From assembly GCF_000688255.1 (NCBI RefSeq), contig NZ_JHYS01000023.1, forward strand, positions 1-36,276: DNA of 36,276 nucleotides, read 5' to 3'. The notes under the pieces are model-generated. The model searched no databases, was not told the origin of the DNA, and saw only the letters and a list, made by a program, of their open reading frames with translations. Position numbers and translations under genes: made by a program. This DNA is from Simplicispira psychrophila DSM 11588. GTDB lineage: Bacteria; Pseudomonadota; Gammaproteobacteria; Burkholderiales; Burkholderiaceae_C. This document shows, one piece after another, positions 1 through 36,276 of the stretch (positions are counted from its first letter, which is position 1; every line of letters begins with the position of its first letter).

Positions 1-18
1 GCAAGTCTTTTAAATTTT

Positions 19-94
19 TGGCTCCTCGACCTGGGCTCGAACCAGGGACCTACGGATTAACAGTCCGGCGCTCTACCAACTGAGCTATCGAGGA
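19..94 (-). tRNA. tRNA-Asn (anticodon GTT)
   Basis: The minus strand folds as a complete 76-nt tRNA. The acceptor arm TCCTCGA pairs with TCGAGGA, the discriminator base is G, and the CCA end is encoded (19-21). The anticodon loop reads CTGTTAA, giving anticodon GTT, and the T-loop TTCGAGC is canonical. Nothing obvious lies downstream in the 18 bases before the window edge. Confidence 0.97.
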
Positions 95-157
95 ACAACA
101 AGCCTTCAATTATATACACAAAAATCAGCGGTTTTCGAAAAACTGCTGTGTTGTGGC

Positions 158-592
158 TCAATCAGGCTCGGGGCGCAGCCACAACCAGCCCAGCACGCAG
201 GCCATGCAGGTGCTGGCCAGGACGGCCACCCACCGGTGTGGGGCGGCGAAAAACAGCATGCCAGCGCACAGCGTCATCAAGATGGTGGCGCTCCATTTGG
301 CACGCCGGTTGACGCAGCCGCCGTGGGCCCAATGGCGCAGCATGGTGCCAAACAGCGGGTGGTACCACAGCCATGTGTGCAGGCGCGGCGAGCTGCGCGC
401 CGCCGCCCAGGCCGCCATCAGGATGAAAACGGTGGTTGGCAGGCCGGGCACAAAAATGCCAATCACCCCCAGCGCCAAGCACAGTACGGCGCCGGCCAGC
501 AACAGCCAACGCAGCGGCGCCGGCAGTGGGGTTAGCACGGGCGGGGGCGCAGGGTGCTGTGGCTGTTGTGGGGGCGGGTTGGGCGTGGTCAT
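158..592 (-). CDS. DUF454 (YbaN-like) inner-membrane protein
   Basis: A 144-residue membrane protein with the DUF454 signature. After a proline-rich cytoplasmic N-terminus (about residues 1-25) come a hydrophobic segment with GVIGIFVPGLPTTVFIL (about 42-58), the motif AAWAAARSSPRLHTWLWYHP, and two further hydrophobic stretches near 100-138. The FxPGLPTT and RSSPRxHxWL elements are what identify the family. Its molecular function is unknown; E. coli YbaN is the usual reference. It is convergent with the tRNA-Asn gene and divergent from the deformylase gene. The start at 592 is the only good ATG before the family core. Confidence 0.85.
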   Translation of the reverse strand: MTTPNPPPQQPQHPAPPPVLTPLPAPLRWLLLAGAVLCLALGVIGIFVPGLPTTVFILMAAWAAARSSPRLHTWLWYHPLFGTMLRHWAHGGCVNRRAKWSATILMTLCAGMLFFAAPHRWVAVLASTCMACVLGWLWLRPEPD

Positions 593-706
593 GGATGCGA
601 ACGTGTGACCAAGTCATTGTGCATGGCGATGGCATGCGGTTGCAGGGGCAAAAGCCTGCCTGCTGTGGCGTTATCCTGCAAGCTCTGCTTTCGTCCCTGA
701 TGCCCT

Positions 707-1228
707 ATGACCCTCCACACCATCCTGAAAATGGGCGATCCACGCCTGCTGCGCGTGGCCCAGCCCGTGCTGGCTTTTGATACCGATGCCTTGCACCGCC
801 TAGTGCACGACATGCAGGAGACCATGCGCGCTGCTGATGGTGCCGGGTTGGCAGCGCCGCAGATAGGGGTTGATTTGCAGGTGGTGGTGTTTGGCGCGCA
901 CGAGCCCAACCCGCGTTATCCCGATAGCGCGCCGGTGGCGCCTACGGTGTTGATCAATCCGGTGATCACGCCGCTGGGCAGCGCGGAGGAAGAAGACTGG
1001 GAGGGCTGCCTCTCCGTGCCCGGCCTGCGCGGCAAGGTGCCGCGCTGGACGCACATCCGCTATCAAGGTTTTGATCTGTATGGTGACCCGCTGGAGCGCA
1101 CGGTCAAGGGTTTTCATGCGCGCGTAGTGCAGCATGAGTGTGATCACCTGTGGGGCACGCTCTACCCGATGCGGGTGCGCGACTGGACGCAGTTTGGCTA
1201 TACCGAGGTGCTGTTTCCAGAGCTGTAA
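707..1228 (+). CDS. def: peptide deformylase
   Basis: This 173-residue protein is a peptide deformylase, which removes the formyl group from the N-terminal methionine of nascent proteins in the cytoplasm. All three family motifs are present: [10 protein letters not shown] (about residues 45-54), EGCLSVPG (about 103-110, with the metal-binding Cys) and QHECDHLWG (about 144-152, with the two metal-binding His and catalytic Glu). Length is normal. The ATG at 707 gives [15 protein letters not shown], matching the usual N-terminus, although no strong ribosome-binding site precedes it. This def is not next to fmt, so it may be a stand-alone or second copy; the window cannot show which. Confidence 0.95.
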
Positions 1229-1238
1229 AACGTTCCGC

Positions 1239-1676
1239 TCAGCGATCCACCAGCACCGAAATTTTTCCGTGTGTGAGAACTTTTTGCGTTTCGCTGCCCA
1301 TCAGCAATCCTTCAATGCCGCGGCGTCCGTGCGACGCCATGACGATCAGGTCGCAGCCATGCGCGTGTGCGGCTTCCAGGATGGCTTCGTAGGGGCGATC
1401 GCTGGTGCTTCGGGCGGTGTCGCACGACACGCCTTCTTCCTGCGCAGCAGTTTTTATAAAACCGAGCGCGGCTTCGGCCTGGGCGTTGGCCTGCTCTTCA
1501 AAAATGGCCTGTGTGTCTTCGATGATGGTGCCCGAGTAGGCGAAGGCGCGAAATTCCGGCATGGCATAAAAACCGGTGGCTTTGGCGCCCAGATCGCGCG
1601 CCAAGCGCAGTCCACGGCGCACGGCTTTTTCAGACAAGGGGGAGCCGTCAGTGGGCAGCAGCAGGTGGTGGTACAT
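1239..1676 (-). CDS. universal stress protein, UspA family
   Basis: A 145-residue single-domain Usp protein. It begins with the usual beta-strand MYHHLLLPTDGSPLSEKA and ends with the nucleotide-binding signature DLIVMASHGRRG followed by LLMGSETQKVLTHGKISVLV, which fits the G-2x-G-9x-G-S/T pattern of ATP-binding Usp members. It is expected to be a cytoplasmic stress-response protein; the specific role cannot be told from sequence. The ATG at 1676 has GGAGA six bases upstream. It converges on def with only 10 bases between the stop codons and no clear terminator. Confidence 0.92.
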   Translation of the reverse strand: MYHHLLLPTDGSPLSEKAVRRGLRLARDLGAKATGFYAMPEFRAFAYSGTIIEDTQAIFEEQANAQAEAALGFIKTAAQEEGVSCDTARSTSDRPYEAILEAAHAHGCDLIVMASHGRRGIEGLLMGSETQKVLTHGKISVLVDR

Positions 1677-1712
1677 GGTGTTCTCCGGGTGGGTAATTAA
1701 TGATAAAAATTC

Positions 1713-1752
1713 CCTCTAGCCTTTATACATTAAGCGCTAGCAGCTATCAAAA
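1713..1752. repeat. 40-bp dispersed repeat, copy 1
   Basis: An intergenic copy of a 40-bp element that starts CCTCTAGC, has an internal AAGCGCTAGC and ends AGCTATCAAAA. It lies between the usp start and the glnD stop. Other full-length copies are at 6219-6258, 12422-12461 and 24223-24262. The CTAGC and GCTAG arms can pair, so a transcript could form a short hairpin. Confidence 0.75.
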
Positions 1753-1766
1753 TAAATAAATTTCAT

Positions 1767-4367
1767 TCAAGATGAAAGCGCTTGCAACACCTCGGTTTCA
1801 ATCCTGATCTGCTGCGCACTGCTTTGCAGTTCGGGCCCCTGGAGGAGAAAAGTGTCTTCCACCCGTTCACCCAGCGTGCTGACCTTGGCCAGTTGCACGC
1901 TCAGGCCGTGGTGTGCCAGTACCCGTGCCACCAGATACAGCAGGCCGGCGCGGTCGCTGGCCGAGATGCCCAGCAGCCAGCGCTGGGCTTTTTCGTCGGG
2001 GCGCAGGGTGACGCGGGGAGCGAACGGAAAGCTCTTGGCGCGGCGCGACAGACGGCGGCGGCCGGGCTCGGGCAGGGGACCGTTTTCTTCAATGGTGTGC
2101 GTCAGGTCGTTTTCCACCATGTGCGTCAGCTCGCGGTAGTGCTCGGGCAGTGTCGGGCTGATGACCTGAAAGGTGTCGAGCGCATAACCGTTGCTGGTGG
2201 TGTGCACGCGTGCATCCAGGATGCTGAAGTCGGCTTGGTCAAAGTAGCCACAGATGCGGGCAAACAGGTCGCGCTGGTCGGCGGCATAGACCATCACCTG
2301 CAAGCCTTCGCCGGCCAGCGACTGGCGTGCGCGCACCACCGGACGCCGGGTGGCGAGATGGCGCGACAGGTGGCGCGTGTGCCAAGCGATGTCAGCAGCC
2401 TCGTGGCGCATGAAGTAGCTCAGGTCCAGCGTGTCCCACAGCGCCTTGTGCGACTCAAACGGCTGGGCGCTCAGCGCCAGCAGCACCAGTGCTTCGCGTT
2501 TGCGTGCGCCGATGTCGGCGGCAGCGTCCGGGCTGTGACCGCCCAAGGTGCGCAGCGTAGCGTGGTACAGGTCTTCCAGCAGCTTGCCTTTCCAGGCGTT
2601 CCAGACCTTGGGGCTGGTGCCACGGATGTCGGCCACGGTGAGCAGGTACAGTGCCGTCAGGTAGCGTTCGCTGCCCACACGCTGCGCAAACCGGGCGATC
2701 ACGTCAGGGTCGCTCAGATCCTGCTTTTGTGCCACGGTGCTCATGGTCAGGTGCTCGCGTACCAGAAACTCTATCAGCAGCGCATCTTCCCGACTGATGC
2801 CGTGGGGGCTGTGCTGGCGGCAAAAGCCGCGCACTTCGATCGCGCCAATCTGCGAGTGATCGCCCCCGCGCCCCTTGCCAATATCGTGGAACAGGGCGGC
2901 GACATACAAGATCCACGGCTTGTCCCAGCCGGCGGCCAGTTGCGAGCAGAACGGGTATTCGTGCGCATGTTCGGCAACAAAAAAACGCCGCACATTGCGC
3001 AGCACCATCAGGATGTGCTGGTCCACGGTATAGACGTGGAACAGGTCGTGCTGCATCTGCCCGACGATGCGGCGAAATGGCCACAGATAGCGCCCCAGCA
3101 CCGAGGTCTGGTTCATCAGGCGCATGGCGTGCGTCAGCCCGGCGGGCTGCTGCAGGATGCGCATGAAGGCAGCGCGGTTGACCGGGTCGCGCCGAAAGGC
3201 GCTGTCCATCACGCCGCGTGCGTTGTAGAGCGCGCGCAGTGTGCGGGCCGAGAGATTTTGCAGCGCTGCCGAGGTCTGGTACAGCAGGAAGGTTTCGAGG
3301 ATGGCGTGCGGATCGCGTTGGTACAGGTCGTCGCTGGCCACTTCGATCATCCCGCCCTTGTCAAAAAAGCGCTCGTTGATGCGCTGCGGCGGGCGTGTGG
3401 GCGGGTTCCGGCGTTCATCGATGTTGAGCAGCAGAATTTGGCACAGCTGTGACACCGCCTTGGCCGCCCAGTAATAGCGCCGCATCAGGGCCTCGCTGGC
3501 GCGGATCGGCAGGTTCGTGCCATCGGGAGCGACCGAGCGATAGCCAAACGATTCGGCCACGGCGGTCTGCAGATCAAACACCAGCCGGTCTTCGCGCCGC
3601 CCGGCCAGCAGATGCAGGCGGGCCCGGATCAGGCACAGCAGGGCCTGGTTGCGCTCGATCTGGCGCACCTCAAACGGCGTGGCCAGACCGCTGTCGGCCA
3701 GTTCTTGCCAAGTGCTGCCCAGACCCGCCGCCTGCGCCACCCACAAAATCATTTGCAGGTCGCGCAAGCCACCCGGCGACTCCTTGCAGTTGGGCTCCAG
3801 CGCGTAGGGGGTGTCTTCGTATTTGTGGTGGCGCTGCTGCATTTCCAGCGTCTTGGCGACGCAGAACGCCGGCACATCCAGGTGCGCGCGAAACTGCTGC
3901 TGGAAATCGGCAAACAGCGCGGCATGGCCACACACTAGGCGCGCCTCCAGCAGCGAGGTCTGGACGGTGACATCCCGCTGTGATTCTTCCAGGCACTCGG
4001 CCACAGTACGCACGCTGGAGCCGATCTCCAGCCCCACATCCCAGCAGCTGTGGATGAAAACCTCGATTTTTTCGCACAGTGCGGCATCGCTGCTGGCGGC
4101 TGCGCTGCCGGGCACCAGCAGCAGCACATCGACATCGGAATGCGGAAACAGCTGGTTGCGGCCGAAGCCGCCGACGGCGAGCAGTGCGAGCTGCTCGGGC
4201 AGGCCAGCGCGCTGGCCCAGCGTGCACAGCAGCGCATCGGTCAGGGCCGAGAGCTTGCGCAGGCGCACATGGATGCCACGGCTGGCCGTCAGCGATGTCG
4301 GCAACCCCGCCAGCAGGGCTGTTTTCTCGCTGCGGTAGTTCTCGCGCAGGGCTTGCAGTTCGGTCAT
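1767..4367 (-). CDS. glnD: [protein-PII] uridylyltransferase / uridylyl-removing enzyme
   Basis: GlnD is the bifunctional sensor of nitrogen status that uridylylates PII proteins when glutamine is low and deuridylylates them when it is high. An N-terminal nucleotidyltransferase domain shows GGFGRNQLFPHSDVDVLLL (about residues 66-84, with the metal-binding D-x-D). An HD domain shows LFHDIGKGRGGDHSQIG (about 500). Two C-terminal ACT domains follow (about 700-770 and 795-866), ending in a segment with RAGLLYLVARVLAHHGL. At 866 residues the length is close to E. coli GlnD. The ATG at 4367 was chosen; an in-frame GTG at 4394 would add nine low-complexity residues, and neither has a convincing ribosome-binding site. 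It follows map on the same strand and is probably co-transcribed. Confidence 0.97.
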   Translation of the reverse strand: MTELQALRENYRSEKTALLAGLPTSLTASRGIHVRLRKLSALTDALLCTLGQRAGLPEQLALLAVGGFGRNQLFPHSDVDVLLLVPGSAAASSDAALCEKIEVFIHSCWDVGLEIGSSVRTVAECLEESQRDVTVQTSLLEARLVCGHAALFADFQQQFRAHLDVPAFCVAKTLEMQQRHHKYEDTPYALEPNCKESPGGLRDLQMILWVAQAAGLGSTWQELADSGLATPFEVRQIERNQALLCLIRARLHLLAGRREDRLVFDLQTAVAESFGYRSVAPDGTNLPIRASEALMRRYYWAAKAVSQLCQILLLNIDERRNPPTRPPQRINERFFDKGGMIEVASDDLYQRDPHAILETFLLYQTSAALQNLSARTLRALYNARGVMDSAFRRDPVNRAAFMRILQQPAGLTHAMRLMNQTSVLGRYLWPFRRIVGQMQHDLFHVYTVDQHILMVLRNVRRFFVAEHAHEYPFCSQLAAGWDKPWILYVAALFHDIGKGRGGDHSQIGAIEVRGFCRQHSPHGISREDALLIEFLVREHLTMSTVAQKQDLSDPDVIARFAQRVGSERYLTALYLLTVADIRGTSPKVWNAWKGKLLEDLYHATLRTLGGHSPDAAADIGARKREALVLLALSAQPFESHKALWDTLDLSYFMRHEAADIAWHTRHLSRHLATRRPVVRARQSLAGEGLQVMVYAADQRDLFARICGYFDQADFSILDARVHTTSNGYALDTFQVISPTLPEHYRELTHMVENDLTHTIEENGPLPEPGRRRLSRRAKSFPFAPRVTLRPDEKAQRWLLGISASDRAGLLYLVARVLAHHGLSVQLAKVSTLGERVEDTFLLQGPELQSSAQQIRIETEVLQALSS

Positions 4368-4410
4368 GGGTGAGGCGGGTGGGTTGACCGACACGCAAAA
4401 ATGCTGGGGA

Positions 4411-5226
4411 TCAGGTGGCAGTAGCGTGGACGAAGTCGGGCAAGGCCGGCGAACCGTCCGACAGGGTCAGCACGTCGTAACCGGTGGGCGTGACCAGCAC
4501 GGTGTGCTCCCACTGCGCCGTCAGGCTGTGGTCTTTGGTGACGATGGTCCAGCCGTCGTTGCCAAAATCCTTGATCTCGCGCCGGCCGGCATTGAGCATC
4601 GGCTCGATGGTGAAAATCATGCCGGGCAGCAGTTTTTCCAGCGTGCCGGGGCGGCCGTAATGCAGCACCTGCGGCTCTTCGTGGAATACTTTGCCAATGC
4701 CATGGCCGCAAAACTCGCGCACCACCGACAAGCCGTGGCCTTCGGCAAATTTTTGGATGGCGTGGCCAATGTCGCCCAAATGCGCGCCGGGTTTGACCTG
4801 CTGAATGCCCAGCCACATGGCCTCATAAGTGAGGGCGCACAGGCGCTTGGCGGCAATCGAGCATTCGCCTATCAGGTACATGCGGCTGCTGTCGCCAAAC
4901 CAGCCTTCTTTGGTGATGACGGTGACATCGACATTGACGATGTCGCCTTTCTTCAATGGCTTGTCGTTCGGAATGCCATGGCAGACCACATGGTTGACCG
5001 AGGTACACAGCGAGGCCGGGTAGGGCGGGTAGCCGGGCGGCTGGTAGCCGATAGTGGCGGATACCGTGCCCTGGCGGGCCATGCATTCGGCCCCTAGGCG
5101 GTCGATGTCGAGGGTGGTCATGCCGGTCTGGATGTGGGACGCGATGTAGTCCAACACCTCTGCGGCCAAACGGCAGGCCACGCGCATCTGGGCAATGCCT
5201 TCTGCGTCTTTAATAGTGATGCTCAT
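4411..5226 (-). CDS. map: methionine aminopeptidase, type I
   Basis: A 271-residue type I methionine aminopeptidase, which removes the initiator methionine from nascent proteins. The metal ligands are readable: the Asp pair in VNVDVTVI and [10 protein letters not shown], His in [15 protein letters not shown], Glu in FTIEPML and Glu in QWEHTVLV. The substrate-site His is in [10 protein letters not shown]. Length and start (ATG 5226, [15 protein letters not shown]) are typical. No classical Shine-Dalgarno sequence is visible; the upstream bases are a run of C. It is divergent from purL and is followed within 50 bases by glnD. Confidence 0.97.
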
Positions 5227-5368
5227 GGGGGGGAATTATCACACCGTGCCTTCCCGCTTGCCGGCGGGCGGGCATGGTTACCCTACGCCGGTAAAATGCC
5301 CGGCTTCGCTTACGCGTGCGCTTGCCGCATCCTTCTGCCCCTCTCTCTTACCCACACAGGCCGCCAAC

Positions 5369-8300
5369 GTGACCTTGCACATGACCACGCTTGCGGGCGC
5401 CAACGCCCTCAGCCCCTTTCGCGCCCAGCAACTGCAACCCGCGCTTGCCGCCATCCACCCGAAAATCGCCGGTATCAGCGCGCGCTTTGTCCATTGGGTG
5501 ACGACCGACAGCGTGCCCACGCCCGCCGCGCACGAGCGTTTGGCCGCACTGTTGACCTACGGCGACCCGTACACCGGCACGACCGACGGCGCCGCCATCG
5601 TCGTCACGCCGCGTTTGGGCACGGTGTCGCCGTGGGCCTCCAAAGCCACCGACATTGCGCGCAACTGCGGCTTGGCGATTCGCCGCGTCGAGCGCGTGAC
5701 CGAATACCGCGTGCAAATGCGCTCGGGCCTGCTCAGCAAGCCCACGTTGAGCGACGAGCAGCTGGCGCAAGTTGCCGCGCTGCTGCACGACCGCATGACC
5801 GAGTCGGTGCTGTTTGATTTGGCCGGCGCGCAGGCGCTGTTCACCGAACTGCCGCCGCAGCCGATGGCGCACGTCGATGTGTTGACCGGCGGCCGCGCCG
5901 CGCTGGAAAGCGCCAACACGGCCTGGGGTTTGGCGCTGGCCGATGACGAAATGGACTACCTCGCCCGCGCCTTCACCAGCCTCGGGCGCAACCCGACCGA
6001 TGTCGAGCTGATGATGTTTGCCCAGGCCAATAGCGAGCACTGCCGCCACAAAATCTTCAATGCCGAGTTCACCATCGACGGCGTGGCGCAGCCGCACAGC
6101 TTGTTTGGCATGATTCGCCACACGCACCAGACCAGCCCGCAGCACACGGTGGTGGCGTACTCGGACAACGCCTCGGTGATGGAAGGCACGCAGGTCGAGC
6201 AATTTGTGGCCAAAATGGCCTCTAGCGCAAGCGGCTCCAGCGCTGCCAGCTATCAAAAACAAAGCATCTTGCAGCATGTGCTGATGAAGGTGGAGACGCA
6301 CAATCACCCGACTGCCATCTCGCCCTTCCCCGGCGCCTCGACCGGCGCCGGCGGCGAGATCCGCGACGAAGGCGCCACCGGGCGTGGCTCAGAACCCAAA
6401 GCGGGTTTGACCGGCTTCACCGTGTCGAAACTCTGGGGCGGCACCTCTGACCAAGTCGGCGGCAAGCCTGAGCACATCGCCAGCCCGCTGCAAATCATGA
6501 CCGAAGGCCCGTTGGGCGGCGCGGCCTTCAACAACGAATTTGGCCGCCCCAACTTGGCCGGTTACTTCCGCGAATACGAGCAAACCGTGGCCGGCGTGCA
6601 GCGCGGCTACTTGAAGCCGATCATGATTGCCGGCGGCTTGGGCACGATTGATGCCACGCAGACGCAAAAAATCGAATTCCCCGCCGGCTCGCTGCTGATC
6701 CAGTTGGGCGGGCCCGGAATGCGCATTGGCATGGGCGGCAGCGCCGCCAGCTCGATGGCCACCGGCCAGAACGCGGCAGAACTCGACTTTGACTCGGTGC
6801 AGCGCGGCAACCCCGAGATTGAGCGCCGGGCGCAAGAAGTCATCAACCACTGCTGGGCGCAGGGCGCGGCCAATCCGATTTTGGCCATCCACGACGTCGG
6901 CGCCGGTGGTTTGTCTAACGCCTTCCCCGAGCTGACCAATGACGCCGGGCGCGGCGCGCGCTTTGATTTGCGCGCGGTGCAACTCGAAGAATCTGGCATG
7001 TCGCCGAAAGAAATCTGGAGCAACGAAAGCCAAGAGCGCTACGTGCTGGCGATTGCGCCCGAGTCGCTGGCGCAATTTCAAGCCTTCTGCGAGCGCGAAC
7101 GCTGCCCGTTTGCTGTCATCGGCACCGCCACCGAAGAGCGCCAACTGGTGTTGCACGACCCCGCTGCCACGGCAGATGACCAAAAGCTACCGGTGGATAT
7201 GCCGATGTCGGTGCTGTTGGGCAAGCCGCCCAAAATGCACCGCGACGTCGCCACGGTGGCGCGCTCATTCACGCCCATGGACTTGACCGGCGTCGAGCTG
7301 CAAAAGTCCATCATCGACGTGCTGAGCCACCCCACAGTAGCCTCTAAGCGCTTTTTGATCACCATTGGCGACCGCACCGTCGGTGGCTTGACGCACCGCG
7401 ACCAAATGGTCGGCCCGTGGCAAGTGCCGGTGGCCGACGTGGCGGTGACGCTGGCCGATTACGCTGGTTTTGCTGGCGAAGCCATGGCGATGGGCGAGCG
7501 CACGCCGCTGGCCGCCATCAACGCGCCCGCGTCCGGCCGCATGGCAGTGGCCGAGGCCATCACCAACCTGCTGGCCGCGCCGATTGAGCTGCCGCGCGTC
7601 AAGCTGTCGGCCAACTGGATGGCGGCGTGCGGCGAGGCGGGCGAAGACGCTGCGCTGTACGAAACCGTCAAAGCGGTTGGCTTAGAGCTGTGCCCGGCGC
7701 TGGATGTGTCGATTCCGGTCGGCAAAGATTCGCTGTCGATGCGCACCCAGTGGCAGCACAACGGCGAGGCCAAAAAGGTGGTCTCGCCGGTTAGCTTGGT
7801 GATTACCGCCTTTGCCACGCTGGCCGACGTGCGCGGCACGCTGACACCGCAACTGGACGCGACCGAGGACGACACCACGCTGGTGCTGATTGACTTGGGC
7901 AAAGCGCAAAACCGCATGGGTGGCAGCATCTTGGGGCAAGTGCTGGAACAAGCCGGCGACACGGTGCCGGATTTGGACGACGCGCAAGACCTGATTAACT
8001 TGGTCAACGCCATCAACGCACTGCGTGCCCAAGGCCAAATCCTCGCTTACCACGACCGCAGCGACGGCGGTTTGCTGGCGGCAGCCGCAGAAATGGCCTT
8101 TGCCGGCCATGTTGGCGTGGCGCTGAACGTCGATATGTTGGTGACCGAGGGCGACGGCATCTCCGACAGCCGCATGGAAACCGGCGACGCCAAGAACTGG
8201 GCGCAGCAAGTCAGCGCCCGCCGCGACGAGCTGACGCTGAAAGCGCTGTTCAACGAAGAGCTGGGCGTGGTCTTGCAAGTGCGCACCGCCGAGCGCAACG

Positions 8301-9397
8301 CCGTCATGCACACCTTGCGCGCGCACGACCTGTCCAAGCACAGCCACTTTGTCGGCAAAACGCGGCCGCTGTCGTCCAGCATCGACGCCGGCAAGGGCGA
8401 GCTGCAAGTCTGGCGTGACGCCAAAAAAGTGTTTGGCGCCCCGCTGGTCGATTTGCACCAAGTCTGGGACAGCGTCAGCTGGAAAATTTGCCAGCAGCGC
8501 GACAACCCCGCTTGCGCCGATGCCGAACACGCCGCTGCCGGTTTGCCCGCCGACCCCGGTTTGCATCTGCATTTGACGTTTGACTCTGCCGTCAACGTCG
8601 CTGCGCCGTACTTGAACTTGGCGCGCCCCAAAGTGGCGGTGCTGCGCGAGCAGGGCGTCAATTCGCACATCGAAATGGCCTACGCCTTCACCGAAGCCGG
8701 CTTTGAAGCCCACGATGTGCACATGACCGATCTGCACAGCGGCCGTGCACGGTTGGAGGACTTCCAAGGCGTGGTCGCTTGCGGCGGTTTCAGCTACGGC
8801 GACACGCTGGGCGCGGGCATTGGCTGGGCGCGCTCCATCACCTTTAACCCGGTGCTGGCGGCGCAGTTCCAAGGCTTCTTTGGCCGCAGCGACACCTTCG
8901 CTTTAGGCGTGTGCAACGGCTGTCAGATGTTTGCCGAACTGGCCGACATCATCCCCGGCGCGCAGGATTGGCCGCGCTTTACGACCAACCAAAGCGAGCG
9001 CTTTGAAGCGCGCCTGTCGCTGGTCGAAGTGGTGGAGTCGCCGAGCCTGTTTTTTGCTGGTATGGCCGGTAGCCGCTTGCCGATTGCCGTCTCGCACGGC
9101 GAAGGCTTTACCAACTTTGCGCGCCGTGGCAATGCCGCCAAGGCCGTCGCGGCGATGCGCTTTGTCGATCACCATGGCCAAGCGACCGAGCAATACCCGT
9201 TCAACCCCAACGGCAGCGCGGGCGGTTTGACGGCGGTCACTACCGCCGACGGTCGCTTTACAGCGATGATGCCGCACCCTGAGCGAGTCTTCCGCAACGT
9301 GCAGATGAGCTGGACCGACCTGTCGGTCAGCGGTGGTGCAGCAGTGGCCAGCCCGTGGATGCATATCTGGCGCAACGCGCGCAAGTGGGTCGGCTAA
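5369..9397 (+). CDS. purL: phosphoribosylformylglycinamidine synthase
   Basis: The large, single-chain PurL of proteobacteria (1342 residues) makes FGAM from FGAR, glutamine and ATP in purine synthesis. The FGAR-binding region shows [12 protein letters not shown], the ATP-binding core shows [15 protein letters not shown] and [13 protein letters not shown], and the class I glutaminase domain at the C-terminus has its nucleophile Cys in GVCNGCQMF and the catalytic His/Glu in [10 protein letters not shown] chose the GTG at 5369 ([17 protein letters not shown]) over the ATG at 5381; the open frame runs further upstream into map but that part does not resemble PurL. Residues 284-297 are encoded by a complete copy of a 40-bp repeat (6219-6258), in a loop that differs in length from E. 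coli PurL. A terminator follows. Confidence 0.97.
6219..6258. repeat. 40-bp dispersed repeat, copy 2, in frame within purL
   Basis: The sequence begins CCTCTAGCGC, contains CCAGCGCTG and ends CCAGCTATCAAAA. It matches the intergenic copies at 1713, 12422 and 24223 at both ends and in length (40 bp), but lies inside the purL reading frame. It is read as [15 protein letters not shown], just before the conserved [11 protein letters not shown] block. Confidence 0.8.
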
Positions 9398-9422
9398 GTA
9401 CCTTTAGCGACTATTAAAAACA

Positions 9423-9464
9423 GAGCTCCTCGCGCTTGCCACGTCAGCGTTAGGAGCTTTTTTT
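9423..9464 (+). terminator. rho-independent terminator of purL
   Basis: A hairpin with outer arms AGCTCCT and AGGAGCT, followed by a run of eight T (9457-9464). It is placed 25 bases after the purL stop codon and before the DUF808 gene. The inner part of the stem (CGCGCTTG / CAGCGTT) pairs imperfectly. The preceding bases CCTTTAGCGACTATTAAAAA (9401-9420) look like a decayed piece of the 40-bp repeat. Confidence 0.8.
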
Positions 9465-9509
9465 ATCCATAATCGCGCCAGTTTTTTATCTCATTTCCCA
9501 AGGATTACT

Positions 9510-10499
9510 ATGGCCGGAGCCAGTTTGCTCACCCTGCTCGACGACATTGCCACCATCCTCGACGATGTCGCCCTGATGACCAAAGTGGCGGCGAAAAAAA
9601 GCGCCGTGATCGCCGACGATGTGGCGCTATTGACCAAGGTGGCGGCGCAAAAGACGGCGGGTGTGCTGGGCGATGACTTGGCGTTGAATGCACAGCAAGT
9701 CAGCGGCGTGCGCGCCGAGCGTGAAATTCCGGTGGTCTGGGCCGTGGCCAAAGGGTCGCTGATCAACAAAGCCATCCTGGTGCCAGCTGCACTGCTGATC
9801 AGCGCCTTTGCGCCCTGGGCAGTAACGCCGCTGCTGATGGTTGGCGGCGCGTTTTTATGCTTTGAGGGTGTCGAAAAATTGGCGCACCGTTTCCTGCACG
9901 GCGCTAGCGAAGAAGCTGCCGCGCAGGCCAGTCTGGCACAAGCCAATGCCGACCCGGCCGTGGACTTGGTGGCGTTTGAAAAGGACAAGATCAAGGGCGC
10001 AGTGCGCACCGACTTCATCCTGTCGGCAGAAATCATTGCCATTACCTTGGGCACGGTGGCGCAGGCGCCGTTTGTGCAGCAGGTAGCGGTGCTGAGTGGC
10101 ATTGCCGTGGTCATGACGCTGGGTGTGTATGGCCTGGTGGCGGGCATCGTCAAGCTCGATGATTTGGGCTTGTGGCTCAGCCGCCGTGCCAACAGCGCAG
10201 TGCAAAGCCTGGGGCGCGGCATTGTCAGCGCGGCGCCGTGGCTGATGAAGACCTTGTCGGTGGTCGGCACGGCGGCGATGTTTTTGGTTGGTGGCGGCAT
10301 TTTGGTGCATGGGGTGCCTGCGGTGCACCATGCTGTCGAGGCAATGGCGGCTGCGGCCTTGCAATGGCCAGGGGGCGGGCTGTGGCAGGTGCTGGTGAGC
10401 AACGCCCTGAACGCAGTGATTGGCATGGTCGCCGGCGCAGTGGTGCTGGCGGCGGTACTGCTGGTGCAGCGCCTGCGCGGCGGTAGTACAGCGCATTGA
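9510..10499 (+). CDS. DUF808 (YedI-like) inner-membrane protein
   Basis: A 329-residue integral membrane protein of the DUF808 family, which includes E. coli YedI; its function is not known. The N-terminus is diagnostic: [32 protein letters not shown] followed by a near repeat, [29 protein letters not shown]. Hydrophobic segments lie near residues 88-115, 165-195, 200-222, 250-275 and 295-320. The ATG at 9510 has AAGGA at a good distance. It stands alone between the purL terminator and a small gene on the same strand. Confidence 0.9.
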
Positions 10500-10607
10500 G
10501 AGGCTTGGATTGCACAGACGCTGCTGCCTTTTGAATCGGGGTGTCCCGAGCTATGGCTTAATAGAGGGCTTTTCTTTCTCTTTTTTCATTTTTAGCGGAG
10601 GCCTCCC

Positions 10608-10775
10608 ATGGGCAACAAAATCGTCACCGAAGCAGATCGCAAGTACACCCCCCAGCCCAAGCTGATGCCCGGCTTCACGCTGCCCACCGGCGGTCGTGGC
10701 CAGCGCAAGAGCCTGGAACGCGGCTCCGCCACGCGCAGCAAGAAGAACCCCGGCAAGCGTCCACACCAAGGCTGA
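10608..10775 (+). CDS. small basic protein of unknown function, 55 residues
   Basis: A short open frame, MGNKIVTEADRKYTPQPKL to SKKNPGKRPHQG. It is supported by a strong ribosome-binding site (GCGGAGG, 10595-10601, seven bases before the ATG) and by a clean intrinsic terminator 50 bases after the stop. The protein is rich in Lys, Arg, Gly and Pro, has no hydrophobic segment, and looks disordered and nucleic-acid-binding in composition. I do not recognise the family. The upstream 108 bases hold a pyrimidine-rich run (TTTTCTTTCTCTTTTTTC) but no convincing promoter boxes. Confidence 0.7.
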   Translation: MGNKIVTEADRKYTPQPKLMPGFTLPTGGRGQRKSLERGSATRSKKNPGKRPHQG

Positions 10776-10818
10776 TGGCCCCGCCTGCTGCGCCCCTCCA
10801 GGGCGTGCAGCAGTCCAC

Positions 10819-10855
10819 AAAAAAGCCCTCGTTACCGAAGTAACGAGGGCTTTTT
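10819..10855 (+). terminator. bidirectional intrinsic terminator
   Basis: A perfect 11-bp stem GCCCTCGTTAC / GTAACGAGGGC with loop CGAA (10825-10850). It is flanked by A-run on the left and T-run on the right, so it can stop the small gene at 10608 and also transcription coming from metY on the other strand. Confidence 0.93.
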
Positions 10856-10949
10856 GCTGTCTGCTGGGGAAGTGGCAGCAGCTATTGATTCCATAGCTTG
10901 TTGCGCAGATAGAACGGGCATTACAACCCGTTTAACCCTATTTTTCCGA

Positions 10950-12233
10950 TCAGACCTTGTCCAGCGCCTGTGCCAAGTCGGCTTGCAGGTCGTCGATGTG
11001 CTCAATGCCAATCGACAGGCGCACCATGTTTTCGCTCACGCCGGCTTTGGCCAGTTCGGCGGCGTCCAGTTGGCGGTGCGTGGTCGAGGCCGGGTGCGTC
11101 GCCAGCGACTTGGCATCGCCAATGTTGACCAGGCGGGTGAACAGGCCGAGCGCGTCCAAGAAGCGTGCGCCGGCAGCGCGCGGGTCGACTTCGGTGGTTT
11201 TCAGGCCGAACGACAAGATGCCCGAGGCCTTGCCGCCCATTTGGCGTTGTGCCAGTGCGTGATCTGGGTGATCGGGCAGACCAGCGTAACGCACCCATTC
11301 GACCTTGGGGTGGTTTTGCAAGAACTTCGCCAGCGCCAGCGCGTTGTCGCAGGTGCGGTCCATACGCAGGGGCAGGGTTTCAATACCCATCAGCGTCAGC
11401 CACGCGTTGAACGGCGACAGCGCTGCGCCCATGTTGCGCAGCGGCACCACGCGCGCGCGGCCGATGAAGGCGGCTGCGCCCAGTGCTTCGGTGTACACCA
11501 CGCCGTGGTAGCTGACATCGGGCTCGTTCAGGCGCTTAAAGCGCGCTTTGTGCTCGGCCCACGGGAATTTGCCGCTATCGACAATGATGCCGCCCAAGCT
11601 GTTGCCGTGGCCGTTCATGTACTTGGTCAGGGCGTGCACTACGATGTCAGCGCCGTGCTCGATCGGGCGGCACAGGTAGGGGCTGGGCACGGTGTTGTCC
11701 ACAATCAGCGGCACGCCCGCGTCGTGCGCCACTTTGGCCAGCGCGGCGATGTCGGTGACGTTGCCCAGCGGGTTGCCGATGGATTCGCAGAACACCGCTT
11801 TGGTGCGCGCGTCGATCAGCGCGGCAAAGCTGGCCGGGTCGCGCGGGTCGGCAAAGCGCACTTCAATGCCTTGCTGCGGAAAGGTGTGGGCAAACAGGTT
11901 GTAGGTGCCGCCGTACAGCGTGCTGGCCGAGACGATGTTGTCGCCGGTTTCGGCAATGGTCTGGATGGCTGCGGTAATTGCCGCCATGCCCGAGGCCACG
12001 GCCAGCGCCGCAATGCCGCCTTCCAGCGCCGCGACGCGCTTTTCCAGTACGTCGTTGGTCGGGTTGGTAATGCGGGTGTAGATGTTGCCCGCCACCTTCA
12101 GGTCGAACAGGTCAGCGCCGTGCTGGGCACTGTCAAAGGCGTAGGCCACCGTCTGGTACAGGGGCACGGCGGCGGACTTGGTGGTGGGCTCGGGGGTGTA
12201 GCCGGCGTGGACGGCGAGGGTTTCAATGCGCAT
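10950..12233 (-). CDS. metY: O-acetylhomoserine sulfhydrylase (PLP-dependent)
   Basis: A 427-residue enzyme of the Cys/Met-metabolism PLP family. It is expected to make homocysteine from O-acetylhomoserine and sulfide. The family N-terminus MRIETLAVHAGYTPEPTTKS, YTRITNPTNDVLEKRVAALEGG (about residues 52-73), VDNTVPSPYLCRP (about 178-190) and the PLP-binding Lys in HALTKYMNGHG (Lys about 204) are all present. The long insertions and length are those of MetY rather than MetB/MetC. The ATG at 12233 is preceded by AGAGGAG; the open frame extends 17 residues further without family resemblance. The 265-base upstream gap holds an inverted repeat GTTC-TTATG-GAAC (12337-12349) and a copy of the 40-bp repeat. 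Confidence 0.94.
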   Translation of the reverse strand: MRIETLAVHAGYTPEPTTKSAAVPLYQTVAYAFDSAQHGADLFDLKVAGNIYTRITNPTNDVLEKRVAALEGGIAALAVASGMAAITAAIQTIAETGDNIVSASTLYGGTYNLFAHTFPQQGIEVRFADPRDPASFAALIDARTKAVFCESIGNPLGNVTDIAALAKVAHDAGVPLIVDNTVPSPYLCRPIEHGADIVVHALTKYMNGHGNSLGGIIVDSGKFPWAEHKARFKRLNEPDVSYHGVVYTEALGAAAFIGRARVVPLRNMGAALSPFNAWLTLMGIETLPLRMDRTCDNALALAKFLQNHPKVEWVRYAGLPDHPDHALAQRQMGGKASGILSFGLKTTEVDPRAAGARFLDALGLFTRLVNIGDAKSLATHPASTTHRQLDAAELAKAGVSENMVRLSIGIEHIDDLQADLAQALDKV

Positions 12234-12421
12234 GGGTCTCCTCTGGGGGTGTGTGAAAAACAATATGCCAGCGCCTGCTGGCAAGGGCGACCATTGTCGC
12301 CAGCTGGAGGCGCAGCGCCAAACAAGCTTTGGTTATGTTCTTATGGAACGTTGTGCCCAGGTGCTGACGCCGCACAAGATGACACCAGTGCTGGTTCCGA
12401 GTGGTTTCATACGAAAATATG

Positions 12422-12461
12422 CCTCTAGCGCTTACTGGTTAAGCGTTATCAGCTATTAAAT
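12422..12461. repeat. 40-bp dispersed repeat, copy 3
   Basis: CCTCTAGCGCTTACTGGTTA followed by AGCGTTATCAGCTATTAAAT, located between the divergently placed ends of metY's upstream region and the cyclophilin-fold gene. The arms TAGCGCTT and AAGCGTTA pair almost perfectly. Confidence 0.75.
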
Positions 12462-12498
12462 TTGATATTTAAGGCAGAAGCAAGCCCCCCGAACCCCG

Positions 12499-12972
12499 TC
12501 ACGGCGTGGCCTGCTCCAGCCGTACCGACACCGGGCCGAGGCGCTGGAGCGCGTCGAGCCCCGAATCCACCCGTCCAAGGGGCACCAGGCCGCTGGAGCA
12601 GTGGCCGTCTTTGTAGAAGATCGCTAGGTTGCCCCACGGGGCGTAATAGCTGATGTCGCCGGCAGAGGGCGTGTACGCCTTGGGCGCGCCGTGAAGGGAC
12701 AGCTTGCGTGGCAGGTCAGCGATTTTCTCGGTCGCGGCGTAATCTTTCAGGGGCAAGTTCAGCGGAAGCAGCGCGGCAAAATCTTTGGCGCTGTCGTTGG
12801 GGTCGAGGCTTGCCGTTGCAATGACGGCGCCGTCCACGGTCATCTGGATTTTCATAGGGGTCCGTTGATTTTCAGCGCCCGCAGTGGCGATGCCGCTTGC
12901 GCAAAGGAGCGCCAGCAGGGGGAATGCCCACTGCACGTGTCGGCCTGGGGTGCAAAACAGGGGGATGGACAT
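12499..12972 (-). CDS. exported cyclophilin-fold protein
   Basis: A 157-residue protein with a cyclophilin-like beta-barrel domain (about residues 40-155): KIQMTVDGAVIATASL, DFAALLPLNLPLKDY, and GDISYYAPWGNLAIFYKDG are characteristic of this small prokaryotic family. No peptidyl-prolyl isomerase activity can be inferred. Residues 13-32 (VQWAFPLLALLCASGIATAG) form a likely signal peptide, so export to the periplasm is probable. An internal ATG (MKIQMTVDG) would give a cytoplasmic form, as in many relatives. It is the last gene of a minus-strand set, 31 bases after the MFS gene. Confidence 0.8.
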   Translation of the reverse strand: MSIPLFCTPGRHVQWAFPLLALLCASGIATAGAENQRTPMKIQMTVDGAVIATASLDPNDSAKDFAALLPLNLPLKDYAATEKIADLPRKLSLHGAPKAYTPSAGDISYYAPWGNLAIFYKDGHCSSGLVPLGRVDSGLDALQRLGPVSVRLEQATP

Positions 12973-13003
12973 TGCCGTGCTCTACGGTTGCGGCGCCGTC
13001 GCA

Positions 13004-14242
13004 TCAGGCCGATGGCGCGGGGTCGGCGCATGCCGTCAACCAGACCAAAAATGCAGCCACCAGCAGCACACCCGCGCTGAAGGCAAAGGTGCTGCGGTAG
13101 CCGCTGGCATCCCACAGCACGCCGCCGATCGTGGAGCCCAGGGCGATGGAGAGTTGCACTACGGCCACCATCAGGCCGCCACCGGCTTCGGCGTCATTGG
13201 GTAGGGTGCGGGCCACCCATGTCCACCAGCCGACCGGCGCGCCCGTGGCTACCAAGCCCCAGACGGGCAGCAGCAGCGCAGTGGCGGTTACCGACGCGCC
13301 AACGGCGATAAGTGCCGCCGCGATCAGCGCCATCAGTACTGGTATGACGGCCAGCGTGCGAAAGACGCCCCTTTGCAAAAACCAGCCGATGACTGCCGTG
13401 CCGATGAACCCCGCCACGCCCAGCGTCAACAGCATGAGTGAGAACGTTGCTGCATCGACCTGTGTCACGGTTTCCAGGAACGGCCGCAGGTAAGTGAACA
13501 GCGCGAACTGCCCCATGAAGAACAGACCGATCGCCAACATGGCCAGCACTACCCGCCGGTTCTGCAAAAGCCGCAGCACGTTGCCAGAGCCTGGTGCGCG
13601 GGGCTGGGCCTGCATGGACGGTAGGCTGGCCCACTGCCAGACAAAGGCGATCAGCGCAACGGGAACGAGGCAGAAAAATGCACCGCGCCAACCCACGCTA
13701 GCGCCAAGGTAGCTGCCCATCGGCGCCGCCACAACCATCGCCAGCGCATTGCCGCCGTTGAAAATCGCCAGTGCGCGAGGTACCTGGGATGGCGGCACGA
13801 GCTGCATGGCCGTGGCCGCTGACATGGACCAGAAGCCGCCGACCACCACGCCGATCAGCGCACGGCCCGCCATGTAGGTGGCGTAGTTGGGCGCGAGCGC
13901 GACGATGGCACCCGACAGGCACATCAGTGCTGTCAGCACCAGCAGCAGCGTTTTTCGGTTCATTCGGCCGGCAAGCGCAGAAATCGACAGACTGGTGATC
14001 ACCGCGAACGCGCCGGAGATGGCAATGCCTTGTCCGGCCATGCCTTCGCTGACGTGCAGGTCGGTGGCCATCGGCGTTAGCAGGCTGACCGGCATGAACT
14101 CGGACGCAATCAAGGCGAAAACGCACAGCGCCATCGCAAAGACCCCGCCCCAGTGGGCCGGGCGTGCCTCGCCGTTCTCGCCGTTCTCGCCGTGCAAGGT
14201 ATGGGTGCTGTCCGCCAGTCCTTCAAGCGTCTGTGCCGCCAT
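13004..14242 (-). CDS. MFS transporter, DHA1/AraJ-like efflux family
   Basis: A 412-residue major facilitator protein with about twelve hydrophobic segments. The first helix region reads GGVFAMALCVFALIASEFMPVSLLTPMA, followed by GQGIAISGAFAVITSLSISALAGRMNRKTLLLVL (motif A region GRMNRK) and GRALIGVVVGGFWSM. This pattern is that of the drug/sugar efflux AraJ-YdhP group; the substrate is unknown. The ATG at 14242 shares one base with the stop of the upstream hydrolase gene (TGATG), so translation is coupled. The N-terminal 30 residues contain ENGENGE, encoded by a short tandem repeat near 14170-14190. Confidence 0.9.
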   Translation of the reverse strand: MAAQTLEGLADSTHTLHGENGENGEARPAHWGGVFAMALCVFALIASEFMPVSLLTPMATDLHVSEGMAGQGIAISGAFAVITSLSISALAGRMNRKTLLLVLTALMCLSGAIVALAPNYATYMAGRALIGVVVGGFWSMSAATAMQLVPPSQVPRALAIFNGGNALAMVVAAPMGSYLGASVGWRGAFFCLVPVALIAFVWQWASLPSMQAQPRAPGSGNVLRLLQNRRVVLAMLAIGLFFMGQFALFTYLRPFLETVTQVDAATFSLMLLTLGVAGFIGTAVIGWFLQRGVFRTLAVIPVLMALIAAALIAVGASVTATALLLPVWGLVATGAPVGWWTWVARTLPNDAEAGGGLMVAVVQLSIALGSTIGGVLWDASGYRSTFAFSAGVLLVAAFLVWLTACADPAPSA

Positions 14243-15387
14243 CAGGCACCTGCCTGGCGAAGGTGTTTGCCGAAGAACGACGTCAGCCTGTCCCAAGGAA
14301 TCAAGTTCACGCGGTCGTACAGATCCACATGGCCGGCACCGGGGACGGTGTGCAGCTCTTTCGGCTCGGCGGCGCGCTGGTAGGCGTCTTCGCTGAATTC
14401 TTTGGAGTGCGCCTGGTCGCCGGTGATAAACAGCAATGGGCGCGGTGAGATCGTCTCAATGTCGTTAAACGGGTAGAAGTTCATGAACTTGACGTTGCTG
14501 CTCAGGGTCGGGTGCGTGGTGGTGTGTGGCGTGGTGCCCTGGGGCGTGACTTCGCCGCGCGGCGTGCGATAGAAATCGTAGAACTCGCGCTGGATCGGGT
14601 CGGTGTCTGTGGTCAGTTGGTGCACGGTGCCACCGGTGTACTGGGTGGTGCCGCCGTTGAACTCCAGCTGCCGCTGCGCCACGGCCGCAGCCGTGATCTG
14701 CTGGCGCTGCTCCAGCGTCTGCGAGTGGTTGAGCGCATGGCGCGTGACGGCACCCATGTCGTACATGCTCACGGTGACAATGGCTTTCATGCGCGGATCG
14801 ATTTTGGCTGCGCTGATGACAAAGCTGCCGCTGCCGCAAATGCCAATGGCACCGATCTGTTGCGGATTCACAAAAGCCTGACTGCTCAAGAAATCGACCG
14901 CCGCGCTGAAGCTCTCGGCATACATATCGGGCAACACCGCATTGCGCGGCTGGCCGCCGCTGCCGCCCCAGAACGCCAGGTCGATGGCCAGCGTCACATA
15001 ACCCTGCTCGGCCATCTTGGTGGCGTACAGATGGGCGCTCTGCTCCTTCACTGCACCCATCGGGTGCCCGATCACGATGGCTGGGTGGCGCTGCTGGCGA
15101 TCCAGTGAATTAGGCGTGAAGAGGTTGCCCGCGACGACCATCTGGTACTGGTTCTTGAAGCTGACCTGCTGCACCGTGACTTGGTCGCTGGTGTAGAAGT
15201 TGTCGGCACCGCTGGGCAGCGCAGTGCTCTTTTTCGGCACCGCTGCGAATACCGCGCCAGCCGTTGCCGACAACAGCCCCATCGCGGTCATGCCGGTGCC
15301 GGCCATTTTCAAAAAATAACGCCGATAGGAGGCGTTGTCAGTCAGCTCAAAGCCGATGGCGAAGGGGGTGTCTGCTGGGGTTTTCAT
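14242..15387 (-). CDS. Tat-exported alpha/beta hydrolase (dienelactone-hydrolase-like)
   Basis: A 381-residue alpha/beta hydrolase with an N-terminal twin-arginine signal: YRRYFLKMAG followed by a hydrophobic stretch ending ATAGAVFAAVP (about residues 22-53). This points to export of a folded enzyme to the periplasm. The hydrolase core shows VIGHPMGAVKEQ (oxyanion region), GICGSGSF as the nucleophile elbow with Cys rather than Ser, FITGDQAHS (acid) and GAGHVDLYDR (catalytic His). Substrate is unknown. The ATG at 15387 has AAGGAC upstream. It leads a coupled operon with the MFS exporter and the cyclophilin-fold protein, divergent from a LysR gene that probably controls it. Confidence 0.87.
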   Translation of the reverse strand: MKTPADTPFAIGFELTDNASYRRYFLKMAGTGMTAMGLLSATAGAVFAAVPKKSTALPSGADNFYTSDQVTVQQVSFKNQYQMVVAGNLFTPNSLDRQQRHPAIVIGHPMGAVKEQSAHLYATKMAEQGYVTLAIDLAFWGGSGGQPRNAVLPDMYAESFSAAVDFLSSQAFVNPQQIGAIGICGSGSFVISAAKIDPRMKAIVTVSMYDMGAVTRHALNHSQTLEQRQQITAAAVAQRQLEFNGGTTQYTGGTVHQLTTDTDPIQREFYDFYRTPRGEVTPQGTTPHTTTHPTLSSNVKFMNFYPFNDIETISPRPLLFITGDQAHSKEFSEDAYQRAAEPKELHTVPGAGHVDLYDRVNLIPWDRLTSFFGKHLRQAGA

Positions 15388-15481
15388 GGTACATAGTCCT
15401 TTCAAAGTGAGCGGCGACCGGGGGTGGCGTTGCCAGGGTCGCTTGGCTTTTATTCACAGTTGTGCAATTTTGCTGACCAGT

Positions 15482-15501
15482 GTTATCTTTGACTAGATAA
15501 C
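15482..15501. promoter_or_regulatory. candidate LysR operator
   Basis: A perfect inverted repeat GTTATCT-N6-AGATAAC sits in the 172-base gap between the hydrolase gene and the divergent LysR gene, 58 bases before the LysR start. Size, symmetry and place fit a LysR-type binding site. No binding data are available from sequence alone. Confidence 0.6.
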
Positions 15502-15559
15502 GAATGCTTAATGCATTAGTTAGTTCTTCTAATCAATACCCGCCCAACTGGCCGACAAA

Positions 15560-16465
15560 ATGGCACGACGCAACCTCAATGACCTTCTGGCTTTTGTCAC
15601 CGTGGCGCGCGAGGGCAGCTTTACCAAGGCTGCTGGCACCCTGGGTGTGACGCCATCGGCGCTCAGTCAAGCGATTCGCGGGCTGGAAGAGCGGTTAGAG
15701 ATCCGCCTGCTGACGCGCACCACGCGCAGCGTGGCGCCGACGTCGGCCGGCGAGCGGCTGATGAATGCCATCGGCCACCGTTTCGACGAGATCGAGGCTG
15801 AACTCGACGCGCTGACCGAGTTGCGCGACAAACCGGCAGGCACCGTGCGCATCACCTGTGGCGACAACGTGCTGCACACGGTGCTGCTGCCCAAACTCAC
15901 GCCACTGCTACGCACCTACCCCGACATCAAGCTGGAGTTCGATATGAACTACGGTTTTCGCGACATCGTGGCCGACCGTTTTGATGCCGGGGTGCGCATG
16001 GGCAACACCATCGACAACGACATGGTTGCCATCCCCATCGGCCCGCCATTGCAGATGGCCGTGGTGGCATCGCCTGACTACTTTGCCGCGCACCCCATCC
16101 CCAAAACGCCCGCCGACCTCACGGCCCATCTATGCATCAACCAGCGCATGCCGACCTCGGGCGGTTTGTATGTGTGGGACTTTGAAAAGCGCGGCCAAAA
16201 AGTCAATGTGCGCGTGGATGGCCCGCTCATCTTCAACACCGCTCCGCCGCAGGTGGACGCCGCACTGGCCGGGCTGGGCATTGCGCTGCTGCCAGAAGAT
16301 GAGTTGATGCAGCACATCGAGTCAGATCGGTTGGTGCGGGTCATGCAGGACTGGTGCCCGCCCTTCGCTGGCTACCACCTGTATTACCCCAGCAAGCGCC
16401 AACCGTCACCCGCGTTTTCACTGGTGGTGAAGGCGCTGCGGTGGAGCGGGGAGCGGGCGGGGTAG
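15560..16465 (+). CDS. LysR-family transcriptional regulator
   Basis: A 301-residue LysR regulator. The winged helix-turn-helix occupies residues 5-64 (LLAFVTVAREGSFTKAAGTLGV, ALSQAIRGLEERL, LLTRTTRSVAPTSAGE), followed by a type 2 periplasmic-binding-like effector domain (about 90-295). The set is close to regulators found beside short-chain dehydrogenases and MFS exporters (DsdC/AaeR-like group). It is divergent from the hydrolase-MFS-cyclophilin operon, the usual arrangement for a LysR regulator and its target, with an inverted repeat between them. The effector is unknown. Confidence 0.93.
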   Translation: MARRNLNDLLAFVTVAREGSFTKAAGTLGVTPSALSQAIRGLEERLEIRLLTRTTRSVAPTSAGERLMNAIGHRFDEIEAELDALTELRDKPAGTVRITCGDNVLHTVLLPKLTPLLRTYPDIKLEFDMNYGFRDIVADRFDAGVRMGNTIDNDMVAIPIGPPLQMAVVASPDYFAAHPIPKTPADLTAHLCINQRMPTSGGLYVWDFEKRGQKVNVRVDGPLIFNTAPPQVDAALAGLGIALLPEDELMQHIESDRLVRVMQDWCPPFAGYHLYYPSKRQPSPAFSLVVKALRWSGERAG

Positions 16466-16567
16466 GAGTGAAATTGGGGGATACACCGCAGTGCGCAGAT
16501 GGCGGGCATGGCGGGTTTCGGGGGCTGGGAAAAATACGCAGTGGTTTGATAATAAATACGGCTTTAA

Positions 16568-16601
16568 AGCTTGCTGGCGCTGCCGTTACAGCTATTAAAA
16601 T
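16568..16601. repeat. degenerate copy of the dispersed repeat
   Basis: AGCTTGCTGGCGCTGCCGTT followed by ACAGCTATTAAAATT resembles the right-hand half of the 40-bp repeat (AGCG..A.CAGCTATTAAAAT). The left part has decayed. It lies in the 246-base gap between the LysR gene and the rlhA stop, in which I see no gene. Confidence 0.45.
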
Positions 16602-16711
16602 TGATTGTGCAAAAACCGCCTGTTTTTGGGTGGGGTGGAGTTGCCGCGCGATCTGCAAGCGCTGGGCGTTCACCCGGGGCCGCAGGGGGAACGCCAGTGC
16701 CTGGGGGCATT

Positions 16712-18709
16712 TCAGGGCCGGGTGCGATAAAACTGCATCGGCTGCTCGGCCAGCGCTTGTTCTTGCGCGAACTGATTGATCACCGAGCGTTTGATTTTGC
16801 CGACGACGTGCATCTCGCATGGTTTGCAGTCAAAGCGCAGGGTGAGTTTTTCTTTGCCGTTGATCAGGTGCAGCGGCTCGGCTTTGATCGTGCCTTTGAC
16901 GCCAATCACGCCCTTGGCTTGCTTGGGGCACAGGCTGAGGCTAAAGCGCACGCAGTGTTTGGTGATCATCAGGCTGACTTCGCCTTCTTCCTCTTTGCTC
17001 TCGTAGGCCGCGTCAATCACCTGCACGCCGTGCTTCATATAAAAAGCGTGTGCTTGGGCGTTGTAGACGTTGGCCAGATAGCTCAACGTGTCTTCTGGGA
17101 AGGGCACGGGAGGCTCGACCGGTTGCGCACGTTGCAGGCGTGGCAGGCCGGCAGCGCGGGCGGCCTCCAAAGCGATGACGGCATCGCGGCGCAGTTGGTT
17201 CAGCGCCGAAGCTGGCACAAACCACGGCTGCGATAAGTTGAGCGAAATGTCGTGCACCGAGAAAATCGTGCTGCCAAAGCGGTTCAGTTGCTCGCGCAGG
17301 GTGGTTTCGCCCTTGGCTGCGTCGCTGGCGCTTTGGTGCGCTTGCGTAATGCGAGCGCTGGCGGCAAAGCCGTCTTCGTCGGTCAGCGTCAGCTCAAAGC
17401 CGTCGGGCGTTTCACCCAGTTGCGCCCACAGGCCAATGCGGCGTTCGCTGGATTTTTTGTCCAGCATCCGCACCCAGTCCATGTCGCGGTTGCGGTTGAT
17501 TTCTAGCCCTTTGCGCAGGTCTTTCAGCTCGGCCAGCGGGTCGTTCGGGTAGACGCGCCATTTGTTCAGGCCGAGCGCTGACACCGGCTCGGCGGTGTTG
17601 ATGGCCATGCCGACCAGCTCTTTTTGCAGGTCGTAGTAGCACAGGCCGTCGCCGTTGTGCAGGATGGTGGCGGGGTCGCTGGTTTCCAGTTCGACAAAGT
17701 CTTCACCTACTTTCGTCACCCAGCCAATCGCCCGGCCGGGGGTTTTGGGCGTGTCAAACGCGCCAATGTCCTCTTGGCGACCATTGACGAAGTAGTCGGT
17801 GAATTCGCGGTTGAAGTTTTGGTCCGGGTCGGGCGTGAACAAAAAGCGCGTGTTGCCGCTCGATGCCCGTGTCAGCGGTTCGGCGCTGTACTGGCGCTCT
17901 TCAATGATGGCGTCGAGCAGCGTGCGGTAGTGCGCAGTGATATTTTTGACATAGCCCAAGTCTTTGTAGCGGCCTTCAATTTTGAAGCTGCGCACGCCGG
18001 CATCGATTAAAGCGCGCAGGTTATCGGACTGGTTGTTGTCCTTCATCGACAGCACGTGTTTGTCGTGGGCGATGAAGCGGCCTTGGTCGTCGGTCACTTG
18101 GTAGGGCAGGCGGCAGGCTTGGTTGCAGTCGCCCCGGTTGGCGCTGCGCCCGGTGTGGGCGTGGGTGATGTAGCACTGCCCGGAGTACGCCACGCACAAA
18201 GCGCCGTGCACAAAAAATTCAATCGACGTGCGCGCCGGGTCGGTCGCAGCGCGGATGGCGGCGATTTCGCCCAAGTCCAGCTCACGCGCCAGCACGATTT
18301 GGGACAGGCCGACGTCTTGCAAAAAGCGCGCTTTCTCGGGTGTGCGGATGTCGGTTTGGGTGCTGGCGTGTAGCTGGATGGGCGGTAAATCCAGTTCTAG
18401 CAGACCCATGTCCTGGACGATGAGCGCGTCGGCGCCGGCGTTGTAGACCTGCCAAGCCATGTCGCGCGCGCCTTGCAATTCGTCGTCGCGCAAGATGGTG
18501 TTGAGCGTGATGAAGATGCGGCTGCCAAAGCGGTGCGCGTGCTTGATCAGGCGCTCCAGGTCGCGCAGTTCGTTGCCGGCGGTGGCGCGGGCGCCAAAGG
18601 CGGGGCCGCCGATGTAGACGGCGTCAGCGCCGTGGTCAATGGCCGCCATGCCGATGTCGGCGTCACGGGCGGGGGAGAGCAGCTCAAGCTGGTGGGGCAG
18701 AAGGGACAT
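16712..18709 (-). CDS. rlhA: 23S rRNA C2501 hydroxylation protein, peptidase U32 family
   Basis: A 665-residue U32-family protein that matches E. coli RlhA (YdcP) along its whole length as far as I can recall it. Matching stretches include LELLSPARDADI, GADAVYIGGPAFGAR, QLHASTQTDIRTPEKARFL, FFVHGALCVAYSGQCYI, RSANRGDCNQACRLPY and RSFKIEGRYKDLGYVKNIT, with a C-terminal extension LSYLANVYNAQA and MITKHCVRFSLSLCPKQAKG. The cysteines of the CVAYSGQC / RGDCNQAC region and CxPK / DCKPC are conserved and probably hold an iron-sulfur cluster. RlhA is required for 5-hydroxycytidine formation at position 2501 of 23S rRNA. The related YegQ/TrhP is shorter (about 450 residues), which supports this choice. 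Confidence 0.9.
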   Translation of the reverse strand: MSLLPHQLELLSPARDADIGMAAIDHGADAVYIGGPAFGARATAGNELRDLERLIKHAHRFGSRIFITLNTILRDDELQGARDMAWQVYNAGADALIVQDMGLLELDLPPIQLHASTQTDIRTPEKARFLQDVGLSQIVLARELDLGEIAAIRAATDPARTSIEFFVHGALCVAYSGQCYITHAHTGRSANRGDCNQACRLPYQVTDDQGRFIAHDKHVLSMKDNNQSDNLRALIDAGVRSFKIEGRYKDLGYVKNITAHYRTLLDAIIEERQYSAEPLTRASSGNTRFLFTPDPDQNFNREFTDYFVNGRQEDIGAFDTPKTPGRAIGWVTKVGEDFVELETSDPATILHNGDGLCYYDLQKELVGMAINTAEPVSALGLNKWRVYPNDPLAELKDLRKGLEINRNRDMDWVRMLDKKSSERRIGLWAQLGETPDGFELTLTDEDGFAASARITQAHQSASDAAKGETTLREQLNRFGSTIFSVHDISLNLSQPWFVPASALNQLRRDAVIALEAARAAGLPRLQRAQPVEPPVPFPEDTLSYLANVYNAQAHAFYMKHGVQVIDAAYESKEEEGEVSLMITKHCVRFSLSLCPKQAKGVIGVKGTIKAEPLHLINGKEKLTLRFDCKPCEMHVVGKIKRSVINQFAQEQALAEQPMQFYRTRP

Positions 18710-18873
18710 GGGGCGGGATTATCCCGCTTGCGGCGCGCAGTGTGGTGTCAACAGTGCGTTGCAGGGGAATAGCTAGAAGGCTATCCTCACTCCATGACTG
18801 CTATAGCGCTCCAGCTCGGACACCCCGGACACGCTACTCAGAACCCCAAAGGATGGCAGTCCCGCTGCGCACC

Positions 18874-19074
18874 ATGGCTGACGCCACCTATTTTCATATG
18901 CCCTTGTTCAAGCCTGGCACCGTCGTGCAACTGGGGAACAAGCAAGAAACCATCAGTTATGTGGTGATTCGCCGCAACTTGCTGCTGGTGCATTTGGTCG
19001 GCAGGGATGGGGCCGTAGATTCCGACATGCTGACCCTGGCACCTTCGCGTTTTATTTTGAGGCGGGTGGTTTAA
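18874..19074 (+). CDS. small conserved-looking protein of unknown function
   Basis: The open frame gives a 66-residue protein, MADATYFHMPLFKPGTVVQ to LTLAPSRFILRRVV, which looks like a small beta-rich domain (KPGTVVQLGN, SYVVIRRNLLLVHLVG). The reading frame continues upstream to 18742, but that part is Arg/Ser-rich and probably not coding. Possible starts are 18853, 18874 and 18898, none with a clear ribosome-binding site. Its stop overlaps the end of psd on the other strand by four bases. I do not recognise the family. Confidence 0.5.
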   Translation: MADATYFHMPLFKPGTVVQLGNKQETISYVVIRRNLLLVHLVGRDGAVDSDMLTLAPSRFILRRVV

Positions 19075-19934
19075 GTTTTTGCTGGTGCCGATTGGTACGC
19101 GGCCATGGCCTCGCCGAGCCGGATGGCGCGCGCTGGCGCCCAGTCGGCGTTAAAGCGCAGTGGTCCGGCCGGAAACAGCATCACCACGGTGGAGCCGAGC
19201 AGAAAACAGCCCATTTCTTCGCCTTTTTTCAGGTGGATGTTTTTGTCGGCATAGTCCCAGCTGCGCACGGTGCCTGGGCGGGGCGGATTCACCAAGCCGT
19301 GCCACACCGTGGCCATGCTGCCAACGATGGTGGCGCCGACCAGCACTAAAACAAATGGGCCGGTAGCTGAATCAAAAAAGCACACCACCCGTTCATTGCG
19401 GGCAAACAGCCCGGGCACACCGCGCGCCGTCGTCGGATTGACCGAGAACAGATCTCCAGGCACATGCACCATGCGCTGTAGTTGACCGCTGCATGGCATA
19501 TGGATGCGGTGATAGTCGCGCGGGCTCAAGTACAGCGTGGCGAAGTGACCGTTGTCAAAGGGTGCTGCTAGCGCCGCGTCGCCGCCGAGCAGGGCAGTGG
19601 TTGAGTAGTGGTGGCCTTTGGCTTGAAAAATCTGGTCGTGCGCCATGGCGCCAAACTGGCTGATGGCGCCATCCACCGGGCAAATCAGATCGGCTTGGGC
19701 CAGCGGGCGCGCACCGGGGCGCAGCGCGCGGGTAAAAAAATCGTTGAAGCTGGCGTAGCTGGCGATGTCGGGATTGGCCGCTTCGGCCATGTCCACACCA
19801 TAGTGGGCGACGAAGCGGCGGATCAGGGCCGTGGTCAGGGCGCCTGCACGGGCCGAGGCGATGCGGCCAGCCAAAATGGTCAAGGCCCGCTTGGGCAGCA
19901 GGTACTGGGGCAGTACAGCGAGGCGATCAGACAC
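19071..19934 (-). CDS. psd: phosphatidylserine decarboxylase proenzyme
   Basis: A 287-residue membrane-associated proenzyme that makes phosphatidylethanolamine from phosphatidylserine. Family marks are PDIASYASFNDFFTRALRPGARP (about residues 56-77), CPVDGAISQFG (Asp about 88), YLSPRDYHRIHMP (about 135-147) and the self-cleavage site LLGSTVVMLFP, where LGST (about 246-249) yields the pyruvoyl group from its Ser. I chose the GTG at 19934 (VSDRLAVLPQYLLPK), the usual N-terminus of this group; the frame stays open to 20237 without family resemblance and would overlap the divergent HPP gene. Confidence 0.94.
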   Translation of the reverse strand: MSDRLAVLPQYLLPKRALTILAGRIASARAGALTTALIRRFVAHYGVDMAEAANPDIASYASFNDFFTRALRPGARPLAQADLICPVDGAISQFGAMAHDQIFQAKGHHYSTTALLGGDAALAAPFDNGHFATLYLSPRDYHRIHMPCSGQLQRMVHVPGDLFSVNPTTARGVPGLFARNERVVCFFDSATGPFVLVLVGATIVGSMATVWHGLVNPPRPGTVRSWDYADKNIHLKKGEEMGCFLLGSTVVMLFPAGPLRFNADWAPARAIRLGEAMAAYQSAPAKT

Positions 19935-20140
19935 GGCATGAAGGCGGGTAGTGGCAAGAGCGCGCCATTCTATAGACCCCACTGCTGGCTTCCCGATGCG
20001 CTGCGTCTGGCGCCAGGCAGGTGCCGATACGGCAAAATCCGCGGCCCAGCGTTTTTGTCGCACTGCAAGTGCGTCGCCGCGTGGCCTGGCTTGCAAACAC
20101 CGCGCCGCAGGGGACGTTTTTATCGCTCTTTTATCCACAC

Positions 20141-21373
20141 ATGCCCTCCGCTGATTCCGACCCGGTGCGTACACCGGGTGATCCAGGCGATCCCGGTGCA
20201 CCGACTGGCTCGCCTTTCCCTGTGCCATCCCCTGCACCCTCTTGGTATCAACGCACCCAGCCCTGGCTGCGCAATTTTTGGCCGGCCCCCGTCCATATCA
20301 ATGGCCGTGAACGCCTGCGCGTGGCGGTGGGTGTGGCGCTAGGGGTGTTGCTGGCGGCATTGCTGAGCCGCTGGTGGGCGCCCAGCGGCAGTGCGCCGCC
20401 GTGGATGGTGGCTTCGCTCGGAGCCAGCGCGGTGCTGGTGTTTGGCATTCCATCGAGTCCGTTGTCGCAGCCGTGGCCGCTGCTGGGTGGCAGCACTCTG
20501 TCGGTGTGGGTCGGCATGGCCTGCGCCGCGTTGGTGCCTGATCTGGCGTTGGCAAGCGCCCTGGCCGTGGCGTTGGCTGTGGCGGTCATGGTGCCGCTAC
20601 GTTGCCTGCACCCACCGGGCGCTGGGTTGGCACTGTTTGCCGTGCTCCAGCATGGCCAGGGCGTGGATGTGGCGGCGTTTCCGGTGCTGTTCAACACCAT
20701 CGTGTTGCTGCTCACCGGCATTGCCTACAACACGCTCACAGGGCGCAGCTATCCGCACCCGCAACGGGCAGCGCAAGACAGCGCCGGGACGCCGCAAGGG
20801 CGCTTTACGTCCGGCGACTTGGATGCCGCGCTGGAGCAGTACAACGAGGTACTCGACATCAGCCGCGCCGACCTGGAAGGGCTGCTGCACCTGGCCGGAC
20901 GCGCCGCGTTCCAGCGCACGCTGGGCGAGTTGCGCTGCACCGACATCATGTCCAAGCCACCGCTGGCGATAGAGGGCGGGGTGTCTTTGAAGGACTCATG
21001 GGCCTTGATGCGCCGCGAGCAGATCAAGGCCTTGCCCGTGGTTGATGCACAGCACCAAGTGCTGGGTATCGTCACGGTGGCTGATTACATGCGTCTGGCC
21101 AATCTGGAGGTGCACGAAGGCTTGGGTAAGCGCCTGCGTACCTTGGTGATGGGGCGCACCGGACAGCCGACGATGGCGCGTGACATCATGTCGCCCCAGG
21201 TGCAGGTAGCGCAGTCGCACCAGCATGTGATGGACTTGGTGCCGCTGTTTTCGCACGGTGGTCACCACCACATACCGATCGTTGATGCGCAGCAGCGGCT
21301 GGTCGGTATCGTCACCCAGACGGATCTGGTGCGGGCGCTGGCCGCAGCCACCATGCAGGCGGAAAATGCATGA
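20141..21373 (+). CDS. HPP-family membrane protein with C-terminal CBS domain pair
   Basis: A 410-residue protein. After a Pro/Gly-rich N-terminus (1-40) comes the HPP transmembrane domain (about 60-200) with segments VAVGVALGVLLAALLS, WMVASLGASAVLVFG and the name-giving motif CLHPPGAGLALFA (HPP at 157-159). Two CBS motifs follow (about 275-340 and 350-405): DIMSKPPLAIEG to VVDAQHQVLGIVTVADYM, and DIMSPQVQVAQS to IPIVDAQQRLVGIVTQTDLV. Relatives have been linked to nitrite transport in plastids and cyanobacteria; here the substrate is unknown and CBS suggests nucleotide control. The ATG at 20141 fits; the frame is open further upstream. Divergent from psd. Confidence 0.88.
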   Translation: MPSADSDPVRTPGDPGDPGAPTGSPFPVPSPAPSWYQRTQPWLRNFWPAPVHINGRERLRVAVGVALGVLLAALLSRWWAPSGSAPPWMVASLGASAVLVFGIPSSPLSQPWPLLGGSTLSVWVGMACAALVPDLALASALAVALAVAVMVPLRCLHPPGAGLALFAVLQHGQGVDVAAFPVLFNTIVLLLTGIAYNTLTGRSYPHPQRAAQDSAGTPQGRFTSGDLDAALEQYNEVLDISRADLEGLLHLAGRAAFQRTLGELRCTDIMSKPPLAIEGGVSLKDSWALMRREQIKALPVVDAQHQVLGIVTVADYMRLANLEVHEGLGKRLRTLVMGRTGQPTMARDIMSPQVQVAQSHQHVMDLVPLFSHGGHHHIPIVDAQQRLVGIVTQTDLVRALAAATMQAENA

Positions 21374-21399
21374 GGGTGGAGCAGGACGCGCCTGAGTGG

Positions 21400-21428
21400 T
21401 AGGCAGATAAACTGCATGGCGCTACAAT
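21400..21428 (+). promoter_or_regulatory. candidate sigma-70 promoter of infA
   Basis: TAGGCA (21400-21405) and TACAAT (21423-21428) with a 17-base spacer. This would give an infA leader of about 210 bases, which is long, and such leaders are typical of cold-induced messages. The match at -35 is weak (4 of 6). Confidence 0.35.
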
Positions 21429-21645
21429 CGACAGGCTAAAGCACAGCGCTTTGCTTGTCCATTGAAGCCGTCTCCCCCACGGCATCCTTCCTGACCTGCA
21501 CCCCGCGCGGTGCAGCGACCCCACAGCCCGAATGCACCGTGTGTACGGCCCTTCACAGGGCTTTACTGCCTTTTCTTGCCTGTGGTGGACGCGCCATTGC
21601 GCAGGCGCTGCGTACGGATTGAATCGTTTTTAAGAGATTGAACAT

Positions 21646-21891
21646 ATGGCCAAAGAAGAACTTATTGAAATGCAGGGCAGCGTCACAGAAGTGCTGCCGG
21701 ACTCCCGTTTTCGCGTCACGCTCGAAAATGGGCACCAACTGATTGCCTACACCGGCGGAAAAATGCGCAAGCACCACATCCGTATCCTGGCGGGCGACAA
21801 GGTGTCGCTGGAGTTGTCGCCCTACGACCTGACCAAGGGCCGCATCACCTTCCGCCACCTCGCCGGCCGCGGTCCAGGACCTAGCCGCTAA
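21646..21891 (+). CDS. infA: translation initiation factor IF-1 (stand-alone paralogue)
   Basis: An 81-residue OB-fold protein: [52 protein letters not shown] and [11 protein letters not shown] are the IF-1 signature. IF-1 binds the ribosomal A site during initiation. It is not in the spc/alpha ribosomal protein operon; betaproteobacteria often have such a second infA, slightly longer at the C-terminus (here GRGPGPSR). It has its own candidate promoter and a leader of more than 200 bases without a reading frame, so regulation at the RNA level is plausible. AGAGA precedes the ATG. Confidence 0.93.
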
Positions 21892-22005
21892 TGGCATAGG
21901 CCGATCACCGCGCTGCCTGCATGGCATTGGCATTTTTTTAAATAAATTGAATAGATGCACTTTTTTCTAAAAAGTGGCTTTTTCCAGAGTTAGAATACTA
22001 CTTGT

Positions 22006-22082
22006 CGGAGCGTAGCGCAGCCTGGTAGCGCATCTGCTTTGGGAGCAGAGGGTCGCGAGTTCGAATCCCGCCGCTCCGACCA
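22006..22082 (+). tRNA. tRNA-Pro (anticodon TGG)
   Basis: A complete 77-nt tRNA. CGGAGCG pairs with CGCTCCG, the anticodon stem is TCTGC/GCAGA with loop TTTGGGA (anticodon TGG), the T-loop is TTCGAAT and the CCA end is encoded. A strong intrinsic terminator follows ten bases later. Confidence 0.97.
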
Positions 22083-22092
22083 AAAACACATC

Positions 22093-22122
22093 AGCCCGGT
22101 ATCGAAAGATACCGGGCTTTTC
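22093..22122 (+). terminator. intrinsic terminator after tRNA-Pro
   Basis: Perfect 11-bp stem AGCCCGGTATC / GATACCGGGCT with a GAAA loop, followed by a T-rich tail TTTCTGTTT. Confidence 0.93.
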
Positions 22123-22195
22123 TGTTTGTGTGCCACCAAAATGCAGCTAGCCACCGCGCCTTTGCGTTGGCGCGGTGAATGACCTCAGCGTGGCA

Positions 22196-22546
22196 TCAAT
22201 CCGTCTCGGGGTAGTCGCTGGTGTGCATGGCGTCGCGTTTTTGGTGTGCGTGGTAGGCCGTCAGGACTTGGTGTGCCACCATGTCGAGCGACGGACGTAT
22301 CACGCCTTGTTTGTCCGTCCACACCTTGGGCGTCAGGCTGCCGGCCAGCGTTACCGAATCGCCATCCTGTAGTGCCATCAGCGCCGCGCAGGCGGCGTCG
22401 TCAAAGGCGATCACATTGACGAACAGAGTCGTTTCGTTGTCCCCGGCCGTGGCCCGCACTTTGGCCATGGCAAAGGGCTTGCCCGCTTTGCCCAGGCGTT
22501 TTTCTGGGGCGCCATAAAGTTTTCCGCCAACCAGTCCGTCAATCAT
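22196..22546 (-). CDS. single-stranded DNA-binding (SSB-like) OB-fold protein
   Basis: A 116-residue SSB-like protein. It consists almost only of the OB-fold: MIDGLVGGKLYGAPEKRLGK, FAMAKVRATAGDNETTLFVNVIAFDD and DGDSVTLAGSLTPKVWTDKQGV. The acidic tail of chromosomal SSB (DDDIPF) is missing, so this is an accessory SSB of the type found in prophages and plasmids of Burkholderiales. The ATG at 22546 is preceded by AAGGAG. It lies just outside the island boundary, between two tRNA genes, and could be a remnant of an older insertion; that is an inference. Confidence 0.78.
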   Translation of the reverse strand: MIDGLVGGKLYGAPEKRLGKAGKPFAMAKVRATAGDNETTLFVNVIAFDDAACAALMALQDGDSVTLAGSLTPKVWTDKQGVIRPSLDMVAHQVLTAYHAHQKRDAMHTSDYPETD

Positions 22547-22580
22547 GTAGTGCTCCTTGCCCGCCAAGAATGGGCGGGGC

Positions 22581-22622
22581 AAAAAAATAAGCCCCGCTAC
22601 CATATTGGATAGCGGGGCTTAT
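22581..22622 (-). terminator. intrinsic terminator of the original tRNA-Thr gene
   Basis: A perfect 13-bp stem ATAAGCCCCGCTA / TAGCGGGGCTTAT (22587-22599 with 22610-22622). On the minus strand it is followed by seven T. It sits directly downstream of the tRNA-Thr 3' fragment, as expected for the terminator of the tRNA gene before the island inserted. Confidence 0.85.
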
Positions 22623-22632
22623 TTTATTTTGT

Positions 22633-22682
22633 TGGTGCCGGAGAGATGAATCGAACACCCGACCTTCTCATTACGAATGAGC
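22633..22682 (-). other. 3' fragment of tRNA-Thr(CGT), probable attachment site of the island
   Basis: On the minus strand these 50 bases read as the 3' part of a tRNA: anticodon arm CTCATTCGTAATGAG (anticodon CGT, Thr), variable loop, T-arm with GTTCGATTC, half acceptor CTCCGGC and ACCA. The 5' half (D-arm, acceptor) is absent: the sequence after 22682 (GGACGTGCGCATTC) does not match a tRNA. This is the pattern left when an integrase recombines in the 3' half of a tRNA gene. The intact copy should lie at the far end of the element, beyond the window. Confidence 0.85.
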
Positions 22683-22806
22683 GGACGTGCGCATTCTATA
22701 ATGTTGATTAGGGTTCGGATGTTCATGTAAATCAATCGCTTACGGCAGTTTATTGGGCAAGTAAGCAAGTCGTGCGTTGATTTATGTGCATCTAAATACG
22801 CCCAAC

Positions 22807-22850
22807 TTGCCTACAGATTGCCTACAGATTCCTGTGGGCTTGCCTACGAG
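22807..22850 (+). repeat. three TTGCCTAC direct repeats before the integrase gene
   Basis: TTGCCTACAGA occurs twice in tandem (22807-22817 and 22818-22828), with a third related copy TTGCCTACGAG at 22840-22850, immediately upstream of the integrase ribosome-binding site. An inverted match (GGCAAGT) lies at about 22756. They are candidates for arm-type integrase sites or an int operator. Confidence 0.55.
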
Positions 22851-22864
22851 TCGAAAAGGATAGC

Positions 22865-24205
22865 ATGGCCAAACAACCGAAACGTGTACGCCTGACCGCT
22901 GGCCGAGTGGAGTCCTTCACCTGCGCTGCCGGCAAGTCGCAAGATTTTCTGTGGGACACCGACACTCCGACGCTGGCGCTGCGCGTATCGCCCACAGGCC
23001 GAAAGACTTACGTGTTCGAGTCGCGTCTGAAGGGGGCCACCTTGCGCTTGACCATCGGCACCGCAGCAGACTGGCCGATTGGGCGGGCACGCAGCGAAGC
23101 ACAGCGCCTCAAGATGCTGGTGGACGACGGCAAAGACCCGCGCGAAATAGAAAGCCAGAAGCAGGCCGACAAAGCTGCCGCCCAAGTTGCCGCCGCCACT
23201 CAGGACGAAGCCGACAGACAAGCCGCCCTGACCGTGGGCGAAATCTGGCCTCTGTATTTGCAGACTGGCAAGCCCAAGCGCCGCGACGCATGGAAGCCGC
23301 GCTATGTGGCTGACCTCAAGAACATGAGCGCGCAAGGTGGCGTGCCCAAGCAAAGAGGGCAGGGGCTGACCCGACCGGGGCCGTTGTATCCACTGATGGC
23401 GCTGGCGCTGGCCAGCATCAACGAGGACGTGCTCCAAAGCTGGTTTGACCAAGAGGCTATGTCCGGCAAGCACCAAGCCGCCCGCGCCCTGATGATGTTC
23501 CGTGGTTTTTTGCGCTGGTGTACCGCCAAGCCCGCCTATCGCGCACTGGCTGACCGTGAGGCCGGCAAGTCCGCGCATATCCTTGACCAGCTACCCAGCA
23601 CAGCAGACAGCAAGCGCAAAGACGCGCTGCAAGCTGACCAAGTGCGCGGTTGGTGGGAGGGAGTGGAGCAATTGAGCAATCGCACCGCCAGCGTCTACCT
23701 TCGCGCCATGCTGCTGACCGGTGCACGCCGTGAAGAACTGGCGGCACTGACGTGGGCGCATGTGGATTTTCAGTGGCGCAAGCTGACCATTGCCGACAAG
23801 GTGGTCGCTACCCGCACCATCCCGCTGACACCGTACTTGGCGCACTTGCTGGCCAGCTTGCCCCGCGTGGGGCCATACGTGTTTGCCAGCACGAGTAAGA
23901 CCGGGCGCATCACCGACACCCGCAACAGTCACGCCAAAGTTTTGCAGGGCGCTGGGATTGAGAAGCTGACCATCCACGGCTTGCGCCGCACGTTCTCGCT
24001 GCTGGGTGAGGCTGCTGGCGCACCAGCCGGTGCAATTGCGCAAGTGATGGGACACCAGCCATCCGCAACTGCTGAGGGTTACAGGCCACGAAGTATTGAT
24101 GCGTTGCGCCCGTATACAGAAAAAATCGAGGCGCACATCCTGAGTGTGGCCAACGTGCAGTTCGACCGCGCTATCGAGCCGGGCAAGCTGCGCGCTGTGG
24201 GCTGA
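22865..24205 (+). CDS. tyrosine-type site-specific integrase
   Basis: A 446-residue integrase of the P4-like group, which use tRNA genes as targets. The N-terminal arm-binding domain (about 15-110) shows FLWDTDTPTLALRVSPTGRKTYVFESRL and TIGTAADWPIGRARSEAQRLKMLVDDGKDPR. The catalytic domain (about 250-430) has the first Arg in LLTGARREELAALTW, the H-x-x-R box in IHGLRRTFSLL, and the last His and nucleophile Tyr in VMGHQPSATAEGYRPRSID. AAGGA precedes the ATG. It lies 180 bases inside the tRNA-Thr fragment and reads into the island. All catalytic residues appear intact, so it may be active. Confidence 0.93.
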   Translation: MAKQPKRVRLTAGRVESFTCAAGKSQDFLWDTDTPTLALRVSPTGRKTYVFESRLKGATLRLTIGTAADWPIGRARSEAQRLKMLVDDGKDPREIESQKQADKAAAQVAAATQDEADRQAALTVGEIWPLYLQTGKPKRRDAWKPRYVADLKNMSAQGGVPKQRGQGLTRPGPLYPLMALALASINEDVLQSWFDQEAMSGKHQAARALMMFRGFLRWCTAKPAYRALADREAGKSAHILDQLPSTADSKRKDALQADQVRGWWEGVEQLSNRTASVYLRAMLLTGARREELAALTWAHVDFQWRKLTIADKVVATRTIPLTPYLAHLLASLPRVGPYVFASTSKTGRITDTRNSHAKVLQGAGIEKLTIHGLRRTFSLLGEAAGAPAGAIAQVMGHQPSATAEGYRPRSIDALRPYTEKIEAHILSVANVQFDRAIEPGKLRAVG

Positions 24206-24222
24206 AATACAAGCTAAATAGG

Positions 24223-24262
24223 CCTCTAGCCCTTTAGATACGTGCGCCATAAGCTATTTTTA
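24223..24262. repeat. 40-bp dispersed repeat, copy 4, inside the island
   Basis: CCTCTAGCCCTTTAGATACG followed by TGCGCCATAAGCTATTTTTA, 18 bases after the integrase stop. It shares the CCTCTAGC start, the AGCTAT.TTA end and the 40-bp length with the chromosomal copies, although the middle is more diverged. Confidence 0.6.
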
Positions 24263-24312
24263 ATATAGCAATCGCTGGCGCTGCTGGCCGTGTGGTCAGT
24301 AATGCGCCTGAC

Positions 24313-24338
24313 ACCTAACAGGTACGGTTTAAGATACC
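24313..24338. promoter_or_regulatory. candidate autoregulatory operator of the toxin-antitoxin pair
   Basis: Two short inverted repeats lie directly before the toxin start: ACCT-AAC-AGGT (24313-24323) and GGTA...TACC (24321-24338). Type II antitoxins commonly bind such sites, but this one is proposed only from place and symmetry. Confidence 0.4.
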
Positions 24339-24341
24339 ATC

Positions 24342-24659
24342 ATGGACATTCAGATATACAGCGACAGTGCAGGCCGCGTGCCTTTGGTGCAGTGGCTAGA
24401 AGCGCTGGCCGACCGACAGGGCCGCGCTGCCATCAAGGCCCGGCTGCTGCGCCTGGAGGCTGGAAACTTTGGCGACTGCAAGCCTTTGCGCGATGGCGTG
24501 CAAGAGCTGCGCATCGACAAGGGGCCTGGTTACCGCGTCTATCTGAGCCGACAAGGGCCGGTGCTGGTGCTCTTGCTGTGCGGCAGTGACAAGGCCGACC
24601 AAGACCGCGCCATCAGGCAAGCCATCGAGTATCTGAACGACTGGAAGCAAAGGGGATGA
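24342..24659 (+). CDS. RelE/ParE-superfamily toxin, HI1419 type
   Basis: A 105-residue protein of the HI1419-type addiction-module killer family: VPLVQWLEALADRQGRAAIKARL, GNFGDCKPLRDGVQELRI, GPGYRVYLSRQGPVLVLLLCGSDKADQDRAI. The small alpha/beta RelE fold, the ELRI-GYRVY core and the KxxQxxDI-like C-terminus (KADQDRAIRQAIEYL) are typical. It is expected to inhibit growth, probably by ribosome-linked mRNA cleavage, though targets differ in this superfamily. Toxin-first order and an ATGA overlap with the next gene match the HI1419/HI1420 arrangement. It probably stabilises the island. Confidence 0.88.
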   Translation: MDIQIYSDSAGRVPLVQWLEALADRQGRAAIKARLLRLEAGNFGDCKPLRDGVQELRIDKGPGYRVYLSRQGPVLVLLLCGSDKADQDRAIRQAIEYLNDWKQRG

Positions 24660-24961
24660 ACATGAATGCACCACGCGATGTGAGCTACCAGGGCTATTTG
24701 ATTGAGTCCCTGAAAGACCCGCTGGAGGCCGCCGCCTACGTGGAGGCCGTGATGGAGCTGGACGACCCCACCGCGCTGCTGCTGGCACTGCGGCAAGTGG
24801 CCAAGGCGCACGGCATGGCAGAAGTCGCACGCCGCGCTGACGTGGGCGAAAAGACGCTGTTCAAGGCACTGAGCGCCGAGGGTAACCCTACGCTTTCGAC
24901 TATCCACAAGGTGCTCCACGCCGTGGGCCTGCGCCTGAGCGTCACGCCAGAGCACGCCTGA
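24656..24961 (+). CDS. antitoxin with Cro/C1-type helix-turn-helix, HI1420 type
   Basis: A 101-residue partner of the upstream toxin. Its N-terminal half (DPLEAAAYVEAVMELDDPTALLLALRQVAKAHG) and helix-turn-helix (MAEVARRADVGEKTLFKALSAEGNPTLSTIHKVLHAVGLRLSV, about residues 52-95) are the hallmark of the HI1420-type antidote family. It starts inside the toxin stop (ATGA, 24656-24659), so the two are translationally coupled. It should bind the toxin and repress the pair. A second in-frame ATG lies two codons later. Confidence 0.88.
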   Translation: MNMNAPRDVSYQGYLIESLKDPLEAAAYVEAVMELDDPTALLLALRQVAKAHGMAEVARRADVGEKTLFKALSAEGNPTLSTIHKVLHAVGLRLSVTPEHA

Positions 24962-25216
24962 GAGTTTTCGCCCCGGAAAAACTGGCCTTGTTCTTGTCGG
25001 ACGGCTGGCTTACAGCGCCACAAAATAGGCTAAATATCAAAAGTCAACAGTCAGAATCTGTTGTGTTGTTATTACGCACGTTGATTGCAAGCCATTGATT
25101 TGCAAAGAGTTTATTGCTTTGCGTTGATGCGTTCTGATGCCAATACGCTTTGGCGCCCCTCTAGTGTTTGGTGCTGATTGAGATATGCACAGAATAGATT
25201 TTCTATCGAAACACAG

Positions 25217-25471
25217 ATGGAGAATCAATTGCCAACATCAACACCGACACAAACCGCACCCAGCGCTGCACCGCCCCCCGAGTTCCCGCCGCTGGAGCTT
25301 GAGCGCCGCCCCCGCGTCATCACCGAGCAAGCTGCGCACTACCTGAACCGCCGCCCACAGACGTTGCGCGCATGGGCTTGCTTGGAGAACGGCCCACTGC
25401 GCCCGACCCGCATACATGGCCGCTTGTCGTGGGGCATGGCTGAGATTCGTGAACTGCTGGGCGTGCAGTAA
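25217..25471 (+). CDS. small DNA-binding protein, excisionase/AlpA-like
   Basis: An 84-residue protein. A Pro-rich N-terminus (about 1-32) is followed by a compact helix-turn-helix-like part: VITEQAAHYLNRRPQTLRAWACLENGPLRPTRIHGRLSWGMAEIRELLG. This has the layout of MerR-like excisionase/AlpA domains (helix, turn, recognition helix, short wing). Such proteins drive excision or activate int in P4-like elements. The ATG at 25217 lacks a clear ribosome-binding site. It opens a plus-strand block of four genes; its stop overlaps the next start (TAATG). The 255 bases before it hold no gene that I can see, but have a short inverted repeat ATAGA-TTT-TCTAT (25194-25206). Confidence 0.7.
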   Translation: MENQLPTSTPTQTAPSAAPPPEFPPLELERRPRVITEQAAHYLNRRPQTLRAWACLENGPLRPTRIHGRLSWGMAEIRELLGVQ

Positions 25472-25863
25472 TGGGCACCACCATCTACTCCCACCCCGAC
25501 GGCCACGAAATCACCGTGGGCAATGGCTTGCTGACCGCCTGCATCAGCGATGGTGTGTCCGTTTCAATCCCCGTTGGTCACGCTGGCCTAGCCGATATGG
25601 GCCGTGCGCTGCTGGAGTGCGCAGTCACCGCCGCGCAGGACGACAGCGAGAAGGACGGCGCTGAGTTGGGCATGGGCTTGTTGCAGGAGCTGCTTGAGCT
25701 GCGCGGACTGCCGCAGGCCGAATCGCTCAAGGCGCTGCGCACTGCACTGCTGGAACTGGCAAAGCTGGAGTACCCCGAGAGCGCTATCGGCGGCTTCGCT
25801 GGTGCAGTGGTCAACGTGCTGGAGATTGGCATTGCCCACCTGACCGAAGGGAAGCCGGAATGA
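25471..25863 (+). CDS. acidic protein of unknown function, early block
   Basis: A 130-residue protein, MGTTIYSHPDGHEITVGNG to GIAHLTEGKPE. The first 40 residues look like a small beta-sheet (ITVGNGLLTACISDGVSVSIPV), while the rest is mostly helical and acidic. No known motif is recognised. It starts on the stop codon of the previous gene and its own stop overlaps the start of the Rha-type gene, so all three are translated as a coupled set. A role in regulation or antirepression is possible from position only. Confidence 0.7.
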   Translation: MGTTIYSHPDGHEITVGNGLLTACISDGVSVSIPVGHAGLADMGRALLECAVTAAQDDSEKDGAELGMGLLQELLELRGLPQAESLKALRTALLELAKLEYPESAIGGFAGAVVNVLEIGIAHLTEGKPE

Positions 25864-26555
25864 AAAACGCCCGAACCCACAACAAAGCAGATTCAGGCAC
25901 CCTCGACAAGCGTGATTCTACCGAACTGGTGCTGACCACCAGCGCCGAGCCTCGTGTCGATTCGCGCCTGCTGGCAAAGCAACTGGGCGGCGACCATGCC
26001 AACGTGTTCGAGCTGGTCACCAACTACCGCGCCGACTTCGATCAACTGGGGGTTGTCCGGTTTCAAACCGAGAAACCCATGCCCGGCTCGAAAGGCGGAC
26101 GACCCGAGCGCTTTGCCCTGCTGAACGAAGACCAAGCGCACCTGATGCTGACCTACCGCCGCAACACCGCCAAGGTGCGCGCTCTCAAGATCAAATTGGT
26201 GAAGGCGTTCAGCAACGCCCGCCGCGCCGCCACTGTTCGCCAGGTGGAGTACCTCCCCGCCTACCGCGACTTGCAGGATGGCATTCACGCCTTGGCCGCT
26301 GGCTCAAAGAACGAGCGCTTCATTCACATCAACGCGGCCAAGGCGGTGAACAAGGCAGTCGGCATCGAGGTCGGCAAACGACCTGGTGCAGCACTGCCCG
26401 TGCAATCGCTGCTGACCGTGGCAAACATGCTGGCCGCCGGTGCCGTCCACAGCGCCACCGACTGCCGCCAGATTCAAGAGCGCATCCATGCCGCCCTGTC
26501 GCCCATCAAGGCGCTGACCGCACGGCACATGGGCATCGGCTTGGAAGGCAAATAA
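25860..26555 (+). CDS. Rha-family phage regulatory protein
   Basis: A 231-residue protein with the pRha domain at about residues 30-120: VDSRLLAKQLGGDHANVFELVTNYRADFDQLG, FALLNEDQAHLMLTYRRNTAKVRALKIKLVKAFSNARR. Rha proteins were first noted in phage phi-80 and lambdoid phages, where they affect growth in certain hosts; they are thought to be regulators. The C-terminal half (about 130-231) does not match a family I know. The gene begins within the stop of the previous one (ATGA) and is followed directly by the next start, so it is inside the early operon. Confidence 0.82.
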   Translation: MKNARTHNKADSGTLDKRDSTELVLTTSAEPRVDSRLLAKQLGGDHANVFELVTNYRADFDQLGVVRFQTEKPMPGSKGGRPERFALLNEDQAHLMLTYRRNTAKVRALKIKLVKAFSNARRAATVRQVEYLPAYRDLQDGIHALAAGSKNERFIHINAAKAVNKAVGIEVGKRPGAALPVQSLLTVANMLAAGAVHSATDCRQIQERIHAALSPIKALTARHMGIGLEGK

Positions 26556-26885
26556 ATGCACGCAACCTTGCTCACATCTACTGCTGGCACTGGCCAGCAC
26601 CAAGCGCCCCGCAAATTCGCCGGCACCCGCAACCCGCGCGAGCTGCGCGCCCTCGACGCGTTGTTGAACGCCGCAGCAGTCAGCCGCCACGACCTCGACA
26701 ACATCATCGGCGCAGCCAACGGCCCGGAGGTGATAAGTCGCCTACGCGCCAAGGGCTTGTGCATCCCCTGCACGCTGATCGACTTCACCGACCGCGATGG
26801 CAACAAGTGCCGCCCAGGTGAATACCACCTCACCGACGACGACCGCAGCGCCGTCACCGCCTGGATGAAATCGGAGGTCGAATAG
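26556..26885 (+). CDS. small protein, possible helix-turn-helix, unknown function
   Basis: A 109-residue protein starting with the base after the Rha stop codon. Residues 30-75 (LRALDALLNAAAVSRHDLDNIIGAANGPEVISRLRAKGL) look like a winged-helix fragment. The rest (CIPCTLIDFTDRDGNKCRPGEYHLTDDDRSAVTAWM) resembles small phage proteins that pair a winged helix with a short beta wing. I do not recognise a named family. It is the last gene of the early block. Confidence 0.65.
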   Translation: MHATLLTSTAGTGQHQAPRKFAGTRNPRELRALDALLNAAAVSRHDLDNIIGAANGPEVISRLRAKGLCIPCTLIDFTDRDGNKCRPGEYHLTDDDRSAVTAWMKSEVE

Positions 26886-27065
26886 ATGCATCAAATCTTG
26901 ATCATTCCCACCGCTGCATCCAGCCGCTACGCCGCGTCCACGGCGACCCTCTCTCCAGTTTATGGCCCAGAGGGTAAAGAGAGGACGGGGGTAGAGCAGC
27001 GCGAGGAAGCCGCCTTCGCTTGTGTCGCAAACTTTGGGCAAGTGCGCGAGGAAAACTCCCGAGTC

Positions 27066-27147
27066 CATGTCGTGAATGTCGTGCAAGTCGTGTTTCTGCT
27101 TAATTTTTCAGCAAAAACAGGGGTTTTGGGGCATTTAGCACGACATG
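27066..27147. repeat. tandem 9-bp repeats with an inverted copy
   Basis: CATGTCGTG, AATGTCGTG and CAAGTCGTG follow each other without gap (27066-27092). CACGACATG, the exact reverse complement of the first, is at 27139-27147. The space between is A+T-rich for this genome (TTAATTTTTCAGCAAAAACA). This is a candidate binding array for a regulator or replication protein. Confidence 0.5.
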
Positions 27148-27282
27148 GGAAATTGGGAGCCGGCGAACTTTTCCGCGTATCTGCTGGCACTGGACGGAAC
27201 GCACCACCAAACTTTGGTAGTGACCGCGCCGTCAGCCGCCGCCTGTACCGATATCCGAATTCCGACATCGACAACAGCGTGA
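27145..27282 (+). CDS. possible 45-residue protein
   Basis: An open frame MGNWEPANFSAYLLALDG to IRIPTSTTA. It has a protein-like first half but no ribosome-binding site, and its ATG lies in the inverted 9-bp repeat. It may be a fragment of a larger gene or chance. It is kept only as a weak candidate. Confidence 0.2.
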   Translation: MGNWEPANFSAYLLALDGTHHQTLVVTAPSAAACTDIRIPTSTTA

Positions 27283-27343
27283 CCAAAAGACACTCTGACC
27301 GCGCCCCCTCTTGCAACGCCGTGCGCCGCAAACTGGCTGCCTC

Positions 27344-27625
27344 CTACGCCGGTGAATGCGTTTTGAGCCAGTCTTTCAATGCGGCATCCATGCGTGTTTG
27401 CCATCCTGCACCCGTGGCCTTGAATGCAGCCAACACATCAGGGCTATACCGAACTGTCACGGCTATCTTGGTCGGCGCTTTCTGTGGCCCGCGTGGGCTG
27501 ATGCCCAGCGTCTTTTGCAATTCCAACGACAGCACTTCGGTGGCTGGTTTGAATGAGCGCATATCGGCGGCGCTCAGTTCTCGCACTTCGCCATCGGCGT
27601 CAATCAGTGGAGCGCGTGGATTCAT
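27344..27625 (-). CDS. BrnA-like antitoxin without a visible partner toxin
   Basis: A 93-residue protein with the C-terminal BrnA signature: KIAVTVRYSPDVLAAFKATGAGWQTRMDAALKDWLKTH (about residues 52-89), a ribbon-helix-helix that both neutralises BrnT and binds DNA. The N-terminal part (DGEVRELSAADMRSFKPATEVL) is also family-like. BrnA is normally encoded directly downstream of brnT, but upstream here there is no BrnT reading frame, only the control region for the divergent operon. It may act as a plain repressor of that region. The ATG at 27625 has AGGGC nearby; an earlier in-frame start at 27664 is less likely. Confidence 0.7.
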   Translation of the reverse strand: MNPRAPLIDADGEVRELSAADMRSFKPATEVLSLELQKTLGISPRGPQKAPTKIAVTVRYSPDVLAAFKATGAGWQTRMDAALKDWLKTHSPA

Positions 27626-27687
27626 AGCCCTAATTGTAGTAACAGGCCTACTGCCAGCCTTCACCGCTGGCGCTGGTTGCCGCCAAC

Positions 27688-27702
27688 TACGAAAGTTTCG
27701 TA
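27688..27702. promoter_or_regulatory. perfect 15-bp palindrome between brnA-like gene and leader
   Basis: TACGAAA-G-TTTCGTA lies 62 bases upstream of the brnA-like ATG and 17 bases before the candidate -35 box of the divergent leader promoter. The size suits a dimeric ribbon-helix-helix or helix-turn-helix repressor; the BrnA-like protein is the nearest candidate. Confidence 0.55.
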
Positions 27703-27718
27703 ATCGTCACACCACCCA

Positions 27719-27748
27719 TTGCAGCCCCATGCAACGTCGTGGCACAAT
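27719..27748 (+). promoter_or_regulatory. candidate promoter of the structured leader
   Basis: TTGCAG (27719-27724) and CACAAT (27743-27748) with an 18-base spacer. Transcription would begin near 27755, exactly where the first small hairpin of the leader (GGC-GAAA-GCC) starts. Confidence 0.45.
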
Positions 27749-27754
27749 CACGCC

Positions 27755-27824
27755 CAAGGCGAAAGCCCCGGTGCGTAGAAACACCATAGGTTCAGCGGTA
27801 GCAACCCCCACCGAAAGCGGGGTT
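27755..27824 (+). ncRNA. c4/CI-like antisense RNA candidate
   Basis: A compact structured RNA: hairpin GGC-GAAA-GCC (27758-27767), hairpin GGTG-CGTAGAAA-CACC (27770-27785), a single-stranded segment GGTTCAGCGGTAGCAA, then a terminator-like CCCC...GGGGTTTT (27806-27824). Segment GGTTCAGC (27789-27796) is complementary to GCTGAACC at 27914-27921, and CCCCCACC (27805-27812) to GGTGGGGG at 27884-27891, the latter extending with bulges to CGGT/ACCG. Two antisense segments that target a downstream stretch of the same transcript are the hallmark of phage P1 c4 and P4 CI RNAs. Function is inferred. Confidence 0.5.
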
Positions 27825-27876
27825 TTGTCACGTCTTGATTTTCGGGTGCATCCACGCTTGGATGTATCTCTGGTTT

Positions 27877-27972
27877 TGGACGTGGTGGGGGCTAACCGTA
27901 AGGCGCTCGCACGGCTGAACCCGTGTTCTAACCACCACGTCCATCCGCTGCACGTAGAAATGCAGCGGATGG
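27877..27972 (+). promoter_or_regulatory. leader hairpins of the replication operon (antisense target region)
   Basis: A perfect 12-bp stem TGGACGTGGTGG / CCACCACGTCCA (27877-27888 with 27932-27943) encloses both sequences complementary to the upstream RNA. A second perfect 12-bp stem CCATCCGCTGCA / TGCAGCGGATGG (27941-27952 with 27961-27972) overlaps its base by three nucleotides, so the two compete. The second has loop CGTAGAAA, identical to the loop of the upstream hairpin at 27774-27781. The Shine-Dalgarno sequence of the next gene (CAGGAG, 27988-27993) follows 15 bases later. Confidence 0.6.
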
Positions 27973-28001
27973 TCTTTGAATCTCGTTCAGGAGCCAAGAC
28001 C

Positions 28002-28223
28002 ATGACAGCCGTCACCACGGCCAGCCGCAGCGCTGCGCCCACTACCCCCCGCCTCGACCCTATCGCCTTGCACGGCGAAGCCATCAACGCCGCTGCTATG
28101 GCGCGTTGGTACACCGCCCGCCACGACTACGCCGCCGCCTTTCGCCGTTCTGCCCAAGCCACCGGTGCCCTACGCCGCCTGGCCGCTTTCGAGCGCATGG
28201 GCCCAGCAATGCAGGGGGCTTAA
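28002..28223 (+). CDS. small Ala/Arg-rich protein, first gene of the replication operon
   Basis: A 73-residue protein, MTAVTTASRSAAPTTPRLD to RLAAFERMGPAMQGA, with a predicted helical, basic second half (AMARWYTARHDYAAAFRRSAQATGALRRLAAFER). CAGGAG eight bases before the ATG supports the start. It lies immediately after the double-hairpin leader, so it would be the first product controlled by the RNA switch, as small cII-like or icd-like genes are in P1/P4. The family is not recognised. Confidence 0.65.
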   Translation: MTAVTTASRSAAPTTPRLDPIALHGEAINAAAMARWYTARHDYAAAFRRSAQATGALRRLAAFERMGPAMQGA

Positions 28224-28226
28224 CCC

Positions 28227-29234
28227 ATGAGCCACCTCAAAAACACCGCCCAACGTGCGGTTGCTGGCGTGCTGGCGCTGGGCACCACCATCGTGTGCGC
28301 TGGCATGGCGGCGCTGTCGGCGTCTGAGCGCGCGACCCAAACCACCGACAAGGCCATGCTGATCGGGCTGGCTGTCACGCTGGTGGCCGGTTCGCACTTG
28401 CTGCCCGCTTTGTCGCGCCGCAACTGGCCCGCCCGTGTCGTGTTCGCCGCTTGCGTGGTGGTCACGGTGTATGGGCACGCCAGCTTCTTTGCCGGCGTGA
28501 AGCAGCGCAGTGGTGAAGTGCGCGCCCAATCCGTTGTCTCCACCGGTCACGCGCTGGCGCTGCAAGGCGAACTGGCGGCCATCACCGCCCGCCCGGCGGC
28601 TGTGGTGGCGGCAGAACTGGCACAGGCCAGCGCCCGCAGCGCCCATGCCCAAGCGGCTTTGCTGCGGTGTGAGGCCAGCACGGCGCAGCGCTGCACCAGC
28701 GCGCAGGCCAGCACCACGGCCACGATGGCCAAGGTAGACGCCCTCAAAACGGAGGCCGTCGAATCTGCCCGCGCCGCCAACCTGCGCAGCCAACTGGCCA
28801 GCGCCGCCGGTGTCCTCGATGCAGCCCGCACCGGTGCCAGCGCCGACCCGGTGGACGCCCAAATTGCGGGCATTACCGGCCTGAGCGTGGGCGCCGTGGG
28901 CATGTTGTCGGCAGTGGCCCAAAGCCTTTTGCTGGAGCTGCTGGGCGCTTTGCTGTGGACGGTGGCTTTGCCTGGTGCAGTGGCTGCCACCAGCACCCAG
29001 CGGGCAACGGTCACCGCCCCGGCCCGAGTTGCCACGCCAGCAGCGCCAGCACCAGCAGCACCCAGCGCCGTGAGCGTGCCCCAAAAGGCAGGCCAGCAAC
29101 CCGACGCGGCAATGCGCTGGAGCGGTTCAATCCGCCGAATGATCGACGCAGCCCACCGCCTCAAGGCCAACGCGGCCCGCCACTTGACGGCACCCGCCAG
29201 CGCCAGCCCCACCACCGCCCTGCACTCCCACTAA
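28227..29234 (+). CDS. membrane protein with a central coiled coil, unknown function
   Basis: A 335-residue protein with three N-terminal membrane segments (about 11-30, 43-61 and 70-90), a long Ala-rich helical part with coiled-coil character (about 95-205, ALQGELAAITARPAAVVAAELAQASARSAHAQAALLRCE) and one longer hydrophobic stretch (about 217-252). The tail is Ala/Pro-rich and basic. Two Cys (CEASTAQRC) lie in the middle. Such proteins are common in plasmid- or phage-like operons of Burkholderiales and Xanthomonadales but have no known role. It starts three bases after the previous stop. Confidence 0.65.
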   Translation: MSHLKNTAQRAVAGVLALGTTIVCAGMAALSASERATQTTDKAMLIGLAVTLVAGSHLLPALSRRNWPARVVFAACVVVTVYGHASFFAGVKQRSGEVRAQSVVSTGHALALQGELAAITARPAAVVAAELAQASARSAHAQAALLRCEASTAQRCTSAQASTTATMAKVDALKTEAVESARAANLRSQLASAAGVLDAARTGASADPVDAQIAGITGLSVGAVGMLSAVAQSLLLELLGALLWTVALPGAVAATSTQRATVTAPARVATPAAPAPAAPSAVSVPQKAGQQPDAAMRWSGSIRRMIDAAHRLKANAARHLTAPASASPTTALHSH

Positions 29235-29244
29235 GGCCACCGCA

Positions 29245-29730
29245 ATGATCAAAAAACACACCGCCCCGCAAGGGGGTAAAGCCGCTGCATTGCCTGCCAA
29301 CTGCGCCAAGTGCCGCGACAACTTCCCGTTGCCTGTAGCAATGGACTACTTCGACCAGCGCGTCATAGCGGACTACACCCAGCGCCGCACCGCCTGCACT
29401 GCCGTGCCTGATGCCGAGAAGCCGTGCCTGTCAGCAGCGATTGACCGCGCTGTTGAACCGGCATTGAGCGGACGTTCGACGGACGCTCAGTTGCCAGCAC
29501 CAGCCGCCACCACCACCGCGCCTACGCTGGCCGACTTCGAGGCGTGGATGAAAGCAGAGGAGCAGCGCCTTCTAGACGCGATGGATGCAGCAGTCGCAGC
29601 GGATGACGCATCGACCTATGAGGCACTGCACGCGCAGTTCTTGGACTTGGGCAGCACGTTTGAAGTGTTGTGGAAATTCAAGACCACGATGCGCTACGCC
29701 AGCACCAGCACCCCAGAAAGCGCCGCATGA
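29245..29730 (+). CDS. protein of unknown function with a CxxC motif
   Basis: A 161-residue protein. It has CAKCRDNFPLP near residues 20-30 and further Cys at about 50 and 61, which might bind a metal. A Pro/Ala/Thr-rich linker (about 80-93) leads to an acidic helical C-terminus (LADFEAWMKAEEQRLLDAMDAAVAADDASTYEALHAQFLDL). No family is recognised. Its stop overlaps the start of the next gene (ATGA), so it is part of the coupled operon. Confidence 0.65.
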   Translation: MIKKHTAPQGGKAAALPANCAKCRDNFPLPVAMDYFDQRVIADYTQRRTACTAVPDAEKPCLSAAIDRAVEPALSGRSTDAQLPAPAATTTAPTLADFEAWMKAEEQRLLDAMDAAVAADDASTYEALHAQFLDLGSTFEVLWKFKTTMRYASTSTPESAA

Positions 29731-30494
29731 GCCAGAGCCAAACCACGATGCCATGCACCCCAGCGCAGCACGCCAACACCAGCAACACCAAGCCCGTGCG
29801 CCTGTTGGCGCTGGGTGACAGCCCCCACGGCAAAACCGTGCTGTGCGAGTTCCCCGAGGGCTGGCAGCGCTCCATTTGTCTGCCAACCCAAGCCGACGCT
29901 TGGCACCCACTGTTTAGCGCCCTGACGGCAAACGACCGAGGCGAGCTGCGCAAGCACACCGGCAACCCAATCATTCGCCACCCAGACGGCACCCGCACCC
30001 GCAAAGGCGCGCTGTCTTTCATCACCGAAGAAATTAGCCGCAACGGAGGCTTTGCAGGTGTGCGCAGCTTTGACGTTCCTGCTGAGGAGCACGGCGCAGG
30101 CTACATCACGGGATACCGCTGCGCGGCTGAACTGCTGCAAGCGCTGCAACGTGGCTACGGCCCCCATATTTCTGTGCGCGACATCACCGAAGCGGCAATG
30201 CAGGCCAGCAACGAGAAGTCAGGGACAGCCTCCCGGCGCAGTGCTGGCTACGGCTTTCTAGCGGTGCTTGAAGACGCACTGAGGTTTACGGCCCAGAACT
30301 CCAATCATGGGCTGCACATAGCCCAACAAATTGCAGAGGCAGAGCGCATGAACGCCCGCAATGCAGAGCAAGACGCACGCGAGAAAGCAGCATTTGTGCA
30401 GCGCATGAAGGCAGCGAAAGCCGAGAAACGCAGCACCAGCACCACCGCCCGCCACCGCCAACACCCGGCCACCAGCGCCACCCAACAAGGTTAA
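29727..30494 (+). CDS. protein of unknown function in the replication operon
   Basis: A 255-residue protein starting at the ATGA overlap (29727). An earlier in-frame ATG at 29670 lies inside the previous gene and is less likely. The middle part (RLLALGDSPHGKTVLCEFPEGWQRSICLPTQADAWHPLF, GAGYITGYRCAAELLQAL) looks like a folded alpha/beta domain. The C-terminal 60 residues are a charged helix (AEAERMNARNAEQDAREKAAFVQRMKAAKAEKR) and a Thr/Ser-rich tail. Not recognised. Confidence 0.65.
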   Translation: MSQSQTTMPCTPAQHANTSNTKPVRLLALGDSPHGKTVLCEFPEGWQRSICLPTQADAWHPLFSALTANDRGELRKHTGNPIIRHPDGTRTRKGALSFITEEISRNGGFAGVRSFDVPAEEHGAGYITGYRCAAELLQALQRGYGPHISVRDITEAAMQASNEKSGTASRRSAGYGFLAVLEDALRFTAQNSNHGLHIAQQIAEAERMNARNAEQDAREKAAFVQRMKAAKAEKRSTSTTARHRQHPATSATQQG

Positions 30495-30497
30495 AAA

Positions 30498-31919
30498 ATG
30501 ACCAACCAAAACACCCCGGCAGTGACCGGGCAAGCCGCTGCATTGCCTAAAACCTACGCGCAGCACCCTTTGAGCGCTGCATTGCCAGCTATGCCGCCCA
30601 AGCAATATCAGGCGCTGATGGACAGCATCGACAACATCGGAGTGGTGTCTCCCATTGCCATCTTTGACGGCCAGATTCTCGACGGATGGAACCGCTACAC
30701 CGCCGCCCGTGAGCTGGGGATGGCGTGCCCTGAGATTGTTTTGGATGCCAGCATCAGCCCGAGCGAATACCTCGACGCGCAGAACATGGGGCGCACCAAG
30801 GCCACCGCCCCAAGCAAGCACCAGTGCATCCCCCTGAAATTGCTGGAAGCGAGTCCGCAGCCCCGCCCGCTTGTCGCCGCAGACGTGGACAAGCTGGCCG
30901 CCAGCATCAAGCAGGTGGGTCTGATTCAGCCCATCACCGTTCGACCTTTGGTTGTCATGGACGGCATTGCCGTGCAAGGCTTTCAGACTGTGGCCGGCCA
31001 TCACCGTGTAGCCGCGTGCCGCTCGTTGGGCTGGACTGAAATCGACGCCATCGTCATCGAGGCACCTGACCACCTGAGCGCCGAGCTGATTGAAATTGAC
31101 GAAAACCTGTTCCGCTCTGAGTTGTCGCCCAGCCAGCGCAGCCACTACACCGCCCGCCGTAAGCAAATTTGGGGGGCGCTGCACCCGGTAGAAATTCAGG
31201 TGGCTCAACTTGCGCCACCTGAATTTTCCACAGGCCGCGAACAGGTGCGACAGCTTGTCGTACCTGTTGATGCTGTTGTGGGTGGAACAAGTGGTTCCAC
31301 CCAGAAAGCCACTGACCACAAAGACCGTCCGCAAAACCAACAACAGTTTGCAGCCGCCACTGCCGCGATAACCGGAGAGTCCAAGCAGTCCATCAATCGC
31401 CACCTTGCCCGCGCCGAAGCCATTGGTGATGGCCTGTTGCGCACCCACGGCACCAGCCTAGACAAAGGCGTGGAGCTGGACGCGCTGGCCAAGTTGCCCG
31501 AGCCGGAGCGCGCCGTGCTGATCGAACGCGCTGCTGCTGGCGAGAAGGTCACCGCCCGCAAGCCCACGGTAGTCGTGCCCCCGCCCAACAAAGCCCCGGC
31601 AGTGGCGCTGGCCACGCTGCCCGATGGCATGAACGAAGACGACTACGGCCCCAGCCCGGAAGAACTGGCCGCCGACCTTGCCGCCGAAGAAGATGACCGC
31701 AAGCTGATGCACAAGATGCTGGAATCAGACGATGTGGTTGCCACCTTGCACGCGCAGGTGAAGCAGCTACAGGCCGAGCTGCGCATCACCAACGAGCGCT
31801 TCAACGGCCTGATGAACAACAACGCCGCGCTGACCACCTTGCTAAAAAAACGCGACCGGCACATCAAAAAGCTGTACCAAGAGATTGACGAGCTGCGCAA
31901 GCAAGGCGGTGCAGCATGA
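30498..31919 (+). CDS. ParB-like protein with two ParB N-terminal domains in tandem
   Basis: A 473-residue protein. The first ParB/Srx-type domain spans about residues 22-90 (YQALMDSIDNIGVVSPIAIFDGQILDGWNRYTAARELG, with the GWNRYTAA box). A second, more complete one spans about 124-205 (VDKLAASIKQVGLIQPITVRP, QTVAGHHRVAACRSLGW, with the GHHR box), followed by LIEIDENLFRSELSPSQRS, which is typical of ParB clamps. A helix-turn-helix-like part (about 280-310) and a C-terminal coiled coil (about 410-470) complete it. Canonical ParB has one such domain. A ParA ATPase gene is not visible, so a role in replication or regulation, as with the related phage KorB/Noc-like proteins, is as likely as segregation. 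Confidence 0.8.
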   Translation: MTNQNTPAVTGQAAALPKTYAQHPLSAALPAMPPKQYQALMDSIDNIGVVSPIAIFDGQILDGWNRYTAARELGMACPEIVLDASISPSEYLDAQNMGRTKATAPSKHQCIPLKLLEASPQPRPLVAADVDKLAASIKQVGLIQPITVRPLVVMDGIAVQGFQTVAGHHRVAACRSLGWTEIDAIVIEAPDHLSAELIEIDENLFRSELSPSQRSHYTARRKQIWGALHPVEIQVAQLAPPEFSTGREQVRQLVVPVDAVVGGTSGSTQKATDHKDRPQNQQQFAAATAAITGESKQSINRHLARAEAIGDGLLRTHGTSLDKGVELDALAKLPEPERAVLIERAAAGEKVTARKPTVVVPPPNKAPAVALATLPDGMNEDDYGPSPEELAADLAAEEDDRKLMHKMLESDDVVATLHAQVKQLQAELRITNERFNGLMNNNAALTTLLKKRDRHIKKLYQEIDELRKQGGAA

Positions 31920-33469
31920 ACGCCCGCCTGTTTACCGACGCTGCGCCCGACTACACAGCGGCAACCTTTCCACCGCCCCGGCCCTTCCAGCAGTCGGCGC
32001 ATGAGGCGCTGCGCCAAGGCTTCAGGGAGGGGCATCGCTGCCAAGTCATTGCTTCGTCCACCGGATCGGGCAAAACCTATCTTGGTTTGCGCGTTGCCCA
32101 TGAGGCACTGCTCAAAGGCCGGCGTGTCACGTTTCTGTGTGACCGCACCACGCTGATCAACCAGACCAGTGCCGCCGCTAACGCATACGGCCTGAGCGCC
32201 CACGGCATCGTGCAGGCGAACCATCCCCAGCGCGATAGCAGTTTGCCGTTCCAAATCGCCAGCGTGCAGACCATCGACAAGCGCGAGTTCTGGCCGCAGA
32301 CCGATGTTCTCATCGTGGACGAGTGCCACACGCTGCATAAGGCGTGGGTGGAGTTCGCTGCCCAGACCAAGGCAGTCGTCATCGGCCTAACCGCTACGCC
32401 CTTCACAAAAGGCATGGGCCAGATATTCAGCCGCCTGATTAACGCCACCACCATGCACGACCTCACAGAGTCGGGGGTACTGGTGCCGCTGCGGGTATTG
32501 AGCTGCACCCGGCCCGATATGGCTGGCGCTGCTGTGACCAAGGGCGGCGAGTGGAGCGACAAGGCCGCCGAGGAGCGCGGCATGGGCATCGTGGGCGACG
32601 TGGTGAAGGAGTGGCAACTGCACGCCAGCGACCGCAAGACCATCGTCTTTGGGGCCAGTATTGCCCACAGCAAGGCACTGTGCGCGCAGTTCATCGAGGC
32701 CGGCATCTTGGCTAGAGTTTTCACCTCAGAGACACCGGCCCATGAGCGCGAGGAACTGGTTCGAGAGTTCGCCAAACCTGATGCAATGCTGCGCGTGCTG
32801 GTGTCGGTGGAGGCGCTGGCCAAGGGCTTCGACGTGCCGGACGTGGGTTGCGTGGTGGATGCGCGCCCGCTGCGCAAGAGCCTGAGCACCTTCATTCAAA
32901 TGATTGGCCGTGGCCTTCGGTGCAGCCCCGCCACCGGCAAAACCGACTGCCTGTTACTCGACCACAGCGGCAACATCGTGCGCTTCGCTGACGACTTCGA
33001 GCGCATCTATCACGACGGTGTGGAGTCGCTGGACGATGGCGCGAAGCTGGACAAGACGGTGCGCAAGGATGAGCCGGGCGAGTACGAATCCAAGGCGTGC
33101 CCGAGCTGCGGCCATGCGCCGTTCAGCAAGCGCTGCATGAGCTGCGGGTTTGAAAAGCCGGTGGTGGCAGTGGAGGTGTCCGCCGCTGGGGTGATGCGCG
33201 AAATCACCATAGGCAAGGGCAAGAGCCGCAAGGTGCTGGACAACGACCCGGCGCACCTGTGGGCGCAGTTGTGCGGCTATGCCAAGGCCAACAGCGCCCC
33301 AGACAAACAGCAATGGCGCGCGCGATTCCTGTTCAGGGACATTGCGGGCGACTGGCCGCCCGAGGCGTGGCATATCGCCACCACGCCCGATGTGCCGGTG
33401 TCCGCCGCGCTGAAGAGAAAAATCAGAAGCATGGTCATTGCACACGCCAGAGCAAAGGGGCGAGCATGA
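31916..33469 (+). CDS. superfamily-2 DEAD/DEAH-type helicase with C-terminal zinc motif
   Basis: A 517-residue SF2 helicase of the Ssl2/type III restriction-like group. Walker A is STGSGKT (48-54), Walker B DECH (135-138), motif III TATPF (159-163), and motif VI QMIGRGLR (328-335). The segment VSVEALAKGFDVPDVGCVVDARPLRKS before motif VI is typical of this group. A four-Cys zinc-ribbon-like motif, CPSCGH...CMSCGF (395-411), follows. It overlaps the ParB-like and primase genes by ATGA on both sides, which points to a replicative role on the element's DNA. Confidence 0.9.
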   Translation: MNARLFTDAAPDYTAATFPPPRPFQQSAHEALRQGFREGHRCQVIASSTGSGKTYLGLRVAHEALLKGRRVTFLCDRTTLINQTSAAANAYGLSAHGIVQANHPQRDSSLPFQIASVQTIDKREFWPQTDVLIVDECHTLHKAWVEFAAQTKAVVIGLTATPFTKGMGQIFSRLINATTMHDLTESGVLVPLRVLSCTRPDMAGAAVTKGGEWSDKAAEERGMGIVGDVVKEWQLHASDRKTIVFGASIAHSKALCAQFIEAGILARVFTSETPAHEREELVREFAKPDAMLRVLVSVEALAKGFDVPDVGCVVDARPLRKSLSTFIQMIGRGLRCSPATGKTDCLLLDHSGNIVRFADDFERIYHDGVESLDDGAKLDKTVRKDEPGEYESKACPSCGHAPFSKRCMSCGFEKPVVAVEVSAAGVMREITIGKGKSRKVLDNDPAHLWAQLCGYAKANSAPDKQQWRARFLFRDIAGDWPPEAWHIATTPDVPVSAALKRKIRSMVIAHARAKGRA

Positions 33470-34335
33470 GCTTCATTCAATTTGCCCGCGCTCACGGCAT
33501 CGACATTGACCCGGCCAAGCTGTACCCCGGCCAGAAGATTAAGCGCTGCGGCACCACCGAGAAACCCCGCTCAGGCGCTGGCGCGTACTTTTGGGACGGA
33601 GAACGCGGCTGGGTGTTTGATTGGTCAGGTGAAGCGCGCGTTCACTGGTTCAACGACCCGAGCGTCAACGCATGGACAGAAGCGGAGAAGGCCGCATGGC
33701 GTGCCAAGCGTCAGGCCGCCAGCTTCGACCAGGAGGAAAGCTACCGCCGCGCCGCCGTTCGCGCCCACGAGCTGCTGGCCAGCGCCAGCCCCGGTCAGCA
33801 CAGCTATCTGCACAGCAAAGGCTTCGCCGAGGCCGAGGGCTTCATTGCCGCCGATGGTGCGCTGCTGATACCGATGCGCGCCGCCCAAGGCAATGCGCTG
33901 CAAGGCGTGCAGGTCATCCGCTGGCTGGAGTACGAGCGCCGCCACGAAAAGAAGATGCAACCGGGCATGAAGGCCAAGGCCGCAGTGTTTCGCATGGGCG
34001 CACCGGCAGCGGCTGAAACCTGCCTGGTGGAGGGCTACGCCGACGGCCTCACGGTGCAGGCCGCGCTGCGCAGTATCGGCATCCATGCGGCTGTAGTCGT
34101 CTGCTTCAGCGCCCACAACATCGCCACCGTGGCCCCGCTGCTGACGGGCCGGCGCTGGGTGTTTGCCGACAACGACAAGTCGGGCACCGGCCAGCAAGTG
34201 GCCCAGCAGACCGGACTGCCGTGGTGCATGAGCGACACCGAAGGCGAAGACCCGAACGACCTGCACCAGCGTGCTGGCCTGCTGGCCGTGTGCCAAAAGA
34301 TTATGAATGTGCGCCGCGCTGGCGCTGGGAGCTGA
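33466..34335 (+). CDS. Toprim-domain DNA primase
   Basis: A 289-residue primase related to the plasmid/phage primases with a DUF7146-like front part. The front part (about 1-110) has YPGQKIKRCGTTEKPRSGAGAYFWDGERGWVFDWSG, without a CHC2-type zinc finger, and the Toprim core has TCLVEGYADGLTVQAAL (Glu 189) and WVFADNDKSGTGQQVA (D-x-D at 235-237). GEDPNDLH follows, as in other Toprim primases. It is shorter than P4 alpha and lacks a helicase domain; the helicase is the separate upstream gene. The ATGA start at 33466 is preferred over earlier starts inside the helicase gene. Confidence 0.88.
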   Translation: MSFIQFARAHGIDIDPAKLYPGQKIKRCGTTEKPRSGAGAYFWDGERGWVFDWSGEARVHWFNDPSVNAWTEAEKAAWRAKRQAASFDQEESYRRAAVRAHELLASASPGQHSYLHSKGFAEAEGFIAADGALLIPMRAAQGNALQGVQVIRWLEYERRHEKKMQPGMKAKAAVFRMGAPAAAETCLVEGYADGLTVQAALRSIGIHAAVVVCFSAHNIATVAPLLTGRRWVFADNDKSGTGQQVAQQTGLPWCMSDTEGEDPNDLHQRAGLLAVCQKIMNVRRAGAGS

Positions 34336-34337
34336 CC

Positions 34338-35246
34338 ATGGGCCGCAACAAGAAGTGGAAGAACGCCGGGGACAGCCGCGACGCTGGGGGATTCATTGCC
34401 CTACCGTGGGCGGTGCTGGATTCGGCAGCGTATCAAGCGCTTGGACACCCAGCCAAGGCGCTGCTGCTGGAGTTCGCCCGCCAGTACGTGCGCGACAACA
34501 ACGGGCGACTGCTGGCCTCTATGGCCTACCTCAAGGGCAGGGGATGGAGCAGCAACTCCCTGCTGACCCGGACAAAGAAGGAGCTGATTGATGCCGGCTT
34601 CATTCACGAAACCGCCAAGGGCCAGCGCCCCAGCAAGGCCAGTTGGTACGCCGTCACATGGGCAGCGCTAGACCGCATCCCCGGCTACGACACCGGAGCC
34701 GCCGAAACCTTCCAGCGTGGCGCATACCGAGCCAACGCACCTTTGACCATCACCTCCCGCCCAACCAACAAGGCCAAGACCATGACAAAAACACCCTCAA
34801 ATCATGATACGAATGGTTACGGGCTTACACCTCCTCAAGGTGCGCTAAGTGCCCCTACAGCACCTCCTCAAGGTGTAGAGAGTATGCCCACTGCACCTCC
34901 TCAAGGTGCTGTAAAGGGGGTTTTTGACCATTCCTCTACACCTCCTCACGGTGACCATCTAGAGAACCATCTCTACTGCACCGGACTGGCCTCTTCTTTG
35001 GAAGTTTTTGAAAACGAAAAAATGCCAAAAATTGCCGAAGCGTTTTGCGCTGAACCTGCTGACGAGCAAGGCCGCTATCTGCGCTTGCGCCCAAACCCCA
35101 AGGGCTTGTTCACCGGACTTGGCCTTGTTGGCTTGGGTGCTGTTGGGGTGATGGCTGCACTGCCGGCCCGCCGACTGCCGCCGCCGACTGCCATCCAGCG
35201 CCAGCCCAAAGCCGCGCCGTGGCACCAACCCAAAGGTGCGCAATGA
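34338..35246 (+). CDS. winged-helix replication-initiator-like protein with internal iterons
   Basis: A 302-residue protein. The N-terminal part (about 15-115) reads like the winged-helix domain of phage replication proteins: GGFIALPWAVLDSAAYQALGHPAKALLLEF, LKGRGWSSNSLLTRTKKELIDAGFIHETAKGQRPSKASWYAVTWAALD. The middle (about 164-206) has four repeats TPPQGA, APPQGV, APPQGA, TPPHGD, encoded by four 15-bp palindromic iterons. A hydrophobic stretch LFTGLGLVGLGAVGVMAAL (about 257-275) may contact the membrane. It follows the primase gene by two bases. Lambda O is the functional analogy (winged helix, origin inside the gene); I see no clear sequence homology to O. Confidence 0.7.
   Translation: MGRNKKWKNAGDSRDAGGFIALPWAVLDSAAYQALGHPAKALLLEFARQYVRDNNGRLLASMAYLKGRGWSSNSLLTRTKKELIDAGFIHETAKGQRPSKASWYAVTWAALDRIPGYDTGAAETFQRGAYRANAPLTITSRPTNKAKTMTKTPSNHDTNGYGLTPPQGALSAPTAPPQGVESMPTAPPQGAVKGVFDHSSTPPHGDHLENHLYCTGLASSLEVFENEKMPKIAEAFCAEPADEQGRYLRLRPNPKGLFTGLGLVGLGAVGVMAALPARRLPPPTAIQRQPKAAPWHQPKGAQ
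34828..34953. repeat. four 15-bp palindromic iterons inside the initiator gene
   Basis: CACCTCCTCAAGGTG at 34828-34842, 34861-34875 and 34894-34908, and CACCTCCTCACGGTG at 34939-34953. Spacing is 33, 33 and 45 bases, all multiples of three. The arms CACCT and AGGTG pair in each copy (the last has one change). Being near three helical turns apart, bound proteins would face the same side of the DNA. Confidence 0.9.
34828..35036. other. candidate replication origin (iterons plus A+T-rich segment)
   Basis: After the four iterons, the bases 34991-35036 (CTTCTTTGGAAGTTTTTG, AAAACGAAAAAATGCCAAAA and so on) are about two-thirds A+T in a G+C-rich region. Iterons followed by an A+T-rich unwinding element, both within an initiator gene, is the layout of the lambda and lambdoid origins. 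The call is by analogy. Confidence 0.5.
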
Positions 35247-35573
35247 CCAAACCACCCATGTTCAAGCAAGACCCCAACGACCGCGAAGGCGGCTACCTGT
35301 TGTCCATGGCTGGCGTGCTGGCGCTGATGGGAGCCACCGCCTACGAGGCTGACGATGCCGTCACGCCCCAAGGCCGCGCCAATGCCAAGTACGGACTGGC
35401 CCGCATCCTGAGCGCCGCACGCGCCGGGGGCTTCACGCAGGGCGACTTGCTGGACACCTTGTTTTTCAATGGCGAAGTCTCGGAGCGCCTACGCGACATG
35501 GTGCACGCCGCAGTGGACGCAGCCGGCAACAAGGCCATGCTGGAAGTTGTGGCCAGCTTGCAGGAGCGTTGTG

Positions 35574-35581
<8 letters not shown>
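35243..35581 (+). CDS. small protein of unknown function, late in the replication operon
   Basis: A 112-residue protein, MTKPPMFKQDPNDREGGYL to VASLQERCDD. It has a hydrophobic stretch LLSMAGVLALMGATA near residues 19-33 and then a helical domain (ANAKYGLARILSAARAGGFTQGDLLDTLFFNGEVSERLRDMVHAAVDAAGNKAMLEVVASLQ). It starts in the stop codon of the initiator gene (ATGA) and overlaps the next gene by eight bases. The family is not recognised. Confidence 0.65.

Positions 35582-36276
<695 letters not shown>

What the first reader, a model, noticed from the sequence alone, without database searches (positions are those of the whole stretch)
27719..28002. A c4/P4-CI-like antisense RNA switch in front of the island's replication operon
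Seen in sequence: a short structured RNA (about 27755-27824, ending in GGGGTTTT) holds two segments complementary to a downstream target in the same transcript: GGTTCAGC to GCTGAACC (27914-27921) and CCCCCACC to GGTGGGGG (27884-27891, extendable with bulges). The target is enclosed by a perfect 12-bp hairpin. Known: phage P1 c4 and satellite P4 CI RNAs work this way, and in P4 the RNA controls entry into the replication operon. Inferred: the same logic controls this 8-kb operon in a betaproteobacterial element. I know of no description for this family.
Basis: partly seen in the sequence, partly recalled or inferred. Interest (0 to 1): 0.85.

Follow-up and report, generated by a model that had tools for sequence, protein, structure and literature searches.

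The report
Three-part antisense RNA switch before replication operon
Upstream of a mobile island's replication genes lies a leader RNA whose middle part can base-pair with two look-alike sites, one at the start of the leader and one at the ribosome-binding site, much as in phage satellite P4, and the same design offers a function for an orphan small RNA (sRNA-Xcc1) known from integrons and phages.

Summary
The leader has three parts: (1) a 5' RNA with two hairpins and a pseudoknot/terminator (27756-27826); (2) a three-way-junction domain (27877-27943) whose loop is antisense to the Shine-Dalgarno region; (3) a hairpin plus the Shine-Dalgarno site (27941-27993). Two short keys, X and Y, occur identically in parts 1 and 3 and as complements in part 2. 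Across 28 homologues each key helix is 97.6-100% paired with many two-sided changes; 60 further loci repeat the result. GGTTCAGC/GCTGAACC is key Y; CCCCCACC/GGTGGGGG is not supported. Phage P4 has the same layout: isrK/seqA, CI (C4), seqC at the Shine-Dalgarno. Rfam's C4 model does not match. Part 2 is a divergent relative of sRNA-Xcc1 (RF02221). RF02221 loci as a set carry matching keys upstream and downstream (18 of 29 loci clear in at least two of four arms, 6 in none), before KilA-N genes in two phages and SymE-like genes in likely integron cassettes. sRNA-Xcc1 thus looks like the antisense RNA of a widespread C4/CI-type switch. Function is inferred, not measured.

The parts
27740..27748 (+). 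extended -10-like promoter element TGG-CACAAT; start of transcription expected near 27755
   Evidence: An extended -10-like motif was found at this place in 24 of 28 homologues; 3.6% of shuffled upstream pieces match (the shuffles were tested with a narrower pattern). No full sigma-70 consensus promoter was found in window 27600-28030.
27756..27826 (+). part 1, 5' RNA of isrK/seqA layout: hairpin 27758-27767, key-X hairpin 27770-27785, key Y1, pseudoknot/terminator
   Evidence: Covariance model R1: window 27756-27830 at 90.3 bits (the model was built from 28 loci that include this one); helices 1, 2, 5, 6.
27770..27785 (+). X1 hairpin GGTG-CGTAGAAA-CACC; key X1 = TAGAA 27776-27780
   Evidence: X1-X2' helix 98.8% paired, 5 of 6 pairs with two-sided changes.
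27789..27796 (+). key Y1 = GGTTCAGC
   Evidence: Y1-Y2' helix 97.6% paired, 5 of 6 pairs with two-sided changes.
27796..27826 (+). H-type pseudoknot ending in T4: CGGT 27796-27799 with ACCG 27810-27813; CCCC 27805-27808 with GGGG 27819-27822; T-run 27823-27826; possible weak terminator
   Evidence: Stem 2 99.1% paired with two-sided changes in 2 of 4 pairs; stem 1 weaker, 78.8%. The terminator scan did not report this site.
27844..27869 (+). variable spacer hairpin (absent or very short in L010, L023, L025, L027, L029), terminator-like
27877..27943 (+). part 2, C4/sRNA-Xcc1-like antisense domain: closing stem 27877-27888/27932-27943, hairpin A 27889-27908 (GTAA tetraloop), hairpin B 27910-27925
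   Evidence: Fold; covariation helices 7-10; RF02221 sub-threshold hits at this place in 8 of 26 homologous loci; none for the window itself at E<=10.
27914..27921 (+). key Y2' = GCTGAACC, loop of hairpin B; complementary to Y1 and Y3 (anti-Shine-Dalgarno)
27926..27931 (+). key X2' = TTCTAA; complementary to X1 and X3 (only 5 bp in the window copy)
27941..27972 (+). part 3, 12-bp hairpin with the same loop CGTAGAAA (27953-27960) as X1; key X3 = TAGAA 27955-27959
   Evidence: X2'-X3 98.2% paired, 5 of 6 pairs with two-sided changes.
27985..27993 (+). key Y3 (GTTCAG 27985-27990) merging into the Shine-Dalgarno AGGAG 27989-27993
   Evidence: Y2'-Y3 100% paired, 5 of 6 pairs with two-sided changes.
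28002..28223 (+). first gene of the operon, 73 aa, no family
   Evidence: No hit in Pfam, PHROGs or NCBIfam.
28227..36014 (+). rest of the presumed operon: 335-aa unknown (28227), 29245, 29670, ParB-like (30498-31919), RadD/ResIII-type helicase (31916-33469), weak Toprim (33259-34335, below Pfam's cut-off), 34221, 35469

Best explanation
A three-part antisense RNA switch of the P4 seqA-CI-seqC type controls entry into the island's replication operon. A promoter just before 27755 makes one leader. Its middle domain (27877-27943) folds into a three-way junction that presents two keys: Y2' in a hairpin loop and X2' beside it. The keys can pair with identical copies in the 5' RNA (X1, Y1, next to a pseudoknot/terminator) and at the ribosome-binding site (X3 hairpin, Y3 = Shine-Dalgarno). 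Shown by sequence covariation: the fold and all four key pairings. Inferred: the middle domain accumulates as a small RNA and silences the operon in cis and in trans, by blocking translation at Y3/X3 and favouring early termination at the 5' RNA; the terminated 5' RNA, whose Y arm pairs more strongly than the Shine-Dalgarno does, can soak up the antisense RNA and release the operon, as isrK does. sRNA-Xcc1 (RF02221) is the middle element of the same kind of module.
For: 28-locus alignment: 92.8% of cells paired, 38 of 54 pairs with two-sided changes, against 39-44% paired when slid. X2'-X3 98.2% and Y2'-Y3 100%. The mean cognate match exceeds 10000 of 10000 permutations for all four pairings in the 28 loci, in 60 loci not used to find the pattern, and in 29 RF02221 loci. 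In the 60 loci, 56 have at least two of four comparisons above the 95th percentile of non-cognate pairs. P4 holds C4 (74.9 bits) with isrK (60.8 bits) and c4-a1b1 (44.1 bits, just under its cut-off of 46.7) upstream, and its sequence shows X and Y keys in the same three places. RF02221 finds the middle domain sub-threshold in 8 of 26 loci, in L055 at 35.8 bits, and above cut-off in L167 and L168, whose 5' RNAs match model R1 at 32.7 and 32.9 bits. sRNA-Xcc1 was mapped by RACE as an 88-nt RNA in Xanthomonas (PMC2996969, passages). In two phages the module precedes KilA-N genes, in one with an annotated anti-repressor next. Y1-Y2' is stronger than Y3-Y2' in 26 of 28 loci. The experimental logic of P4 CI and isrK is described in PMC4825925 (abstract and sections 12, 13, 21).
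Against: No RNA data for this genome: neither a discrete middle RNA nor termination is shown. Rfam C4 does not match, and the window copy gives no RF02221 hit at E<=10. The window's X arm is only 5 bp (duplex -3.2 kcal/mol; mean of the 28 is -8.4), apparently because X2' lacks one base. The T-run is T4 followed by G, the terminator scan did not report it, and no full sigma-70 promoter was found. The 5' RNA folds no better than shuffles (z -0.19). Single loci are often not decisive: X1-X2' exceeds the non-cognate 95th percentile in only 17 of 60 loci (X sequences are few and T/A-rich), and 6 of 29 RF02221 loci exceed it in no arm. A test for avoidance of equal keys within one genome was uninformative.
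Confidence: 0.76

Rival explanations
1. One reading: the 5' RNA (27755-27824) is the C4-like repressor and the middle hairpin is only its target.
For: The 5' RNA is short, ends terminator-like and pairs strongly with the middle.
Against: In both keys the 5' RNA is identical, not complementary, to the Shine-Dalgarno part, so it cannot mask it through the keys; the middle can. C4 and sRNA-Xcc1 folds correspond to the middle. In P4 the upstream RNA is the target.
Confidence: 0.08
2. IsrK-type activator as the main mode: readthrough mRNA is silent by default because the middle masks the Shine-Dalgarno; the short 5' RNA in trans pairs with the middle and turns translation on.
For: Same layout as isrK, for which activation in trans was shown (PMC4825925). 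Y1-Y2' is stronger than Y3-Y2' in 26 of 28 loci.
Against: In the wild-type isrK mRNA the cis copy already pairs and the message is silent, so the outcome depends on kinetics not tested here. It is a part of the best explanation rather than excluded by it.
Confidence: 0.3
3. Purely cis-acting switch: the two pairing states of one leader respond to a protein, ribosome or temperature, with no trans-acting RNA.
For: All partners lie in one transcript; nothing here shows a separate RNA in this genome.
Against: Relatives or look-alikes make discrete middle RNAs: sRNA-Xcc1 88 nt by RACE, CI RNA in P4 and STnc1160 in Salmonella as told. The keys are diverse between copies, as expected for recognition of self.
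Confidence: 0.2
4. Chance repeats or a DNA-level element (recombination site, origin hairpins).
For: Hairpins next to a replication operon; the window alone is only moderately unusual (14 of 2000 shuffles).
Against: Two-sided changes in all four helices, replication in 60 further loci, a fixed place before a Shine-Dalgarno and ATG.
Confidence: 0.02

Closest known systems
Phage P4 immunity region (seqA/isrK - CI RNA (C4, RF01695) - seqC)
   Same: Order of parts, key X in two hairpin loops, key Y in the 5' RNA and at the Shine-Dalgarno, antisense middle with closing stem and two hairpins, before replication genes.
   Different: No Rfam C4, isrK or c4-a1b1 match at E<=10 in window 27600-28100; hairpin A has a GNRA-like tetraloop; the 5' RNA ends in a pseudoknot with only T4; model R1 does not find P4; host is a Comamonadaceae island, not a P4 element.
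sRNA-Xcc1 (Rfam RF02221)
   Same: Same three-way-junction fold; RF02221 hits 8 of 26 homologous loci sub-threshold at the exact place; hybrids L167/L168 have a 5' RNA matching model R1 and an Xcc1 core above cut-off.
   Different: The Comamonadaceae domain is about 16 nt shorter (71 nt against 87 model positions; part of the AAUACAA...GGAAUA strands is missing) and stays below the gathering score; the window copy is not detected.
isrK / STnc1160 / orf45 of Salmonella prophage Gifsy-1
   Same: Terminated 5' RNA plus readthrough leader with an internal complementary RNA before a small ORF; an RNA that acts on its own mRNA (PMC4825925, sections 12, 13, 21).
   Different: Different sequence family; the operon there leads to anrP rather than replication genes.
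P1/P7 c4-icd-ant
   Same: Two short separate antisense arms against a leader with the ribosome-binding site (recalled; only the title of the c4 paper and the Rfam names were seen).
   Different: P1 sequence was not examined here; the target genes differ.

Membership tests
C4 antisense RNA (RF01695) | Covariance model score at or above 45 bits | tested here: not met
   No RF01695 match in window 27600-28100 at E<=10 nor in 26 homologous loci at E<=1 (20 loci) or E<=3 (12 loci, 6 of them again).
C4 antisense RNA (RF01695) | Closing stem enclosing two hairpins, the second with a loop complementary to the ribosome-binding region, then a second antisense strand | tested here: met
   compared by eye with the P4 C4 alignment.
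C4 antisense RNA (RF01695) | Acts in trans as an antisense repressor | not testable with these tools
   Needs RNA and reporter experiments.
P4-type immunity module | Order target - antisense RNA - target, the last at the start of the first gene | tested here: met
P4-type immunity module | Stands before a replication operon | tested here: met
   ParB-like, RadD/ResIII helicase, weak Toprim downstream in the window; in relatives the downstream genes vary and few resemble the window's.
P4-type immunity module | Premature termination and immunity to a second copy | not testable with these tools
   Within-genome key comparison was uninformative.
sRNA-Xcc1 (RF02221) | Score at or above the gathering score of 53 bits | tested here: not met
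   Window none; 8 of 26 loci 30-37 bits. L167 and L168, found with the 5' RNA model, score 68.2 and 66.5; of two further family loci L093 scores 27.9 and L104 nothing.
sRNA-Xcc1 (RF02221) | Members lie between an X/Y-bearing 5' RNA and an X/Y-bearing Shine-Dalgarno (feature proposed here) | tested here: met
   As a set: 29 of 30 loci tested, 0 of 10000 permutations reach the observed mean for any of four arms. Per locus: 18 of 29 clear in at least two of four arms, 5 in one, 6 in none (L038, L042, L047, L051, L052, L060).
isrK (RF01394) | Covariance model score at or above 50 bits | tested here: not met
   None in the window; L167 22.8 bits at the 5' RNA.

The most novel reading that the evidence does not exclude
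sRNA-Xcc1 and the Comamonadaceae leaders are one Proteobacteria-wide family of two-key antisense modules, parallel to or derived from C4/isrK, that mobile elements use to silence a costly first gene until they sense that no kin is present. In integron cassettes the module is the RNA antitoxin of a SymE-type toxin, so sRNA-Xcc1 is a self-limiting antitoxin and not mainly a virulence regulator. X and Y reassort (26 combinations of the compared stretches in 28 loci), giving a large code of compatibility groups.
Probability: 0.5. Interest if true: 0.8.

Novelty: new variant of a known kind. Interest (0 to 1): 0.68.

Why it matters
It corrects the roles in the reported switch and describes a family in the host's own taxonomic family (84 matches of the 5' RNA model in 50 of 399 genomes, own genome included) whose copy in this window matches no Rfam family above its cut-off. 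It also gives a concrete mechanism for sRNA-Xcc1, an RNA discussed as a trans-acting, virulence-linked sRNA with many predicted targets (passages), and for the symE + sRNA-Xcc1 integron cassette, the most widespread one in Xanthomonas, whose regulation was called divergent without a mechanism (PMC12444791, passages). If right, sRNA-Xcc1's first target is the gene right next to it, which is easy to test.

Tried and rejected
Rejected: the CCCCCACC/GGTGGGGG pair. Rejected: direct membership in Rfam C4; the Flavi_ISFV_CRE and leuA-Halobacteria hits (21.1 and 11.5 bits, gathering 41 and 47.9) are taken as chance. Led nowhere: similarity of the leader DNA to phages or plasmids (no match); the second operon protein in phages (no match); avoidance of identical keys within a genome (16 pairs, 0 equal; 65 pairs, 1 equal, 0.24 expected; key X was cut at two different offsets and some Shine-Dalgarno sites were mispicked, so its key counts are not used). 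A first permutation test on the RF02221 loci used badly cut arms and printed wrong flank letters; it was replaced. A covariance model of the middle domain was not built, because MAFFT put the closing stem out of register in alignment A2. The Xanthomonas plasmid hit is a fragment between two transposases and says nothing.

Dropped rows: L014 was left out of the 28-locus alignment (no 5' domain; 28 of 29 loci used). L020 and L024 were not given to the Rfam scans (26 of the 28 loci L002-L029 scanned, plus the window). L036 was left out (contig start; 29 of 30). Of 84 matches, 80 were taken (the window's own and 3 already held were not refetched), 60 of these 80 were used: 9 already used, 1 duplicate (L169), 4 without a hairpin my finder accepted, 6 without a Shine-Dalgarno/ATG in range. 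The printout was cut, so I saw only part of the 80 sequences by eye.

The structure was first seen by eye in the same loci on which searches count it; one search is the separate check, on loci found through the 5' RNA and related to the first set.

Full report
What is there. The window is a whole contig, G000:C23 of a 3.6-Mb genome. Related genomes with the same leader are, where named, Burkholderiales of the Comamonadaceae (family recalled): 28 stretches in genome contigs match a leader pattern, among them Acidovorax, Comamonas, Giesbergeria, Simplicispira, Malikia, Hydrogenophaga. An integrase (22865-24205) lies beside a tRNA-Pro gene (22006-22082). An antitoxin-like HTH protein (24656), a Rha-like regulator (25860) and a BrnA-type antitoxin (27344-27664, minus strand) follow. 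Then come the leader and an operon with ParB-like, RadD/ResIII-helicase and weak Toprim genes.

Homologues. The leader has a second copy in the same genome (79%), and 17 of 199 genomes, the own genome included, have a match. Aligning 28 of the 29 loci shows the threefold pattern of two keys. Key X: loop of the 5' hairpin, complement beside hairpin B, the same loop again in the downstream hairpin. Key Y: single strand before the pseudoknot, complement in the loop of hairpin B, the same letters again at the Shine-Dalgarno.

Covariation. For the structure with X1-X2' and Y1-Y2', 92.8% of 1448 cells pair (shuffles 76.4%), 38 of 54 pairs have a two-sided change (shuffles 23.4), and slid versions pair in only 39-44%. 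X2'-X3 pairs in 98.2% and Y2'-Y3 in 100% of cells (slid 41-49%). The mean cognate match exceeds all 10000 permutations for all four pairings. The compared stretches take 13 X and 17 Y forms in 26 combinations in the 28 loci, so the two keys reassort. These loci also suggested the structure, so I repeated the test on loci found with a covariance model of the 5' RNA only (R1): 50 of 399 genomes of the host's family, 84 matches, up to 8 in one genome. In 60 of the 80 fetched loci all four comparisons again exceed all 10000 permutations; the cognate partner is the best of its row in 14 (X1-X2'), 19 (X3), 47 (Y1-Y2') and 46 (Y3) of 60. Per locus, 56 of 60 have at least two comparisons above the non-cognate 95th percentile and 3 have none (L139, L147, L166); X1-X2' alone passes in 17, X3 in 34, Y1-Y2' in 52 and Y3 in 49. 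So key Y carries most of the per-locus evidence; X sequences are fewer and T/A-rich. Some copies lack the middle domain or the downstream part (L147, L166, L153 by eye).

The fold. The middle domain alone folds as drawn: a 12-bp closing stem, hairpin A with a GTAA tetraloop and hairpin B with the Y2' loop (-36.3 kcal/mol, z -4.24). The 5' RNA alone is not unusually stable (z -0.19). Its pseudoknot second stem is well supported (99.1% paired), the first less so (78.8%).

What it works like. In phage P4, Rfam finds isrK and c4-a1b1 (the latter just under its cut-off) upstream and C4 (the CI RNA) downstream on the same strand. Reading the P4 sequence, I find key X (CGTGAGAA loop; TTCTCAC; GAGCGTGAGAACTC hairpin) and key Y (TTCACAGG; CCTGTGAA in the C4 loop; TTCACAGGAGG before ATG) in the same three places. 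PMC4825925 (abstract and sections 12, 13, 21) states that CI RNA causes termination by pairing with seqA and seqC, upstream and downstream of CI; that P4 SeqA RNA is a structural homologue of isrK; and that short isrK in trans makes its own readthrough message translatable.

Membership. The Rfam C4 model does not match. The nearest Rfam family is sRNA-Xcc1: RF02221 scores 30-37 bits at the middle domain in 8 of 26 loci (gathering score 53), 35.8 bits in L055 and 27.9 in L093 but nothing in L104 or the window copy. L167 and L168, found with the 5' RNA model at 32.7 and 32.9 bits, have RF02221 cores of 68.2 and 66.5 bits, and L167 also a weak isrK match at its 5' RNA. So the two kinds grade into each other.

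sRNA-Xcc1 itself. RF02221 was found in 25 of 369 genomes of the host's class (GTDB Gammaproteobacteria, recalled) at E<=0.001, 11 over the cut-off. I read the flanks of 30 loci. In clear cases there is an X hairpin, a Y strand and a GCGG...TTTT terminator upstream, and an X copy and Y plus Shine-Dalgarno and ATG downstream. In 29 loci together the mean cognate match exceeds all 10000 permutations for all four arms, with the cognate best of its row in 10 to 12 of 29. Per locus, 18 of 29 pass the non-cognate 95th percentile in at least two arms, 5 in one, 6 in none. R1 finds the upstream RNA at the expected place and strand in 15 of the 31 loci given, but only 5 of these at E<=0.01 (one of them L055, which is of the Comamonadaceae kind); 2 of its 17 hits at E<=1 were elsewhere, and P4 was not found. 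Four loci lie beside what look like attC sites (by eye, motif recalled) and drive small proteins; the three scanned are Pfam SymE_toxin. In Acinetobacter phage 4316 and Vibrio phage VaK, RF02221 scores 79.7 and 65.9 bits and is followed directly by a KilA-N gene and by a KilA-N gene plus an annotated anti-repressor, with the keys readable. This resembles the c4-antirepressor arrangement of P1 (recalled). sRNA-Xcc1 was mapped by RACE as an 88-nt RNA (PMC2996969, passages), which fits a discrete middle RNA.

Direction of control. The Y1 arm pairs more strongly with the middle than Y3 does in 26 of 28 loci (mean -12.1 against -8.0 kcal/mol); the X arms are equal on average (-8.4 and -8.3). This suits a 5' RNA that can titrate the antisense RNA, but kinetics decide and were not tested. 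The window's X arm is weak (5 bp, -3.2).

What is in print. PMC12444791 (passages) calls symE + sRNA-Xcc1 the most widespread Xanthomonas cassette, with a 'divergent regulatory mechanism' not explained in the passages seen. PMC12189769 (passages) lists C4, isrK and sRNA-Xcc1 within about 400 bp of each other in a Xylella genome but treats sRNA-Xcc1 homologues as trans-acting regulators. I found no paper linking sRNA-Xcc1 to the C4/CI mechanism in searches, which cover open-licence PMC papers only and which I saw as listings. Of the 18 papers naming sRNA-Xcc1 I looked at passages of three. The RNA Biology 2011 paper on sRNA-Xcc1 is not held.

Verdict. The unexpected gain is a testable function for sRNA-Xcc1.

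Noticed in passing
G000:C10:115467-115764 (L002, L170): Second copy of the leader in the same genome, 79% identical, with different keys X and Y, at a contig end; another integrase (41% identical to the window's) lies within the 16 kb before it.
   Followed up: partly
window 27344-27664 (-): BrnA-type antitoxin next to the leader; no Pfam match (so no BrnT) in three neighbouring minus-strand ORFs.
   Followed up: partly
L147, L166, L153, L148: Copies that keep the 5' RNA but seem to have lost the middle antisense domain or the downstream part (by eye); in L147 and L166 a ribosome-binding-like site and ATG follow soon after: decay, or escape from control.
   Followed up: no
G047 and G687: Eight R1 matches in one genome each.
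   Followed up: partly
L031, L033, L056, L057: sRNA-Xcc1 modules in likely integron cassettes directly before SymE-like genes (three of the four scanned).
   Followed up: partly
L168, L169: Two copies of the hybrid module in one genome (G825), identical over the stretch printed.
   Followed up: no
L013 2971-3048 (-): int-alpA RNA (RF02996, 53.1 bits) about 1.2 kb from a leader copy.
   Followed up: no
Xylella fastidiosa subsp. pauca De Donno 1,323,982-1,324,381 (table in PMC12189769): C4, isrK and an sRNA-Xcc1 homologue annotated side by side on one strand: two kinds of module next to each other, or a composite one.
   Followed up: no
window 26886-28223 (+): A 445-aa open frame runs through the leader into the first gene; no Pfam match, probably spurious before 28002.
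   Followed up: partly
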